A stretch of DNA of 64,000 nt from positions 1 to 64,000 of the IMG/VR virus record IMGVR_UViG_3300031787_010495. The stretch is one strand, 5' to 3'. The first letter of the stretch is position 1; each line of letters starts with the position of its first letter. Below are positions 1 to 64,000 of the stretch, piece after piece. Made by a program: the position numbers and the translations under genes. Source of the stretch: a virus. The notes beneath the pieces are model-generated. The model did no database searches. It was not told where the DNA came from and worked only from the letters and a program-made list of their open reading frames with translations.

Positions 1-720
1 ACGAACCACTTGAACCAGATGAGCCAGATGTTCCACTTGTTCCAGATGAGCCAGATGTTCCACTTGTTCCAGATGAACCTGAACTTCCAGATGAACCTGA
101 TGTTCCGCTTGTTCCAGATGTTCCATTTGTTCCAGAAGTTCCTGACGAACCACTTGAACCAGATGAGCCAGATGTTCCACTTGTTCCAGATGAGCCAGAT
201 GTTCCACTTGTTCCAGATGAACCTGAACTTCCAGATGAACCTGATGTTCCGCTTGTTCCAGATGTTCCATTTGTTCCAGAAGTTCCTGACGAACCACTTG
301 AACCAGATGAGCCAGATGTTCCACTTGTTCCAGATGAGCCAGATGTTCCACTTGTTCCAGATGAACCTGAACTTCCAGATGAACCTGATGTTCCGCTTGT
401 TCCAGATGTTCCATTAGTTCCAGAAGTTCCTGACGAACCACTTGAACCAGATGAGCCAGATGTTCCACTTGTTCCAGATGAGCCAGATGTTCCACTTGTT
501 CCAGATGAACCTGAACTTCCAGATGAACCTGATGTTCCGCTTGTTCCAGATGTTCCATTAGTTCCAGAAGTTCCTGACGAACCACTTGAACCAGATGAGC
601 CAGATGTTCCACTTGTTCCAGATGAGCCAGATGTTCCACTTGTTCCAGATGAACCTGAACTTCCAGATGAACCTGATGTTCCGCTTGTTCCAGATGTTCC
701 ATTAGTTCCAGAAGTTCCTG
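1..720. repeat. Five tandem 144-bp units in the fibre gene
   Basis: Near-identical units start at 1, 145, 289, 433 and 577, and a diverged sixth starts at 721. Each unit encodes 48 residues, that is 16 Gly-X-Y triplets, so unit gain or loss keeps the reading frame. Units 1-2 and 3-5 differ at one site (ccatttgtt versus ccattagtt), which suggests recent expansion in steps. The array may extend beyond the left edge. Confidence 0.95.
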
Positions 721-3700
721 ACGAACCACTTGAACCAGATGAGCCAGATGTTCCACTTGTCCCTGATGAACCTGATGTTCCACTTGTTCCTGATGAACCA
801 CTTGAACCTGATGAACCTGATGTTCCAGATGTTCCATTTGTTCCAGATGTTCCGCTTGAGCCTGAACTTCCCGAAGAACCTGATGTTCCGCTTGTTCCAG
901 AAGAGCCCGATGTTCCACTTGTTCCTGATGAACCACTCGAACCTGAAGAACCTGATGTTCCGCTTGTTCCTGATGTTCCGTCAGTTCCACTTGAACCTGA
1001 ACTACCTGAAGAACCCGAAGTTCCGCTTGTCCCTGAACTACCTGAAGAACCTGAAGTTCCGCTAGTTCCACTCGAACCTGAACTTCCCGAAGAACCTGAA
1101 GTTCCGCTAGTTCCAGATGTTCCGTTTGTTCCAGATGTTCCGCTTGAACCTGAACTTCCACTTGAACCAGATGTTCCACTTGTTCCCGATGAACCCGATG
1201 TTCCAGACGTTCCAGAAGAACCTGAGCTTCCTGAAGAACCTGAAGTTCCGCTAGTTCCAGATGTTCCGTTTGTTCCACTTGTTCCAGAAGAGCCTGAGGA
1301 ACCACTTGAGCCTGAGGTTCCAGATGAACCTGATGTTCCGCTTGTTCCAGAAGAGCCAGATGAACCACTTGAACCAGATGTTCCACTTGTTCCAGATGTT
1401 CCGTTCGTTCCAGATGTTCCTGATGAACCACTTGAACCGCTTGAACCAGATGTTCCACTAGTACCAGAGGAGCCTGATGTTCCACTTGTGCCCGATGAAC
1501 CTGAACTACCAGAAGAACCTGATGTTCCGCTAGTTCCAGATGTACCATTTGTGCCAGATGTTCCGCTCGAACCTGAGCTACCCGAAGAACCTGATGTCCC
1601 TGAAGAACCTGAAGTTCCACTTGTTCCCGATGAACCAGATGAGCCACTAGAGCCAGATGTTCCGCTTGTTCCCGATGTTCCGTTTGTTCCAGAAGTCCCA
1701 GATGAACCACTTGAACCTGAAGAACCTGAAGTTCCGCTCGTTCCCGAAGAACCTGAAGAACCTGATGTTCCGCTAGTTCCAGATGAACCACTTGAACCTG
1801 AAGAACCTGAAGTTCCGCTAGTTCCAGAAGTTCCATTTGTTCCAGATGTTCCTGAAGAACCTGAACTTCCACTCGAACCAGATGTTCCTGATGTTCCAGA
1901 TGAACCAGATGTTCCACTTGTGCCTGATGAACCTGAGCTACCCGAAGAACCTGAAGTTCCACTTGTTCCTGATGTCCCAGAAGTTCCATTTGTTCCAGAG
2001 GTTCCTGATGAACCTGAGCTACCACTTGAACCTGATGTCCCTGAAGAGCCAGATGTTCCGCTTGTTCCTGATGAACCACTTGAACCTGACGAACCTGATG
2101 TTCCACTTGTTCCCGATGTTCCGTTTGTTCCTGAGGTCCCTGATGAACCGCTTGAACCAGATGAGCCTGATGTTCCACTTGTTCCAGAAGAACCTGATGT
2201 TCCACTTGTTCCAGAAGAACCTGAAGAACCGCTTGAACCTGATGTCCCTGAAGAGCCAGATGTTCCACTTGTTCCGGAAGAACCTGAAGAACCACTCGAG
2301 CCTGAAGTTCCGGAAGAACCTGATGTTCCAGAAGAACCTGAAGTTCCAGATGAACCTGAAGTTCCAGATGAACCGTTTCCACCTGTTGCACCATCCAAAT
2401 TGGTTGTCCAACTATTGAATGTTCCTGTTCCGTTTATTTCCAACACATATAATGTCAATGCTCCTGTCGAAGAATCATAACTTACAACATCTCCATGGAA
2501 GTGATTTGCTAATGAATTAGAAACAATAAGATGTTGTGCAATTGTATATGATAAACCAGTGCTTGTTGTTAAAGAAGTATTAGCACTTAACGTTAGTGTT
2601 GATAAATCAATTGATGTTGTTGAAGTTCCACTGTATTGTGCACTAATTCCTGATGTTCCAGATGTTCCGTTCGTTCCAGATGTTCCTGATGAGCCACTCG
2701 AACCAGATGAACCCGATGTTCCGCTAGTTCCTGATGAACCAGATGTTCCGCTAGTTCCAGATGAACCTGAACTTCCTGATGAACCTGAAGTTCCACTCGT
2801 CCCAGATGTTCCATCTGTTCCAGATGTTCCTGAAGAACCACTCGAACCTGATGAACCTGAAGTTCCACTTGTTCCTGAACTACCTGAAGAACCTGAAGTT
2901 CCACTTGTCCCTGAAGAACCAGATGAACCACTTGAACCTGAAGTCCCACTAGTTCCTGATGTTCCATTTGTTCCAGATGTCCCACTCGAGCCTGAACTTC
3001 CGCTTGAACCCGATGTTCCTGAAGAGCCAGATGTTCCGCTAGTCCCAGATGAACCTGAACTTCCCGAAGAACCTGATGTTCCACTTGTTCCAGATGTCCC
3101 ATCTGTTCCAGATGTTCCTGATGAACCTGAGCTACCCGAAGAACCAGATGTTCCTGATGAACCAGATGTTCCACTTGTCCCTGATGAACCAGATGAACCG
3201 CTCGAACCTGAAGTTCCGCTTGTTCCTGATGTTCCATCAGTTCCACTTATTCCTGAAGAACCACTTGTTCCCGAACTTCCTGATGAACCATCAAGGCCAT
3301 TTAATAAAATCCAACCACTAAGTGAAGATGGTTCATTTGTATTATTATTTATAGTTGATTGGTATGAAAATAAACCATCTATAACCATATCGCCATCCAT
3401 ATAAGTTGTTCCCGATACATAAGCTCCTTTGAATGGAGATGTTCCTGATGAACCTGAAGTTCCAGATGAGCCACTTGTTCCTGATGTTCCGTTTACTCCA
3501 CTTAATCCACTAGAACCACTCGAGCCTGATGTCCCATCAGTCCCTGAAGAACCACTTGAACCTGATGTTCCGTCTATTCCACTAGTTCCAGAAGAACCTG
3601 ATGTTCCACTTGAGCCTGAAGAACCTGAGCTACCAGATGAACCTGATGTTCCACTTGTGCCTGAAGAACCTGAGCTACCAGATGAACCTGATGTTCCACT

Positions 3701-5833
3701 TGTTCCTGAACTACCATCTGTTCCACTTGAGCCTGAAGAACCTGAGCTACCAGATGAACCTGATGTTCCACTAGTTCCTGATGAACCACTTGAACCTGAG
3801 GTTCCGCTAGTTCCCGAAGTGCCGTCTGTCCCACTTGAGCCAGATGAACCTGAAGTTCCACTAGTTCCCGAAGTGCCGTCTGTCCCACTTGTTCCAGAAG
3901 AACCTGATGTTCCACTTGTGCCTGAAGAACCACTTGAACCTGATGTTCCGTCTATTCCACTAGTTCCAGAAGAACCTGATGTTCCACTTGAGCCTGAAGA
4001 ACCTGAGCTACCAGATGAACCTGATGTTCCACTAGTTCCTGAAGAACCATCTGTTCCACTGGAACCAGATGAACCTGATGTTCCACTAGTTCCTGAAGAA
4101 CCATCTGTTCCACTAGAACCAGATGAACCTGATGTTCCACTTGTGCCTGAAGAACCTGAGCTACCAGATGAACCCGATGTTCCACTAGTTCCTGAAGTTC
4201 CGTCCATTCCGCTAGTTCCTGAAGAACCACTTGAACCTGATGTTCCGCTAGTTCCCGAAGTGCCGTCTGTCCCACTTGAGCCAGATGAACCTGAAGTTCC
4301 ACTAGTTCCCGAAGTGCCGTCTGTCCCACTTGTTCCAGAAGAACCTGATGTTCCACTTGTGCCTGAAGAACCACTTGAACCTGATGTCCCACTTGTTCCT
4401 GAAGTGCCGTCTATTCCGCTAGTTCCTGAACTACCGTCTGTTCCACTTGAGCCTGAAGAACCTGAGCTACCAGATGAACCTGATGTTCCACTAGTTCCTG
4501 AAGAACCATCTGTTCCACTGGAACCAGATGAACCTGATGTTCCACTAGTTCCTGAAGAACCATCTGTTCCACTAGAACCAGATGAACCTGATGTTCCACT
4601 TGTGCCTGAAGAACCTGAGCTACCAGATGAACCCGATGTTCCACTAGTTCCTGAAGTTCCGTCCATTCCGCTAGTTCCTGAAGAACCACTTGAACCTGAT
4701 GTTCCGCTAGTTCCTGAAGTTCCATCAATACCACTAGTTCCTGAAGTTCCATCAATACCACTAGTTCCTGAAGAACCTGATGTTCCATCGATACCACTTG
4801 TTCCAGAAGTTCCATCTAATCCGCTTGTTCCTGAAGTTCCATCAATACCACTAGTTCCTGAAGTTCCATCGATACCACTTGTTCCTGATGAACCTGATGT
4901 TCCATCGATACCACTTGTTCCTGATGAACCTGATGTTCCACTTGTTCCCGACGAACCACTTGAGCCTGAAGTTCCACTAATTCCTGAAGTTCCAGATGTT
5001 CCGTCTATTCCGCTAGTCCCAGATGTTCCGTCTATTCCGCTAGTCCCAGATGTTCCGTCTATTCCGCTAGTTCCTGATGTTCCATCTGTTCCACTGGAAC
5101 CAGATGAACCTGATGTTCCACTAGTTCCTGAAGAACCATCTGTTCCACTAGAACCAGATGAACCTGAAGAACCTGATGTCCCATCAATTCCACTTGTTCC
5201 TGATGTCCCATCAATTCCACTAGTCCCTGATGTTCCGTCTAAACCGCTTGTTCCAGAAGAACCAGATGTTCCATCTAATCCACTTGTTCCTGATGTCCCA
5301 TCAATTCCACTAGTTCCTGAGGTTCCATCAATTCCACTAGTTCCTGAGGTTCCATCTATGCCACTTGAACCAGACGTTCCGTCTACTCCACTTGTTCCTG
5401 AAGTGCCATCTATTCCAGATGTTCCACTCGAACCAGAAGTTCCGGATGTTCCGTCTAATCCGCTTGTTCCTGAAGTTCCATCAATTCCACTAGTTCCTGA
5501 TGTTCCGTCTATTCCGCTAGTTCCAGAAGAGCCTGATGTTCCGTCTAAACCACTTGTTCCTGAAGTGCCATCTACCCCAGATGTTCCACTCGAACCAGAA
5601 GTTCCGTTGATACCACTTGAGCCAGAAGTCCCGTCGATTCCTGATGAACCACTTGAACCAGATGTTCCACTAGTCCCTGATGTTCCTCCTGTTATACTTT
5701 CCGTCAAGGCTGAAAACGTAATTTGCCCCGAAGTTCCTGATGTGCCTCCAGTATAGTCTGTAACTATATATAACCTATCGTCTGGGGCTGCCGATAGGAC
5801 TATAGGTAAATCCGTTATTCTTGTTGTTGCCAT
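1..5833 (-). CDS. Giant collagen-like tail fibre protein (3' end beyond window)
   Basis: The minus frame starting at ATG 5833 stays open to the left edge, at least 1944 codons. I checked it codon by codon through the non-repeat parts. The N-terminus (about 30 residues, MATTRITDLPIVLSAAPDDR) looks like a phage fibre attachment segment. It is followed by Gly-X-Y triplets, mostly GTS, GSS, GID, GVD and GIN, which is the collagen signature. Two non-collagen islands interrupt the triplets at about residues 802-848 and 1064-1146. Collagen-like phage proteins form trimeric fibre shafts, so a long side or tail fibre is inferred. It is the last gene of the leftward fibre cluster in this window. The plus strand of the same DNA also has long open frames (Pro-Asp-Val-Pro-like), which are a by-product of the repeat. 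The C-terminal tip, which would carry host specificity, is not visible. Confidence 0.88.
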   Translation of the reverse strand, partial: MATTRITDLPIVLSAAPDDRLYIVTDYTGGTSGTSGQITFSALTESITGGTSGTSGTSGSSGSSGIDGTSGSSGINGTSGSSGTSGVDGTSGTSGLDGTSGSSGTSGIDGTSGTSGIDGTSGTSGLDGTSGTSGSSGTSGIDGTSGTSGVDGTSGSSGIDGTSGTSGIDGTSGTSGIDGTSGTSGLDGTSGSSGTSGLDGTSGTSGIDGTSGTSGIDGTSGSSGSSGSSGTDGSSGTSGTSGSSGSSGTDGTSGTSGIDGTSGTSGIDGTSGTSGIDGTSGTSGISGTSGSSGSSGTSGTSGSSGTSGIDGTSGSSGTSGIDGTSGTSGIDGTSGTSGLDGTSGTSGIDGTSGSSGTSGIDGTSGTSGIDGTSGTSGTSGSSGSSGTSGMDGTSGTSGTSGSSGSSGSSGTSGTSGSSGSSGTDGSSGTSGTSGSSGSSGTDGSSGTSGTSGSSGSSGSSGSSGTDGSSGTSGIDGTSGTSGTSGSSGSSGTSGTSGSSGTSGTDGTSGTSGTSGSSGSSGTDGTSGTSGTSGSSGSSGTSGMDGTSGTSGTSGSSGSSGSSGTSGTSGSSGSSGTDGSSGTSGTSGSSGSSGTDGSSGTSGTSGSSGSSGSSGSSGTSGSSGTSGIDGTSGSSGSSGTSGTSGSSGTSGTDGTSGTSGTSGSSGSSGTDGTSGTSGTSGSSGSSGTSGTSGSSGSSGSSGSSGTDGSSGTSGTSGSSGSSGSSGTSGTSGSSGSSGSSGSSGTSGSSGTSGIDGTSGSSGSSGTDGTSGSSGSSGLSGVNGTSGTSGSSGTSGSSGTSPFKGAYVSGTTYMDGDMVIDGLFSYQSTINNNTNEPSSLSGWILLNGLDGSSGSSGTSGSSGISGTDGTSGTSGTSGSSGSSGSSGTSGTSGSSGTSGSSGSSGSSGTSGTDGTSGTSGTSGSSGSSGSSGTSGTSGSSGTSGSSGSSGSSGTSGTNGTSGTSGTSGSSGSSGSSGTSGTSGSSGSSGTSGTSGSSGSSGSSGTSGTDGTSGTSGTSGSSGSSGSSGTSGTSGSSGTSGTSGSSGSSGSSGTSGTNGTSGTSGISAQYSGTSTTSIDLSTLTLSANTSLTTSTGLSYTIAQHLIVSNSLANHFHGDVVSYDSSTGALTLYVLEINGTGTFNSWTTNLDGATGGNGSSGTSGSSGTSGSSGTSGSSGTSGSSGSSGSSGTSGTSGSSGTSGSSGSSGSSGTSGTSGSSGTSGTSGSSGSSGSSGTSGTNGTSGTSGTSGSSGSSGSSGTSGTSGSSGTSGSSGSSGSSGTSGTNGTSGTSGTSGTSGSSGSSGSSGTSGTSGSSGTSGTSGSSGSSGSSGTSGTNGTSGTSGTSGSSGSSGSSGTSGTSGSSGSSGTSGTSGSSGSSGSSGTSGTNGTSGTSGTSGSSGSSGSSGTSGTSGSSGTSGSSGSSGSSGTSGTNGTSGTSGTSGSSGSSGSSGTSGTSGSSGTSGTSGSSGSSGSSGTSGTNGTSGTSGTSGSSGSSGSSGTSGTSGSSGTSGSSGSSGSSGTSGTNGTSGTSGTSGSSGSSGSSGTSGTSGSSGTSGTSGSSGSSGSSGTSGTNGTSGTSGTSGSSGSSGSSGTSGTSGSSGSSGTSGTSGSSGSSGSSGTDGTSGTSGTSGSSGSSGSSGTSGTSGSSGTSGTSGSSGSSGSSGTSGTNGTSGTSGSSGSSGSSGTSGTSGSSGTSGTSGSSGSSGSSGTSGTNGTSGTSGTSGSSGSSGSSGTSGTSGSSGTSGTSGSSGSSGSSGTSGTNGTSGTSGTSGSSGSSGSSGTSGTSGSSGTSGTSGSSGSSGSSGTSGTNGTSGTSGTSGSSGSSGSSGTSGTSGSSGTSGTSGSSGSSGSSGTSGTNGTSGTSGTSGSSGSSGSSGTSGTSGSSGTSGTSGSSGSSGSSGTSGTNGTSGTSGTSGSSGSSGSSGTSGTSGSSGTSGTSGSSGSSGS
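3981..4713. repeat. Long direct duplication inside the fibre gene (offset 459 bp)
   Basis: The segment from about 3981 to 4254 is repeated almost exactly at about 4440 to 4713, an offset of 459 bp or 153 codons. A second overlapping repeat links about 3816-3945 with 4257-4386, offset 441 bp or 147 codons. Both offsets are multiples of 9 bp, so both the reading frame and the Gly-X-Y register are kept. Confidence 0.85.
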
Positions 5834-5837
5834 AGCT

Positions 5838-5845
5838 TATAAATA
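5838..5845 (-). promoter_or_regulatory. TATTTATA motif before the collagen-like fibre gene
   Basis: On the coding strand TATTTATA ends 4 nt before the ATG at 5833. It belongs to the recurrent operon-head motif set described in the findings. If it acts as a -10-type element, the mRNA would be almost leaderless. Confidence 0.45.
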
Positions 5846-5871
5846 TTTTCTATTAATCTTTTTTATTTGGT

Positions 5872-7359
5872 TTAACATGGTTGCCATAGTCCTCCGACAA
5901 CAAATCCATCACTATCTATTTGCCAATATCCTGTGAGAGAGTCGGTGCTGTTGGTATACCAATAATTATTCCCGTTGAAAGGCGTATTGAATGAACTGTC
6001 TGCAAAGAATCTCGTTGCACTATACCAATCATTCGATGGACTGTAAATTGTTTGACCCAACGTTTGTGGGTCTATACATATTGGTTGTGTTGTTTCCCCT
6101 GATGAAACTAAGAATGATGTAATTTCTTGTTGAGCACCAATTGGGTCACCATTTTGAGCAATTAATTCTTGACCATCTTGAGTTATAATTAAAATCTCAA
6201 ATACGGATGGAGTTGCTGTTGGTGAAGGAGTAAACGAAGGGGTTGGTGTATTAGTTTCTGTTGGAGTTGGTGTGTTAGTTTCTGTTGGAGTTGGTGTGTT
6301 AGTTTCTGTTGGAGTAGGAGTCGGAGATATCAAACATCCGTTAGGGTCCGAACTTGTGATTAGACCTGCTCCGCCTGTAACTCTATACCAAGCAACACCG
6401 TTGGAATAGTATCCGTCAGGTGCTGGTGTTGTAAGAGCCGAATCAGTATATAAAGTTTCCCCAATGTTAGGTCCAGGTCCATCTCCAGGTCCACTGTAGA
6501 AGTTAGTTGGTGATGAGTAAAAATTACCACACGATGTTAATGAGCTAGATAAATCATAACCTAATGAATATTCCCAATATGCTCTTGAAGCTGTAGGTGT
6601 TGTTGTCGGTGTTGCGGTTGGAGTTTCAGTTTGCGTAGGTGTTTGTGTTGGAGTCTCAGTATTTGTTGGGGTTGGAGTCTCTGTAGGCGTCTCGCTTGGT
6701 GTTACAGATGGTGTTGGTGTGTTAGTTTCAGTTGGAGTTTGAGTTGGTGTCTCACCAGGTGTTGCGGTAGGTGATTCTGTAGGTGTTTGTGATGGGGTTT
6801 CGGTTGGAGTTCCCGTCTGTGTTGGTGTAGGAGTTTCAGAAGTAGAAGGGGTCGGTGTAGGAGTTGTTGTTGGTGTCTCCGTTTGTGTTGGGGTCGGCGA
6901 TTCTGTTGCAGTTGGTGTTTGACCAGGGCTTGCAGTTATACTTGGAGTTGGTGTTTGTGTCTGAGTTTCAGTTGGAGTTTGTGTTGGAGTCTCTGAAGTT
7001 GTTGGAGTCTGTGTTGTTGTTGGTGTTTCTGTAGGTGTAGAATTAGGGGTTCCTGTATTTGTTGGTGTAGGTGTAAACGTAGGTGTTACAGTAGGAGTAG
7101 GTGTAGGTGTAGGGGTAACGCATTCAAATGTAATAACAACTCCGTTGAACATTTCGGTTCTTGTCTGTGCAGAGGCATAAAGAGTTGCGGCTGAAAGGTA
7201 GGTCGAAGTCCCATAATAGATATCGAATGGACCTAAGGCATTAGAATTCTGAGATAATCTTACAATGTAAGTGACACATCCCGTAACCGAGACCTGTTGC
7301 GTAACTACTGTATTACAACCTTCAGCAGTATTGACACAAAAAATATTATAAAGGGACAT
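5872..7359 (-). CDS. Pro/Thr-rich tail adhesin-like protein
   Basis: This protein of 495 residues is not assigned to a known family. An N-terminal Cys-containing region (1-80) is followed by a long mucin-like linker of TPT/ETPT repeats (about 81-256), then a compact domain (about 257-340). A second short linker with the 8-residue unit TNTPTPTE (about 343-385) leads to a C-terminal domain. The two compact domains resemble each other: both are rich in Tyr, Trp and Asn, have a (T/A)D(S)...TP...Y pattern, and are flanked by Cys. This suggests a duplicated binding module on flexible stalks. It lies between the SprB-repeat protein and the collagen-like fibre, which supports a surface-exposed tail role. 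The start ATG at 7359 has a TATTTAT motif 13 nt upstream. Confidence 0.8.
6242..6313. repeat. Three tandem 24-bp units coding TNTPTPTE
   Basis: Units begin at 6242, 6266 and 6290 and differ by at most one base. They lie in the second Pro/Thr linker of the adhesin-like gene, and 24 bp keeps the frame. Confidence 0.9.
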
Positions 7360-7372
7360 CCGCGGTTTTTTT

Positions 7373-7380
7373 AATAAATA
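7373..7380 (-). promoter_or_regulatory. TATTTATT motif before the Pro/Thr-rich gene
   Basis: The coding-strand TATTTATT lies 13 nt upstream of the ATG at 7359, in the 72-nt gap after the small protein gene. No other clear signal is visible in this gap. Confidence 0.4.
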
Positions 7381-7431
7381 CCACGATTATCTATTTGAAT
7401 ATCTCGAAACGAAAAATTATTAAATACTTTA

Positions 7432-7758
7432 TCATGTACAAATAATATTGAATCCACATACAGCATTTTGAATGTCTATATTTACAACACAACTCTCGAG
7501 CTCAACTGTAATATTGAAAGTACAACCAAATGTACAATCTAGTATTTTTACTGACTCACATCCATTTGCATCAACCAAACGTAACATGATTTCAGGTGCG
7601 GTCTGAAATATTGTAGGAATAGTTGTATTGTAATAAACAGTTGGTGGAACTCCACTAATTGTACCAAGTAAAAACTGATTATTTCCGTATATGTCGGATA
7701 TAAAAGCTTGTATTGGAAAAGTGCCCCCTGTGATTTCTGTTATTCTTACCTGAACCAT
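7432..7758 (-). CDS. Small Cys-rich beta protein, SprB-repeat associated
   Basis: I do not recognise this as a named family. The protein is 108 residues when started at ATG 7758, whose A follows the upstream stop in a TAATG overlap. A longer in-frame start at 7770 would be TTG and is less likely. It contains the pattern LRLVDANGCESVKI, like the end of the SprB-type repeats in the neighbouring upstream gene, followed by several Cys. It is probably a structural partner or an extra domain of that protein, translationally coupled to it. The final residues (CGFNIICT) resemble the end of the upstream protein (YDIICLT), which hints at a shared C-terminal anchoring motif. Confidence 0.7.
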   Translation of the reverse strand: MVQVRITEITGGTFPIQAFISDIYGNNQFLLGTISGVPPTVYYNTTIPTIFQTAPEIMLRLVDANGCESVKILDCTFGCTFNITVELESCVVNIDIQNAVCGFNIICT

Positions 7759-9896
7759 TATGTTAAACAAATTATATCATAAACAATCGACAACTCCACA
7801 ACAATTTCTTGACCATTCAATGAATTGTTTGCCGGGTTAGTTGCAATTGTTATTTGGTTGTTTATTTGGTCTATTGTTACAGTCAAAATTCCTGGTATGG
7901 AAAGTAGTAGACTCTTTATAGTATCATACCATAAATTATCACCCGGCGGATTGTTCAGAGTCGTTGCTGTGAAGAAAGTGCTTGATGCACTCAACCCCGC
8001 TGGGTTGACATTGACTTTAGCTGTGAATATTGCAGAAATCAAATCACAGTTTGTATTGTCTTGCGTCAAATCAGCGTAACCCTCGTTTAACATTTGTAGT
8101 AAACCGAGTTTAGTTGGGGAATCTATGTTAAAGATTTCTTCTCCCATAACATAACACTGATAAGATGTATAGTTGGTGTCACAGGTAATTGTTGTTGAGC
8201 GTGAAAGTGAACATCCATTTGCATCAACAATAGAAAGACTGTATGTTCCTCCTGTCAAATTGTAAACTTCAATTTGTTGAGGGTTAGATGGGACGTTATT
8301 TGACCAATTGAATTGGAATGGTGGTGTGCCCGAAGTGATGAATGCGGTAATTTGACCATCGTTTCCTGAGCCACAATTAATACTATATAAACTAAAATCT
8401 AAGTTGTCTCCTTTTGGGATGAAAATTGTTTGAGTTTGTTGACATCCCGTTGAGTCAGTAACAGTAACAACATGGTTTCCAAAAGTTAAGTTATTAAATG
8501 TTACCGCTGTTAAATTTGTATCAACAACATTCAATATTCCATCAACTGAATAATCCAATGGTAGAGTATATCCTGGTGATGTAGTAATTCTTACACTTCC
8601 GTTGTTTTGATTACACGTTGTTCCTGTGATTTCTGTTGAAAGTGTGAATTTATTAATTGCCAATATTATCACTTCTTGACTAAATTGGCATCCTGTAGAA
8701 TCCTCAACAAATACTGAGTAAGTGTCCGCAGATAAATTCTCAAAGGTTTGAATTTGTTGTTGTCCTACAATAATTTTTTGGTTTCCTCCGTCGCCAACCA
8801 AGGTGTAGGTAAAGGGACCTTGTCCTCCTATAACTGTGACAGTTATCAATCCATCATTACTTGAACAATAAGAATTAGTTCCAACAACACTTACAGAACT
8901 CATCCCGTTTGGTGTTAGTAAAGTAGTCCCCGTGAATATTTGACACAGTCCAGCATCTGTGACTGAGAAATTGTAATCACCAGCAGATAATCCTGATATC
9001 GTAAAATCTTGAGCATATGATATGAGAACTTGGCCTGTTGACGCGGAGTAATAATATGGTTGACTTCCACCTGTTATTGTGAGAGTAATTGAGCCATCGC
9101 TTTGGAAACAACTTGGATTGGTTTCTGTTGTGAAAAACGCACCCATTTGGTCGACGTTGACGACAGCAGCATCTTTTATGTTTACACAACCAAAACCATC
9201 TTTAACTTCAACCGAATATAATCCTTCAGTCAATCCTGTTGCAGTTGCACCTGTCTGACCATTAGACCACAAATAAGTAAAAGGTCCTTGTCCCGTTAGT
9301 CCCGTGACCATTATCTTACCAATCGGGGTTCCTCCACAACTCGAATTAGGTATGGAATATAAACCGTAGTTGGTGAGAAGAGATTGTTCAACGATAAAAC
9401 TTTGGCTAAAACCTGAGCATCCACCTAAATCACTAACGGCCAAGTAATATGTTCCGGCCGAAAGATTTTCAAAAATTACGGTTGGGTTGCTTGAAAGGAA
9501 AGTTTGAACAAGTGTTCCGTCACCTGAGAAGACAGAATAATTTGCAGAAGAATAAATCGTATTAGAGGAACCAGTAACAGAACCATTGTTTTCAGCACAA
9601 GTGGTGTTCTGAACACCGAGAACACTACAACACACTCCACTCGAAATAGGTATGTTAACATTAATTTCTTGATTTGTTGGTAAAGTGCTATCATTCACAG
9701 TCATTAGGACGACTGAACTAAATAATCCTGATTTGGTTACTGGCGCATTTTCAGCTAATGTAACCGTCGGATAATAAGGGTCAACAAATTGGACGGTATA
9801 TGGTTCTATACCACCTGAGAAAGAGATTTGGAATGCACCGCTTCCGTTATTTTGACAATCCCCTGTTACTAATAATGTATAATCAAATAATGCCAT
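7758..9896 (-). CDS. SprB-repeat tail/adhesin protein
   Basis: This 712-residue protein is built from six or seven repeats of about 75-85 residues. Each has the pattern C..(N/S)(D/N)G.I.....G....(Y/F).....N.....(F)(x)NL..G.Y...V.D..GC, the hallmark of SprB repeats in gliding adhesins and other surface proteins of Bacteroidota. A C-terminal domain of about 130 residues without repeats follows (from about 580). In a phage tail cluster it probably forms a stalk or receptor-contact part. Sharing this fold with host adhesins suggests acquisition from, or mimicry of, a Bacteroidota host, which is inference. The gene sits 5 nt after the stop of the upstream 992-aa baseplate gene and overlaps the next gene by one base, so it is part of a coupled operon. 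Confidence 0.82.
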   Translation of the reverse strand: MALFDYTLLVTGDCQNNGSGAFQISFSGGIEPYTVQFVDPYYPTVTLAENAPVTKSGLFSSVVLMTVNDSTLPTNQEINVNIPISSGVCCSVLGVQNTTCAENNGSVTGSSNTIYSSANYSVFSGDGTLVQTFLSSNPTVIFENLSAGTYYLAVSDLGGCSGFSQSFIVEQSLLTNYGLYSIPNSSCGGTPIGKIMVTGLTGQGPFTYLWSNGQTGATATGLTEGLYSVEVKDGFGCVNIKDAAVVNVDQMGAFFTTETNPSCFQSDGSITLTITGGSQPYYYSASTGQVLISYAQDFTISGLSAGDYNFSVTDAGLCQIFTGTTLLTPNGMSSVSVVGTNSYCSSNDGLITVTVIGGQGPFTYTLVGDGGNQKIIVGQQQIQTFENLSADTYSVFVEDSTGCQFSQEVIILAINKFTLSTEITGTTCNQNNGSVRITTSPGYTLPLDYSVDGILNVVDTNLTAVTFNNLTFGNHVVTVTDSTGCQQTQTIFIPKGDNLDFSLYSINCGSGNDGQITAFITSGTPPFQFNWSNNVPSNPQQIEVYNLTGGTYSLSIVDANGCSLSRSTTITCDTNYTSYQCYVMGEEIFNIDSPTKLGLLQMLNEGYADLTQDNTNCDLISAIFTAKVNVNPAGLSASSTFFTATTLNNPPGDNLWYDTIKSLLLSIPGILTVTIDQINNQITIATNPANNSLNGQEIVVELSIVYDIICLT

Positions 9897-9901
9897 TCAA
9901 T

Positions 9902-12880
9902 TTAACAATTTATGCTTATGTTAATACATACGTTTAGTTTGACTGTTTCATTCATGTTTCTTGGTGTGCATGTCGAATTAGTTATTGATAAATTATTTCC
10001 ATTTAGGAAATATGTAAACCCATAATCGTAGACTGCTGGTAGATATTGAATCAAAGCATTTCTCCAATTTGAATTTGTTGGAACATCCGTGAATCCATAC
10101 CCTGTGTAGAAAGGTTGTTGTATAATTTTTTGTCCCGCAATTTCCAAATCAACATACCAATTTGTTTCAACTGAACTTTGAACACAATCGTTTAAGGTTA
10201 ATACTTGTGCTTCGAGCATTATGTTTAGTCTATTTGCTAAAATCGATTGGAAGTTTGATACATTTGTATCACCATTTAACCAAGGATATATGTTGAAGTC
10301 AACATATTCTGTTTGACATGTGTAATCAAAAATGTTTGTTATTATAAAACAAGGCTCAACTGGCACAGGAATTATTTCACAACCTCTTTGTCTTCTATAA
10401 ACGTATTTTTGTCTGTGTAGTATTGAGTTTTCGAGTCTTGAACCTGTATTCCATATTGTGGTTGCAGGTATCATTTGCTCTACTAACTTCATCCACCACG
10501 GACCCAATCCGTTGATGTAGTCGATTAGTTTTTGATACGTATATTTGTTGTTTGGTATACCCACTGTTTGTTCTGATTGGATATACTTCCACCAAACCGA
10601 TTGAAGAGTTGGATATCCTCCTGTTTTACCATCAGTGATATATTGTCTGTTTCTAGTATTAATCATATTCTCCCAAAAAGTTTGGTAGAATTCGAAGAAT
10701 GTTTTCTTTTTTGGTTCGGGTTTGATAAAAGTTGAGTCGACTCCACCTGGAACTGGATATCCAATTGTCAGACCTGATTCAGGAATCGGGTAGTCGTATT
10801 TTCTTGAAGAAACCCAAACGTCGTAAACAAGTCCTTGTGAAGCATTCAAAAACAAATCTATGTTTTTAACATTCAATACGAGTTTTTCATTGTCCGCATA
10901 ATAATAAGCGTTGAAATTAGCATCCCTTGAAACTCTTATCTTGTCATCCTCTTCAAGCCACGACTTATTATTGTCAACAACTTTTTTAAGTTTGAATCCC
11001 TCGGTCATATAAGGAAAATCTCTGAACCTATCGAGATATTTTTGACCATATGTAAATGGTTGTAGTTGAGTTTGAATATCGTAGTTCTGACCTGTATAGA
11101 TTTGTCCTGTAATTTGAACCTCATCTGGACTTCTATGTTGTGGTGTGCTTTCATACCAACCAGCACCCAATTGGAAGAAATAAGATTCCGTATTTACGGG
11201 AGCCTTAGGAAATCCTTGAGCGTCTATTGGATAATCATCTAGATTTATCTGAACATCTTGATAGGTGTCAACAGTTGTGAAGGCTGTAAAGGTTTTTCCT
11301 TTTATTTTATATGTAGAACCTGGTAGATAAGCCGGTGTGTTTTGAACATAAGTTCCACCTGTTATGGCCGCATATTGTGTGTCGAACTGTTCCATGTTGA
11401 TTTTTTGGTCAGCCAAATAGATGTGCTCGTTGAATTCTATTAACGACTCGGGTGCACCAATCAATCTCATCATAAACTCAACACTTCGTCTCGTTCCTTT
11501 TGATTTGAAAAGGTATGCTGAGTTGAGAATCAAATTCCTATAAAATGCGTAGTTGATTTCAGTTGGTGTAAGGGCTCTCGCATAACCTGGATATGAAGGT
11601 GTTTGTGTATTTCCAAAAATCGAATCTAAAAAGTCCGTATCAGTAATAGGTGAAAAATTTGAACTCCATCCCAAGGTTTGAGATAGGTTAACTAACAATT
11701 GAGATGGGATGTCATTACCAACATTATAATTTACAGAGTTCATAAACGCTAAAGCGTCGATGAAGTTTTTGACTTGGTCAAAACTTCTTCCGTAAATTTG
11801 AAAAATCTTTTCGGCTTTCCTTCCTAATGTATCAAATTCTTTCAATGAATCTGAAACAAAAAATCTTGAAATTAAATTTGTTTTATATGAATCAAGATTT
11901 ACCGCAATTGTTTCCAATTGTGTCAAATACTCTTCGAATAAGAAAGAACGAATATCTAAATTCCATGGACCGTCCTTAGGCCATGTTACAGATTGGTTGT
12001 TTGTATAAAACTGACCCCCTTCCGTTTGCTGTGGTATTTGGAACACAGCTGTGTATTCAGGTCTAACCAATCTATTCATCAGAAACTTTTCAACCTCATC
12101 CAAACTCTCAGCAAAAATTCTGTCAACTATGAAATCATTCGGTCTTATTTGATACTCTTGAATACTTGTTGTTGCGGTTTGTCCAAAAGGTGCACCGGAA
12201 ACAGTGAATTTGATTATACCACTTGATAATGTTTGAGAGGGTGTAAATGAAATAACTTTGAAAATATCATCATTGATTGATACGCAGTAATCTAAGTAAG
12301 TATTGTAGAGATTCCTATAAGGTGACACACCAATTTCTCTCATGTTTAGGTTTGTGGCCGCACTTACAGAATAATCAACGTCAAATGGGTTTTTGATTCT
12401 ATTAACACTTACTTCAAAACTTGTTTCATCATAAATCGGGTCATACGCGACATTCTGTGCTGTAAATCCAGTTAGGAAATCATCGTTCAAAAATTGAATA
12501 TCTAAAGAAGCAGGAAATACACTTATAATATGAGTAATTGATACTTGAAATCTTTTTGATAGTGAACCATATAATGTGAAATTTGTAACCTGAGACAAAT
12601 CATAGTTCGGGTAAACCCTGAATTGAGTCGCTTGAATTCTTCTACTCTCAGCAAGTGTATCAACATCAAGATAATCCAAATCTATAGGCTCCGAAAAAGC
12701 ACCAACATTAAATCTACGATTCACTTTCTCCACAATAGAAGTTGTGAATTCGAAGTTACCTTGCGTGAGACCGCCCCCTTCAACTGTCTGCAATCCTACA
12801 ATATTGTCAGAGAAGGTAGCCGCCCCACTTCCTGGTCTTGGCGGATAGAAAAATTTAGTTGTTCTTCTTGATGTCGCCAT
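9902..12880 (-). CDS. Large baseplate wedge protein, gpI-like segment
   Basis: This 992-residue structural protein starts at ATG 12880, in a TAATG overlap with the upstream gene. Its middle (about residues 360-500) has a helical segment containing QLLVNLSQTLGW and FKSKGTRRSVEFMMRLIGAP. That resembles the phage tail protein I / T4 wedge type, where the chain joins the gp6-like ring. The remainder is beta-rich, with many Tyr and Asn, and is typical of baseplate periphery. Its place between the gp6/gp25-like genes and the fibre genes supports a role linking the wedge to fibres. The exact T4 equivalent cannot be given from sequence alone. Confidence 0.72.
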   Translation of the reverse strand: MATSRRTTKFFYPPRPGSGAATFSDNIVGLQTVEGGGLTQGNFEFTTSIVEKVNRRFNVGAFSEPIDLDYLDVDTLAESRRIQATQFRVYPNYDLSQVTNFTLYGSLSKRFQVSITHIISVFPASLDIQFLNDDFLTGFTAQNVAYDPIYDETSFEVSVNRIKNPFDVDYSVSAATNLNMREIGVSPYRNLYNTYLDYCVSINDDIFKVISFTPSQTLSSGIIKFTVSGAPFGQTATTSIQEYQIRPNDFIVDRIFAESLDEVEKFLMNRLVRPEYTAVFQIPQQTEGGQFYTNNQSVTWPKDGPWNLDIRSFLFEEYLTQLETIAVNLDSYKTNLISRFFVSDSLKEFDTLGRKAEKIFQIYGRSFDQVKNFIDALAFMNSVNYNVGNDIPSQLLVNLSQTLGWSSNFSPITDTDFLDSIFGNTQTPSYPGYARALTPTEINYAFYRNLILNSAYLFKSKGTRRSVEFMMRLIGAPESLIEFNEHIYLADQKINMEQFDTQYAAITGGTYVQNTPAYLPGSTYKIKGKTFTAFTTVDTYQDVQINLDDYPIDAQGFPKAPVNTESYFFQLGAGWYESTPQHRSPDEVQITGQIYTGQNYDIQTQLQPFTYGQKYLDRFRDFPYMTEGFKLKKVVDNNKSWLEEDDKIRVSRDANFNAYYYADNEKLVLNVKNIDLFLNASQGLVYDVWVSSRKYDYPIPESGLTIGYPVPGGVDSTFIKPEPKKKTFFEFYQTFWENMINTRNRQYITDGKTGGYPTLQSVWWKYIQSEQTVGIPNNKYTYQKLIDYINGLGPWWMKLVEQMIPATTIWNTGSRLENSILHRQKYVYRRQRGCEIIPVPVEPCFIITNIFDYTCQTEYVDFNIYPWLNGDTNVSNFQSILANRLNIMLEAQVLTLNDCVQSSVETNWYVDLEIAGQKIIQQPFYTGYGFTDVPTNSNWRNALIQYLPAVYDYGFTYFLNGNNLSITNSTCTPRNMNETVKLNVCINISINC

Positions 12881-13788
12881 TAACTAGTAATTGATGTAAA
12901 ATTCTTACTGAAATCAATATTATCACCTCTGTTCTGTCTAACCTCATATAATAATGCATTGAATTGGTCTCTAATTTCATACAAGTTATACTGTCTGTAA
13001 ATGTTATTTTGACTATCATAGATGGTGTAGATTCCATCGTCGATAGATTTGGTTTGATTACCATAAAGTGCAATTGCAAGAGATGATATATCGTATTCGA
13101 CCATTTCAATTTCAACAGTTACAGGATTGAAAAAGGTGTTTGTTATTATTATTCCTTGGTCAGGTTGTCCAATATACGGTGTTGCATTTGGTCTGTTTGT
13201 TGGTGATGAAGATGGTGATACCGTCAGGAATAACAAGTTAGAATTGTTATCAACGTATCTATATCTGATTGACTTTTGAGATGTATTAACCTCATTTGCA
13301 ACCACCGCCTCACAGTAGAAACAAGAAGTTACAACTCTGAAGAAGTTTGGAATCTTCGAACCATCAGGATTAAGATATTCGATTCTGAATCCCACCAACC
13401 CTTGTGGAACAAATTTGTTAAGGAATTGTGGGTCAACGTTGTTTAAGTCAATCACAAGTCCTTTGACATTAGGTAATGCACTTAAAACACCACAATCTGT
13501 GATTATTGTTCTTATCTGAGCTGGTCTCAAATATAGAGTATAGATTCCCAAAGCATTGAACTGATTTGCAGGAAGAGTTAGATTATATAATCCTCCTATT
13601 ACTTCAACCCCTGAGTTTCCTCCTGTTTCAGTGTTTTCGAAATATGGTCTCAATATTGTTTGAGCATCGAGTTTACTTAAAACGAAGTTATCTGTGGCGT
13701 CTCTTGTCGGGGTATAATTCATTATGATTTCAACATCTTCTGGTGAAACATCTGAAGGTCTTATCGTGCCATATGAGCCAATTGCCAT
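12880..13788 (-). CDS. Structural protein of baseplate/fibre cluster, unknown
   Basis: This protein of 302 residues is not recognised. The N-terminus (MAIGSYGTIRPSDVSPEDVEI) has the start-of-particle-protein look common in large phages. The rest is mixed alpha/beta with two Cys in the middle (SCFYCEAVV). Coupling to the following gene (TAATG) and location suggest a stoichiometric partner of the 992-aa baseplate protein. The ATG at 13788 is the first after a 25-nt gap that carries a TATTTATA motif, so it may head a transcript. Confidence 0.72.
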   Translation of the reverse strand: MAIGSYGTIRPSDVSPEDVEIIMNYTPTRDATDNFVLSKLDAQTILRPYFENTETGGNSGVEVIGGLYNLTLPANQFNALGIYTLYLRPAQIRTIITDCGVLSALPNVKGLVIDLNNVDPQFLNKFVPQGLVGFRIEYLNPDGSKIPNFFRVVTSCFYCEAVVANEVNTSQKSIRYRYVDNNSNLLFLTVSPSSSPTNRPNATPYIGQPDQGIIITNTFFNPVTVEIEMVEYDISSLAIALYGNQTKSIDDGIYTIYDSQNNIYRQYNLYEIRDQFNALLYEVRQNRGDNIDFSKNFTSITS

Positions 13789-13803
13789 ATAAAATTATTT
13801 TTC

Positions 13804-13811
13804 TATAAATA
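13804..13811 (-). promoter_or_regulatory. TATTTATA motif before gene at 13788
   Basis: The coding-strand TATTTATA lies 15 nt upstream of ATG 13788 and just after the stop of the preceding gene (13814). It could start a transcript for the distal baseplate and fibre genes. Confidence 0.45.
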
Positions 13812-13813
13812 GT

Positions 13814-14920
13814 TTATGTATCTTTTTTAATGACATTAAAAAAACCATAACCATAGTTTATCATGTCACCCAAGTTGTCCACCTCACCAAGTCTTTGGAC
13901 CCTTTCGTAAGCACTGTTCTTCCCTCTCTCAACAAATACGTTTGTTTGAATCTGAGGTTGGTCCATTACTTTAAGCAAAGTTTCATTTTTTGTTATCGGC
14001 ACCGCGGTTATGTTATATTCGGTTAAACCAGATGATGGTTGATAGAAAATTGTAGTTCCATCTCCATAGTCAATATAGTTGGTGTCTTGGATAGTGTAAG
14101 CAGTAAAACCATTTCCAACATTAGTAATTGAACCCCACAGCACCCCATTATTTATGATTGGTAAATTGATTCTTTGATTAATTGTTAAATTACCGTAAGG
14201 TTTCAATTCTGTGATTCTAGACCTACTTACCCCTGACACCGTAAACGGAATTGTTATATATTTCGAACTCACTTGGTCTTGAACATTGTTTTCTGCATCA
14301 CCTGAAAATATATAATCATATGAAACAGGGGTTCCAATCCAATTACCAAATGATGGTGCAAAGAAACATTCACCTTGTGGATTGAATATTGTTACTTTAC
14401 TGTAAGGAACTGAAATTGTTTTAGTGACAGTTGTTACACCCCAAGGGTTGATTTGTTCCAACGTGATTTTGTAATCTTTTGTAGTTCCAACTGGCGGAGT
14501 GGGATATGTATGGTTTATTGAATTGGGTGCATAATTTGTAATTGATTGTTTTGGTGAATTATCACCCCAATCGACTCTGTAGGCAGAGAGCTGCAAGAAA
14601 TTTTGGAATTGGTCCGAAGTATTATAAACATAATATGTCATTGGACTTCCAGTAGTTGCTGAGAACAAAAAATTCGCCACAACATCTTTCTGTAATACCG
14701 CTCCGTCAAAAGGACTATAATAGCCACAATCAACCGCACTTTGTCTAAGTAATATCGGAACCGACACCTCCTTCAATAACGAGGACCCACCAGGTCCTGA
14801 ACTCACAACCTTGGTCATTGCAGAATATACACCGACTGAAGTATTATTGTAATTTACAACAGCAATATCCCCTTTTACGGTCTCAGGTGAAATAATAACC
14901 TTATAGTAATCTTGACTCAT
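13814..14920 (-). CDS. Structural protein with a PKD-like domain
   Basis: This 368-residue protein has a segment at about residues 110-165 reading VDWGDNS...HTYP...Y.ITL...N..G...VTKTI. That is the usual pattern of PKD immunoglobulin-like domains (WGDG...HTY). Such domains decorate phage tails and surface proteins and probably mediate protein or glycan contacts. A second WGDG-like pattern (IDYGDGTTIFY) occurs near residue 290. The start overlaps the upstream stop by 4 nt (ATGA). No catalytic motif is visible. The place in the baseplate cluster suggests a peripheral baseplate or fibre-connector role. Confidence 0.72.
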   Translation of the reverse strand: MSQDYYKVIISPETVKGDIAVVNYNNTSVGVYSAMTKVVSSGPGGSSLLKEVSVPILLRQSAVDCGYYSPFDGAVLQKDVVANFLFSATTGSPMTYYVYNTSDQFQNFLQLSAYRVDWGDNSPKQSITNYAPNSINHTYPTPPVGTTKDYKITLEQINPWGVTTVTKTISVPYSKVTIFNPQGECFFAPSFGNWIGTPVSYDYIFSGDAENNVQDQVSSKYITIPFTVSGVSRSRITELKPYGNLTINQRINLPIINNGVLWGSITNVGNGFTAYTIQDTNYIDYGDGTTIFYQPSSGLTEYNITAVPITKNETLLKVMDQPQIQTNVFVERGKNSAYERVQRLGEVDNLGDMINYGYGFFNVIKKDT

Positions 14921-15849
14921 GGATTTATATATTCAAACCATTTTATGGGTATACTTGTTCCCAATCTTTGTCCAGCAGTATTATACACCTGATATGTTTG
15001 TGTTGGATAATCTATTTGAACTGTGTAATAAAAATATTGTGTGTTGTCGAATGTATTTCTTTCTCCTACCGACATACATGACTGTGGTCCCAAGGTTCTA
15101 TCAACATTAAATGGAGTTGGCCATTGTTGTTGACAAGGAGGAGTCGAACTTTGAGGGTCCCATCCTCTACCTGTCATCATTTTGGTAAATTGACCAGTTC
15201 CTGCGTTATAAAACTTGGCTGACATATAGAATGTTGATATGTTCAAAAATTCTCTTTTCTTTAACCAGTAGATAAAGAAACCCTCTTTGTCTCCGATGAA
15301 ATCCAAAATAAACTTTGGTTTCTTTACTGAGACTGTGGCTCTTTGCATTCGAGTGTCCATCTTCAGACCTTGTTGGGTTGGTATGATGATTGTTAGGTAG
15401 TTTGTTTGTCTTTTTTCATCAGGAGTGTCATAAAGGTCCAACTTAAAAAACGAGTTCGTAAATGAGTTATTATAGTAGTATAAGTCTTGAGGTGTAAATC
15501 CTTCTCCTAAGTAGTTAATCTGCCAATTATTCAAATCATTAATCGAACCACCTGAATAAAAATAAAATTCATAATTACATACAGTAGAGTCTGAACCTCC
15601 AACTATATTTGATTGAGTTACTTGGCCCGTCGTTGGATTGATAAAGATTGAGGGGCTGTTATGTGGGGCGTGACTAAATCTTGTTACCTCAAAGTCTCTA
15701 CCATCACCAATAACCTCTTTAACTATTTGAGTTTCATATTCATCAATAGAGTCATCCAAACCCAAATAATCCCAAGTCATCTGAATCGGAATATTAATTT
15801 GTTTGGATATTCCCCCCTCTCTTAAAATTTGAAATTTATTCACATCCAT
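14917..15849 (-). CDS. Baseplate-cluster structural protein, unknown
   Basis: This protein of 310 residues is not recognised. It is rich in Tyr, Phe, Asn and Gln and has two Cys in the C-terminal half (PPCQQQ and PQSCMS). The N-terminus includes SKQINIPIQMTWDYLGLDD, similar in style to the start of the 1684-aa protein (NKTINVQLDQDFEFLEILSL), so the two may share an N-terminal docking module. It overlaps the upstream stop by 14 nt and the downstream start by 4 nt, which indicates tight translational coupling. Confidence 0.7.
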   Translation of the reverse strand: MDVNKFQILREGGISKQINIPIQMTWDYLGLDDSIDEYETQIVKEVIGDGRDFEVTRFSHAPHNSPSIFINPTTGQVTQSNIVGGSDSTVCNYEFYFYSGGSINDLNNWQINYLGEGFTPQDLYYYNNSFTNSFFKLDLYDTPDEKRQTNYLTIIIPTQQGLKMDTRMQRATVSVKKPKFILDFIGDKEGFFIYWLKKREFLNISTFYMSAKFYNAGTGQFTKMMTGRGWDPQSSTPPCQQQWPTPFNVDRTLGPQSCMSVGERNTFDNTQYFYYTVQIDYPTQTYQVYNTAGQRLGTSIPIKWFEYINP

Positions 15850-17530
15850 CTATCAAAGGTTTAATTGGTTCATCTACACCTAAAATAGATTCATTGTAAT
15901 CTATTCCCTCAGGTATTAATCTAAATACGGCAGATACAAAAGGGTAATGCGCCGTGTTAAAGAAAGGATAATCCACACCCCTGTTTGAACTATCTTTGAA
16001 TCCATATGTGTATAGGTCTCTCCATCTGAATTCTCTGTCTTGGGTAGAATAAAAAGCCCAGCTTGGTATATTCTCAATCGCGTCGACATTTCCTGTTTCG
16101 ATGTAATCTGAAAATATTCTTATGGTCATAGGGATATGTGGCTCATAGTAAAAACCAGGTGAGTTCGTATTACTGTTATTTGTTGTTTGAAACACACTTT
16201 GATTGTATTTTATTTTTTGATAGTATTTTGATATGACCCTTTCGATTTGTTCATAATCATTCCACTCACAAAAATCACCATCAATAACATCTGCTCTTTT
16301 CAAGTCTAAATTATAAGTGAATGTCTTTGTTACACCACTTGTCAAAGTATATGCTGATGTTTGAATAGATGAGTTTGACTGTGTGTTATTCAAATCCCAC
16401 CACGGATTAATATTTTTTGAAAGATTGAATTCCCATCCCTGTTTTATTCCGACACCATTATTAGGCTGATTGAAATAACCTGAATAACCTTTATTTATCA
16501 CAGTTAGATTAATCTCGTTTAACGGTCTACCGTTGTTATCTTTTAGGGAAGCGAAATCCAAATCGTATGCGGACGTGAACGAATAAGCGTTACTACTTGT
16601 CTTCTGAGAAACCCTCGTGACTTTATTGGGAGTAATCGAACTGTATTCAAATTTTCTTTCTTCACCAAAAACATTTTTTTCAAAACCAGCTTTTGTTACA
16701 ATGATATCGTCCAAATTTGTCACAACCTTTAGTTTTTTGATGTAGTATTTCGATTTAGTCTCATTAAGATTATCTGGATTGATAACTCTTTTAAAAGTTC
16801 CTCTAGTTCCGTTGTTGAAAGTAGAGCCAGTGTATCCAACATTTAAAACATTGAAGATATAAGGGTCAGATTCAACTAATCCGTTACCTAAAGAATATAC
16901 TTGGAAAATCTTTTCATTCCTATATGTGAGTGATAGTTCGACATATTCATTAGGTAAAACTCCATGAGGAGCAATACATCTAAAACTTATTATGTTGTCA
17001 CCATTTTGTTGTGAGTTAAATATTTCAAATGGAATTCCGTCTCCTGCAACCCAATTGATTGGTGTGTTATTAGAATAATATGTTAATTGTTTATTATATT
17101 GGTTTTCGTAAGGATATGTTAGATAATATGTCCAATTGTAGGTATAAGCACTTTTAGATTTATATGGAAAATGTTGGTCTTTAACATCGGGTCTGTAGAA
17201 ATCAAACTCATAAAACTGAGGGAATCCTTTCCAAATTGTGCTGACCGTTGAAACCTCAGGGTTTACATAAAACAGATTATTTCTAAATGGAATGTATTCA
17301 GTTGTTCCTGTATAAGTGTTGGAATACAAATAACTAAGTTTGAATGTCGGTCTGAAGACTGTAGATTCCTGTCTCTCATCGTCATAAACCTGAGCTAAAC
17401 TTATTGTTTGACTTCTATCATATTCAGTAATTTCTTGTTGTTTTTCTTGTAAGGTCAAGGTGATTTCCTGGTCAACAAAAGGAGCACTTTGGAAAGTCAG
17501 ACTACTCGGTATAATTTTATAGTTATTCAT
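15836..17530 (-). CDS. Baseplate-cluster structural protein, unknown (about 564 aa)
   Basis: The preferred start is ATG 17530 (MNNYKIIPSS), which overlaps the upstream stop by 8 nt. An upstream in-frame start at 17578 would lie fully inside the preceding gene. The protein is Tyr, Asn and Phe rich and predicted to be mostly beta, with no motif I can name. It lies in a run of five overlapping genes (9.9-22.6 kb) that together look like a baseplate outer assembly. Confidence 0.7.
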   Translation of the reverse strand: MNNYKIIPSSLTFQSAPFVDQEITLTLQEKQQEITEYDRSQTISLAQVYDDERQESTVFRPTFKLSYLYSNTYTGTTEYIPFRNNLFYVNPEVSTVSTIWKGFPQFYEFDFYRPDVKDQHFPYKSKSAYTYNWTYYLTYPYENQYNKQLTYYSNNTPINWVAGDGIPFEIFNSQQNGDNIISFRCIAPHGVLPNEYVELSLTYRNEKIFQVYSLGNGLVESDPYIFNVLNVGYTGSTFNNGTRGTFKRVINPDNLNETKSKYYIKKLKVVTNLDDIIVTKAGFEKNVFGEERKFEYSSITPNKVTRVSQKTSSNAYSFTSAYDLDFASLKDNNGRPLNEINLTVINKGYSGYFNQPNNGVGIKQGWEFNLSKNINPWWDLNNTQSNSSIQTSAYTLTSGVTKTFTYNLDLKRADVIDGDFCEWNDYEQIERVISKYYQKIKYNQSVFQTTNNSNTNSPGFYYEPHIPMTIRIFSDYIETGNVDAIENIPSWAFYSTQDREFRWRDLYTYGFKDSSNRGVDYPFFNTAHYPFVSAVFRLIPEGIDYNESILGVDEPIKPLIDGCE

Positions 17531-20500
17531 CTGCACTATATTTTGTCTTAAATTTATCCAAAGCAGACGCACCTGCAACTAATCCAAAGTAAAACTGGTT
17601 TGGAGCACCAATCATAAAATTGTTTGTCCAAGTTCCAGCCGTTGCAGAATATTGTTGGTTTTGGTTAACAGCAAAAATATAACCTCTTTGATATATGTCA
17701 CTTACGTTGTTGTATGAACCACTGAAATAAGATGGTGCATTCGTAAATCTTCTACTCAAAGATTGATATTCGTAAGAGATAATACCATCTGATATGTTCG
17801 TTTTCCAATTATTTTTTTCAGTTCCAAAAATTGAATTACCGCCTTCTAAACCCCACTGATAAAAAGGAACTCTTTGTGATTTAATACCGAAAGGATATGT
17901 CAGTGCATTTGCGTTAGATGCTGGTCTGAAGTTAATAACCCCTGGTGAAATATAGTCTTTTATCTGTAAATCTGCAGTTGAGGATGAGAAGAATATTCCC
18001 ATAACATTATTACCTGCGGTTTGTAAAACTACAACAGCATTGTTCGGGTCATTTGCATCAAAAGGATAAAATTCTGTGCTGAAAGGAACTATTCCAATTT
18101 CACTATTAATTGACATCATTTGAACCAAGTCGGCATCCACCCTATTCTTAGGTTGAATAATTCCAACTGTCGATGACCTCGTGAATAAACTATTGATTGA
18201 GTTATCTCTCAATCCCAACATTTGTTGTAAGAAAGTCGCACTCGTGATTCTAGAAAGAACAAATAGGTTTACAATATCTGATGTGTCGGAGTAACTTGTA
18301 GGATTCAGATTTGACATCACATAAGCCTTTGCGGATGCCTCCATTATAATTTCTTGGTAAAACGAATCCTTCATACCCAAATTTATGATTGTTGTTGGAA
18401 ATAAAAGATTTCTCGAATTAATTGAATATTGTGGCCCTAATGTATTTGCGGGGGAACCTATAAATCTCGAAGATGTTGAACCACTTAAAAATGGACTACT
18501 TCTAAAATAAAAATTGTTTGTATCACTATCAAAATAAGTTAACCTTGAAGGATACTTTGGTGCCAAAGGTTTATTGTTCAAATCAAAAAATACATCTATT
18601 TGGATTGGGAACATAAATAAAGAACCGTTTATCCAATTATTCGTAAATGATTGAGACAAAACCCCTCTACACAAACCATAGTTAAATCGGAATCTATATG
18701 CCCACTCATTAAAATTTCTAATATCTTTTCCAATATCCAAAAGTGGTCTTCGTAAGAACTGGTAACATCCGCTTACTACTGCATCAGTTTCAGTGCATCC
18801 TGTATTCACTTTAAATGTCGTTCCATTTCCCTCGTAACATTTGAGTGAAACTATTTGTGAACAAAGATTTAATGTATCTATAACGTTGGTGTAACTGTAT
18901 TGTCCTACAATATCTGCGGTTGTTATGTCCGCACCTGTGCTGTAAGCATCCACTGAAATTGCACCTTCACCATACGCAGAGATTTGATAAATTGCAAAAC
19001 CAATGTTTTGTTGTAACAAAGCGGGATTCAATGTCCAAGTTCCACCATCCAAGTTATCTGAAGAGGGTAATCTGTCGGTTCTCATCACATTTAGAGTGTT
19101 AGTGGAAATATTCATTGGATTACCTGTAAATGATGGTAAGAACACATTTGTGTAATAGGTTATTTCTACATCTTTGGGTCTCCTTCCAGATTCTTGAACA
19201 TAAAAGAAAGCTGCACCAGAAATATCTTCAGCTGTATTATATTTTCCAACACGTTGTGAAGGTGTTGTTACAATAGATGAGTATGCACCATTATATGGGC
19301 TAGAAACGACTCCGTTTGAAAAATCTAATGAACCAGATGGATTAGTTGTTCTATCCAAACTACTATAATATCCCACGTTGAAAGTTGTGAATGCTGACCA
19401 CTGTTTTCCTATTTCAGTCGTGTTATTTATACCACCCCTGAAGAAATGAGATGGGTAAAATATTTCAGATTGACCATTTTGTGTGAATGGTTGAACGCTC
19501 ATTATATTGGAATTAAGTTTCTGGATTGGAATATTAAGTCTTGTTTCTGCGGTCAAGGTTAATGCATCAGGGTCATTGAAACCAAAAAGAACTCCTAAAC
19601 CGTATTTGTTCACGTAGGTTGGTGAATACGGGTCAACACCTCTTTGTAAGATTGTGATATACTGATTTCCATAATCTTGGAAAATTTGTGAATAAGGAAT
19701 TTCGTTGGTGTAATATCCGTTGAGCCAACCAGTGTTGATACAAATACCAAGAATTTTAATGTGTTTCTGATTATTTCCAATAATAACCGTCCCTGAATTT
19801 ACAATTTGCGGTAAAGATTCATCTGGAGCTCCACCAAATAAGTTTATCGCTTGATTTATTGTTAGTGCAGTAATTACTTGATAATATTCGATATCCGCCG
19901 GATATGTATACCCCGTTATCTCGGAACCTCTATTTAATTGGTAGGTTGTTGTGAGGTTACTATAAGGGTTGTTAGGGTCACAATATCCCACATTATATGT
20001 TGATGGACCAGGATTAAGAGCCTGTCCATAAATACCACTTGTTTGTGGTGTATTTCCTGTGAAATTAAAGTTAACGTCGGTTGTATCTAAGGGGTTAACA
20101 AAACTTAACAATGTGCCAGTTTCAAGTTTGTCTGACAAAAAGATTGTAAGTGTATTATCCAAGTGATTAACCAAATTATTTGGTGAATTAAATGTAACTT
20201 TGATACGATTAACACCATCAAAATATTTTTTTCTCGTGTTAAAAATATTAACTCTTTCACCTAAGGGGAGATAATTTGAGTAAGCGAAAAAATCAACAGG
20301 ACAACCATCTATAAAAATACTACCATCATCCCCTGAATCCATAACCTTGTATGAGTTTCTACTGAATGGGTCACCGTCATTTCCACCCGCAGCACTTGCG
20401 AATGCAAGTGCCACCGCATCTCTACTATCCTCATCGAACGACTGAACATAAGGGCTTGCTAATAATTTTTCATAATATTGAATTGAATCTGAGAATCTTG

Positions 20501-22577
20501 AGAGTAATCCACTTTGACTTGATGTTAATGATTGGTCTTGAGATATATCTTTTGGTTTACACTCGCAACCTTGGCAGTCTGGATATGTTAATACCGGTAG
20601 GGATATAACTTTTATTTTCTGACCTCGGAAAATTTGGTATATTTTATTTATAGCAAAAATAGATAATCCATATTTTATTGAAATTGCTAAGTTTTTCCCT
20701 GCAATTGCTAAAGTATCTTTTGCTTCTGTAGTTTTTTGACCTGCCAAAAATTTTAAAGCAGCACCAGCAATAGATGCAACTCCAGTTCCAACCAAGTTTG
20801 CACCAGCCGCAGTTAACTTACCAGCTTCAATATAAAGTTTAATACCTTTAATAACACCTTTTCCGAAAAGGTATAAATGATATCCAACTAAAGCCGCAAA
20901 TAAACCAATAAGGATATTTTTCAAACCCAACAAAAGATTTAAAAAGAAGACTATAAAATGGAGTGCAATTAAAAGTGGGATTGAAACAATCTGAAGGAGT
21001 TGAAGTAAAAGTGAGACAATAAAAAATAAAAAGTCAAAGTTTTTGAACCCTTCGTTTACCGGAAATTTATTCACTGTGTCAGAACATGAATCATCATCAA
21101 TTTCTTTGATTCCTATAAACCTTCCTCTACCCCCATCTTTATATTGGTCTATCAAACCTGAAACTGTATAAACTCTATTATATTCGAATTGATAAAATGT
21201 GTCTTCACAGTTTATCATCTCATTAAGTTTTGTTGTTGCGTCCTGAACAGAAAACCCGTTAGTATAACCTGACCAATCTAGCCCAAAATAATAAGAACTT
21301 TTTAGTTGATTTCTTTGTTGTAAAGGAGGGTTAACATTAGGATTGTTTGGGTCAACCGCAGTGCTACTCCAACCATACTCTCTAACGTTTGGAACTAAAA
21401 AATACGGTCTTTTGACAGATTCACTTAGACTATTTGATTGTTGCCATTTAATTTTAAATCTATATTTTCCCTTAGTGGGAATTCCAATCGTTGGGTCGTT
21501 TGATAGAATTTTTTCACCAAACTCGTTTGTGACTAAATAATCCAAATTCATTGGGAGTTCTACCAACCATACCCCATTTTCGTCTATTAAATTTCCACTT
21601 TGTTCCAATCTGTATTCTTCAAGAATTGGATTGCCGCTCAAGTCAGTATTAATTGTTTGTCTTACTGCAAGTATTTGACCAGGTCCTGCAACAAGTGAAC
21701 ATAGGTTACCGAAATTATCTCTCGGTTTACCACCCCTTATTGTTATAGAACCTAATTTCAAATCGGGTCTTAACCTAAACTTGTCAGGTGTGGAATAAAC
21801 CGAACCCATGAAAACAGAAGTAGGCTGTATGTCAATGTTTGCATCATCCCTCAAATCAAAATCAAGTCGGTTGATTGCTATTTGACAAACATCAGGGTCA
21901 CCCCATAAAGGACTAACTTCAATTGTTCTATTCAAATTTACAATTTGAGGAAGAGAATTCAAATCAGTTGAGCTTCTAAATCTATTTCCCGCCACTTGTG
22001 ATTCCGTTGCCCTTCCAATTCTAATTAAATCTTGTGGTGTCAATGAGAATTCACCCATGTCCGACAAATCAACGTCCATCACAAATTGTTGATTACCAAC
22101 CGGAACTCCCATTATCATGTAGTCCCCACTTTCGTTTGTTTTTGCGGTAAATTTGTAATACCTATCGTATAACTCAACAACCGTAGACGCGGTCAATGCA
22201 TCAAGCCTACTTGGTAAAGTTCCTGTAGGATTGTGTCCGCTATGTGACCTTTCGTAAGGTAGGAGATTGTATCGATATCCATCTTCATTTTTGTCTTCAG
22301 GAGACTTATAAGGATATATACTTGAAATGATAGGGTTCGATTGGTCTACCTCAGTGATAGGAACAAAAACCGAGACCCTTGCGTTGGGTAATCCAAATCC
22401 GTTATTAGCAGTAACTCTTCCTACAACCACACCGTAATCAGCACAAGCTCTTATATAAACATCCGTTTGTTGTATTGTCAAAGACAGAATTTCTAAAAAT
22501 TCAAAGTCTTGGTCGAGTTGAACATTAATTGTTTTGTTTACACCTAATTCGGTTCTTATTCTATAGGATTGACCCAT
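17523..22577 (-). CDS. Giant baseplate protein with regulatory-like beta domain and hydrophobic segment
   Basis: ATG 22577 gives 1684 residues; one codon upstream there is only TTG. At about 45-180 there is a beta-sandwich pattern (GVVVGRVTANNGFGLPNARVS...TNESGDYMIMGVPVG) typical of carboxypeptidase regulatory-like domains. At about residues 512-600 there are two or three long hydrophobic stretches (FFIVSLLLQLLQIVSIPLL and following), then Ala/Gly-rich helices, very unusual in a tail protein. A Cys cluster (CQGCECKP) follows near residue 665. The remainder is Asn/Tyr-rich beta structure. It is the first gene of the distal baseplate operon and directly follows the gp6-like wedge gene, so a wedge-bound platform protein is inferred. 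Confidence 0.78.
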   Translation of the reverse strand: MGQSYRIRTELGVNKTINVQLDQDFEFLEILSLTIQQTDVYIRACADYGVVVGRVTANNGFGLPNARVSVFVPITEVDQSNPIISSIYPYKSPEDKNEDGYRYNLLPYERSHSGHNPTGTLPSRLDALTASTVVELYDRYYKFTAKTNESGDYMIMGVPVGNQQFVMDVDLSDMGEFSLTPQDLIRIGRATESQVAGNRFRSSTDLNSLPQIVNLNRTIEVSPLWGDPDVCQIAINRLDFDLRDDANIDIQPTSVFMGSVYSTPDKFRLRPDLKLGSITIRGGKPRDNFGNLCSLVAGPGQILAVRQTINTDLSGNPILEEYRLEQSGNLIDENGVWLVELPMNLDYLVTNEFGEKILSNDPTIGIPTKGKYRFKIKWQQSNSLSESVKRPYFLVPNVREYGWSSTAVDPNNPNVNPPLQQRNQLKSSYYFGLDWSGYTNGFSVQDATTKLNEMINCEDTFYQFEYNRVYTVSGLIDQYKDGGRGRFIGIKEIDDDSCSDTVNKFPVNEGFKNFDFLFFIVSLLLQLLQIVSIPLLIALHFIVFFLNLLLGLKNILIGLFAALVGYHLYLFGKGVIKGIKLYIEAGKLTAAGANLVGTGVASIAGAALKFLAGQKTTEAKDTLAIAGKNLAISIKYGLSIFAINKIYQIFRGQKIKVISLPVLTYPDCQGCECKPKDISQDQSLTSSQSGLLSRFSDSIQYYEKLLASPYVQSFDEDSRDAVALAFASAAGGNDGDPFSRNSYKVMDSGDDGSIFIDGCPVDFFAYSNYLPLGERVNIFNTRKKYFDGVNRIKVTFNSPNNLVNHLDNTLTIFLSDKLETGTLLSFVNPLDTTDVNFNFTGNTPQTSGIYGQALNPGPSTYNVGYCDPNNPYSNLTTTYQLNRGSEITGYTYPADIEYYQVITALTINQAINLFGGAPDESLPQIVNSGTVIIGNNQKHIKILGICINTGWLNGYYTNEIPYSQIFQDYGNQYITILQRGVDPYSPTYVNKYGLGVLFGFNDPDALTLTAETRLNIPIQKLNSNIMSVQPFTQNGQSEIFYPSHFFRGGINNTTEIGKQWSAFTTFNVGYYSSLDRTTNPSGSLDFSNGVVSSPYNGAYSSIVTTPSQRVGKYNTAEDISGAAFFYVQESGRRPKDVEITYYTNVFLPSFTGNPMNISTNTLNVMRTDRLPSSDNLDGGTWTLNPALLQQNIGFAIYQISAYGEGAISVDAYSTGADITTADIVGQYSYTNVIDTLNLCSQIVSLKCYEGNGTTFKVNTGCTETDAVVSGCYQFLRRPLLDIGKDIRNFNEWAYRFRFNYGLCRGVLSQSFTNNWINGSLFMFPIQIDVFFDLNNKPLAPKYPSRLTYFDSDTNNFYFRSSPFLSGSTSSRFIGSPANTLGPQYSINSRNLLFPTTIINLGMKDSFYQEIIMEASAKAYVMSNLNPTSYSDTSDIVNLFVLSRITSATFLQQMLGLRDNSINSLFTRSSTVGIIQPKNRVDADLVQMMSINSEIGIVPFSTEFYPFDANDPNNAVVVLQTAGNNVMGIFFSSSTADLQIKDYISPGVINFRPASNANALTYPFGIKSQRVPFYQWGLEGGNSIFGTEKNNWKTNISDGIISYEYQSLSRRFTNAPSYFSGSYNNVSDIYQRGYIFAVNQNQQYSATAGTWTNNFMIGAPNQFYFGLVAGASALDKFKTKYSADE

Positions 22578-22590
22578 CAACTAGTTTTTC

Positions 22591-22598
22591 AATAAATA
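22591..22598 (-). promoter_or_regulatory. TATTTATT motif before the 1684-aa gene
   Basis: The coding-strand TATTTATT lies 13 nt before ATG 22577, in the 94-nt gap after the gp6-like gene. Confidence 0.42.
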
Positions 22599-22633
22599 GT
22601 TTAACTGTAATTTTCAAAGACGAAATCACACAC

Positions 22634-22649
22634 CACTTAAAAATAAGTG
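22634..22649 (-). terminator. Short inverted repeat after the gp6-like gene
   Basis: CACTTA and TAAGTG form a 6-bp stem with an AAAA loop, downstream of the gp6-like stop at 22672. No U-run follows on the transcribed strand, so a terminator role is weakly supported. Confidence 0.25.
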
Positions 22650-22671
22650 AATTGATTACGAAATAAACTAA

Positions 22672-24510
22672 TTAAGAAAAGGTTACAGATTGGAAATTCT
22701 TAACTAAGATTTTGATATCTTTTGTTGGGTATCTAACTTGGTAAACCTGTGAGGGTTGTGCAAAGATTGTATTGTCTACAGGTTGTATCTGTTTTGTTTC
22801 TGGGTCTGAATATTCCATTGACGTTTCGGCTGAAGAATATTGACCACCTACTTTATTAAAAACTTTTACGTCAGCAACTGTCAGAACTCCGTTTTGGTTT
22901 TGAACAATACTTTCGAGTTCAGATAAATTTACATTCTGACCCATTTCTCTTCCGAGTGGGTCCATGTATGCAGAGATTCTATCCACTACAGCGGTAATAA
23001 CTTGTCCTGAATTTTGTGCGGAGTCGAGAACAATTGAAATTTCAAAAGAAAGGTCAATTACTTCTGCAGTCAAAATCGAAATATAGTCGTTCATCATTCT
23101 GTAATTAGAAAGATAAGTTGCAACATTTTGTCTCAACGTGTTTGAGACAATACTTGTTAGTTTTCCTGAGGTGTCATATGATAATAATTGGATGAGAATC
23201 TTATTATCATTTTCGGTAATTGAAACTTTGGCAGGTGCACCATATTGTGATGGCATTGTTCTTATCAATGATTCATAATCTTGAACCGTAACAGCTCTTT
23301 TTTGTGCCGAAAAGTTGAATGAAACATAGTTTCTAACCTCTTCTACTGTTGGAACTCCAGCACCTCCAACAGCTGCTGTTACGTTATTACATCTCAATGA
23401 GTTAACCACTGACGAATTAGTCGATTCTGATGGTCCGTTAACATAAAACGAAACCGTTCCGATTTGATTGATTACATTTGTTCCCAAGTTTGTTGCCAAT
23501 CCACCACCGATTCTATATTGAATAAACAGTGTCGAATTAGGGACTAAAGCCGCACCCAAAGACATATTATTAGAGTATCTTTGTATTTCAGCAGTCAAAC
23601 CTAAAGTTGTAAATTCATCTAATGCATCTTGTGCGGTATTTGTTCCGCCTCCGAAAGTTAATTTTTTGAATCCTTCGGCTGTGTATTCTGAAATAAACCT
23701 ATTCTGAGTTTGAATATATCTTCCTACTTTTATACCAGGCTGGTCTGAAACTTTGGTCGGGTCTTCAACAAAGATTCTGTCTTCGGCCAATGAGTCAACT
23801 TCATACCACCTATTCTGTGCCCCCAAGAATTCAGCAACTGAAGGGATGTTAGTATATTCAGTTCCATTTTTCAACAATACACTTGTGATACCTAGAACAT
23901 TTTTTTCAGGTAGGAATAACTCTAAGAATGGTCTTACATCATTCGGGGTAATAACCCTTTTGAAAACCTTTGTAATACCATTTACGACAAGTTCTCTCTT
24001 GGTAATTGTATAATTTATCAAGACATTGTTTGCGTTGAAATTTGGTATCTTCAATCTGTTTGGAAAACCTTGAGAGTTGTATGGTGATGCAAAATCAATA
24101 TCATTAATATTTTCAAAAACAATCCCACCACCGGTAAACTGTGAACCTCTCGTTAAAACTCCGAGGTATCTTTCATCTTCTTTGTCTCCAAAGGCTGGAA
24201 CGGTAATTGAAAAGTCAACAAGTGCAACTGAAGGTCTTTGACCAGGAACCTTTAATCCATAAGTTCTTGCTATGTTATAAACAGATGACCTTTGTTGTGC
24301 GTATTGTAATACTGTTTCTTGAATACTTCTATCGATATTGTAATGTAAATTGTCGGCAATCGCGGCATTCATGTCTAAGAACACTGAAAAAACAGATGCA
24401 TCATTAAAGTCCTGAATTAATTCAGGGTAGAATGTTCTGACGTAATTAAGAAGCTCGGTTCTTATTGCTTGATAATCTCTTGTAGTATATGATATTTTTC
24501 TGTTCGCCAT
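22672..24510 (-). CDS. Baseplate wedge protein, gp6-like
   Basis: The 612-residue length is close to T4 gp6 (660). The N-terminus has ISYTTRDYQAIRTELLNYVR and DMNAAIADNLHYNIDRSIQE, the well-known pattern of gp6/gpJ wedge proteins. The middle contains PTVEEVRNYVSFNFSAQKRA followed by VQDYESLIRTMP, also typical of the gp6/gpJ core. In T4-like phages gp6 dimers form the inner ring of the baseplate and bind gp25 and gp53. Here the gp25-like gene lies immediately upstream, with a gap of 5 nt, as in many contractile-tail gene clusters. Confidence 0.88.
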   Translation of the reverse strand: MANRKISYTTRDYQAIRTELLNYVRTFYPELIQDFNDASVFSVFLDMNAAIADNLHYNIDRSIQETVLQYAQQRSSVYNIARTYGLKVPGQRPSVALVDFSITVPAFGDKEDERYLGVLTRGSQFTGGGIVFENINDIDFASPYNSQGFPNRLKIPNFNANNVLINYTITKRELVVNGITKVFKRVITPNDVRPFLELFLPEKNVLGITSVLLKNGTEYTNIPSVAEFLGAQNRWYEVDSLAEDRIFVEDPTKVSDQPGIKVGRYIQTQNRFISEYTAEGFKKLTFGGGTNTAQDALDEFTTLGLTAEIQRYSNNMSLGAALVPNSTLFIQYRIGGGLATNLGTNVINQIGTVSFYVNGPSESTNSSVVNSLRCNNVTAAVGGAGVPTVEEVRNYVSFNFSAQKRAVTVQDYESLIRTMPSQYGAPAKVSITENDNKILIQLLSYDTSGKLTSIVSNTLRQNVATYLSNYRMMNDYISILTAEVIDLSFEISIVLDSAQNSGQVITAVVDRISAYMDPLGREMGQNVNLSELESIVQNQNGVLTVADVKVFNKVGGQYSSAETSMEYSDPETKQIQPVDNTIFAQPSQVYQVRYPTKDIKILVKNFQSVTFS

Positions 24511-24515
24511 CTATT

Positions 24516-24986
24516 TTAAATATTGACAATTATAAAATCACTTTGACCAAACGCATTCCTTTCGGTTGAATAGTCAATTCTTAATTTTGCGGTATATTCA
24601 GAAGTCCCTTTACCCGGGAAACGATATATTGATATATCACCAGGACCTGCGATGTTTGGAGTATTGGCTGAATCGATTTCCTCTTGGATATCAGCAGGTT
24701 CTATTGTTATATTATTCAAAAGTAACTCTGGCATAAATTGGGAAACCGCATCTCTGATATCTGATTCGATTGCTGCAAATGTCAACCCATCGAAAGGTTC
24801 AAATATAAATTCATAAAGTCTCGTTCCGAATTCTGGTAGAAAATATCTCGAACCCTTTCTTGTAAGAATTAAATGTAGAAGGTCAGCTTTGATTTCCTGA
24901 GCCTCAAATTCAGTAAGTGCTAAGTAGTCTCCTTTCCTCGAATCCCTAAAGGGGAAATTTATACCATATGTAATTCCATCTGCCAT
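24516..24986 (-). CDS. Baseplate wedge protein, gp25-like
   Basis: This protein of 156 residues has the GPW/gp25 pattern: NFPFRDSRKGDYLALTEFEA, then DLLHLILTRKGSR and LPEFGTRLYEFIFEP (the conserved E-P loop). gp25 sits at the base of the tail and nucleates the sheath. It is followed by the gp6-like gene, the usual wedge pair. The start ATG 24986 has a TATTTATA motif 4 nt upstream. Confidence 0.9.
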   Translation of the reverse strand: MADGITYGINFPFRDSRKGDYLALTEFEAQEIKADLLHLILTRKGSRYFLPEFGTRLYEFIFEPFDGLTFAAIESDIRDAVSQFMPELLLNNITIEPADIQEEIDSANTPNIAGPGDISIYRFPGKGTSEYTAKLRIDYSTERNAFGQSDFIIVNI

Positions 24987-24990
24987 ATTG

Positions 24991-24998
24991 TATAAATA
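24991..24998 (-). promoter_or_regulatory. TATTTATA motif before the gp25-like gene
   Basis: The coding-strand TATTTATA ends 4 nt before ATG 24986, in the 20-nt gap to the preceding gene. The spacing is the same as at the collagen-like fibre gene. Confidence 0.45.
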
Positions 24999-25006
24999 TA
25001 GTTGGA

Positions 25007-25195
25007 TTATTTTTTTAATATAGTATTTCCTCTTTCAGCTCTCGGTTCGAATGGACAATGTCTACAATTATTTCCACAACAATATCCTCTGTTAGTGTGA
25101 TAATTCTCTGTGAACACTATTCTACCGTTCTCTTCGTAGAAATAAGAAGGGTCAAGTTTTTTAGGCTCGACCCTTTTATCTTCATTATTTTTCAT
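25007..25195 (-). CDS. Small Cys-rich protein, DUF5522-like
   Basis: This is a 62-residue protein with a C-terminal RGYCCGNNCRHCPF motif, that is CC..NC..CP. The pattern matches short proteins I recall as DUF5522, seen in Bacteroidota and eukaryotes. The four Cys and one His could bind a metal. Its function is not known. It begins 3 nt after the stop of the ribonucleotide reductase gene, so it is probably co-transcribed with it, and a link to redox or nucleotide metabolism is possible but unproven. Confidence 0.78.
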   Translation of the reverse strand: MKNNEDKRVEPKKLDPSYFYEENGRIVFTENYHTNRGYCCGNNCRHCPFEPRAERGNTILKK

Positions 25196-25198
25196 AGG

Positions 25199-27061
25199 TT
25201 ATACCAATGTAATCTCACAAGCTCCTCCAGCACATGCTAGTTCTCCACTTAAATCAGTATCATCATCATTTTCAACAATTTTTGACAAATCAACATCTTT
25301 TAGCGTTTGTAATAGCTCTTCGTATTTTTCTTTTGTGCAATCTTCAAAAGGTGCTTGAATATATGTTCCACCATTGTAAGGTAAAACTGAAAGTCCATTA
25401 TAATGTTCCTTATTTTCCCACATCCATTCACCAACTGCCGGCCATTCATGTTCACGAATAGAAACTGTTGCAGATACGTTATGTGCATTTGAACCATTTC
25501 TATGACCTGGTTTAATCCATTCTTGTTGAACCTTTTTAACTCTTTCTAAGAGTTGAATGGGTGATTCATTTCTTAAGATAGACCCTTCAGGTGCCTTTTG
25601 TGGTATACTAATAACTGCAGTGTCATGTGGTCTGAAATATTCATCTTCAACAAGTTCAGGATGATTATTCTTTAGGTGTGTGTATATTGCTTCGTTTTTA
25701 CCAACTCTAACTCTTCTGATATAGTAATCGTTATGCCATGCGTGAATACCTGATGAAGTTCCAAGTGTTAGTGAGGTAGTTCCTGCCGGTTTTACTGTTG
25801 TGGTTCTAGCCGACTTATTAATACCAATTAGGGATGTTACTCTTTCATTTTCTTCTTTTACCACTTTAGCCGCTGATTTCATGTTGAGACCCATAACCGC
25901 TCCTGAGCCAATTCCTGTCATTGAGATACCAATAAGGGCATCTTTTTCTGTAGTTCTTTGCCAAATTGGTCTTAGATAATGGAAATCAGTATATCCTGCC
26001 TGAAGAGTGCCAATGAAAGAAGCAGCCTTAACTCTATCTTCGTAATCTTCTTGAGATACGACATTTGAAACGTTCACTTCAGTCAAGTTACAGAATTGGA
26101 AAGGACGAAGTGCAATTTCACAACATGGGTTAGTTCCCCAATCTTTGTCATTACTTAAGTAGATACCAGGTTCGCCAGCACCACTTGCTTCGATTCTTTT
26201 CCAAAGGTCCATAAAATAGTCCTTTGTAATTTTGTGTCTCATCAATACTGCTGAGTTATTAGCTCTTCCTCTTTGTGGATTTTGTTCCCACCAAGCACCA
26301 CTTTTACAACCAATCATATCTTCATCAGTTGCTGAGAATAAACAAATCAAAGCCGCTCTTCTGATACCACCAGCTAACACTGCGTCCGCAATGTGACATA
26401 CCATGTCATGAACTTCGATTGGAGTTAATTTTTCTCCATCTTCTTTCGCTTCTAAAATACCTTCTAATTTGATTAGACATTCTTTCAGTGGTTGAGGACC
26501 AGGAGCCTTACCACCCGATGTTACAAGTCTAGCACCTTTTGGTCTGATATCACTATAATCAAACTCGATATGAGAACCACCAAAGAAGTATGACTTGACT
26601 AATACTTTAACAGCATCAGCCCATCCCTCGATAGAGTCTGCAACTAACCATCTTCTACCTCTCTCTTTATTTGGTTTTCTAACCTCAGGTAACAACTCAA
26701 CATGGTGTTTTTGAACTGAGTATCCAACACCTGTTCCACCTAAGAGTAAGAACATGATTTCAGAAAATACTCTCCAATCATCAATCGGTGCAAATGCACA
26801 GTTGTAAATTCTGTTTGGAGAAATTTCAATGGGTTTACCTGCAAATTGCATTGACCTCATTGAAGGAAGAACTTGTTTTCTATAAACGTATTTATAGTTC
26901 TCTCTGATTTCTTCTTCTAGTTTGGGATACTTTTTGATATGCATCTCCATGTTTCTTGTGACTAATTCTTGCCACGTTTCTCTTCTCTTAAGTTCGGGAA
27001 TATACTTAGCATACTTCATGTATACTGTAATCTCCGATAAAATCCTGTTCGAAATGTCCAT
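25199..27061 (-). CDS. nrdJ: Class II (adenosylcobalamin) ribonucleotide reductase
   Basis: This protein of 620 residues reduces ribonucleotides to deoxyribonucleotides for phage DNA synthesis. Visible motifs are PSMRSMQFAG (66-75), the first redox Cys C88 in RIYNCAF, the triad NPCCEI (N311, C313 thiyl, E315), the partner C324 in FCNL, and the C-terminal shuttle pair C610/C615 in ACAGGACEITLV. The monomer size, the CAGGAC tail and the absence of a separate small-subunit gene nearby fit the Lactobacillus leichmannii type of class II enzyme, which uses cobalamin. That would tie infection to host B12 supply. The residue after the thiyl Cys is Cys rather than the usual Gly. This is the first gene of the unit, followed by the DUF5522-like gene. 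Confidence 0.9.
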   Translation of the reverse strand: MDISNRILSEITVYMKYAKYIPELKRRETWQELVTRNMEMHIKKYPKLEEEIRENYKYVYRKQVLPSMRSMQFAGKPIEISPNRIYNCAFAPIDDWRVFSEIMFLLLGGTGVGYSVQKHHVELLPEVRKPNKERGRRWLVADSIEGWADAVKVLVKSYFFGGSHIEFDYSDIRPKGARLVTSGGKAPGPQPLKECLIKLEGILEAKEDGEKLTPIEVHDMVCHIADAVLAGGIRRAALICLFSATDEDMIGCKSGAWWEQNPQRGRANNSAVLMRHKITKDYFMDLWKRIEASGAGEPGIYLSNDKDWGTNPCCEIALRPFQFCNLTEVNVSNVVSQEDYEDRVKAASFIGTLQAGYTDFHYLRPIWQRTTEKDALIGISMTGIGSGAVMGLNMKSAAKVVKEENERVTSLIGINKSARTTTVKPAGTTSLTLGTSSGIHAWHNDYYIRRVRVGKNEAIYTHLKNNHPELVEDEYFRPHDTAVISIPQKAPEGSILRNESPIQLLERVKKVQQEWIKPGHRNGSNAHNVSATVSIREHEWPAVGEWMWENKEHYNGLSVLPYNGGTYIQAPFEDCTKEKYEELLQTLKDVDLSKIVENDDDTDLSGELACAGGACEITLV

Positions 27062-27195
27062 TTTTTGTAGTTTTTGTTGTGTAAGTTTTTATCAAAAAAT
27101 CGTCGATTTTTATGATAAATATGCGGTCGAACACTTTCCGACCACAAAATTAATTAAAAAAAAATAAGTTTTTTTGTTATAAAGTAGATATTTAA
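27062..27195 (-). promoter_or_regulatory. Intergenic control region before the reductase gene
   Basis: This 134-nt gap holds a coding-strand TATTTATC motif at 27114-27121. Next to it is a palindrome (AAAAATCG, one base, CGATTTTT) at about 27095-27111, and there is a GGTCG/CGACC hairpin at 27125-27143. The hairpin may end the helicase transcript, although no U-run follows directly. The palindrome lies just downstream of the motif and could be an operator. Confidence 0.4.
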
Positions 27196-28575
27196 TTATG
27201 GATTTTTTTGTTGCTCTCTTTCTTTTCTTTTCTCGAGAAGCTCCTTAACTCTATCTCTTTTTCTTTCTTCTTGTTGTTCTTCAAAACCTAAGAAGGTTAC
27301 AGATGATTCCGTATCTATTTCAAGTAATTCGTTGTTGAATTTACAGTTTTCGAATACAACACCATCTTTACCTAAACGAGACTTAGTAATTGCAATAGTT
27401 GCTAAGTTCATTTCTTTTTGTTGTAGTGTTTTTGCCACGGTTATGATGACGTGACCGACTTGGGCTTTCTTAATTGAACCTCCCATTTGGTCAGTAGTAA
27501 CAACCTCAGATGAGATTGAACTTCTATTACCTTGGGTTGCTGTCCAACCAGCTATGTCAAGTTCATGACACATGGCTTCGAATGCTCTCATAATTGAACC
27601 TTCGGCTTTCCATTCGTCTTTAGCACTTGATTCTGGTAGAACACAATCAATATAGTCCATTACTATCATATCAATCCTTGTTCCATCCGCTATCATTTTT
27701 CTGACCTGATTCTTTATTTGATTCATGGTCATTGTATCTGAAGCTAATTTCTTAAGAACTAATTTGTTTTGCATCGTTTCCTTAATCTCAGTAATTTTTT
27801 CCATAACTTTTTCTTTATGGAAAACCAAGTTATCGGGTTCTATGCCAGTCCAAATGGTAAAATGTTTTCTTTGGATAATTTTTGGGTTGTCCTCAAAAAA
27901 TATTTGAAGAACGTTATATCCCATATTGAAAGCTGTATTAGAAATTTTTGTGAGGACGGTTGTCTTACCAACACCTGTTGGTGCCAAGATAACACCAATC
28001 TCACCTTTCGCTAAACCACCTTTGAGTAGTTTGTCAATTCCTGCAATACCCATTGGAATTGGGTGTCTATAATCTTCAACAAGAACATTTTCCAAATCGT
28101 TGAATACGTCTGATTGTCCTTTCTCGATTTCACCAACTTGAAGAGCCTCTCTAACAAGACCTTCGACTTTATCGTAGGATTCGAAATCACCCTCAGTGAT
28201 TATCTTTTGTGCCTTGTCCATTGCTTTCTGTAACTCTTGTTGTTTACAGAATTTCAATGCCTTCTCTTGAACGAACTGAGTTCCTTCTAATGGTGCATCT
28301 TTTACTTGATTGAGAGTATCTAAAACAATTTTAGCTACAAGTTCTTGACTAACCTCGGACTTTATAATTTGTTCTAAAGTTTCGAAGTTTGGTGTTGATT
28401 CATATTTTACATAATACTCTTTAATCATTTGAATAATGATTTTAAAGTATTTGTTATCGAAATATGAACTCTCAATAACATCCAAGATTGAACTTGAAAA
28501 GTCCTTATCAAGGATTATTTGATTTATTAATTGTATCTGAAATGTATTACCTAAGTAGTCAAAATTCTTATTCAT
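27196..28575 (-). CDS. Replicative DNA helicase, gp41/DnaB-like
   Basis: This protein is 459 residues long. An N-terminal helical domain is followed by a RecA-type ATPase domain with Walker A APTGVGKTT (198-206), an aromatic-rich FFED segment, Walker B-like MIVMDYIDCV, and a C-terminal TATQGNRSSI plus TKSRLGKDG region typical of DnaB-family helicases. It would unwind DNA ahead of the family B polymerase and act with a primase not seen here. The C-terminus is strongly charged (Glu, Arg, Lys repeats). It is downstream of the small gene at 28615-29064. Confidence 0.88.
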   Translation of the reverse strand: MNKNFDYLGNTFQIQLINQIILDKDFSSSILDVIESSYFDNKYFKIIIQMIKEYYVKYESTPNFETLEQIIKSEVSQELVAKIVLDTLNQVKDAPLEGTQFVQEKALKFCKQQELQKAMDKAQKIITEGDFESYDKVEGLVREALQVGEIEKGQSDVFNDLENVLVEDYRHPIPMGIAGIDKLLKGGLAKGEIGVILAPTGVGKTTVLTKISNTAFNMGYNVLQIFFEDNPKIIQRKHFTIWTGIEPDNLVFHKEKVMEKITEIKETMQNKLVLKKLASDTMTMNQIKNQVRKMIADGTRIDMIVMDYIDCVLPESSAKDEWKAEGSIMRAFEAMCHELDIAGWTATQGNRSSISSEVVTTDQMGGSIKKAQVGHVIITVAKTLQQKEMNLATIAITKSRLGKDGVVFENCKFNNELLEIDTESSVTFLGFEEQQEERKRDRVKELLEKRKEREQQKNP

Positions 28576-28603
28576 AAACTCTCTGTGATTCCCCCCTTAT
28601 AAT

Positions 28604-28610
28604 TTAAATA
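28604..28610 (-). promoter_or_regulatory. TATTTAA motif before the helicase gene
   Basis: The coding strand reads TATTTAA about 28 nt before ATG 28575 and is followed by a purine-rich stretch with GGGGGGAA. It is a weaker variant of the recurrent motif. Confidence 0.25.
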
Positions 28611-28614
28611 GTCC

Positions 28615-29064
28615 TTAGATAAGGTCAAATTCCAAATACTCGTGAGTTAATTTTTTTGCTGAAAAAATGTCAGTTAATTCTCTAAGTAATTCTTTCAAGA
28701 ATGGTCTTACGTCAACTGTATAACGAACTTTTGGTGGATAAAGTTTTCCATCAATTCTTCTATGACAAATTGTCGTGTCGCCCAACTTGACATAAAGGTT
28801 GAAAAATTCAGGACCTTCTGTGAACGATGTTTCCATAATTGCTGGATTATCATTGATGGCGTCCTTGTTATCCATCATGTAAATCACAGTCTTCATTTTT
28901 AGATAATAATGGAGTTCCTCACTGAATGCCTTCATGAATCCATAAAGTTCCATAGAGTTCTTAGCTTTCGGGTTGTAACCACGAACATTAAAAAACCTCT
29001 GAACAACAATGTTTTCATTGAGGGTCAATAGAAATTCCATTTTTGTGCTGTCTTGCTCTTTCAT
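28615..29064 (-). CDS. Hypothetical protein in replication cluster
   Basis: This protein of 149 residues matches no family I can name. A second in-frame Met at residue 9 (MEFLLTLNEN) is an alternative start. It is mixed alpha/beta with a central MKTVIYMMDNKDAINDNPAIM and a C-terminal acidic helix. Its position between the oxygenase and the helicase suggests early expression and a replication-linked role, but nothing in the sequence proves it. Confidence 0.7.
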   Translation of the reverse strand: MKEQDSTKMEFLLTLNENIVVQRFFNVRGYNPKAKNSMELYGFMKAFSEELHYYLKMKTVIYMMDNKDAINDNPAIMETSFTEGPEFFNLYVKLGDTTICHRRIDGKLYPPKVRYTVDVRPFLKELLRELTDIFSAKKLTHEYLEFDLI

Positions 29065-29091
29065 GTTTGTTTAATTTTTGTTTGTATTTGC

Positions 29092-29832
29092 TTAAAATTT
29101 AAATAAGTTATCTGTTTCATTTATACCCAATTCTTCTTCTTTGTAGAAGATAACTGTGTGTTTGTTTTTTACTTCTTCATCGGTGAAGTAATAAAGTGCT
29201 AATGAATATCTTGACACATCATCAGGTGTTTTTAATGGTAGTGGATGCCCATGAGGTGCATCTTCAATAGAAAAAATAACCGCTCTATTGAATATTGGTT
29301 CTATCTCTATTTCTTTTTTCCAAGGGTCTCCACCCCATAACTCTAAATTACCTCCCCATTCTTTCAACCAAGTTTCATTTAAATAAAGTAATAGATTTAA
29401 GTTACGTTTCCATTTTTTACCAGGGTGTTGGTTATAATCAATGTGAATAGATAACTTACCCCCTTTATTTATTTTATGTATTCCCCCTCCCAACATTATA
29501 GGGTCTCTATATAATTTCTCAAACCCTGTTAAATTTTCTAAAAATTTAATAAATGGTTCTGAATTCATATACTCTGTAATCATATTGGTAATAGGAAGGT
29601 AGTTTTTAAACTCTTCCATATCGGTAGAATGTGTTGGGTAATATAATTTGTTTTTCTCAAACTCTTCAACCCATTCTTCTTCATTAGAAAACCATTTCTT
29701 GTGTTTTTTAATTTCTTCTAAACAACTTTTTAGTAAGAAGTCTGGTAAAAAATTATCAATCACAATGTATGGAAAAGGTTTCGCAGTTTGATACTGAATT
29801 TTCAGTTTATCTGATAAAGTGTAGTCTATCAT
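29092..29832 (-). CDS. 2-oxoglutarate/Fe(II)-dependent oxygenase
   Basis: This protein of 246 residues has the metal triad of the prolyl-hydroxylase-like superfamily: H130-x-D132 in SIHIDYNQHPGKKW, then a distal His at 194 in APHGHP. R208 is a candidate 2-oxoglutarate ligand in SRYSLALYYFT. The surrounding strands (NLNLLLYLN, GGNLELWG, NRAVIFS) fit the double-stranded beta-helix. The substrate is unknown; hydroxylation of protein, nucleotide or DNA base is possible. The gene overlaps the upstream exonuclease stop by 4 nt (ATGA), so it is co-expressed with replication genes. Confidence 0.87.
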   Translation of the reverse strand: MIDYTLSDKLKIQYQTAKPFPYIVIDNFLPDFLLKSCLEEIKKHKKWFSNEEEWVEEFEKNKLYYPTHSTDMEEFKNYLPITNMITEYMNSEPFIKFLENLTGFEKLYRDPIMLGGGIHKINKGGKLSIHIDYNQHPGKKWKRNLNLLLYLNETWLKEWGGNLELWGGDPWKKEIEIEPIFNRAVIFSIEDAPHGHPLPLKTPDDVSRYSLALYYFTDEEVKNKHTVIFYKEEELGINETDNLFKF

Positions 29833-30821
29833 TTCTTTCGTTTTTCTTTTCTTATTAATTTTAAAAAAGGTTTGAGGAAATTAACCCATGCCTCATCATT
29901 TGTGGGGAGATATTTGAAGAGTCCGTCCTCCATCATCAATCTCATTAAGTTTTTATATCCCCTATCTGTTGGGTCTATGGTGTCTGTGTAGATTTGTTCT
30001 ACTAAGGTTTTACCTTCGTCGGTTATTAGGGGTGTATTCAAATCAACAATTTGTTTATTTATTCTGTAGAACTGTTCTCCAAGTATACCGCTTTTTGTCT
30101 TTCCTGTCAAAATATTAGATAAACTTTTAATAGGTTTTTTTTGCGGGATATTTCGTGCATAATCCAATATTTCTTCGATAGTGCATTGTTTTTCAAGCAT
30201 AATCGGAAAAAGTTTTACTAAAGTTTTTTCACCCAGGCCTTCGATACCATCTATATTATCTGACTTATCACCTGTCATGATTTTTGTCAAAGTAACGTTG
30301 TAATGTGGAATATCCACTTTATTGATTGTTACCTTATCCCCGTTCTTTAGATAACCTTTACCTACGGGTGAATAGATGGTCACCCTTGGGTTAATTAACT
30401 GTGTTAAGTCTTTGTCTGCCGAGAATATGATAATCTCTTCATCGGTCGCTATTTGAGTATAATAGGATATTAGGTCGTCAGCTTCATTGTTAATCATTTC
30501 GACTTGTCGCACATAGACCTCCTCCAAATACATCTTTACTCTTGCCTTTTGTTGCAAGTAAGATTCGTATTTGTATTCATTCATGTCTTGACGACGATTA
30601 CCCTTGTATTGTGGGTATAAAGATTTTCTGATTGATGAGTTAGAATCACCGTCCCAAAATACAATCACTTTATCGTGATTATGCATCTCTAAAAATCTCC
30701 TGATTGTGTTGATGAAGTGATATACTCCACCTATATGAGAACCGTCACTATAAAGGTCTCTGACCCCGTGAAATCCAATTTTGAATAGGTTGTCCCCATC
30801 CACCAACAATGTCTTCGTCAC
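29829..30821 (-). CDS. 5'-3' exonuclease / flap nuclease (T4 RNase H-like)
   Basis: This protein of 330 residues has the FEN/RNase H pattern. It has LLVDGDNLF at the N-terminus (D8, D10), VIFWDGDSNSSIRKSLYPQYKGNRR, NNEADDLISYY, IIFSADKDLTQLI, and the helix-hairpin-helix region MTGDKSDNIDGIEGLGEKT. Together these give the acidic metal-binding cluster. The likely role is removal of RNA primers and flaps during lagging-strand synthesis. It is downstream of uvsX and overlaps the oxygenase gene. Confidence 0.88.
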   Translation of the reverse strand: MTKTLLVDGDNLFKIGFHGVRDLYSDGSHIGGVYHFINTIRRFLEMHNHDKVIVFWDGDSNSSIRKSLYPQYKGNRRQDMNEYKYESYLQQKARVKMYLEEVYVRQVEMINNEADDLISYYTQIATDEEIIIFSADKDLTQLINPRVTIYSPVGKGYLKNGDKVTINKVDIPHYNVTLTKIMTGDKSDNIDGIEGLGEKTLVKLFPIMLEKQCTIEEILDYARNIPQKKPIKSLSNILTGKTKSGILGEQFYRINKQIVDLNTPLITDEGKTLVEQIYTDTIDPTDRGYKNLMRLMMEDGLFKYLPTNDEAWVNFLKPFLKLIRKEKRKK

Positions 30822-30844
30822 ATATTCAATTTAATGGTGAACAA

Positions 30845-31846
30845 TCAATCTTCTTTTTCTTCTGTGAGTGTAAAATCCCCTTCAGCACCGATAATATCTT
30901 TCCAATAGTCGGCGTATTCTTTTTTGTAGGCCTCGATAGACGCTTTTTCTTCGGTTGAATCTTTACCAGCCAAGAACCCGTGAGGAGTAACAATAATCTT
31001 TCCGTCATCAAAACCCAATCCGTTGATGTGATTTTTCATAACTGAGATTTTACTTCTTACTGCAAATTTCACTGAGCGTTTGTCTTTGGTAGCAGTAATC
31101 TTGGTAGTTCCAGCACCTTTTTGATTTCCGAAAAGGAAAACTAATGATGAGTTTAACCAAACTGATTCTCCACCTTTAGCCTTAATCTTTGGTTGACCAA
31201 AAGGATTGTCGGGTAGTTCTACCCATGGTTGGTTGATAATAATAAGTGTATTTTCGTATTCGGTGTCTGCCTTTCTAGAGCCTGAGATTCTTTGGTTGAT
31301 ACCCATACCAATTTTATCTGATAACACAGATGCGTTGTGTTGTTTACCACCTTTACCTTCGTATGTCATTTTACAAGGAACAGAACCAACTGAATCCCAT
31401 ATAAAACATAAACTGTAATTCAATTCCCCTTTTTCTTGTGCATCAAGGAGTTGATTGATGTAGTCTGTGATTTGTTCAATGTAACTGAAATTGTTATTGA
31501 ATAAGAAAAATCCATCCCAATCAAGTTCGCCTGTTTCTTTATCAACAACTTCTTCGCATTGGAAACCCATAAGTTTGGCGTGGTCAAAACTCCATTTCTG
31601 TTCTGTGATTATGAATACAGGAAGTATTTCTTTCTTCTGAGCATCTACCGCAGCTTTGATGGCTGCAGTTGTTTTACCTGTATCTGAGTGCCCGAGGAAC
31701 ATGTTGATATGTCCAACTGCGGGACCTGGAAGTCCAACTGCATCCAAAAAGTCAGAACCTAAGTCCAAAAATCTTTGTGGTTTATATCTTGCTGAAGTTG
31801 AGAACTTCTTTTTTAAATTACCGAAATCGTTTTTCTTAATAGCCAT
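30845..31846 (-). CDS. uvsX: UvsX/RecA-like recombinase
   Basis: This protein is 333 residues long. Walker A GHSDTGKTT is at 52-60, preceded by GPAVGHINMF. Walker B-like CFIWDSVGSV and the C-terminal segments TLIIINQPWV and AKGGESVWLNSSLV match the RecA/UvsX ATPase core. It should coat single-stranded DNA and drive strand invasion for recombination-dependent replication, together with the gp32-like protein encoded just upstream and the SNF2-type helicase. A stem-loop lies between this gene and the gp32-like gene, which may set their relative expression. Confidence 0.9.
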   Translation of the reverse strand: MAIKKNDFGNLKKKFSTSARYKPQRFLDLGSDFLDAVGLPGPAVGHINMFLGHSDTGKTTAAIKAAVDAQKKEILPVFIITEQKWSFDHAKLMGFQCEEVVDKETGELDWDGFFLFNNNFSYIEQITDYINQLLDAQEKGELNYSLCFIWDSVGSVPCKMTYEGKGGKQHNASVLSDKIGMGINQRISGSRKADTEYENTLIIINQPWVELPDNPFGQPKIKAKGGESVWLNSSLVFLFGNQKGAGTTKITATKDKRSVKFAVRSKISVMKNHINGLGFDDGKIIVTPHGFLAGKDSTEEKASIEAYKKEYADYWKDIIGAEGDFTLTEEKED

Positions 31847-31864
31847 ATTGTGTTACATAAAAAT

Positions 31865-31887
31865 AAGGGCGGCTCAACACCGCCCTT
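31865..31887 (-). terminator. Stem-loop terminator after the gp32-like gene
   Basis: AAGGGCGG and CCGCCCTT form an 8-bp GC-rich stem with a 7-nt loop. On the transcribed strand it is followed by a T-rich stretch (ATTTTTATG). It lies between the gp32-like stop and the uvsX start, so it could be a partial terminator giving more gp32-like protein than recombinase. Confidence 0.75.
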
Positions 31888-31896
31888 GTTATAAAA

Positions 31897-32754
31897 TTAG
31901 AATGGTAAATCTTCGTCTACTTCAGAATCTGCTTGTGGGTCTTGAACCTTTTTGGTAGTTGGTTTTGATGAACCACCGAGTGTTTCCTCAGAAACTGTGC
32001 TGTCACCATAAACATATCCACCTTTTTCAGTATCCCACTTTGGAGTTTCACCTCTTGCGATTGCCTCAAGGTACTCAACAGGTTTCTTACTGTATACATC
32101 AGTCCAACTTAACTCATCGTTAATCCACTCTTTAGCTTGGTCCTTGTCTGTATGAACAGGAGCCGGGTCATCATACATAATCGCAGATACGGTTGTGTAT
32201 TCTTTACCCTTAGGTGTTTTGGATTTAGCAAGTTCGATGATAAGGTCACGACCATTCTCAGGGTCAGTAACATCACCTTTGTTTCTCCAAATTGGAATGA
32301 TTTTATCTAAGATACCTTCGTTCTTGTAGTTGTGTTTGAATCTCCAAAACTTTGGTCCATCAGCTTCGTTATCTCTGTCGATAACTTTTACGATGTAAAA
32401 CTTACGAGATTTGTATTGCTTAGCAAGTTCCTTGTCAGATTCCTTACCTGTGCTCATCAATTCTTCATAAACTTCGTTAAGTGGAGAACGCTCATTGTCG
32501 TTTTTTCCTGGGTCATAGAACTTTTGCCATTGACCTCCTACTTGGATTTCGTGATACCAAGCCTCTTTGAATGGTGAGGAACCATCTTGTGTAGGGAGAA
32601 TTCTAATTCTTCTCTGACCTGATTTCTCTTTATCACCAAGGATTAAAGCGAAATACTTTTTCATTCTTTCGTCTTGCGACATTTTGGATTGGGCCCCGCC
32701 CCCGATTTGATTTTTTTCATACTGCGCCAATACGGCATCTAATACATTTGTCAT
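31897..32754 (-). CDS. Single-stranded DNA-binding protein, gp32-like
   Basis: This protein of 285 residues has the core pattern FALILGDKEKSGQRRIRILP, then EAWYHEIQV....KFYDPGK, close to gp32 proteins of T4-like phages. Conserved aromatic and basic residues (YKSRKFYIVKVIDR, FWRFKHNYKNEG) fit an OB-fold. It contains no Cys at all, so the zinc site of T4 gp32 is absent. The C-terminus is acidic and ends DEDLPF, like the tip of bacterial SSB that recruits repair proteins. The gene is flanked by two hairpins, consistent with its own high-level transcript. Confidence 0.87.
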   Translation of the reverse strand: MTNVLDAVLAQYEKNQIGGGAQSKMSQDERMKKYFALILGDKEKSGQRRIRILPTQDGSSPFKEAWYHEIQVGGQWQKFYDPGKNDNERSPLNEVYEELMSTGKESDKELAKQYKSRKFYIVKVIDRDNEADGPKFWRFKHNYKNEGILDKIIPIWRNKGDVTDPENGRDLIIELAKSKTPKGKEYTTVSAIMYDDPAPVHTDKDQAKEWINDELSWTDVYSKKPVEYLEAIARGETPKWDTEKGGYVYGDSTVSEETLGGSSKPTTKKVQDPQADSEVDEDLPF

Positions 32755-32813
32755 TTTGAATTGTTTTTATTGTTTATTAATTATAATTGGGAAATCCCTA
32801 TATGTCAAATTAA

Positions 32814-32835
32814 AAAGGGACCTTTCAGTCCCTTT
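32814..32835 (-). terminator. Stem-loop terminator upstream of the gp32-like gene
   Basis: AAAGGGAC and GTCCCTTT form an 8-bp stem with a 6-nt loop, followed on the transcribed strand by T5. It follows the stop of the gene at 32839 and separates the structural unit from the replication unit. Confidence 0.8.
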
Positions 32836-32838
32836 ATT

Positions 32839-33510
32839 TTATCTGTTAAATTCGTTTTCGTAACTATCTACATCACCAGGTTGGAATGAGTTTTTGATAT
32901 CATTCACGTTGATGTTTTTAACATCATCCGTTGTTAACACATAATCATGTTTACCTGTTTTTTCCATCTCTTCTTTTTTATCCTCAAAAAAGTCTGTAAG
33001 TTTTTGATTGAATGGATATGAATCATATGTTCTTAGTTCTAACTTTTCTTGTGGAGTTTTCTCTCTATACTTTTCAATCTTCATCTCCAAAGAGTTAAGT
33101 TTAGACATAAGTCCATCCATTTCCTTGAGCTTGGATTCGAGGTTATTTAATTGACCAAATAAATTATTAAAATACTCATCTTGTTTCTTTTCGATGTTTT
33201 TTTGACTATCCACTAAATCAGTAACTTCTACCTCTTCAGTTCCATCACCTTCACCCTCTTCTGATTTTCCCTCATCGTCAATTTTCTCTACGTCAGGGTC
33301 ATTCTCTACATCAATAGGTTGAGGTGCTGTGTCTGTAGCTGGTTCCTCACCAGCTGGTGGTGGGGGAACCGCTCCGGCTTCGGGTGCTGCTGGCGGAGGA
33401 GGAATTGCACCTGGGTCTTCAGGTAATGGTAGTTCTGCTTGTTCTACAATGTATTTGTTAATTTGTCTGTAGCGTTCAATCTCGCTAATAATTTTTCTAT
33501 CTAAACTCAT
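32839..33510 (-). CDS. Pro- and acid-rich coiled-coil protein, unknown
   Basis: The preferred start is ATG 33510 (MSLDRKIISE), giving 223 residues. An alternative ATG at 33522 overlaps the upstream stop by 8 nt. The N-terminal helix is followed by a proline-rich stretch (IPPPPAAPEAGAVPPPPAGE) and a very acidic region. Next comes a predicted coiled coil (about 110-160, KLKEMDGLMSKLNSLEMKIE) and a C-terminal domain. It could be a scaffold or assembly factor for the tail. No enzyme motif is present, and it lies at the end of the tail gene run. Confidence 0.72.
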   Translation of the reverse strand: MSLDRKIISEIERYRQINKYIVEQAELPLPEDPGAIPPPPAAPEAGAVPPPPAGEEPATDTAPQPIDVENDPDVEKIDDEGKSEEGEGDGTEEVEVTDLVDSQKNIEKKQDEYFNNLFGQLNNLESKLKEMDGLMSKLNSLEMKIEKYREKTPQEKLELRTYDSYPFNQKLTDFFEDKKEEMEKTGKHDYVLTTDDVKNINVNDIKNSFQPGDVDSYENEFNR

Positions 33511-33514
33511 AGTT

Positions 33515-33739
33515 TTAACCATTTAGTAATTGCTTTATACCTCTTGAAGTTTCAACCCTTACTTTTCTGTTTGCAGTTTGCATGTGTCCGGCTCTTTCGA
33601 TTAGACCATCTCTTTCTCTAACTACGTAACAGTCTCCTGTTTCTAAGTCGCAAACTTGTTTAGTTCCATCACCCAAATCTTCTTCAGAAAATTTAACCGA
33701 TTTTCCTAAATAATTGTCCAATGTTGATTTTAAACTCAT
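33515..33739 (-). CDS. Small hypothetical protein (74 aa)
   Basis: It starts at ATG 33739 with a TATTTATA motif 12 nt upstream. The sequence shows a small beta segment with two Cys (QVCDLETGDCYVVRERDG), which might form a disulphide or a hairpin turn, then a basic C-terminus. I do not recognise it. The downstream gene starts at or just after its stop, so the two are likely co-expressed. Confidence 0.65.
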   Translation of the reverse strand: MSLKSTLDNYLGKSVKFSEEDLGDGTKQVCDLETGDCYVVRERDGLIERAGHMQTANRKVRVETSRGIKQLLNG

Positions 33740-33751
33740 AAAATTCTTTAT

Positions 33752-33759
33752 TATAAATA
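33752..33759 (-). promoter_or_regulatory. TATTTATA motif before gene at 33739
   Basis: The coding-strand TATTTATA lies 12 nt upstream of ATG 33739, between it and the stop of the 2562-aa gene. Confidence 0.45.
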
Positions 33760-33769
33760 TATTGTTATG

Positions 33770-36700
33770 TTATAAAGTGAAAGGAGGACTTGTTGCTCCG
33801 GCATTTATAGGAACAGGGTCTGATGTGTTCGGGAAGATGTGTGTATAACTGCTCGATTTATATCTTACGGAAGCTTGGAATCTACCTTTTGCACTTGTCT
33901 CAACCAAATTAGTATATTTTGTGCCAGGATTATTTGTTATTACAATGGACTGAATTTCTATCTCAGGTATTAAAACTAACTCAAATTCACCTTTCTGAAT
34001 CAAGTTCGGACAACTGAATTGTAAAGTAACATAACCTCCCGTAGGTTTTTTAATATTGTAGATGTCGGGTCCCGAAAAATTAGGTAGTTCACCACTGTTA
34101 GTATTACTCACTATAACTAATGAGCCTGGCGGTGTTTGGGTCGATGGGGTTGCAGGTGGAACATAAATTAAAAAATTGTAATTTTGTCGGACTGTTTCCT
34201 GTGTTGACGTATTATTAGCTAATATCTTAATTTGTGTTGTTATTTCTATTTCGTCGCCCTCATAGTCCTCAAGTTCACCCTGAAACTCAGCACTTATTAA
34301 TGCCGCTCTCGAACAGGTGAATGTTTGTTTATCTTGAGAAACGAAACCAACAAGTCTAGTGTTTTGTCTACTTTCAACAGTTCTTGTGATTGAATTATTT
34401 GGACCCTTCTTTATTGTATATAATGTGTAGGACATTACGGGTTGGTCATCCATCTCCCACGTTCCACTATTAGGAGATATTTTAACAACTAACAACTCAT
34501 CACCACCAATTGTGTTTTTGGTTTGAGTTATAATCTCAAGAGGATTTGGTCCAGTCTGTTGTGGATTAGTAATAACACCTGATGCAGCCGCAGTAACATT
34601 ACTTGCGTTGTTTACATATGAACCTGGAGATGAAGCCGCTGATGGTGAAATTGATGGGTCAAAATTGAAAGTAGAAACTGTTGTAAATGTTCCATAGAAA
34701 GTATCGACTTTAATGTTTCCTGTTGATACTGTAGTTCCCACTTCGGGGACAACTACTCTAATAGTTTGAGGATTGACTATGGTTATATTTCTCGGTTCAA
34801 CTTGAACACCGTTTATGAATACGGCTATTGTTGAATCCAAGCAGTTACCTTTGATTTGAACTATTGTTCCTGAGTTACCAATCGTTGGCGCAAATGTTGT
34901 TATGATTGGAGGTGGGCATGTTTGTCCAGGATTAGGTGGTGGAGGTGTAGGGACTGTTGTATCTTTTTGAATCTCTTTTGCTTCCTTATCATTCTTTTCT
35001 GCTAATTCTTTTGGTATTATTCCAAGTTGAACCGCAGAAACATAGGCTTCTTGCATTGTTCCAATCACCGTTGAAAATTCTGACTCGGCATTCAACTCGT
35101 AGTAGTTCTCAGCAACACTCTCTTTCGGCCAATAACACACGTAATATTTTGTTAATTTCAATTGTCTAATTCTTTCCAAATTGTTTTCCAATCTAGACCT
35201 CATAAAACCAATATATTCCTTGAGACTATTGAATGCAGCAATTGGTAATGAATTTGACGAACCTGAGGATGTCACGTTAACACAACAATATTTTTTATTG
35301 AAATATAAATTTGTTGTTTGAATTGGTTGGAAATTTTTATCGAGTGATAATAATGAAAAGTTGTGATTATATCCAACAAACTTTCCCGCATCTGTGTTCG
35401 AGCTTTTGACAAAACTATTCACATATGAAATCGCATATATGTAGAATCTCAATAATGTGTTGTCTGAACCAGGAATTTCTCTTTCCAATGCCTCCTTGAA
35501 CTTCTGAGGTGTGAGTTCTGTTACGGTTCCAGATTGAACCTCATATCCTTGATATGTTATCACGTCAACTTTTGATGTGCAACTATTTTGAGCATCCAAT
35601 GTATTATTTGAAACCTGAACTACTTCGTCTGTTTTCTGTTGTTGTGTATTAGCAATAGGTTTAGGAACGTCTTTCTTAATTTTCAAAATTGCCTCCAATC
35701 TTGTTAATAAGTTTTGATTAATACTTTGTAGGAAAGAATCAATTGCAGGTAAATCATAAATTCCTTGTCTGATACCAGTAAAGGTTGTTTGGAAATTTCC
35801 AGGCTGTATAGAGTGGTTGATACTATCAATCAGATAAGGTCCGTTAAACATTGGGACATGTCTCAAATTGAAATACATTGTTGGTTGAATAATAGCATTT
35901 CCTAAACAAACCACAGAACATTTATAACTTCTTTGTTTATAAAGATTATAGAGTGACACGTTTTGTGTTGCGACATTTCTACCTGTGGATTGGTTTACAA
36001 TATTCAATTGAGTGTTAATTGATTCCGAGGTTGCCACTCCTGACGCTTGCTCGACTTGGAATGAATAGAATATGTTTTGATTTCTATTTCCGATATCGAC
36101 ATTAAAACCAACGCACTTATTTGATGTCGCCCAGTCTTTTTTTCCCTCCTGATTCTCAATCAAAGGATTTTCAGACGCCCTTCTCATTTCAAATCCATCA
36201 TCACGAAATCTGAAATTTCCTTTTGGTAAATCCAAATATTGTGATGGTTTTCCAACATATGTGCAAACCATTTTAGGTGATGAATTTCTATAATCAACAT
36301 TCAAGAAAGTTCCCCACATGTTATTTGCAAATTCCAAAGAACCCTCAGGTTGAGGTATTGTTGTTCCGTCCACATCTTGAATATTATAGAAGTTTACATA
36401 AGCCGGAAGGTTCATTACTGTAAAGTTATTCTTAATTAGAATACCACTTATCAAAGTGAAGATACTCATGGCATTATTCAGAGAGTTTCTTCCAATCATA
36501 TTTTTCAACTCGAAGATATCTAAGAGAACGGTCTGTCCAATGTTTCTTGAAGCCCTATCCAAGAATAAAATGTCTTCGAATAGAGTTTTTGTTTTGTAAT
36601 CACCACCAGCAATCCATTTATCATTTAAGGCTTTGAACACTTCCCAGTTCTCGACTTTACTTTGTTGTCCCGTAAAAACACTATTTATCGTTCCTTGAGG

Positions 36701-39700
36701 TATTTGACTTTGATTTGGTAATGCCTTGTTAAGCTTAGCCAATAGGTCATTCAAGAAATTACTTTGTAATAATTCCTCAGAATTTAGTAAATCCTGTAGA
36801 GCGTTCTTGAACTGAGCGACGGTAGAATTTGGATTACTCAACTTATAAGTTGCATACATCTTTATTATAGGACTCAGTATTGTAACGTTGGGTAAGGTAA
36901 ATTCGATGTTGTTATCTATGAAGAAATCAGTTATGTAAGAACCATTCGAAGAATACTCAACACTCGGTATGGATGAGAATCCAACTTCAAGTTCCAAAGC
37001 TAACCAAGCATCAACATTTTGTGTCTTTGAAAGAGTCAATGTTGTTGACCCGCCTATACTCGGTAAAGAACCTTGAACATATGGTTGAAATTGTATAGGG
37101 TCAGTAACCTCAGGTTGTCCACCATGTGAAAGGTAGGAATCCAAAGTTCTTCTCTTGTAATTTGAAGGATTTCCATATTTAAAAAGAACATCATATTCCA
37201 TGAAGGCTCTGAGTGTGTTCTGAGAATTTGAATATTGTAAATTTATAACTTCGTTGAAATACTCTGTTTCATTTGTTGCCGGAAGTTGTGGAATCACGGT
37301 AATCAAACTTTTGAATAAGGATTGGAAGTTTCTAAAATTAATATCACCTGATACTGAGGTTTCACCAATACCAAGATTTGTTGGTGCTGTATCTGCATCA
37401 GTAATTGGCTTACAGAAGTTTAAAAACTCTTGTTCAAAACTATCTAATATTTTTTTATCGAAAACCGAAAAAATCTCTTCAATGTTCGAATACTCATTAG
37501 AATCTAATAATATGAATGGTGATTGTTCGTCAGTGTTAGGTAAAATTCTATTAACGTATTGTTCTGGAGTTGGTTTGACAACCGCTGAACCGTCAAAATA
37601 CCCATAGTTAGGAGCCGACCACATTGTTCTTACAGAACCGTTGTAAACCGCACTATTATTATTTAAATTAACAACTGTACTTGATTGATTATTTGTATTT
37701 ACAATACACTCGTCTGATGTTTGGTTAACGGAAGAACCGAAGGATGGAACAACAAAATAAATTGTTTGTTTCGTCACACTATCAGTTCCACAATTTTCCT
37801 CAGTAGATGAAATCCCACCAGGGATTAGAACGGACCAAGTTGTAAGTCTCAGAACTTTATCTTCCTGTTGGGTTTGTATATTCGATTGAACGTAGTTGTA
37901 GACTTTCATACCACCTTTAATGGTGTTCTGAATTTCGGCATTTGTATAGTCTTTATATACATCATAACCTATACAAAACTTATAAAAATCATTTATCACT
38001 TTAGGGTAAAATCCAACCTGTAGATTCACATTAGTTGTATCTGTTTTTTCCAAAGCAATTTCTCTATCAGCAGTTCCATATTTGAATGAATAAGTTTGAC
38101 TTGGAGAGTTCTGTATTGGCGAAAAGTTTTGAACTTGATTAAAATTTGTCCACGCTGTTTGTAATATATCTGTATTCGATTGCTTGTAGACTTTGTATCT
38201 ATGCCATATCGAACCAAATTTCAAAATCCAAGCATAGGGTAGTTTGTGAATTGCACCAAATTTTTTGAAACATGATGCAATATAATCTAAATCAGTTTGG
38301 GCACCATTGGCTTGTGTTTTATATTTTTCTCTCAAGGAAGCTAAAGGTAAAGAATTTATAAAAAGATAACCTGCTTGAACGTATGGATACGCTAAGCTCG
38401 CTCTTTGGTTCTGAACCCCATTCTGTATTGCATTAACAAAATATGGTGTGTTCAACATTGACGTAGTTGTCAATCTCGGAAACTCGTTTTCTAACGGGAC
38501 ATCTTCAGAAAAAGTTGGTGGGGTGTGAATATAGTAACCCTCGGTCGCCATGAAGTCAATCGGGGTTCTCGTTTGATAAAAAGAACTCAAACTAACATCA
38601 TTGTCAGCCAAATCAGTAACTGTTGAATTAGGGTTGTCATTTTTTAGATATGAAAAATTTGTAACTGGTCTTTTTTCATTGACGTTATAAATGTTGTTGA
38701 AATTTGATATTATTTTTCTAGCGTCAAAAATTGTAAGAACTCGGTTGGTGTTATATACTTCATCCAAAGTTGACCCATCTCCGTTCGATAAATTTTTTAT
38801 ATTCCACTGAGGGTCCGTGAAAGGGATAGTATCTGTCACATTTGGTATGTTCGTTGAATTTGTTACCAAACTTTCCAATGCTAAAGACTGTGCTGTGGAT
38901 TGAGGTAGCTTACCCTGTTCATCTAAATTCAGAATTGCAAATGAATTTTCAGTCAAATTTCTCAAGTATGGTGTTACATAAAAATCCCTAATAAAATCTT
39001 GCCATGCTCTTCCAGTCCCTTGGTTTGATATGTTCTCCAAAAATGACAAATAATTACTTGAGTTAATTGCGTAATTCTTCAACTTCATTGTTATGTATGG
39101 AGAATTTAATCCTAAACTTTTAACAATATTGTTAACTTCTGTTTCTGTATTTAACTTAATTAACTCATCTATTTGATTTTGATTAGCCCTAATGTAATTA
39201 GAGTATCTCGATGTTACCAATTGTCTTTCATAGATTTCATAGAAGAACTTAATCTCTTCTTTATTAGTGTATGCAACCCCAACTGTTGGAAATTCAATTG
39301 CGTTAATGTTAATAAGATTTGTTTCTATTTGGTTGTCTAAAGGTGGCGGCGCTAATGGGGGATTAAATTTCATGGTGAGACCTCTCATATATTCTTCCAC
39401 AAATTGCACCTCTGGCCATTTAGAATAGTCCCAACCTCCCGTTAACTCAACAACAGTCGGGTCTGCAATATATTTGAGTTGGAATCTACCTTTTTTATCC
39501 TCCGGTGTTTCAACAAAAAACTGTGGCCATGGGTAAACAGGTATTTCAGCGTATTTTAAACCTGTTGAACTTTCAATCGCTTGTCTTGTTATTTTAATTT
39601 CATCAACGGTATCTGAACCAGGTGCTGACGATGGATTTTCTAGAATCGCCTTTTTTCTGACATCATCATATTTTAAAGCCCAAGCCGAAGTGTGAACATC

Positions 39701-41458
39701 GTCTAAAAGTCTTATGAATGCCTCTGCTGATGCCATAAGAACTGCGATAATATTTCTAACTGTTGGTTTGAAGCCAATACCGTTTGTTCCACTCTCAATT
39801 TTTTCTAAGAGTTTCTTCGTAATTGAGTCTTCAAACTCTGAAAGTTTTTTATTTGCTTGGGTTTCAAGAAGTGCAATTATTTTGTCAAATCTGTTTTTAC
39901 CCTCAAAAACAAAAAAAGGAGGTCTTACATCTTCTAATGTTGTTTGACCGTTTACATTTTTTGTTTCATATATTGGTGTTGTTAAGTTTTTTAGCTGGTC
40001 TTTCAATTGATTAATCTGCGTAGGATTCGGTTTCAAAATACCCGTTTGGATTTTTGTTGTTTCCTCCCAATTAATCTGACTTTCTGTAGGTGCTGGTTTG
40101 ATACTAATTGTAGAATATACAATCGGGTTAGTAATTTTAGATGGTCCGTCATCCCCTAAAGTTGGATTTTTTGAAAGTTGTAAATTATATTCTGTAATAA
40201 TTTTCTGTAACTGTGATTCGGCCTCTAACTTAGCTTTCAAATCAATTTCTTTGAAGAAATACGCTCTCTCACCTGTTTTTAGAATAACTGGGTTAGGGTT
40301 CAAGTATCTATTGAACCATGACGTTTGACCTCCCCTTACACCTTCAAAATAGTTTCTGAGTGAAGTTTTATAGTTTCGAATGTTAGTCAAAGGCGCAACT
40401 TCAACAGGGTTAAACTGACTAGCAACGTTTTGTTCAAATAACTCAAGAGCGTTTACAAATTGTGGGAATGAATACTCAGGGAAGTCAGGAGGTATCAAAC
40501 CCTTGGATTTATATTCACTATAAACTTCTCGTATTTTTTGATACCCTCTCTCTGCAGTTATTTGGACAGTATTCTCATTTTGTCTTCCGTCTGTGGCGGT
40601 AAGAAGTTTAGTTTGGGTTGCAGCATTTGTTTCCTGTGATTTCAGATTAGATTGTGGACCAACAGGGTTTGTTGTTACATTGAATTGTTGAGAATACATG
40701 TGCGGTGTCGCAATAAGATGTCCTACCGCAATCTCATTTAATATATTAAACTTATATCCTTTGAAATCTAAATCAATTTGATAATTCCCACTAAACGTGT
40801 TGAACCTGGCATTAAAGGTTTCCAAATTCAATTGATATCTTATTGCTTGACCATAAAAACCTTTGAGTGTTAGATAAAATGGTGGATATGGTAAGTTAAA
40901 GAAAGCCGCATAGGGTGAGTTATTACCCAACTGAAATAAGGCTCTTCCTTGAATATCCTCCAAAGAAATTCTCACACTTGGTATGAAGGACATGTTTGTG
41001 TCGATAGTGATTTGTGTAATCCCCAACAAACCGTTATCCAACACATCAGATAAATCATTTGGTCTATCGACTATATAAGCCTTAGTCCCATCTTTAGGAA
41101 CAACAGTTCCCGTATACATTTGATTGACCCCTTTAAACTTTGTTGTGTTGTCTCCAGTAATCTCATCATAATAACCTGTTCCTAAGAATGAATCTTTTGT
41201 CGGTTTTAAAAAATTCATTTTCGCTATTGAAACAATTCTTACTCTATCTTCGGGTGATGCCCCCACAGCAAGTTTTGTTCTTGGTAACACTTCGGCTTCC
41301 AAGTTAGCATACATAACTAAATTTTCGTGGTCGACTAATCTTTCTCTTATCTTTCCGAAAGCATCAATTGTTTTGTTTGGGTCGACTACGATAATGTTGT
41401 TATAATCAAACTCGACAAGGATATTCCCACTGTTGTCCGCTTGTACATTACCTGCCAT
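33770..41458 (-). CDS. Giant baseplate hub-like protein (2562 aa)
   Basis: The N-terminus (about 130-250) reads LLGITQITIDTNMSFIPSVR...GNNSPYAAFFNLPYPPFYLTLKG. Near residues 1865-1905 there is VPMFNGPYLIDSINHSIQPG followed by FQTTFTGIRQG. Both resemble the paired domains of baseplate hub proteins (gp27 / late control D type), here separated by very large insertions. A Pro-rich linker (about 2175-2190) leads to an IPT/TIG-like domain (about 2190-2275), then further beta domains. T4 gp27 is 391 residues, so this is far larger. It probably forms the hub plus decorations at the tail tip. It overlaps the LysM-like gene by 11 nt. The hub assignment is inference from pattern and position. Confidence 0.7.
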   Translation of the reverse strand: MAGNVQADNSGNILVEFDYNNIIVVDPNKTIDAFGKIRERLVDHENLVMYANLEAEVLPRTKLAVGASPEDRVRIVSIAKMNFLKPTKDSFLGTGYYDEITGDNTTKFKGVNQMYTGTVVPKDGTKAYIVDRPNDLSDVLDNGLLGITQITIDTNMSFIPSVRISLEDIQGRALFQLGNNSPYAAFFNLPYPPFYLTLKGFYGQAIRYQLNLETFNARFNTFSGNYQIDLDFKGYKFNILNEIAVGHLIATPHMYSQQFNVTTNPVGPQSNLKSQETNAATQTKLLTATDGRQNENTVQITAERGYQKIREVYSEYKSKGLIPPDFPEYSFPQFVNALELFEQNVASQFNPVEVAPLTNIRNYKTSLRNYFEGVRGGQTSWFNRYLNPNPVILKTGERAYFFKEIDLKAKLEAESQLQKIITEYNLQLSKNPTLGDDGPSKITNPIVYSTISIKPAPTESQINWEETTKIQTGILKPNPTQINQLKDQLKNLTTPIYETKNVNGQTTLEDVRPPFFVFEGKNRFDKIIALLETQANKKLSEFEDSITKKLLEKIESGTNGIGFKPTVRNIIAVLMASAEAFIRLLDDVHTSAWALKYDDVRKKAILENPSSAPGSDTVDEIKITRQAIESSTGLKYAEIPVYPWPQFFVETPEDKKGRFQLKYIADPTVVELTGGWDYSKWPEVQFVEEYMRGLTMKFNPPLAPPPLDNQIETNLININAIEFPTVGVAYTNKEEIKFFYEIYERQLVTSRYSNYIRANQNQIDELIKLNTETEVNNIVKSLGLNSPYITMKLKNYAINSSNYLSFLENISNQGTGRAWQDFIRDFYVTPYLRNLTENSFAILNLDEQGKLPQSTAQSLALESLVTNSTNIPNVTDTIPFTDPQWNIKNLSNGDGSTLDEVYNTNRVLTIFDARKIISNFNNIYNVNEKRPVTNFSYLKNDNPNSTVTDLADNDVSLSSFYQTRTPIDFMATEGYYIHTPPTFSEDVPLENEFPRLTTTSMLNTPYFVNAIQNGVQNQRASLAYPYVQAGYLFINSLPLASLREKYKTQANGAQTDLDYIASCFKKFGAIHKLPYAWILKFGSIWHRYKVYKQSNTDILQTAWTNFNQVQNFSPIQNSPSQTYSFKYGTADREIALEKTDTTNVNLQVGFYPKVINDFYKFCIGYDVYKDYTNAEIQNTIKGGMKVYNYVQSNIQTQQEDKVLRLTTWSVLIPGGISSTEENCGTDSVTKQTIYFVVPSFGSSVNQTSDECIVNTNNQSSTVVNLNNNSAVYNGSVRTMWSAPNYGYFDGSAVVKPTPEQYVNRILPNTDEQSPFILLDSNEYSNIEEIFSVFDKKILDSFEQEFLNFCKPITDADTAPTNLGIGETSVSGDINFRNFQSLFKSLITVIPQLPATNETEYFNEVINLQYSNSQNTLRAFMEYDVLFKYGNPSNYKRRTLDSYLSHGGQPEVTDPIQFQPYVQGSLPSIGGSTTLTLSKTQNVDAWLALELEVGFSSIPSVEYSSNGSYITDFFIDNNIEFTLPNVTILSPIIKMYATYKLSNPNSTVAQFKNALQDLLNSEELLQSNFLNDLLAKLNKALPNQSQIPQGTINSVFTGQQSKVENWEVFKALNDKWIAGGDYKTKTLFEDILFLDRASRNIGQTVLLDIFELKNMIGRNSLNNAMSIFTLISGILIKNNFTVMNLPAYVNFYNIQDVDGTTIPQPEGSLEFANNMWGTFLNVDYRNSSPKMVCTYVGKPSQYLDLPKGNFRFRDDGFEMRRASENPLIENQEGKKDWATSNKCVGFNVDIGNRNQNIFYSFQVEQASGVATSESINTQLNIVNQSTGRNVATQNVSLYNLYKQRSYKCSVVCLGNAIIQPTMYFNLRHVPMFNGPYLIDSINHSIQPGNFQTTFTGIRQGIYDLPAIDSFLQSINQNLLTRLEAILKIKKDVPKPIANTQQQKTDEVVQVSNNTLDAQNSCTSKVDVITYQGYEVQSGTVTELTPQKFKEALEREIPGSDNTLLRFYIYAISYVNSFVKSSNTDAGKFVGYNHNFSLLSLDKNFQPIQTTNLYFNKKYCCVNVTSSGSSNSLPIAAFNSLKEYIGFMRSRLENNLERIRQLKLTKYYVCYWPKESVAENYYELNAESEFSTVIGTMQEAYVSAVQLGIIPKELAEKNDKEAKEIQKDTTVPTPPPPNPGQTCPPPIITTFAPTIGNSGTIVQIKGNCLDSTIAVFINGVQVEPRNITIVNPQTIRVVVPEVGTTVSTGNIKVDTFYGTFTTVSTFNFDPSISPSAASSPGSYVNNASNVTAAASGVITNPQQTGPNPLEIITQTKNTIGGDELLVVKISPNSGTWEMDDQPVMSYTLYTIKKGPNNSITRTVESRQNTRLVGFVSQDKQTFTCSRAALISAEFQGELEDYEGDEIEITTQIKILANNTSTQETVRQNYNFLIYVPPATPSTQTPPGSLVIVSNTNSGELPNFSGPDIYNIKKPTGGYVTLQFSCPNLIQKGEFELVLIPEIEIQSIVITNNPGTKYTNLVETSAKGRFQASVRYKSSSYTHIFPNTSDPVPINAGATSPPFTL

Positions 41459-41771
41459 AATAAAAGAATTGGTTGTCTATTGCCGCTTTATAATCTTGTA
41501 ATGATGGTATCAATGGAAATGGAATACTCAAAATTGCACCATCGAAAATATTATTTTCTAAACCCCCAAACTGAGGGTTGGCTTGTAATATCAACCAACC
41601 AAAAAATGGTGAGTTGTAATATTCTTGTGAGACTCTATCTAACCTACTTCTACCAACTTTATAAATGTAAGCCTTATCGGTTGGTTTTGAAGGCAATTGA
41701 ACATAAGGGACAACTGTTTGTTCTCCATTAATGATAAATTGACTATATCTATTCCAATATGGATACGCCAT
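41448..41771 (-). CDS. LysM-like baseplate protein (gp53 / gpX type)
   Basis: This protein of 107 residues has a LysM-like pattern, RLDRVSQEYYNSPFFGWLILQAN followed by NIFDGAILSIPFPL. It is seen in small baseplate proteins such as P2 gpX and the wedge protein gp53 of T4-like phages. These bind between hub or wedge parts or touch peptidoglycan. It overlaps the hub-like gene by 11 nt and follows the 1673-aa gene in a TAATG overlap, so its dose is coupled to both. Confidence 0.75.
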   Translation of the reverse strand: MAYPYWNRYSQFIINGEQTVVPYVQLPSKPTDKAYIYKVGRSRLDRVSQEYYNSPFFGWLILQANPQFGGLENNIFDGAILSIPFPLIPSLQDYKAAIDNQFFYYGR

Positions 41772-44700
41772 TAGTTAAGTTTTGCTTTAGATATTAATGC
41801 CCCTGAAATGTCATCATTCCAAGTGGCTTGGTCGTTCGAGCTGTTTGTTTGTGCAGCCAAACTTTTAATCCAAGATTTTTCAAGGTCGAACAAACTTGGG
41901 TCAGGAAACACGTTTTCCGTTGAAAATCCAAGGATTCTATTCTTTTTGGGGAATGGTGTATAGATTAAGAAATCTTTCAACTCATTCTTAGCCACACTAT
42001 CCAAGAATCCTTTAGTTATGTTATTTTCCTCAATATATAAAGGTTTGGATTTTACAATCCAAAAGTCGTCAAAAATCTTACTAACGTCGGCTGTTGAATC
42101 TCCTATGAGTGCAGTGTTATTAATAACGTCTCCGATAATTGATTGTTTGAATGTTTGATATTTCTTGTCATCCAAAATGTCATCAGAGAATATCATATAT
42201 TGTCTTTTGAAATTACCGTTTGTGAACTCATCCTTTTTTGAAAAAGGTTCAAACACTACGTCGGTTGAAGGTGCTCCGTCTGCAATTCCATTCTCAGTTT
42301 TATAAACCATAACACCATCATAAGTTAAATTGTCTTGAGAATAAACAAAAGAATTTGTCGCCCAAATAATATCATTAAATTCTGAAATATTATCTCTCAC
42401 TTTTTGTAAATCAATCACCAACTCATCCAAGGTATCAGTTGCAGAAGTGGATGAAACATCTACTTCAGATAATCCTGATATTTCATAAACCGTCACATCA
42501 CCTTTCGCTGATTGGAATCCATCGAAAGCAAAACCAGTCGTATAATCATAAGTAATTATGTTGGCTCTTGACCAACTTTGAATATATTGTGTCTCCAGTG
42601 TAACCAACTCTTGTGTTATTTGGGTTACGGCATTTTGGAAAACACCCCTCTTGTTTTTAATAACATTTGAATAGTTTGTCTTAATTGCATTTATTACTCT
42701 TGGAGTCAGATTTTTTGTGGTATCTGAAATGAAGTTGATAAATTGGTCATCATCATTTGTAATGTCTTCCTCCAAATTAGCAAATATCTGATTGAATCTG
42801 TTCTCAACATTATTTGGTTTTCCAAAAATGTATATTGATACTGGTGCGGTATCCACAGATGTTCCTCCGTATGTATAATTTCTCTCAGCCATCCATTGTT
42901 GCCTTACCGCGTTATTATACTGAGATGTGATTGTAATTTGTTTGTTAACAACATTTTGAAAATAAGTTTGAGTTTGATTGACAAAATTTACCATGAAATC
43001 AGAATATGAAATAGTTCCGTTTTCACCAAAAGGTTGATTCGTTCTGTTTAGAATACTACCGATTGTTTGGTTATTATTTTGTCCATTATTTGGTGCCGCT
43101 TGATTAGCTGCAGGTGGTTTTGGTGGAACCGCCATTGCCAGAAACTCGTCATCTAAGACTTTCAAGAAATCCTCTTGTGCTGTAACATCGGCTCTGTCAT
43201 CATATATCTCAGTATTCGCATAATAATTGAATGTCAAAGCGTTTTGTAATCTATCAACAGATTCTTTTAGACCGCTACCCCCAACGAACTTGAAATTCAA
43301 ACTAACATTTGCAATCATTGGTTGAACCCCTATACCCTCAGGATTTATGTCCAACTCCTCATATTGTAATGATAAACTCTCAGGTATGATTTTGGTATTA
43401 TAAAAATCACCAATTCTCAAAACTAAAACTGGAGGTGCTCCAAATGTTGTGTTTACAGCATTGTTGTATTGTAACACAGGTGAACCATTGACTTCTTTGA
43501 TTGTAGGAATTGTGTCACCAGGTCTCATACACTGTTGTAAGAATGTTAACCTCGAGTTTAATCCCTCTGGTGTCATTGAGTGGAATGCCGGTGTGAAGAA
43601 CTTTAGTTTGTCTTTTAGGTTGTCAAAAACCATAGGTGTTTCTGCCTTTATTGTCTCAAAGTAATCACACTCAGATAGAAGGGACCTAATAACCCTTTTA
43701 GTAATGTTATCTCTTCTTCTCCATTCTCTTGAAATCTCCTCTGTCTCAGTTGTTGTTACAACTGTATTAGACACTAATACATCGGTATATTGAGGTGTGG
43801 GAACTGGTTCAGGGGTGTTGTCGGTGGTATTATCTATGATATTATAGATATAAGCCCTCCTACAGGCCATTGCTCCTGGTGTGAAAACATCTTTAGCTTG
43901 AACTTGTATATCTCCACCCACAACGCTACTATCGGTGTCAGTGCAATTATATGAGTTTCCCAAATTTTTAACAGATAAATCATATGGTTCAGGTCCTTCA
44001 AACTTTCTTGGTTGAGAAATGAAAGATTCTCCAAACCCTTTACCAGCTTGAACTAATAATCTCCCTTCACTAACGTATTGGGACAATTTAGGGTTTTTAT
44101 TGAAAAATAATTGAGCAGACTCAATTCTTCTTTTTGATAACTCTACGTTATAACTTTGTGTTTGTGGTGCGGAACAACTTGAGTCAATTACGATTGTAAT
44201 AGACCCTTTAGTTTGTTTTAATTTTGCAACTAAATCATCAATTAGTTTTTGAGCAACTTTAAAGTTAGTATCTACAACAACATCGAAAAAACTTTTTGTA
44301 TCTGCACTTGTGTCATACTTTGCACGTTGACCATCATATATCAGTTTCTGCTGGTCATATCCTGTAACGTCCCCTTTTTTTGGATAATCATTTGCGAAAT
44401 ACAAACCAACATCTTTATATTTTAATAGTTCACTTTCAGTGGGTCCAGGTTGACTGATGTCTTGACCTTGTCCACCATCAACCCCTGTTTGAATCTCAAG
44501 TTTAGACCATTCAATTTGTTCTCTTGTCAACTTCTTTGAGGTAATAGCTTCTTGTAATTGATACAAGTCATTCGGATTGATTGTGTAATACTTCTTAGCT
44601 AATTCATATAAATCGTATTTCCTACATCCCGCAAAGAATGAATCTATAATACTATTAACTCTTGTTCTATTGGTTTCATTTGCAAGAACCTTGTTGACTA

Positions 44701-46792
44701 TAACATTCAAAACTGAAGGATGGTCAACAACTATCTTCCAAGCCAAAGTCCCACCTCTACTTGTTGACTTATATGTATATATTGGCTCTGGTCTACCAAG
44801 GAACTCACTAGTGTTCCATGACGCAGATACGTTTTCATTAAAGGTAAGTCCATAAGGTGGGAACCACATAACCCTTCCTCCATTAGGTCCTCTCTCACAA
44901 ACAGGTAAATCAGAGACTGATGCTCCTGGTGTAGAAGAGGTTCTCCAAGCAAGATTTTCCAATGAGAACATGTATTTTTTTGCAAATGCGGTATTTGTAG
45001 TTCCTATTAAATTTGTAGAACTTTGACCACCTTCTTGTTTGTTTGGAGCAATGTTCAAATTATATGTGTTATCTAAAACTGAATCTACAAATCTTCTTCC
45101 ATTAATTGTTATACCATCTACCTTTTGTAAATCATTATATTGAAGATATGGAGTATCCTTAGCAAAAACTCTACAATATTCTGTTCCAACTTCCTGTCCT
45201 ACAGCCCCTTCGTATCTATAAACTCTAGAACCCTTTGTCATTTCTTTATATCCGTCGTTGAAAACTTTGGATACTTGGTCTATGGCATTACCTACGTGTT
45301 GTAATCTTTTTCCTCCTTGTGGTTGACTGTCTATTAATCTTTGAGTGTCATCAAGAATTGAACCCTCTCTAAATCTTCTTTCAGTTGATTCTGTTGAGTT
45401 ATAGGATGATGGTCTGAAATCTTCATCTTCTCTTGTCACCTCCCCACCAAGACCCACTCTCTTACCAGCATTTCCCTTGTATTTCGGTGAAACCCAAGTA
45501 AACCCACCTTCGATACCACCACCGTCACTATACGTTGGTCCATTAGCACCTAATTTTACATCTTGACTAGGTCCTTCATAAAGTTGAGCTAACTCAGTTG
45601 GTCCAAAAACAGGAGATTGTTGGACTACCCCAAACTCATTTACGGGTAATGCACCCGCAGGAGAAAAGACTTGTGATGGTTCTGATGTTCTTGAACCAAC
45701 ATAATAGTTACTATTGTCTGATAAACCACCAACAATTGCACCAGCGGCTCTGTCCAAGAAAGTTCTTTCGTAGTTCGGTTTGAATTTGTTAAAATCGATG
45801 TTGGCGAAAAGTCTAGACTTTTGTCCTCCACCTGTGTTATTAAGGAAGAGTTGAGAACCTGATTGAGGGGCACCTAAAAGTCTATTGAAAAAGTTTCCAA
45901 CAGCACTTCTTCTAAATGCATTCTGTAGTTGTTGTATTGTTGTTGGCTGTCCTGAATTTATTGATGGGTCCCAATAAGAACCTGGGATTGGGGATACAGG
46001 TAATATACTTCCAGCAAGTCTGAGCGCAAAATCTGTTGCGGCTAATATTGGGTTACTTGGGGTTGTAATAGTCCAGTTTGGTTCCAACAATGGAACTCTT
46101 CCTGTTATTAAATTCAAAACATCGTTCCCGCTGTCAACATTGAATAGATTTACTCTACCTAATGTATTTTGTCTTATTTGTGCAGCAATTCTTTCCTCAA
46201 AAGATTTCCTCAAGGTTTGAGCTCCCAACTTGGCAATGAAGGAATCTTGACTCAATAACCCATTACTACCCAGTGGGTCTTTGGTTAATAGAATAGTAAC
46301 AGGTCCATATAATGAAGGGACGAATGTTGTCGGGTAGGGTTGATTATTATATAATCTTGTTCCACCTATAACAAAATTAGGTTCAGTAATATATTCCCCA
46401 CTGTCTAACAGAGCTTCAGAACCATTTGAATATGCGTTAACCGTTTTCCATCTCAACGATTCAGGTTCGGCCTGACCAAGTAATCTTGCATCTTGTTGAC
46501 CTGGTCCATATTCTCCTTGATTTGACTTCGTATTAAGTAATCCTGTCGGGTCTGGTGCTTGTTTATATCCACCGTCTGACCCCCATTGGTTGAGAGGGTA
46601 GAGTCTGTTAGCAAAACTAGGTTCATCAATAAGTTGGTCTGGACTGTCTTGAACAGAAGAATCGCTTTGGATATATTCCGTGTCTATCGGTTGTGACGGT
46701 CTATTAGGAGCCTTAGCATATGGTGTAAGGTTCCTTGTGAGTAACTTTTTTCTGAATCCTGAGGAAGATGAAAATTCTAATAAACTCGCCAT
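41771..46792 (-). CDS. Large tail/baseplate protein with OmpA-like domain
   Basis: ATG 46792 gives 1673 residues; one codon upstream there is only TTG. At about 615-700 there is GGRVMWFPPYGLTFNENVSAS...GRPEPIYTYKSTSRGG, and at about 1120-1200 VLVLRIGDFYNTKIIPESLSL plus ISLNFKFVGG-like strands. Together these resemble tube-initiator/tail-cap proteins (gp48/gp54 or XkdP-like). Between them, at about 835-930, is an OmpA-like segment (ITIVIDSSCSAPQTQ, then LSKRRIESAQLFF and GKGFGES), a fold that binds peptidoglycan. A cap or baseplate protein able to hold the cell wall is inferred. The first 600 residues look like a low-complexity, Gly/Asn-rich scaffold. Confidence 0.68.
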   Translation of the reverse strand: MASLLEFSSSSGFRKKLLTRNLTPYAKAPNRPSQPIDTEYIQSDSSVQDSPDQLIDEPSFANRLYPLNQWGSDGGYKQAPDPTGLLNTKSNQGEYGPGQQDARLLGQAEPESLRWKTVNAYSNGSEALLDSGEYITEPNFVIGGTRLYNNQPYPTTFVPSLYGPVTILLTKDPLGSNGLLSQDSFIAKLGAQTLRKSFEERIAAQIRQNTLGRVNLFNVDSGNDVLNLITGRVPLLEPNWTITTPSNPILAATDFALRLAGSILPVSPIPGSYWDPSINSGQPTTIQQLQNAFRRSAVGNFFNRLLGAPQSGSQLFLNNTGGGQKSRLFANIDFNKFKPNYERTFLDRAAGAIVGGLSDNSNYYVGSRTSEPSQVFSPAGALPVNEFGVVQQSPVFGPTELAQLYEGPSQDVKLGANGPTYSDGGGIEGGFTWVSPKYKGNAGKRVGLGGEVTREDEDFRPSSYNSTESTERRFREGSILDDTQRLIDSQPQGGKRLQHVGNAIDQVSKVFNDGYKEMTKGSRVYRYEGAVGQEVGTEYCRVFAKDTPYLQYNDLQKVDGITINGRRFVDSVLDNTYNLNIAPNKQEGGQSSTNLIGTTNTAFAKKYMFSLENLAWRTSSTPGASVSDLPVCERGPNGGRVMWFPPYGLTFNENVSASWNTSEFLGRPEPIYTYKSTSRGGTLAWKIVVDHPSVLNVIVNKVLANETNRTRVNSIIDSFFAGCRKYDLYELAKKYYTINPNDLYQLQEAITSKKLTREQIEWSKLEIQTGVDGGQGQDISQPGPTESELLKYKDVGLYFANDYPKKGDVTGYDQQKLIYDGQRAKYDTSADTKSFFDVVVDTNFKVAQKLIDDLVAKLKQTKGSITIVIDSSCSAPQTQSYNVELSKRRIESAQLFFNKNPKLSQYVSEGRLLVQAGKGFGESFISQPRKFEGPEPYDLSVKNLGNSYNCTDTDSSVVGGDIQVQAKDVFTPGAMACRRAYIYNIIDNTTDNTPEPVPTPQYTDVLVSNTVVTTTETEEISREWRRRDNITKRVIRSLLSECDYFETIKAETPMVFDNLKDKLKFFTPAFHSMTPEGLNSRLTFLQQCMRPGDTIPTIKEVNGSPVLQYNNAVNTTFGAPPVLVLRIGDFYNTKIIPESLSLQYEELDINPEGIGVQPMIANVSLNFKFVGGSGLKESVDRLQNALTFNYYANTEIYDDRADVTAQEDFLKVLDDEFLAMAVPPKPPAANQAAPNNGQNNNQTIGSILNRTNQPFGENGTISYSDFMVNFVNQTQTYFQNVVNKQITITSQYNNAVRQQWMAERNYTYGGTSVDTAPVSIYIFGKPNNVENRFNQIFANLEEDITNDDDQFINFISDTTKNLTPRVINAIKTNYSNVIKNKRGVFQNAVTQITQELVTLETQYIQSWSRANIITYDYTTGFAFDGFQSAKGDVTVYEISGLSEVDVSSTSATDTLDELVIDLQKVRDNISEFNDIIWATNSFVYSQDNLTYDGVMVYKTENGIADGAPSTDVVFEPFSKKDEFTNGNFKRQYMIFSDDILDDKKYQTFKQSIIGDVINNTALIGDSTADVSKIFDDFWIVKSKPLYIEENNITKGFLDSVAKNELKDFLIYTPFPKKNRILGFSTENVFPDPSLFDLEKSWIKSLAAQTNSSNDQATWNDDISGALISKAKLN

Positions 46793-46804
46793 CAATTATT
46801 TTTC

Positions 46805-46812
46805 TATAAATA
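46805..46812 (-). promoter_or_regulatory. TATTTATA motif before the 1673-aa gene
   Basis: The coding-strand TATTTATA lies 12 nt before ATG 46792, in the gap after the tape-measure candidate. Confidence 0.45.
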
Positions 46813-46828
46813 GGTTATATAGTATTTT

Positions 46829-48679
46829 TTATTTGGCTTTGGCTATACCAGATGCTGTTGAAGGATTCTTTTGGCTAACCTGAACCATATAATTTTGGAC
46901 CCCAATTTCTCTAAATTTATCACTTAAAATTTTAACTATCTCTTGTTTTTGCGTTTCGTTTAAGGTTTGGTTTCCTTGGATGTTCAAATCAACTTTCAAT
47001 ACACCAAACTCCACTTTTGAATTTACCTGTGTCCCATAAGGAATCTTACCTTCTTTGGCTAAAGATTCTGCTTTTTTCGAAGCGTCATTCAAAATTTCAG
47101 CTTGTTTACTTGCCTTTGTGTTAGTTGTTTCTTGACCAAGAACTTTACCGAGCACCCACGAACCAGCAGCTTCAACTTTATTATCTGTATTGAGTTTGTT
47201 TTTTGATTTTTCTAAAGCACTTTTTATTGCTTTATTCAAATCATTTTTTATATCATCAAGTTCAGTTCCAAAACTTGCCATGTATTTTTGGATAACCGAC
47301 AACTTATTTGTGTTTGGGTCTGCTAATTCATCAACAATACTTCCCATACCCGACATGAATTTTTGAACCTTTTCTCTAACTTCTTTTGTTCCACCTATAT
47401 CCGAAAGTTCACCACCAATTGTAGAGATAACATTTCTTGCACCCTCAAATCCTCTTAAGACAGGAGAAGCAGAGGCAAGTCCACCAACCAACTTATTTCT
47501 TATTGCAGATACGTCAGCCTCAATTGACTCCGTATAATTCATTTGACTTCTAACCAAATCCTCTAAAGTTTTTGGTCCTTTTTTTTGTTCCTGTATCAAT
47601 TTGTCAAATTCTGTTTGAGTAACTTGTGAAAGTTCTTTTGTAATATACTCACCAGACTTTTCATCTTTGATTTTTACTTCATAGGTCCCCTCACTCGTCA
47701 TTGTGGCTATGTTAGCTAAGTATTGTTTGTCCTCTTCACTTGCAATAGAAAGACCTGCAGCACTTACCGCAGATAATCTCCTGTCCAATTCTAAAGCAGC
47801 TAAAGACATTTCTCTAAGTTCTTTAGCACTCATTTGAGTTTGATTTGCAATCTCATTAATTGTCAGAACTCCCTGTGGATTGATTTTGAATGTTTTAGTT
47901 TCCTCATCGAAATAAGAAAACTGTTTTGTCATTTGGGCTAAACTATCTTGTAAACCTGATGGGTCGTTGATGGATTGATTCATCAGTTGAAAAGGGTCAA
48001 CTAAGTTTCCTACGGAAACACCTAATCTTTGGAATGCTGATGCTACTTGAATTGCACCCTCAGGGCTCAGAACCTTTTCCGCCAATTGAAAAGTTTGGTT
48101 CATGTCAAACCTTAACATTGAGGCTTGTGCTGCCATTTTTGTTAAACCTTTCACACCACCCTCAAACTGATAACGGTTGAGTTGGTCCATGTTTGCAGTC
48201 ATGTCTTTGACAACCTCAGCAGCGTTTCCTCCTATACTTTGAACATACTGTATTGATGACTCTAAATTCTTTCCAATGTCTTTCACAGACATACCAACAT
48301 TCATGAAACTGTTGGTAAGACTCTCTGCACTCAGGTCTAGAATTTTATTTGCAGCATATAACTTTTCGATTTGTTCTTGTGTTGCCAACACATTCCTGTT
48401 TGCCGCTTTGGCAACTCCTTCGATTGCACTACTAACATCTTGAACTGAACCTCCAAGTCTAAGAACGTCAGGAACTGAATCCGCAACTGCCTGCTGAAGT
48501 TCAACTACTCTTTGTCTTCCTTGGGTGAATACCTTATTGATATCGGTTGAGGCCTGACTCAATCTTGTGACCGCTGAAGCAAAGTCTTCTACACCAATAT
48601 CTAAAAGCGATTTTATCCTTGCGGCAAATCCTTCTGGTGTTGTTTCCCCGCCTATTTGTCCTCCGTAATCTGCTTGCAT
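46829..48679 (-). CDS. Tape-measure-like tail protein
   Basis: This protein of 616 residues is close in length to T4 gp29 (590). It is predominantly helical, rich in Ala, Ser, Gln and Lys, with long heptad-like stretches (SQASTDINKVFTQGRQRVVE, IKNDLNKAIKSALEKSKNKL) and a small beta C-terminal domain. It lies next to the gp26-like gene with its overlapping second frame, exactly where tape-measure genes sit relative to tail chaperones. The helical composition and position support a length ruler inside the tail tube. No strong TM segment is apparent. Assignment is by size, composition and context. Confidence 0.68.
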   Translation of the reverse strand: MQADYGGQIGGETTPEGFAARIKSLLDIGVEDFASAVTRLSQASTDINKVFTQGRQRVVELQQAVADSVPDVLRLGGSVQDVSSAIEGVAKAANRNVLATQEQIEKLYAANKILDLSAESLTNSFMNVGMSVKDIGKNLESSIQYVQSIGGNAAEVVKDMTANMDQLNRYQFEGGVKGLTKMAAQASMLRFDMNQTFQLAEKVLSPEGAIQVASAFQRLGVSVGNLVDPFQLMNQSINDPSGLQDSLAQMTKQFSYFDEETKTFKINPQGVLTINEIANQTQMSAKELREMSLAALELDRRLSAVSAAGLSIASEEDKQYLANIATMTSEGTYEVKIKDEKSGEYITKELSQVTQTEFDKLIQEQKKGPKTLEDLVRSQMNYTESIEADVSAIRNKLVGGLASASPVLRGFEGARNVISTIGGELSDIGGTKEVREKVQKFMSGMGSIVDELADPNTNKLSVIQKYMASFGTELDDIKNDLNKAIKSALEKSKNKLNTDNKVEAAGSWVLGKVLGQETTNTKASKQAEILNDASKKAESLAKEGKIPYGTQVNSKVEFGVLKVDLNIQGNQTLNETQKQEIVKILSDKFREIGVQNYMVQVSQKNPSTASGIAKAK

Positions 48680-48694
48680 AATTTAGTAATATTA

Positions 48695-48702
48695 TATAAA
48701 TA
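48695..48702 (-). promoter_or_regulatory. TATTTATA motif before the tape-measure candidate
   Basis: The coding-strand TATTTATA lies 15 nt before ATG 48679 and immediately after the hairpin at 48704-48729, so termination and re-initiation are placed together. Confidence 0.5.
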
Positions 48703-48703
48703 C

Positions 48704-48729
48704 AAAAGGACTGATTTTTCAGTCCTTTT
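48704..48729. terminator. Stem-loop terminator between chaperone frame and tape measure
   Basis: AAAAGGACTGA and TCAGTCCTTTT form an 11-bp stem with a TTTT loop and A/T-rich flanks. The stop codon of the overlapping small reading frame lies inside the stem, which supports that frame being translated to this point. Confidence 0.8.
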
Positions 48730-48904
48730 GATTTTCTTCAACCCATTTATCCAAAATATATCTTCTCACAAAAAGAGGCATTTTTTCAAAATCGGTCCAA
48801 CTTATATTCAACAATCTATTCAAATAATAGAATTCATCAATTTGACCTTTCCTATAATCCGAAGAAAGGGCGAAAAAATTCAACCCCAAAACCAACGTTG
48901 ACTG
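48719..48904 (-). CDS. Overlapping small frame, likely frameshift extension of the gp26-like protein
   Basis: This open frame has 61 sense codons and no ATG that could start the conserved-looking part. It begins after a TAA at 48905-48907 and overlaps the last codons of the gp26-like gene in a different frame. It continues to a stop within the terminator hairpin. The product part ALSSDYRKGQIDEFYYLNRL followed by NISWTDFEKMPLFVRRYILD is amphipathic, charged and protein-like. It is reached from the gp26-like frame by a +1 or -2 shift. The layout matches phage tail chaperone pairs (lambda G/GT, Mu -2 shift) upstream of the tape measure. Alternatives are a separate gene started at a TTG codon, or a sequencing error in T6. 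Confidence 0.6.
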   Translation of the reverse strand, partial: QSTLVLGLNFFALSSDYRKGQIDEFYYLNRLLNISWTDFEKMPLFVRRYILDKWVEENQKD

Positions 48905-49601
48905 TTAGTCTTTCTCCTGATGGGGCTATTACTTCTCTTCTCAAATCCAATTTAGGTTCATTTTCATCCATGAACTTACGAATATACTTGGAGTCCATAA
49001 TTGGCATTTGTTCTACAAACTTGGCAATTTCCGCTCTGTCACTAGTTCCATTTACCTCAACAATTTCTTTATTAAGCCTGAGAGTAACTTTTGGTGCAAC
49101 TCTCCCTTGGGGATATGTATCTATGATTTTTTGTATTTCGTTTATCTCACCATATGTAATAGGTTTGAGTTTGACTGTTGAATTTGATTTTGGTAAAGTA
49201 GTGATAAAAGTTCCGTCTTCATTTGGTTTTTGTCCTTTATTTACATTCAATTCGTCCAATACAATTGTCGCAGGAAAAGTCTTTTTGGTTTGTGGGTCGG
49301 TAAGGTTTAAGTTCATCTCTGGTCCAAAACCTGTGTTTCTTAAAAATACTAAAATAGCTTCCACATCTCCTTCCAATAAATCATCAATCCTCATGTCAGG
49401 TTCGTATAATTTATTTCTCAAAAGATTAGTGGTAATATCCAATCCACCAGCCATAAGAATGTTTTCATCAGCTGCGGTCAGATAACCAACCTTCACAGAT
49501 TTCTTTTTATTCTTGTAAAATACCCCTTCAGATGGTAAGGGCACGATATCGTGAGGTAATGTTAAATTACTCTGTGCATAATTTCTTGTTTGTTCATCCA
49601 T
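48852..49601 (-). CDS. Baseplate hub / tail assembly protein, gp26-like
   Basis: This protein of 249 residues has an N-terminal LPHDIVPLPSEGVFYKNKKK segment and YLTAADENILMAGGLD, then RIDDLLEGDVEAILVFLRNTG. These match the T4 gp26-type baseplate protein pattern (LPS.G..Y.....V..LTA.DE..L). The C-terminal part includes MDSKYIRKFMDENEPKLDLR. In T4, gp26 is needed for hub assembly; related proteins in other phages are viewed as tape-measure chaperones. It ends with a Phe-rich RPFFGL just after a T6 run where the second frame opens. It starts directly after a terminator hairpin and T10 run, so its own start of transcription must lie within or before the hairpin. Confidence 0.75.
   Translation of the reverse strand: MDEQTRNYAQSNLTLPHDIVPLPSEGVFYKNKKKSVKVGYLTAADENILMAGGLDITTNLLRNKLYEPDMRIDDLLEGDVEAILVFLRNTGFGPEMNLNLTDPQTKKTFPATIVLDELNVNKGQKPNEDGTFITTLPKSNSTVKLKPITYGEINEIQKIIDTYPQGRVAPKVTLRLNKEIVEVNGTSDRAEIAKFVEQMPIMDSKYIRKFMDENEPKLDLRREVIAPSGERLTVNVGFGVEFFRPFFGL
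48873..48878 (-). promoter_or_regulatory. Candidate frameshift site (T6 run)
   Basis: The coding strand reads GAA TTT TTT CGC in the gp26-like frame. Reading on from the two Phe codons with a -2 slip, or skipping one base (+1), enters the long overlapping frame (TTC GCC or GCC CTT). The zero frame stops only 6 codons later at 48852-48854. Confidence 0.45.
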
Positions 49602-49610
49602 AAAAAAAAA

Positions 49611-49636
49611 ATAACCGTAGAGTTTATGTCTACGGT
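49611..49636 (-). terminator. Rho-independent terminator after the tail tube gene
   Basis: ACCGTAGA and TCTACGGT form an 8-bp stem with a 7-nt loop (CATAAAC), followed on the transcribed strand by a run of ten T at 49602-49611. The T-run directly precedes the ATG of the gp26-like gene. Confidence 0.88.
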
Positions 49637-49671
49637 TAAATATAATTAGAAACGATTTTTTATAAAGAGTA

Positions 49672-50160
49672 TTAGTAAACTAACACACATCTATCCATTC
49701 TCAATCCACAAGTAATATCTGCAAGAGCGTCCTGACTGTAAGACAGACTTCCGAAGTTTGCACTTGTTAGGAAGGTTCCATAGAGAATCCATTTTTCTAC
49801 CACCACCCCTGTTGGGTCCAACATCTCAAGGTCAATATCTTTTTTATAACCCGCTGCGTAACCCATACGACCTGTTACCGACTCAGCGTGTAGACGAACC
49901 CATTCCATAAGTGCTTGTGCAGCTGAAGGACCAATTGGGTCTCTAAATTTTACCTGAATTTCATCCCAGTTAAATCTACCTGCAACAAATGTTGAAGTGT
50001 TTAAGAATTGAATTTCAGTTGAGTTTATCTTGATAGATGGTCTTGAAGCAGACTCCACGAACCACTCATTAATACCTAAACTTGACGGAAACCTTAGAAT
50101 GAATCGATTCTGACGTTTCGGTTCGTAAGGTATGGGCATTTTCATCAGTAAATCAGCCAT
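49672..50160 (-). CDS. Tail tube protein, gp19-like
   Basis: This protein of 162 residues equals the length of T4 gp19 (163). Patterns include RQNRFILRFPSSLGINEWFV at the N-terminus, SRPSIK, FNWDEIQVKFRDPIGPSAAQ, and a C-terminal LTSANFGSLSYSQDALADIT. These are typical of T4-type tube monomers. It forms the inner tube through which DNA passes. Own terminator downstream and TATTTATA motif 33 nt upstream fit strong separate expression of this abundant protein. Confidence 0.92.
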   Translation of the reverse strand: MADLLMKMPIPYEPKRQNRFILRFPSSLGINEWFVESASRPSIKINSTEIQFLNTSTFVAGRFNWDEIQVKFRDPIGPSAAQALMEWVRLHAESVTGRMGYAAGYKKDIDLEMLDPTGVVVEKWILYGTFLTSANFGSLSYSQDALADITCGLRMDRCVLVY

Positions 50161-50193
50161 ATAATTAATTTTTTGTTTTCAGTGTTTATATGT

Positions 50194-50201
50194 TATAAAT
50201 A
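50194..50201 (-). promoter_or_regulatory. TATTTATA motif before the tail tube gene
   Basis: The coding-strand TATTTATA lies 33 nt upstream of ATG 50160, in a 92-nt gap that is otherwise plain AT-rich sequence. Confidence 0.5.
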
Positions 50202-50252
50202 TAGTCTGTTAGAAAATATTTCTCTTTACTTTAATTTTTAAAAAAAGTATTC

Positions 50253-51083
50253 TTATTGCACTTCCTTCTTAGTTCCTCCAGCAGTAGAATATGTTTTAAC
50301 TAAATTATCTGGTTTATCTTTAAAGGCTTTTCTCATTACTTCTACATTTCTTGGGTCATCGTCTGAAAAACCAATTGATGGTTTAGATGGTGTAAATTTG
50401 TTTCCTATGTCGTTTTTTAACCATGCTCTTTTATTAAGTAATGCTGCCATATTCTTAATGTAGTCCACAAAATCATTCATCGCTCTAACCTTCGCCTCCT
50501 CGGGATTTGTGGCACCCGACTCATCTCCAAAAGAAACGGGATGGTATTTGTTTAAATCCAAATAAAGGTCGATAAGTTCTTTATCAGATAAATCTTCTTC
50601 ACCTGTAAAGTTCCTATATTTTTTTAAATTTTTGATTAGTTCATCTTTGGATATCCCGCCGAAATCATTTACAATATAATTGTAGACGGATTGTTTCAGG
50701 GTTTCGGGATTATGACCCCTTGCAGTGATTATTGCAAATATTGAACCATTATTTATTGCTTCTCTAAAGTCATCAAAAGCTGGTCCCTTCTTTGCTTGCA
50801 TAGAATCAATCAAAAAGTCTTTGTCTCCTTCAGTTCGAAAGTTTCTAAACGGATTGTCACCGAACCCAACAATCTTATGTCCGTTATATTCAAAATCTTC
50901 TTTTCCTACAATGTGTCGGTATTCTGCAAAATCTTCGGTTGACATACCTACCTCTTCTCCGTCTGAATCTTTCAGAATTATCTTTGTCGGCATGTGCACA
51001 ATATTGTCATCCCAGTCGAAAGCGTAATATTTTAAATCCGGGGTTTTCTCGTCTTTGAAACCTTCTGTAATCTCTTTTCTCAT
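50253..51083 (-). CDS. HAD-superfamily hydrolase-like protein
   Basis: This protein of 276 residues carries HAD phosphatase motifs: motif I AFDWDDNIVH (D23, D25), motif II FAIITARGHN, and motif IV-like GFSDDDPRN near residue 245. A long helical insertion lies between motifs II and IV. These enzymes remove phosphate from proteins, nucleotides or DNA ends. A HAD gene between sheath and tube genes is odd. It may act in virion assembly, or be packaged, or simply be a transplanted metabolic gene. It starts shortly after the sheath terminator and no motif for its own promoter is obvious. Confidence 0.78.
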   Translation of the reverse strand: MRKEITEGFKDEKTPDLKYYAFDWDDNIVHMPTKIILKDSDGEEVGMSTEDFAEYRHIVGKEDFEYNGHKIVGFGDNPFRNFRTEGDKDFLIDSMQAKKGPAFDDFREAINNGSIFAIITARGHNPETLKQSVYNYIVNDFGGISKDELIKNLKKYRNFTGEEDLSDKELIDLYLDLNKYHPVSFGDESGATNPEEAKVRAMNDFVDYIKNMAALLNKRAWLKNDIGNKFTPSKPSIGFSDDDPRNVEVMRKAFKDKPDNLVKTYSTAGGTKKEVQ

Positions 51084-51101
51084 TTAGTATGGCTAAAAAA
51101 T

Positions 51102-51120
51102 GGGGGGATTTTGTCCCCCC
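51102..51120 (-). terminator. Rho-independent terminator after the sheath gene
   Basis: GGGGGGA and TCCCCCC form a 7-bp stem with a 5-nt loop, followed on the transcribed strand by ATTTTTT. It lies 8 nt after the sheath stop (51128). Confidence 0.88.
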
Positions 51121-51127
51121 GTTTTTA

Positions 51128-54100
51128 TTAGATATTTTCGAACGAAGCTCCTGTTGGTGTAATAAAGAATTCAATATCTATGAATTCGAGAGCCTTCGTT
51201 GGTTTTAAGTAAATCTTTCCTGTTAATGTGTTTCTGTCTAAATCTTCAGGTGAAGAAGATACTGTCACACGGAAATCATATAGACCTCTATCTCTTCTAA
51301 TTGAATCAAGGATTGGGTTCACACTATCCAAGAATTGTTGTCTTACTACTTGGTCGTTCTGTTCGAACAGTAATCTTACAGCCACCGCTGAAATTAACTT
51401 ACGAGCCTGAAGTAACAATCTTCTTACGTTAAGTCTGTTTAGAGCGGTATCCGCAACCTGTAGGGTTTTGTTACCCCAAATTACAGTTCCAACGTCCGCA
51501 AAAGTTGCAATAGGGTTGATTCTTCCTTGATAAAGAGTATCTCTATCCTCTTGAGTCAACTTCAATCTTGCCTTTATTGAATTTACAAGACCTCTTGTGT
51601 AACCCGCTGACGCGAACCATGGGAAGGATATGTTATCTGTAAGAGCTAAATTTCTACAAACTTCACCTGTTGGTGGTAAGTAAATCTGTGTATTGTTTAC
51701 TGTATCTCTCACCAAAATCCAAGGATAGTAAGTAGATGTATAGTTAGAATCAATTCCTGTGTTATCTAAGTTATCAACCGCTTCCTGAGGATAAATAATA
51801 TCCAAAGAGTTTGTTCCATCAGGAGTATACATGTTATAATCTGGTGTCGTTGCTATATAAACAGAATCAGCCCTTTGGAACTGAATCATGTCGATAGCTT
51901 CTTCAACAAGGTTTGAGTTATTGTAATAATCGATACTTGAAGTTGCAAATACATTGATATTAGTAGCTTCAGGATTTCTGAACGTAAGAATACCTAATAG
52001 ATAAGCATAATAGTCAGTGTTAGCAAAATCTTGTGTATTGTTTTCAACCACAATTCTCTTAAATAAACCTTGACCAGTTGCTGAAGGATATCTTGATGAT
52101 GCAGATGCACCCGCCAAGTAACCTGATGCTCCCAATTGGAATCTATCTTGGTTTGTTCTATATTCTCTATAAATGTCCCAACCATCAAACCCACCAGCGA
52201 AACATACTGTGTATTTTCTTGAGTAGATAAAGTAGTAAGGATTTTCTTGTGTTTCTGGGTCAAATCTGAAATCAGCAACCCCACACTCAAATGCCGGTGT
52301 TCCACTTGTTTGATAAACATTACCAATAGTAACTACAGTTGCACCTGAGTCCATATGGAAACCTTTACTTAAGTAGTTCCAAGTAGCACCCTCGACAGGG
52401 ATTGGAGCAATGACCCAAGAAGGTGGATTTTGTTTACCTTTATAAGAAAGGAATGATTCGTCAATTCCGAACTGAGTTGAAAAACCTAAGTAACTTCTTC
52501 TCACTATATCACCAGGTGACTCGACTAAATTATCACCTCCAGTTGCTGCACCGAAAGGTGGGTTATAGATAACTTCACCAGGGAAGTAGTATTTTGTTTT
52601 GAACTTTGGAACAGGAGATGGATTACTAACAGATGCATATTCTCTTTGAGTGTATCCGTAGAATCCACAAGGAAGTGCATCTATTGGTGCCTCTTCAGAC
52701 ATTTCAACCATCACATATTTTGATATTAAAGCAAACTCACCATTAGAAGAACCAATCTTTTTAGCCACAAAGTTATTTGAAGCTGGGTCCATAGTGCAAT
52801 TTGTGAATTTCTCAATCACAACAGGGTTCGCATCGGTGTCAAAGAAATTTCTAACTAAAACATCAAATGTCATGTTGTTAAAAGACAAGTTCGCGATTGA
52901 AACTTTTACTTCAACGTTAGCTGCATCTCCATCAGAGATTGATATGAATCTGAATAATTTATAAACTTTATTACCTCTCAACTCTGAAACCAAGAATGGT
53001 GTCATAGGTGATTGATATTTTTCTACGTTATAAGCAATTGAACTTGGGTCTTCTGTTCTTGCTCCAGGTAAACCAATCAACTGACAATCTAATCCACGGA
53101 TATAACTTTGATTATAAGCATAAGCCAAAGAAGCTGGATAAACTTCCTCAACGAATACAGGAACCTCCTGTCTAGATTTTCCGAAATTGTCCGTCCCTAA
53201 TACTTTAGTTATAAACTTAGAAGAAAGTGCCGACAATGAAACTTCAAAACTGAAATTATCATTATCTTTCGTTATACCTGATAACAAGAAGGTTTCGTAA
53301 GGATTAATTGTAACCCCTGAGTATTGTCCCGAACAAACCATAGTTAATGCACTCAATCCTGAAACAGTTCCACCCGAGTTTACCTCGTAAATTGGACCGT
53401 GAGCATTACTTGCTGCACTATTTTCAAAAAGTGATATACCTCTTGAACGGATTGTCGCTACAACCATGTTATTATATTCACTGAAAGCAGTTCCTGACCA
53501 TGTATATACATTACCAGAAATACTACCCGAGAAACTATTAGAAGCTCCTGTTGCTATTGATGAAACAATATAGTCCATAGAATAACCTGAATAGTTATCA
53601 TTGGAATAGTTGTTAAAGTTTGCATAGAACCAAGAATCATTCAAACCACTTGTTAAATCATTAAGAGGATAATTTATATTATCACAATTATATACGTTGA
53701 CTAAGTTACGTCCTGTAGACAAACTATAATAGTCACTTTCTGGAATTGCACCATATACATTTGCAGTTGTTGAAGACAATGAATTTGTTGTTAGAACATC
53801 TTTCACAAACCCTAAAATATCGGATTGGATATTAGATGTGCTTCCGTCACTCATTCTATAAAGTGAAGTCAACGAATTGTTAATTTGTGAAGGGAATGAA
53901 TTAAGAAAAGAAATTGTATTCCCTGTCGAACTTCCTGTAAAGTTTACCACCCAAGGGGTAGCTGTTGCAGGATTGAAACCAACCGTAGTTGGGTCAACAT
54001 TAGCAACAACTTTGATACTCCAAGACGGACCTGCGTCGTATCCTGAAAGACCAAGGATTCTTGTTACGAACAATTGATTAGATTGTTGTAAGTAAGATTT

Positions 54101-54352
54101 GGCAATGTAAGCCGCTTCATATTTAGGGATTTGTGTATTAACAAATTTTACAGGCTCGGACCCCCCGAAATATGCCTGAAATTCATCGTAGTTCGTTATA
54201 AAAATCGGTTCAAATGCGGGACCCTTAATTGTTTCCCCAACTAAACCTAACGTAGTAACACCCACACTCTGAGCCACGAATGATAAATCCGTTTCAGAGG
54301 TATAAACACCAGGTGAAACATAAACTTTTTGATTTGCTTGTGCTGTTGCCAT
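51128..54352 (-). CDS. Tail sheath protein, gp18-like
   Basis: The N-terminus KVYVSPGVYTSETDLSFVAQ and VGVTTLGLVGETIKGPAFEP is the classic contractile sheath start. The C-terminal region (LTQEDRDTLYQGRINPIATF, QVADTALNRLNVRRLL, LTGKIYLKPTKALEFIDIEF) is the conserved sheath domain that engages the tube and neighbouring subunits. At 1074 residues it is well above T4 gp18 (659). The extra mass is a Ser/Asn/Tyr-rich region at about 110-440, likely an outward-facing decoration. It heads its transcript (motif 32 nt upstream) and has its own strong terminator. Confidence 0.93.
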   Translation of the reverse strand: MATAQANQKVYVSPGVYTSETDLSFVAQSVGVTTLGLVGETIKGPAFEPIFITNYDEFQAYFGGSEPVKFVNTQIPKYEAAYIAKSYLQQSNQLFVTRILGLSGYDAGPSWSIKVVANVDPTTVGFNPATATPWVVNFTGSSTGNTISFLNSFPSQINNSLTSLYRMSDGSTSNIQSDILGFVKDVLTTNSLSSTTANVYGAIPESDYYSLSTGRNLVNVYNCDNINYPLNDLTSGLNDSWFYANFNNYSNDNYSGYSMDYIVSSIATGASNSFSGSISGNVYTWSGTAFSEYNNMVVATIRSRGISLFENSAASNAHGPIYEVNSGGTVSGLSALTMVCSGQYSGVTINPYETFLLSGITKDNDNFSFEVSLSALSSKFITKVLGTDNFGKSRQEVPVFVEEVYPASLAYAYNQSYIRGLDCQLIGLPGARTEDPSSIAYNVEKYQSPMTPFLVSELRGNKVYKLFRFISISDGDAANVEVKVSIANLSFNNMTFDVLVRNFFDTDANPVVIEKFTNCTMDPASNNFVAKKIGSSNGEFALISKYVMVEMSEEAPIDALPCGFYGYTQREYASVSNPSPVPKFKTKYYFPGEVIYNPPFGAATGGDNLVESPGDIVRRSYLGFSTQFGIDESFLSYKGKQNPPSWVIAPIPVEGATWNYLSKGFHMDSGATVVTIGNVYQTSGTPAFECGVADFRFDPETQENPYYFIYSRKYTVCFAGGFDGWDIYREYRTNQDRFQLGASGYLAGASASSRYPSATGQGLFKRIVVENNTQDFANTDYYAYLLGILTFRNPEATNINVFATSSIDYYNNSNLVEEAIDMIQFQRADSVYIATTPDYNMYTPDGTNSLDIIYPQEAVDNLDNTGIDSNYTSTYYPWILVRDTVNNTQIYLPPTGEVCRNLALTDNISFPWFASAGYTRGLVNSIKARLKLTQEDRDTLYQGRINPIATFADVGTVIWGNKTLQVADTALNRLNVRRLLLQARKLISAVAVRLLFEQNDQVVRQQFLDSVNPILDSIRRDRGLYDFRVTVSSSPEDLDRNTLTGKIYLKPTKALEFIDIEFFITPTGASFENI

Positions 54353-54384
54353 TATTAAATTATTCTATGCAGATTTATTTTAAT

Positions 54385-54392
54385 GATAAATA
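54385..54392 (-). promoter_or_regulatory. TATTTATC motif before the sheath gene
   Basis: The coding-strand TATTTATC lies 32 nt before ATG 54352, in the divergent gap between the sheath gene and the plus-strand regulator-like gene. Confidence 0.5.
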
Positions 54393-54471
54393 TTCTAATC
54401 TGAATGAAAAAACTTGACTTTTGAATATCTATTTGTAAATGGTGAGAATAAATTCTACCTTTTTTCTACCT

Positions 54472-54633
54472 ATGAATAAAAAGAAAGAAATAAAGAATAT
54501 AAAGATAGCACCTGAGGTTCACGAGGTATTGAAAAAATACTGTGATAAAAGGGGGATAAAGATTTATAAATTCTTAGAAAATTTAATATTAGAGAAGTGT
54601 AAAGAAAAGAAAGATTTGTATGGGGAGGACTAA
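54472..54633 (+). CDS. Small ribbon-helix-helix-like protein
   Basis: ATG 54472 (MNKKKEIKNI) gives 53 residues; an upstream in-frame ATG at 54439 would add 11 hydrophobic residues and is less likely. The pattern IKIAPEVHEVLKKYCDKRGI followed by KIYKFLENLILEK is a beta strand plus two helices, the form of Arc/MetJ-type DNA-binding proteins. These act as dimers on operators. It is the only plus-strand gene in the long tail block. It is divergent from the sheath gene and ends 4 nt inside the 3' end of the convergent neck-region gene. It could control the tail genes or itself. Confidence 0.65.
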   Translation: MNKKKEIKNIKIAPEVHEVLKKYCDKRGIKIYKFLENLILEKCKEKKDLYGED

Positions 54634-55670
54634 ACCAACTTACTATCAAACTTTATAGAACCTTCTTTCAGGTTGTCTTGTTTCATTACGGATATTGTAA
54701 GAATGTCGTTGGTTGTTATTTGTATTTTATTAACATTCGAACCGAAATAATCTCCATTAATAAAGACATCAAAATTAGAGATGTTCTCAGAACCAACCCA
54801 AGTCATATCTGCAGTGAAATCAATGAACTCAGACAAAGAGTCATTACCAACCACGTATTGAAAATTTGACAAAAACTCGTCAGGATTTTCAGGAAACTTC
54901 CTTCTTCTTTTACTAATCGTAGATGTGTCAAGTTCCACAACTTGAGCGACGCGAGCAATGGCTGGTTTCACCTGAAACTCCTCCTCATCAATCAAGTAAC
55001 CCAACATTGTAAAATCATATGATTGAACATAATACTTCCTTGACTCCAATGTCATTTGTGATTCATCTGAAATATTGTTCATAATTATCGGAACATACTG
55101 CCCTTTTATGAAGGTATAGGCTTGACGCGAAGAAAACTTCTGAAGTGTAATTTTATTTAACTGATTCAATTCTCTCATTCTGTTACACACAATCTTCACA
55201 CTATAATTAATATCAACAGGAACTGGTTGTGGAATTGTATATATGTCCATACCTTGTTCGTTACCATTCCAAGTCGGAACAGATGCATAATAAAATTGTT
55301 TTCTGTTTGGTATTGTGTATTGTAAAGATGGATTGGTTCCGTATTTCACCTCAGGATTTCTCACAACAGTAACGAATGGAGGTTCGACATTATAATCTAA
55401 GTTAACAAATGTTGCAGTTTCAACATACTGACTCCAATTTTGTGTTGTCAATAGTATGTCAATCATCGGAACAGTTTTACCTCCAGTAACAACCTTCAAA
55501 TCGTTTTTTACAAAGTCCAACATACCTCTGTCCAAATCCGCATGTAATACTGATTTAGGAAGATAAGTCCCATCCTTATTAATATATTCTAAGAGTTGCT
55601 CCCTCCTTGCAGAAAGAGTCTTCTTGGGAACTAATGGTAAAGTTGGTATGACTTGTTTTGGTAATGGCAT
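54630..55670 (-). CDS. Neck/tail-completion region protein, unknown
   Basis: This protein of 346 residues is not recognised with confidence. The N-terminal Pro-rich MPLPKQVIPTLPLVPKKTLS is followed by mostly beta segments (YNVEPPFVTVVRNPEVKYG, RQFYYASVP-type strands) and a basic SKRRRKF patch. It is the last of three genes (56882 to 54630) lying just before the sheath gene. In T4-like order that region holds neck and tail terminator proteins (gp13-gp15, gp3). A tail terminator or neck role is therefore inferred only from place and size. Its 3' end overlaps the convergent small gene by 4 nt. Confidence 0.7.
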   Translation of the reverse strand: MPLPKQVIPTLPLVPKKTLSARREQLLEYINKDGTYLPKSVLHADLDRGMLDFVKNDLKVVTGGKTVPMIDILLTTQNWSQYVETATFVNLDYNVEPPFVTVVRNPEVKYGTNPSLQYTIPNRKQFYYASVPTWNGNEQGMDIYTIPQPVPVDINYSVKIVCNRMRELNQLNKITLQKFSSRQAYTFIKGQYVPIIMNNISDESQMTLESRKYYVQSYDFTMLGYLIDEEEFQVKPAIARVAQVVELDTSTISKRRRKFPENPDEFLSNFQYVVGNDSLSEFIDFTADMTWVGSENISNFDVFINGDYFGSNVNKIQITTNDILTISVMKQDNLKEGSIKFDSKLV

Positions 55671-55671
55671 A

Positions 55672-56364
55672 TTAATTATTTTTAGTCATTGAACCCACAG
55701 TTTTAAGTGCATTCCAATGAGAGTCTGACTTGGATGAACTCGCCCCAATCACAATCCCTTGTCCTCTCCCGACTGAGTTTCCAACAAAAACATTTGAAGC
55801 AGGAACTCCGTTGTTCACAGCATTTCTTACATTATTTTTCGTTTCACTTCCAGCAGCATATGGCTCAATGATGAACAAGTTATTTTTATTTTGACCCAAG
55901 ACATTTGAAATCTCATTAGATTTCCTGCATCCCGCACTGAAAAGATAAATCGGGATTCCTGGGTTTTTATTGATAAAATCTATAATTGTAGAGGATGGTG
56001 TGTTAAACCTAAAACCTTTAACATTCTTTTCAGTTCCAATCCCCTGTTTCAATAAACTTACTTGTGAATCTATATTTAAGTCACCAGACCTATTATCTAA
56101 CCCCCCAACTAAAATTGCATCATACTCACCAGATGTTTTTTGTGATGAGGAACCTTTTCTCACAATTTTCAAACCAAACTCTTGTTCCATCGCACCTCTT
56201 GTCAAAGGTCCTAACTTACCATCCACTCCATCTTTGTTTGGACCATACTTACCCAAATCATACCCCTTTTTTATCAGATACTTTTGTATGATTTCAACAT
56301 TTGGGTCATAGGATATTTGTTCTAATAAAAAACCCAATTGTGATTCTTTTAAAATAAATCTCAT
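55672..56364 (-). CDS. Peptidoglycan-binding domain protein
   Basis: This protein is 230 residues long. After an N-terminal MRFILKESQLGFLLEQ helix, residues about 20-70 hold VEIIQKYLIKKGYDLGKYG followed by DGVDGKLGPLTRGAMEQ, the standard PG_binding_1 motif. The remaining part is alpha/beta (YDAILVGGLDNRSGDLNI, GIPIYLFSAGCRKSNEIS, NVFVGNSVGRGQGIVIGA) without a catalytic motif I can name. It could be a lysin, a virion wall hydrolase, or a wall-anchoring neck protein. One nt separates it from the downstream start, so it is co-translated with the neck-region genes. Confidence 0.72.
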   Translation of the reverse strand: MRFILKESQLGFLLEQISYDPNVEIIQKYLIKKGYDLGKYGPNKDGVDGKLGPLTRGAMEQEFGLKIVRKGSSSQKTSGEYDAILVGGLDNRSGDLNIDSQVSLLKQGIGTEKNVKGFRFNTPSSTIIDFINKNPGIPIYLFSAGCRKSNEISNVLGQNKNNLFIIEPYAAGSETKNNVRNAVNNGVPASNVFVGNSVGRGQGIVIGASSSKSDSHWNALKTVGSMTKNN

Positions 56365-56366
56365 AA

Positions 56367-56882
56367 TTAGATTCCGTTAAATTCGTTTTCACTAACCCAT
56401 GTGGCAACAACAGTTCTATAGAAAGGTTTGTAACCACCATAGGTGTGTTTATTGTCTGACTTTACATATCCATCATCACTAACAACATAATATCTTACTC
56501 TATCTTCACTTTCATAATATCCAAAATAATCACCCATGAATATATCAACACCCATGTCATCCAAAGTTTTTTGGTAAATACTAAATCTCATATTACCTGG
56601 TTCTTGTAACTCAACTCTAGAGTTACCAACAGTTTTATTTGTAGGAGCCATAACCTGAACGTAACCCTTCAATTCAACGGGAGCTAAGAACTGAATACCA
56701 TCTTCCAAAACTTCACCATATACATCATCAGTTTTGGTTTTGTATCTATCTATTCTATATAAAATTACGGTGAAATTCATATCACCAATTAACCACTCCT
56801 CACCCATACCAATGTCGAGAGCGTAATCCTCACCGCCAAAAAATTTACCGAGTCTTGTAATTGGAACTAATTTCTCTGCCAT
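56367..56882 (-). CDS. Neck-region structural protein, unknown
   Basis: This protein of 171 residues contains LVPITRLGKFFGGEDYALDIGM and FTVILYRIDRYKTKTDDVYG, then mostly beta structure ending in WVSENEFNGI. It is probably a virion protein given the place at the head of the neck operon. T4 gp14 (256 aa) is a possible counterpart but this cannot be settled by eye. It starts at ATG 56882 with a TATTTATC motif 23 nt upstream and is divergent from the SET gene. Confidence 0.68.
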   Translation of the reverse strand: MAEKLVPITRLGKFFGGEDYALDIGMGEEWLIGDMNFTVILYRIDRYKTKTDDVYGEVLEDGIQFLAPVELKGYVQVMAPTNKTVGNSRVELQEPGNMRFSIYQKTLDDMGVDIFMGDYFGYYESEDRVRYYVVSDDGYVKSDNKHTYGGYKPFYRTVVATWVSENEFNGI

Positions 56883-56905
56883 AGTCAGCTGAACTTGTTT
56901 ATATT

Positions 56906-56913
56906 GATAAATA
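56906..56913 (-). promoter_or_regulatory. TATTTATC motif before the neck operon
   Basis: The minus-strand TATTTATC lies 23 nt upstream of ATG 56882, in the 58-nt divergent gap. Confidence 0.45.
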
Positions 56914-56928
56914 CTTTTAAGTTTATTA

Positions 56929-56936
56929 TATTTAAT
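56929..56936 (+). promoter_or_regulatory. TATTTAAT motif before the SET gene
   Basis: The plus-strand TATTTAAT ends 4 nt before ATG 56941. It is a variant of the operon-head motif with the same close spacing as at 5833, 24986 and 60928. Confidence 0.35.
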
Positions 56937-56940
56937 CCAA

Positions 56941-57336
56941 ATGGAAATTCAAAGAAATACAAAACTACAAGTAAGAAAAAGTTCAATTCACGGTTGGGGG
57001 GTTTTCGCATGTGAAGACATAAACGAGGGTGAGGTTATTGAAGAGTGTCCGATTCTTAGATTACCTGTTCAAAGAGGAGAAACAAACTACACCTTAATTG
57101 ACTATACATTTGTATTTCCAAAAGGAGAGAATTGGCAAAACCACGTTATTGCTCTTGGATATGGTTCACTATATAACCATTCCGAAAACTATAACGCAAC
57201 ATGGGAAGACGATTTGGACAAAGACATTTTAAGATTTAAAGCAACAAAACCAATTTCGAAAGATGAGGAAGTCACAACTTATTATGGTGATGAAAGTTAT
57301 TGGTCTGACGGTAGAAGTCACATTGAAGTAAAATGA
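56941..57336 (+). CDS. SET-domain methyltransferase-like protein
   Basis: This protein of 131 residues consists of only a SET core. It has SSIHGWGVFA (HGWG 17-20), GYGSLYNHSENYNA (73-86, the NHS...NA motif that binds S-adenosylmethionine), and EEVTTYYGDESYW (109-121, the catalytic Tyr region). SET proteins methylate lysine side chains. There is no Cys-rich post-SET region, as in small bacterial and phage SET proteins. The target is unknown; host or phage DNA-binding proteins are possible. It overlaps the SNF2 gene by 4 nt (ATGA), so the two are made together. Confidence 0.87.
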   Translation: MEIQRNTKLQVRKSSIHGWGVFACEDINEGEVIEECPILRLPVQRGETNYTLIDYTFVFPKGENWQNHVIALGYGSLYNHSENYNATWEDDLDKDILRFKATKPISKDEEVTTYYGDESYWSDGRSHIEVK

Positions 57337-59093
57337 GCTTATCAGAAATATCACTCGAGTCAAAAGCACTAACACTTCTTGAACAATATGAGGGGTATAA
57401 CAATTATATCTTGGAACTACAAAGGAAATCCCAAGTAAATAAAAAATTCTACCCAACAAGAAGTCAATCAGAATACATAATCAATAACCACGACAAACAA
57501 CCCAAAGTTGCCAAAAAGTGGGTAATTTTAGACGCATATTTTGCACAGAAATTAGCTGACGACAAGATGTATACTGAAATCCCACAAAAAGTCTGGGTTG
57601 AAAAACTTCTAGCGGAGAAGGACAAAGCTTATCATATTTGGGGAAAGATTTGGGACTCTGAACAACTACATGATTTTTGGTTACCCAAGGCTTCTATAAT
57701 AAAAGACAACACCGTTAAAGACGTTGTCATCGATTTTGAAAAATATTCAAACAGACCCCCGTTAAACCATCAAAAAGAATCCATTCAGAAACTGGTTGAA
57801 AATAAAAAATATATTTTGGCCGATGATATGGGTTTGGGTAAAACAACCTCAACTATAATTGCAGCCTTAGAAACAGGGGCTAAAAAGGTTTTAATCATAT
57901 GTCCCGCAACTTTGAAGATAAACTGGAAGCGTGAAATTGAAAATTACTCTGACAGGACAATATACATAGCGGAGGGTAAAAACTTTAGCACAGAACACGA
58001 CTTTGTAATCATAAACTACGACATTCTAAAAAACTTCCATGACCCTAAAAAGAAAGATGATTCGCAAATTCTTAGAGCCAATTTTGATTTGGTTGTTATT
58101 GATGAAGCACACTATATCAAAAATGCTCAAGCACAAAGAACCAAACTTATAAACGACTTCATAAAAAAAATTGACAGACTTTGGTTATTAACAGGAACAC
58201 CGATGACATCAAGACCAATTGATTATTATAATTTATTGAGTCTCGTAGATTCCCCTGTTGCCAAGAACTGGATGGCCTACGTCATAAGATATTGCAGTGG
58301 ATATCAATTCAAGGTCGGAGCAAGGAAAGTATGGAACGTAATGGGTGCGTCTAATTTAGATGAACTAAGGGATAGAACCTCGAATACAATCCTAAGGAGA
58401 TTGAAAGAAGACGTTTTGGATTTACCTGAAAAAATTATCACACCTGTTTATCTCAGACTCAAATCAAAGGACTATGAAGAACTCATGGGGGAATATTATA
58501 ATTGGTATGATAAAAACCCCGACGAGTCAAAATCGTTAACAGTTCAATTTTCAAAACTTACAAAAGTTAGACAAGTTATTGCCAACGAGAAAATATCTCA
58601 AACAATAGAACTTGCCGAAAACATATTAGAGCAGGACAAAAAAGTTATCATATTTTGTAACTTCACAGATTCACTAAATCAAATTGTTCAACATTTTGGA
58701 AAAACTGCCGTCAAAGTTGATGGGTCAATGACAAAACAAGATAGACAATTTAGTGTTGACCAATTTCAAGAAAATGATAAAATAAAAGTTTTTGTCGGTA
58801 ACATAAAGGCTGCGGGTGTTGGACTTACTTTGACTTCCGCAGAAGCGGTTATTATGAACGACTTATCATTCCTACCATCGGACCACTCTCAGGCTGAAGA
58901 TAGGGCATACAGATTTGGACAAAAAAATAATGTGTTAGTCTATTATCCAATATTTGAAAACACAATCGAAGGCGCGATATATGACATACTTAATAATAAG
59001 AAGCAAGTCATCGCGACCGTTATGGGTGACAATCAAAACATCGGTGACACTGCCGAAGAAATTCTGAAAAGAATAAACGAATTACGCCCTTAA
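57333..59093 (+). CDS. SNF2-family DNA helicase/translocase (UvsW-like role)
   Basis: This protein is 586 residues long. It has Walker A DDMGLGKTT (164-172), then LIICPATLKINWKREI, DEAH box (257-260) in LVVIDEAHYI, and motif III LLTGTPMTSRP. The C-terminal helicase part holds KVIIFCNFTDSLNQ and the QxxxRxxR-type motif QAEDRAYRFGQ. The MGLGKT and RAYRFGQ patterns are those of SNF2/SMARCAL1-type motors that remodel stalled forks, the task of UvsW in T4. Pairing with a SET gene recalls eukaryotic chromatin machinery, but here a fork-restart role is more likely. An N-terminal domain of 130 residues is unassigned. Confidence 0.9.
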   Translation: MSLSEISLESKALTLLEQYEGYNNYILELQRKSQVNKKFYPTRSQSEYIINNHDKQPKVAKKWVILDAYFAQKLADDKMYTEIPQKVWVEKLLAEKDKAYHIWGKIWDSEQLHDFWLPKASIIKDNTVKDVVIDFEKYSNRPPLNHQKESIQKLVENKKYILADDMGLGKTTSTIIAALETGAKKVLIICPATLKINWKREIENYSDRTIYIAEGKNFSTEHDFVIINYDILKNFHDPKKKDDSQILRANFDLVVIDEAHYIKNAQAQRTKLINDFIKKIDRLWLLTGTPMTSRPIDYYNLLSLVDSPVAKNWMAYVIRYCSGYQFKVGARKVWNVMGASNLDELRDRTSNTILRRLKEDVLDLPEKIITPVYLRLKSKDYEELMGEYYNWYDKNPDESKSLTVQFSKLTKVRQVIANEKISQTIELAENILEQDKKVIIFCNFTDSLNQIVQHFGKTAVKVDGSMTKQDRQFSVDQFQENDKIKVFVGNIKAAGVGLTLTSAEAVIMNDLSFLPSDHSQAEDRAYRFGQKNNVLVYYPIFENTIEGAIYDILNNKKQVIATVMGDNQNIGDTAEEILKRINELRP

Positions 59094-59098
59094 CATAG

Positions 59099-59311
59099 AT
59101 GGAGAAAGTAACTAATCACCAAGGAGTTGAATTGAGAGTTGGTGATAGAATTAAAATTATATCAGACAAATTACATTCAAAATTACTAGCTAACGTTGAC
59201 CTAAATGAAGAGGTTGTCATAACAAGTTTTTCAGAAAACGGAAAAATTATATATCATCATAATACATTAGCCCTACCAACCAACAGTGACATTTATGTTA
59301 AAATAAATTAA
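59099..59311 (+). CDS. Small hypothetical protein (70 aa)
   Basis: It starts 5 nt after the SNF2 stop. It has a KOW/SH3-like opening (VTNHQGVELRVGDRIKIIS) followed by short beta strands, so it may bind nucleic acid or protein. No named family is recognised. It is probably co-transcribed with the SET and SNF2 genes. Confidence 0.65.
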   Translation: MEKVTNHQGVELRVGDRIKIISDKLHSKLLANVDLNEEVVITSFSENGKIIYHHNTLALPTNSDIYVKIN

Positions 59312-59337
59312 AGTCAATCAAACCTTAAAACAATTCT

Positions 59338-59364
59338 GAGTTATTTATATAAAACGAATAACTC
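59338..59364 (+). promoter_or_regulatory. Inverted repeat enclosing a TATTTATA motif before the SOD fusion gene
   Basis: GAGTTATT (59338-59345) and AATAACTC (59357-59364) form an 8-bp inverted repeat. A TATTTATA motif lies at 59342-59349, partly in the left arm, 21 nt before ATG 59371. The arrangement looks like a promoter with an overlapping operator; the hairpin could also end the upstream transcript. Confidence 0.5.
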
Positions 59365-59370
59365 GCCAAT

Positions 59371-60909
59371 ATGAAAAAAATAGAAGAAAGAATTCAACAA
59401 ATTGAAAAACAAATTACCGAAAACCATATCGAAACAGAAAAACAATTGTTGATTACAGAAATGAAAAAAATTGGAATAGAAAAACTACCCTATTCTTATT
59501 CAGCCCTCAAAGGATTCATCGACGCAGAAACGATGAATTTCCACTACAACAAACACTATAAGGGATATGTAGATAAATTAAATGCCGCCCTGTCAAAGAA
59601 AAAACATGGAGATTTAGACTTAGAAAAAATTGTCAAAAACATTAGTCGATACGACCAAGTAGTAAGGAACAACGCTGGAGGAGCATTCAATCACGCACTT
59701 TTTTGGAATATGTTGTCTCCAACACCAAAAAAATTAACAGGGGAATTGTATAAAAAAATTACCAAAGAATACGGTAGTTTCAATCTATTCAAAAAGAAAT
59801 TTGAAACTGTTGCAAAGGATAGATTTGGCTCAGGTTGGGTATGGTTAATTTTAACCTCAAAAAATACTTTGAAAATAATGTCGACACCAAATCAAGACAA
59901 TCCACTTATGAATGTTATCGAAGGTGGAGGTTTCCCTCTATTAGGTTTGGACCTTTGGGAACACGCCTACTATTTGAAATACAGAAATAAGAGAGACGAA
60001 TACATTTCAAATTTTTGGAAGGTGGTCAATTGGGATTTTGTTCAGAAACTTTATGAAATGAAAGTTGAAACAAAACTACTAGAGTCGAACAAATTTCAAG
60101 GAATAATTACTGAATCAAAAGAACCACAATTCTGTAATCCAAAAGAAGTATTGTTCTATAGAGACTTGATTAATAATTACGCAATCAAAAAAAGATATCA
60201 GGAGGGAGTATCCTACGTTCTAAAAAAAGTATTTTCACATTTTTGGGTTGAGGGTAATACTGAAGAGATGTCAGGATTTTATGGTGTAGAATCACCCGAG
60301 GGTAGGTCTATACTCAATAACCTTAATACAAATTTCAATACATTTTGTTTATTGGTAAAAGCAGTAAACAAACAGATTGAATTAATTGGAAGGTCAGAAA
60401 AGAAGTTTGATTTTTCAAAAAAAGAAAAAAGAACTCTAAAGGAAACAACTAGATTTATTTCAGCATTGGACCACTTCAGAAACGAAATCTTTACAGAGAA
60501 TAACGAAGACTTTATCAATATAATCAAAGTCCTTAAAAAACTTTGGGATAGGGGTCAAAAGTCTGAAGACAACGCAATTAAAAAAATAGAAGACTATTTT
60601 GATGGTAATGCTAAAATTGAAAAGATTGGTTCACATGGTGGAAAACAAGACGCCTTCAAAGGTATTGATGTAAATGTGATTTTAGATGGAAAAAAGTTTT
60701 CTGCACAGGTTAAACCATTCTCTAATGTTTCAATAATCGAGGACAGAGTTAAACTTTTGGATACAGGAAATGTTAAGCATTACGAAGTCGATTGGTATAT
60801 TTTTATTAATCCTAAAACAAATAAGATACTTATATTCAAAAACGACCCTATAAGTGATAAAAACCAATATGTCTTCAACGTTAGTTCACTACTACACGAA
60901 ATAGAATAA
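59371..60909 (+). CDS. Superoxide dismutase fused to a PD-(D/E)XK-like domain
   Basis: This protein is 512 residues long. Residues about 38-230 are an iron/manganese superoxide dismutase with all four metal ligands: H58 (NFHYNKHY), H108 (FNHALFW), D194 and H198 (LDLWEHAYY). NNAGGAFNH and the Gln in TPNQDNPL point to the Mn-type subgroup. After a helical linker (about 230-390) a C-terminal domain has D433 (KGIDVNV) and Q446-x-K448 (FSAQVKP), with a possible Glu at 407. This is the usual D...(E/Q)xK core of restriction-like nucleases. The enzyme would convert superoxide to peroxide, and the fused part may cut or bind DNA. This combination is not one I know. The nuclease call rests on a short motif. 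Confidence 0.83.
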   Translation: MKKIEERIQQIEKQITENHIETEKQLLITEMKKIGIEKLPYSYSALKGFIDAETMNFHYNKHYKGYVDKLNAALSKKKHGDLDLEKIVKNISRYDQVVRNNAGGAFNHALFWNMLSPTPKKLTGELYKKITKEYGSFNLFKKKFETVAKDRFGSGWVWLILTSKNTLKIMSTPNQDNPLMNVIEGGGFPLLGLDLWEHAYYLKYRNKRDEYISNFWKVVNWDFVQKLYEMKVETKLLESNKFQGIITESKEPQFCNPKEVLFYRDLINNYAIKKRYQEGVSYVLKKVFSHFWVEGNTEEMSGFYGVESPEGRSILNNLNTNFNTFCLLVKAVNKQIELIGRSEKKFDFSKKEKRTLKETTRFISALDHFRNEIFTENNEDFINIIKVLKKLWDRGQKSEDNAIKKIEDYFDGNAKIEKIGSHGGKQDAFKGIDVNVILDGKKFSAQVKPFSNVSIIEDRVKLLDTGNVKHYEVDWYIFINPKTNKILIFKNDPISDKNQYVFNVSSLLHEIE

Positions 60910-60915
60910 TAAAGA

Positions 60916-60923
60916 TATTTATT
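60916..60923 (+). promoter_or_regulatory. TATTTATT motif before the neck-like gene
   Basis: The plus-strand TATTTATT ends 4 nt before ATG 60928, directly after the stop of the SOD fusion gene. Confidence 0.45.
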
Positions 60924-60927
60924 TGAT

Positions 60928-62055
60928 ATGGCAGCACTACCAGAACCAGAAAGAAGTAAAATTTATACAAGAGTCAAACACTTGTTGGGAGCACCCTTAA
61001 GAAGTGTAGAATTAGAAGACGAAATGATGGACTCGCTAATGGAATTATCTATTGGTGATTATGAAGAATATATTCTACAATGGCTAATCGATTCACAATG
61101 GGTTAACTTAGTAAACCTCAATATGAATGAAAAGTCTGTTGCCAGAGCTTTGGTTACAAGGACAATGGACTTCGAACAACAATTTGCATATTCGTATTCT
61201 AAGATTGTTGGACTTCAGACCGTAGGACCATGGGTCTTGAAGAAAGATTATTTCATAATTGAAAAGAATGTTCAGACATACGAAATACCAGCCAACAGAG
61301 AAGTCAATGAACTTCTTTGGTTTAGTAATCAGGCTTGGACAGCATTCGGACTTGGAGGTCTTGGTGGATTTGGATTCGGTGGTATAGGTTTGGGTGCCAA
61401 TGAAGCAGGATACGCTCAGATGGGATACCAAGGTTCTTATTTTATGATGTCTGGTTTTGATTACCTCATCAGAATGCAAGAAGCAAATATCTTGAATAGA
61501 ATTCTCGGTGGTTCTATGACATATAGGATTACCGCATTACCTGATGGTAAAAAGTTGATACACTTGATGAATACCCCTGGTGGTAAATTTAACTGGGCTA
61601 ATTTCAACATGTATGCTGGTAAAGCGGTTTGGTATTGGTATTATGATGTAACACCAGACAGTAGAGCTGATTGTCTTAAAAACAATCCTGACATTATCAA
61701 ACTACCGACTGACGTTCCTCTTGAATCCTTGAGTTGGGAAGATATCAATGTTCCTGGACAACAATGGATAAGAAGATGGTTTACAGCATATTGTAAAGAA
61801 ACCTTAGCAAGAGTGAGAGGTAAATACAGTGGGAATCTTAAGACACCTGATTCTGAAATTACAATGGATTACACCAGTCTTTTAACTGAAGCCAAGGATG
61901 AAAAATCTAAACTGATGGAAGAATTGACGGGCGCTGAAGGATGGCTTACAAGACTAAGACCTGAAAAGGTTATGGAAAGAGAAGCACAAATTGCTGAAAA
62001 TTTAAATAAACAAATGAAATTCAGAGCAATGCCTCGTCAAATCTACGTAATCTAA
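60928..62055 (+). CDS. Neck / head-completion protein, gp13-like
   Basis: This protein is 375 residues long. The N-terminal helical part reads KIYTRVKHLLGAPLRSVELE followed by DEMMDSLMELSIGDYEEYI. It resembles gp13-type neck proteins, which have a helix bundle starting with a similar D/E-rich pattern, then a beta domain (DYFIIEKNVQTYEIPANREV). Near residues 135-175 there is an unusual Gly-rich, aromatic insert (FGLGGLGGFGFGGIGLGANE). The C-terminus is helical and basic. Neck proteins close the head and connect the tail. The T4 equivalence is moderate; portal-adjacent proteins are an alternative. The next gene starts 1 nt after its stop. Confidence 0.68.
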   Translation: MAALPEPERSKIYTRVKHLLGAPLRSVELEDEMMDSLMELSIGDYEEYILQWLIDSQWVNLVNLNMNEKSVARALVTRTMDFEQQFAYSYSKIVGLQTVGPWVLKKDYFIIEKNVQTYEIPANREVNELLWFSNQAWTAFGLGGLGGFGFGGIGLGANEAGYAQMGYQGSYFMMSGFDYLIRMQEANILNRILGGSMTYRITALPDGKKLIHLMNTPGGKFNWANFNMYAGKAVWYWYYDVTPDSRADCLKNNPDIIKLPTDVPLESLSWEDINVPGQQWIRRWFTAYCKETLARVRGKYSGNLKTPDSEITMDYTSLLTEAKDEKSKLMEELTGAEGWLTRLRPEKVMEREAQIAENLNKQMKFRAMPRQIYVI

Positions 62056-62056
62056 T

Positions 62057-62392
62057 ATGGCAATAGTAAAATCAATCCCATCCAAAAGAATTATTAATGG
62101 TCATGCAATCAATACATCTGAACTTTCAGTTGTATCCGAATTGGATTATAGAACCAACGGTGAATTTTGTATAATTGTTAGAGGAATCCCACAATCATTT
62201 TTAGTCTTAGATTCAAAAACAACAGACCATGTTGTAGTCAAAGCTATGACTATGGTAACAGTAAGACCCGATGTCGGAAAAATTGACGAGGAATGGGACG
62301 AAATTGTATTAGATAAGTTTGCCTGTGTAGAATTCCAATACGTTGGAGGTAATTGGTATATTCTTTCTTCAGACGGTCTTAAGCAATCCTAA
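62057..62392 (+). CDS. Small virion-like protein, unknown
   Basis: This protein of 111 residues is beta-rich (GEFCIIVRGIPQSFLVLDSK, VVKAMTMVTVRPDVGKIDEE) with a C-terminal ACVEFQYVGGNWYILSSDG. The last pattern recalls phage fibre or whisker surface proteins (NWYILSSDG-type endings). It follows the neck-like gene by one nt and converges on the polymerase gene, overlapping it by 24 nt. The function is not known. Confidence 0.72.
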   Translation: MAIVKSIPSKRIINGHAINTSELSVVSELDYRTNGEFCIIVRGIPQSFLVLDSKTTDHVVVKAMTMVTVRPDVGKIDEEWDEIVLDKFACVEFQYVGGNWYILSSDGLKQS

Positions 62393-64000
62393 TTTAGTTT
62401 CCCAATTTTCTTCGGCTAATTCATACATGTAATTAGGGTCAAGTCCACGTTTTTCCCAATAAGATAGTTCATCCGATGTTATATCTAAAACATCTTCTTG
62501 AAGTTTATCTTGGTCTCCATCTTCGAATGGCATACCGTTGATTAGTTCACATTGTTCTCCCGTAAAAATTCCCCTTTCTTCAGGATTCGTAACAAGTAGT
62601 TGGTCACGAACGTCTTGTTTATAAACAACAAGTAAAGGTTCAATTCTTTTGTTGAAAGTTACAATTGCTCTTGGAACATTATATTCACCTGTCAGATTGG
62701 GGTTATTTTCTAATATGTTTGCATCCAACATGTAACAATTAATCTGAACACTGTCTCCCTTTTTTTGGACATCACCATGAGAGGCTTTGACACCATTATT
62801 AACATACATAATAACATCTCCCAAGTTTACACCTATCCCCGTTTGAAGTGCAAGTTCCATGTGTGCCATACGGGACATTGTATTCCCTGCTTTAGTCTTT
62901 TGGGTTAATCTTTTTTTATAATCCTCGAGTGTTAACTTAACTTTCGCTCTTTGTGCAATCTTTGAAAGGGGAATTTGTTGGTTGAATATTTTTTGAAGAT
63001 ACTCATAATAATATTCCACGAAGTCTTTACCCTTACCCTCCAAAAGTAATTTGATACCTTTATCCAAAAACTCCTCGATATACAATGGAAGTTTTTTTGA
63101 TTTGATGGAATTGCCAGTCAATTTAATCTTTCCTTTGGCGTCCATGACCGCATAATTTTTTCTGGCAAGATTAATACATGAAGGCCACACACCATCAGTA
63201 TCGAGAGCCATCTCACCCCTCATGAATATGTCATTGTATTCTGCAACGTCCGCTTCAGGACCTTTATAAACTTTTCCCGCCTTTACCTTCCAATTCAACC
63301 CACGACCAACATAGTGATGACTTTCCACATCATCGGGACTGGAGAAGTTTACACCGTCTGTATCCATTACAAGTGGGACATAACCCTTAGACATAAAAAA
63401 TTTAATCATTTGTCTCAGATATTGTCTACCTGTGCAAGTAATCTGTTCCCCCATATACATGTCACCCCAAGCAAAAACTTGTGGAGCAGACAAAGCACCA
63501 AACATGGAGTTGATGAATATTTTGATGGGCAATTGTTTGTTTGAATATGATGCGGACTTTTGTGGGTCAGACTTTTCAAACTCTTCCGCAAGTTGTTTGT
63601 AACGAATACGTGTGTCACGGAAATACTTCAACATTCCTTTCATCGCACCTGTCACATCACAATCAGGAAATACATCATGCACAAGCTGAATAGAGGGGTA
63701 TAGAGAGGAGAAGTCGAGCTTTAATACATTCTTACTATAACCAACCTTAAGTAGTCGAGAAAGACCTCCTACGAAGTCTGTCTTCGATTGTTTGGCAGGG
63801 ATTGCCAGTCCGTGTTTGTATGACCAAGCAAGCATCAGCATTTTCCAAAGAGTCGCAGTTCCCATGGTTGATACTCTTTCGTAAGTCGTAGGAATCATAG
63901 ATGCAAGTAGAAATGACGCTTGGTTAAATTCTTTATCCACAGCCAAGGTTTCTTCCAAGTCATCATCAAGATATCTCTCAACAAGATTGTCACCAGTAGT
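62369..64000 (-). CDS. Family B DNA polymerase, gp43-like (5' end beyond window)
   Basis: The frame is open to position 64000, so at least 543 residues are present and the N-terminal exonuclease domain lies outside. A TTG at 63958 is internal, since the upstream residues (ERYLDDDLEETLAVDKEF) belong to the same conserved polymerase segment. Motif A is LDFSSLYPSIQL, motif B KIFINSMFGAL, motif C VMDTDGVNF (the DTDG catalytic pair). A conserved GTATLWKMLMLAWS precedes motif A. It would be the phage replicative polymerase, working with the helicase and gp32-like protein. The 3' end overlaps the convergent small gene by 24 nt. No intein or split is seen in the visible part. Confidence 0.9.
   Translation of the reverse strand, partial: TTGDNLVERYLDDDLEETLAVDKEFNQASFLLASMIPTTYERVSTMGTATLWKMLMLAWSYKHGLAIPAKQSKTDFVGGLSRLLKVGYSKNVLKLDFSSLYPSIQLVHDVFPDCDVTGAMKGMLKYFRDTRIRYKQLAEEFEKSDPQKSASYSNKQLPIKIFINSMFGALSAPQVFAWGDMYMGEQITCTGRQYLRQMIKFFMSKGYVPLVMDTDGVNFSSPDDVESHHYVGRGLNWKVKAGKVYKGPEADVAEYNDIFMRGEMALDTDGVWPSCINLARKNYAVMDAKGKIKLTGNSIKSKKLPLYIEEFLDKGIKLLLEGKGKDFVEYYYEYLQKIFNQQIPLSKIAQRAKVKLTLEDYKKRLTQKTKAGNTMSRMAHMELALQTGIGVNLGDVIMYVNNGVKASHGDVQKKGDSVQINCYMLDANILENNPNLTGEYNVPRAIVTFNKRIEPLLVVYKQDVRDQLLVTNPEERGIFTGEQCELINGMPFEDGDQDKLQEDVLDITSDELSYWEKRGLDPNYMYELAEENWETKLGLLKTV

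Follow-up and report, generated by a model that had tools for sequence, protein, structure and literature searches.

A large T4-related phage very probably makes its tail assembly chaperone in two forms, the rarer and longer of which would arise when ribosomes slip by +1 at a UUU_CGN site close to the end of the gp26-like gene. The DNA analysed, hereafter the window, comprises positions 1-64,000 of the IMG/VR record IMGVR_UViG_3300031787_010495, whose total length is 105,599 bases. Both overlapping frames of the chaperone locus are under selection, the slip site is conserved, and the product belongs to the family of T4 gp26 and gp51.

The gp26-like zero frame (48852..49601, minus strand, 249 aa) is proposed to encode the short form of the chaperone (TAC-N). 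Read on the minus strand, its 3' end is GGG GTT GAA TTT TTT CGC CCT TTC TTC GGA TTA TAG, with the TAG stop at 48854-48852, six codons past the TTT TTT pair. A second frame overlaps this end and, counted from 48904, has 61 sense codons up to a TGA at 48721-48719. The portion past the shift (48719..48871, minus strand), which is predicted to encode the gp51-type C-terminal domain (TAC-C), consists of 50 codons and this TGA. Its sole ATG, at 48781, comes late in the frame and is preceded by TTG codons. The codons of the second frame begin one base after those of the gp26-like frame, so that entry would be by +1 (or -2), and its stop is contained in a terminator-like hairpin (48703..48730, minus strand) with a 12-pair stem and an A/T-rich tail. 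A second terminator-like hairpin (49612..49638, minus strand), followed by T10, separates the tail tube gene from the gp26-like gene. The gp26-like gene and the second frame are thus flanked by two such hairpins and may have their own transcript. The original prediction, made from the letters alone, had described this layout with a stop six codons after the T run, 61 sense codons, a second stop inside the hairpin and an offset of +1 or -2, and its coordinates, codon counts and offset are all correct.

The genes around the locus are arranged in the order sheath, tube, gp26-like gene and next large ORF. The tail sheath protein (51128..54352, minus strand) was recognized by phrog_23 (E 7.8e-55) and PF17482 (E 4.5e-7), and the gp19-like tail tube protein (49672..50160, minus strand) by phrog_4542 (E 1.1e-25); both lie upstream of the gp26-like gene. 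The next large ORF (46829..48679, minus strand, 616 aa) is a tape-measure candidate by position, as Pfam, PHROGs and the clade comparison gave no sequence match to any annotated tape measure. A homologue of this ORF is the next ORF in 92 of the 93 window-clade loci that hold a next ORF (96 loci in total). The large gene after the chaperone locus of Flavobacterium phage immuto is annotated as a tape measure. The locus is therefore located between the tail tube gene and the positional tape measure gene, which is the location of G/GT-type chaperone genes.

Some features of the neighbouring genes can be noted in their own right. The sheath gene encodes 1074 aa, and its best sheath-family matches span only residues 851-1072 or so, implying a very large N-terminal or inserted part in the sheath protein. 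Between the tail tube and sheath genes is an ORF of 276 aa (50253-51083, minus strand) with no Pfam match up to E 1, the start of which resembles, on visual inspection, a HAD phosphatase. The tape-measure candidate is followed by an ORF of 1674 aa (41771-46795, minus strand) in which an OmpA-like match, weak at E 0.044, spans 848-915.

Conservation of the locus was assessed in relatives from an IMG/VR scan, which gave 328 confirmed relatives; the best 80 were kept, ten of them identical to the window in the gp26-like protein, with contigs as long as 321 kb. Together with the window's own record, the second frame is present at the identical offset in 81/81 loci. The window clade, taken as all junctions for which the window was the best query, comprises 96 distinct junctions at 40-100% identity. 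The original prediction had regarded a sequencing or assembly error in the T6 run, splitting one intact gene, as the chief alternative. No support for it was found among the relatives: the same two frames recur in 81/81 loci and at 96/96 distinct junctions, every one with TTT_CGN, a single intact frame occurs in 0/96 window-clade junctions, and the +1 layout is also present in the isolates SP-15, GXN1, LIS04 and Flavobacterium phage immuto. As the same offset is kept in 81/81 loci, an indel error is ruled out and its probability is negligible.

The second frame evolves as a protein. Past the slip site, the +1 frame is open for 45-63 codons to its own stop in all 96 window-clade junctions, none of which is truncated by a contig end, and shuffled versions of these 96 stretches stay open in a median of 0.75% of shuffles (maximum 5%). 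From seven codons past the slip onwards, pN/pS is 0.37 in the second frame, versus 1.28 in the continued zero frame and 1.06 in the third frame, these values being raw proportions without saturation correction; the gp26-like protein itself has a pN/pS of 0.26 (47 sequences). The 60 sequences used for the three frames share the commonest length, that is, an equal distance to the next +1 stop. The absence of +1 stops among them is thus by construction, and openness was for this reason counted on all 96. In the same 60 sequences, the zero and third frames past the slip contain on average 4.8 and 4.9 stops, respectively, and are open in 0/60 cases in either. In the window clade, no relative thus has a single intact frame, and the second frame is neither interrupted by stops nor unconserved (81/81, 96/96, pN/pS 0.37). 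With the offset kept in 81/81 loci, TTT_CGN and an open second frame in 96/96 junctions and the pN/pS of 0.37, the proposal of a tail-chaperone frameshift resembling G/GT is supported.

The proposed +1 slip site, UUU_CGC (48870..48875, minus strand), places UUU (48875-48873) in the P site and CGC (48872-48870) in the A site. TTT_CGN is found in 96/96 distinct window-clade junctions, with CGT in 38, CGC in 36, CGG in 20 and CGA in 2, and the codon ahead of the slip TTT is TTT in 91/96 and TTC in 5/96. When the junctions are grouped at 75% identity, TTT and CGN are each kept in 45/45 clusters (CGC 14, CGT 15, CGG 14, CGA 2), CGC or CGG being used in 28/45. These codons are very rare elsewhere. 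Among the 615 arginine codons of the 29 window ORFs of at least 200 aa, CGN accounts for 10.7%, and CGC and CGG together for 10/615, the CGC of the site included; in the gp26-like genes upstream of the junction, CGC and CGG make up 4/874 arginine codons. No tRNA genes bearing on arginine codon choice were found within the 64-kb window. In an alignment of 49 distinct sequences, the wobble positions of the zero frame vary up to the codon CGY and hardly thereafter. Given the C after UUU and the rare A-site codons, the site appears to have been chosen for these features, as a +1 P-site slip from UUU to UUC would favour. A single copy of the extended slip pattern TTYTTTCGNNCTTTCTWY is present in the whole record of 105,599 bases, and the reversed pattern is absent. 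The second frame would thus be joined to the first, near the end of the latter, by a conserved zero-frame UUU_CGN with a rare CGN and a +1 offset, as in known UUU_CGN sites and at the position seen in G/GT-type genes. A canonical -1 heptamer of the X_XXY_YYZ type does not account for the window clade, in which the conserved frame is +1 in 96/96 junctions.

Two other ways of changing frame would act on the T run itself. The original prediction had left entry by +1 or by -2 side by side. A -2 slippage, such as that used for the tail chaperone of Mu, would be conceivable on TTT TTT, where both tRNAs could re-pair as the prediction had pointed out. Five of the 96, however, read TTC TTT CGN, so that tRNA-Phe would land on UCU; the +1 half of the prediction is preferred because -2 pairing is lost at these five. 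The invariant C of CGN, which a +1 slip needs, and the rare codons are moreover unexplained by -2 slippage, which is very unlikely. A T6 run, present in 91/96 junctions, could also invite slippage of RNA polymerase, yielding mRNAs of altered length. Six T are short for such slippage, the run is broken (TTCTTT) in 5/96 and CGN is again unexplained, which makes this origin exceedingly improbable. A +1 slip at UUU_CGN would account for both the invariant C and the rare codons.

Upstream of the slip site, a GGGG (48884..48887, minus strand) is separated from it by a spacer of 8 nt and could be a Shine-Dalgarno-like stimulator or a pause element. The glycine codon GGG that precedes the slip TTT by four codons is conserved in 93/96 window-clade junctions and in 42/45 clusters; in the stretch of these gp26-like genes ahead of the junction, GGG represents 126/1286 glycine codons. 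The GGGG may pause the ribosome. The +1 site of E. coli RF2 has a short spacing, unlike the 8 nt found here. No clear downstream RNA structure was found in the 29 of 96 sequences folded (mean z -0.59 and -0.79), and upstream the value was -1.37 (30 sequences); given these weak folding scores, no pseudoknot or stem is claimed.

The second frame could also be a small separate gp51-like gene, starting within the end of the gp26-like gene and translated with no frameshift. An ATG lies upstream of the slip or just past it in 48/96 window-clade junctions, mostly eight codons before the slip, and ATG, GTG or TTG, counted to five codons past the slip, are present in 84/96. The remaining 12/96 have none of the three, 48/96 lack an ATG, and an SD-like 4-mer precedes the ATG in only 4 of the 48 junctions that have one, which counts for little if the host ignores such sites. 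Separate coding does exist in the wider family: two members of a different branch, L304 and L310, carry the domain as an ORF with its own ATG, and the annotations of Bellamy, P-SSM2 and KVP40 include a short gp51 gene apart from gp26. Yet even where gp51 is annotated apart, the -1 frame is open from a T_TTT_TTC into it, and the invariant TTT_CGN with the rarest arginine codons would be left unexplained by an independent start. A separate gene is therefore unlikely in the window clade.

The best-supported mechanism is a ribosome held up at a rare CGN codon while UUU occupies the P site. Most ribosomes would read the gp26-like frame to the TAG and release the short form. A minority would pause at UUU_CGC because CGC is a very rare arginine codon in this genome, and while CGN waits, the P-site tRNA-Phe would re-pair one base forward, from UUU to UUC. 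Reading on in the +1 frame would add about 50 gp51-type residues to give a long form of 293 aa. If the pair works as G and GT do in lambda, the short form may coat the tape measure, and the extra domain of the long form may recruit tail tube subunits. The occurrence of the shift, its rate and the roles of both forms are what we infer here for this phage.

Membership of the gp26/gp51 family is established by the first domain. The gp26-like frame matches PF12322 (E 1.2e-7; 32 bits against a cut-off of 24.5) and, alone, covers positions 8-232 of the 282 of phrog_150 (E 4.3e-13, 50.3 bits). The +1 fusion of the window extends this match to 8-280 of 282 (58.7 bits). Five of seven fusions compared with phrog_150 reach at least position 271, and the other two end at 252 and 237; PF12322 gains nothing from the fusion (31.3 versus 32 bits). 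The second frame alone gave no Pfam or PHROGs match at the thresholds used, with one weak PHROGs row at E 0.3. By the extended phrog_150 match, the hidden second frame corresponds to the gp51-type C-terminal domain. An AlphaFold2 model of the plain gp26-like frame, built with 36 sequences, has a mean pLDDT of 86.6 and a pTM of 0.81. Foldseek returned no match under E 0.001 against the PDB, the chaperone rows lying above E 1, and a sequence search of solved structures had no match up to E 1. In a second structural comparison with the PDB, the top rows scored modestly, YqbN at Z 5.7 over 83 residues and the tail assembly chaperone of HK97 at Z 5.1 over 93, followed by ORF19 of a PICI-like element (Z 4.4) and others at 2.8 or less; for the model, these modest rows are in line with a chaperone. 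Among viral predicted structures, 54 matches under E 0.001 were found, some of them named 'baseplate hub subunit' (SP-15) and 'baseplate hub assembly proteins' (T4-like).

Comparison with more distant phages was based on five more IMG/VR scans, two of which gave the best 80 of 443 and the best 80 of 590. Another of the five, for Xanthomonas-type relatives, found none. The resulting survey holds 315 sequences including the window, 308 with a complete zero frame and 7 cut off, and 257 distinct junctions; its proportions follow the choice of queries and are not natural frequencies. By second-frame profile and inspection of the atypical rows, 155 of these junctions were classed as +1, 94 as -1, 2 as separate ORFs (L304 and L310) and 6 were unclassified, among them T4. 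In the other five unclassified rows (L183, L188, L192, L195 and L202), both TTT_CGT and an open +1 frame are present; the three of them included in the tree described below were treated as +1. The 155 +1 sites are TTT_CGN (108), TTT_TGN (28), TTT_TAN (8), TTT_CTN (2), TTT_CAN (2), TTT_AGN (1) and six others, namely TTT_CGG at a more upstream position in two (L189 and L190) and CCC_AGT in four. The latter four (L199, L201, L203 and L208), of SP-15 or LIS04 type, lack a TTT site, and CCC_AGT would be their +1 site. The -1 rows have, in register, T_TTT_TTC (89) or T_TTT_TTT (4), a register-free pattern counting 90 T_TTT_TTC; L087 is -1 with its heptamer upstream of the searched span. The octamer TTTTTTCG is shared by the two classes, occurring in 101/155 +1 rows, where it always reads TTT TTT CG, and in 83/94 -1 rows, where it always reads T TTT TTC G.

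Among named phages and records, the +1 layout is found in Flavobacterium phage immuto, LR756508, Streptococcus phage GXN1 (with TTT_CGT), Bacillus phage SP-15, Listeria phage LIS04 and Microcystis phage Mel-JY01, and the -1 layout in XacN1, RAS14, LR756511, Atu_ph07, PA5oct, Bellamy, P-SSM2 and KVP40. The records of Bellamy, P-SSM2 and KVP40 place a short 'baseplate hub assembly catalyst' gene after an annotated gp26. In all three, a T_TTT_TTC stands just ahead of the stop of gp26, and an open -1 frame leads into the short gene, which the KVP40 record notes as similar to the C-terminus of T4 gp51. The records LR756508 and LR756511 are without annotation. In the annotated records that were read (L091, which is Mel-JY01, L094, L095, L096 and others), the second frame is missing, labelled hypothetical or entered as a 'baseplate hub assembly catalyst' gene of its own, and none has a joined CDS. 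Where the public records read give gp26 alone, or gp26 and a short separate gene, the annotation could be corrected.

The +1 and -1 phages appear, from profile comparisons, to reach a homologous gp51-type domain. A +1 second-frame profile built from 9 seeds, the window excluded, was aligned by hhalign with a -1 profile from 8 seeds at a probability of 96.5 (P 9.6e-10, 46 columns). In cross-searches of 316 alternate-frame peptides at E below 1e-3, the +1 profile finds 61 -1 peptides and the -1 profile finds 93 +1 peptides. In a tree of 64 gp26-like proteins, without L304 and T4 gp26, the direction of the shift needs two changes, and 0/200 bootstrap trees have one; an AU test did not reject a single -1 clade (p 0.275), so that at least one change of direction is shown. 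A quicker tree including L304 and T4 gp26 has three direction changes. In L304 and L310, the gp51-type domain is a separate ORF with its own ATG directly after the gp26-like stop, and as L304 is nested among +1 relatives in the quicker tree, the shift seems to have been lost there.

On balance it seems probable that a broad branch of the T4 superfamily makes its long chaperone by a +1 shift at UUU, mostly UUU_CGN, that the ratio of the two forms is set in the window clade by the rarest arginine codons, and that the direction flipped within the family at the same Phe-Phe codons. Isolates of this +1 branch grow on Flavobacterium, Bacillus, Listeria, Streptococcus and Microcystis, and many members are uncultured. 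One orthologous chaperone gene is thus served by apparent +1 and -1 shifts, by separate ORFs (L304 and L310) and by two related genes (T4), and such variety within one family makes it possible to test whether selection maintains the pair of products and not the mode of producing them. The phage also offers a bacterial setting for UUU_CGN, in which codon effects can be tested in laboratory strains.

Among the closest known systems is that of T4 itself. When T4 gp26 and gp51 are compared as a pair by BLASTP, they show weak similarity (E 1.7e-6). T4 gp51 spans positions 13-280 of the 282 of phrog_150, the same layout as the fusion, and from residue 147 on it matches phrog_634, the family of cyanophage-type short gp51; the direct match of the second-frame profiles to the T4 gp51 C-terminus alone is weak, the PHROGs match of gp51 being the clearer one. 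These matches fit T4 gp26 being the short and gp51 the long chaperone form, separately encoded. T4 and the window phage thus share the family (PF12322, phrog_150) and the two-part product, with the difference that T4 uses two genes whereas the window phage has one gene, an overlapping frame and an apparent +1 shift. Vladimirov, Gautam and Davidson reportedly described T4 gp26 and gp51 as short and long chaperone forms encoded by separate genes in 2022. Passages of two later papers credit Vladimirov 2022, one with poly-T -1 signals in T4-like TAC-N genes (PMC12846349) and the other with the short and long chaperone gene as two copies (PMC10885494). A frameshifted gp26/gp51 pair, which the original prediction had considered new for T4-like phages, is therefore already in print, and open -1 frames follow T_TTT_TTC in cyanophages and KVP40. 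The +1 UUU_CGN site and the change of direction within the family are apparently new; the open-access literature, which leaves most subscription papers outside, gave no report of a +1 UUU_CGN site in a phage among the matches listed, and this is weak evidence of novelty.

In lambda G/GT, as set out in passages of a review (Atkins 2016, PMC5009743), a -1 shift near the end of the first frame of the tape-measure-assembly chaperone gene adds a C-terminal domain; the same passages name T4 as an exception to the conservation of the chaperone frameshift. The window locus is alike in gene arrangement and differs in direction, +1 here and -1 in lambda. That source also mentions +1 sites of Listeria phage PSA (CCC_UGA and CCC_UCC) and a likely +1 shift in a tail gene of HSTV-2, which are, as here, +1 shifts in phage structural or tail genes. 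The sites of PSA are proline codons, which the CCC_AGT of the four SP-15 or LIS04 type rows resembles. The slip site itself has its counterpart in plant amalgaviruses and influenza PA-X, where, according to parts of PMC5052127, tRNA-Phe re-pairs to UUC at a UUU_CGN +1 motif whose CGN is called rare, all four CGN codons are used, and it is doubted that tRNA supply alone explains the motif; the same motif in PA-X and amalgaviruses is also described in PMC3498833. The codon pair, the putative re-pairing, the use of all four CGN codons and the rarity of CGN are the same in the window clade. Whereas amalgaviruses and influenza are eukaryotic RNA viruses, the site is found here in a bacterial DNA phage, in another gene and with a conserved upstream GGGG, and the likeness is one of convergence, with no kinship.
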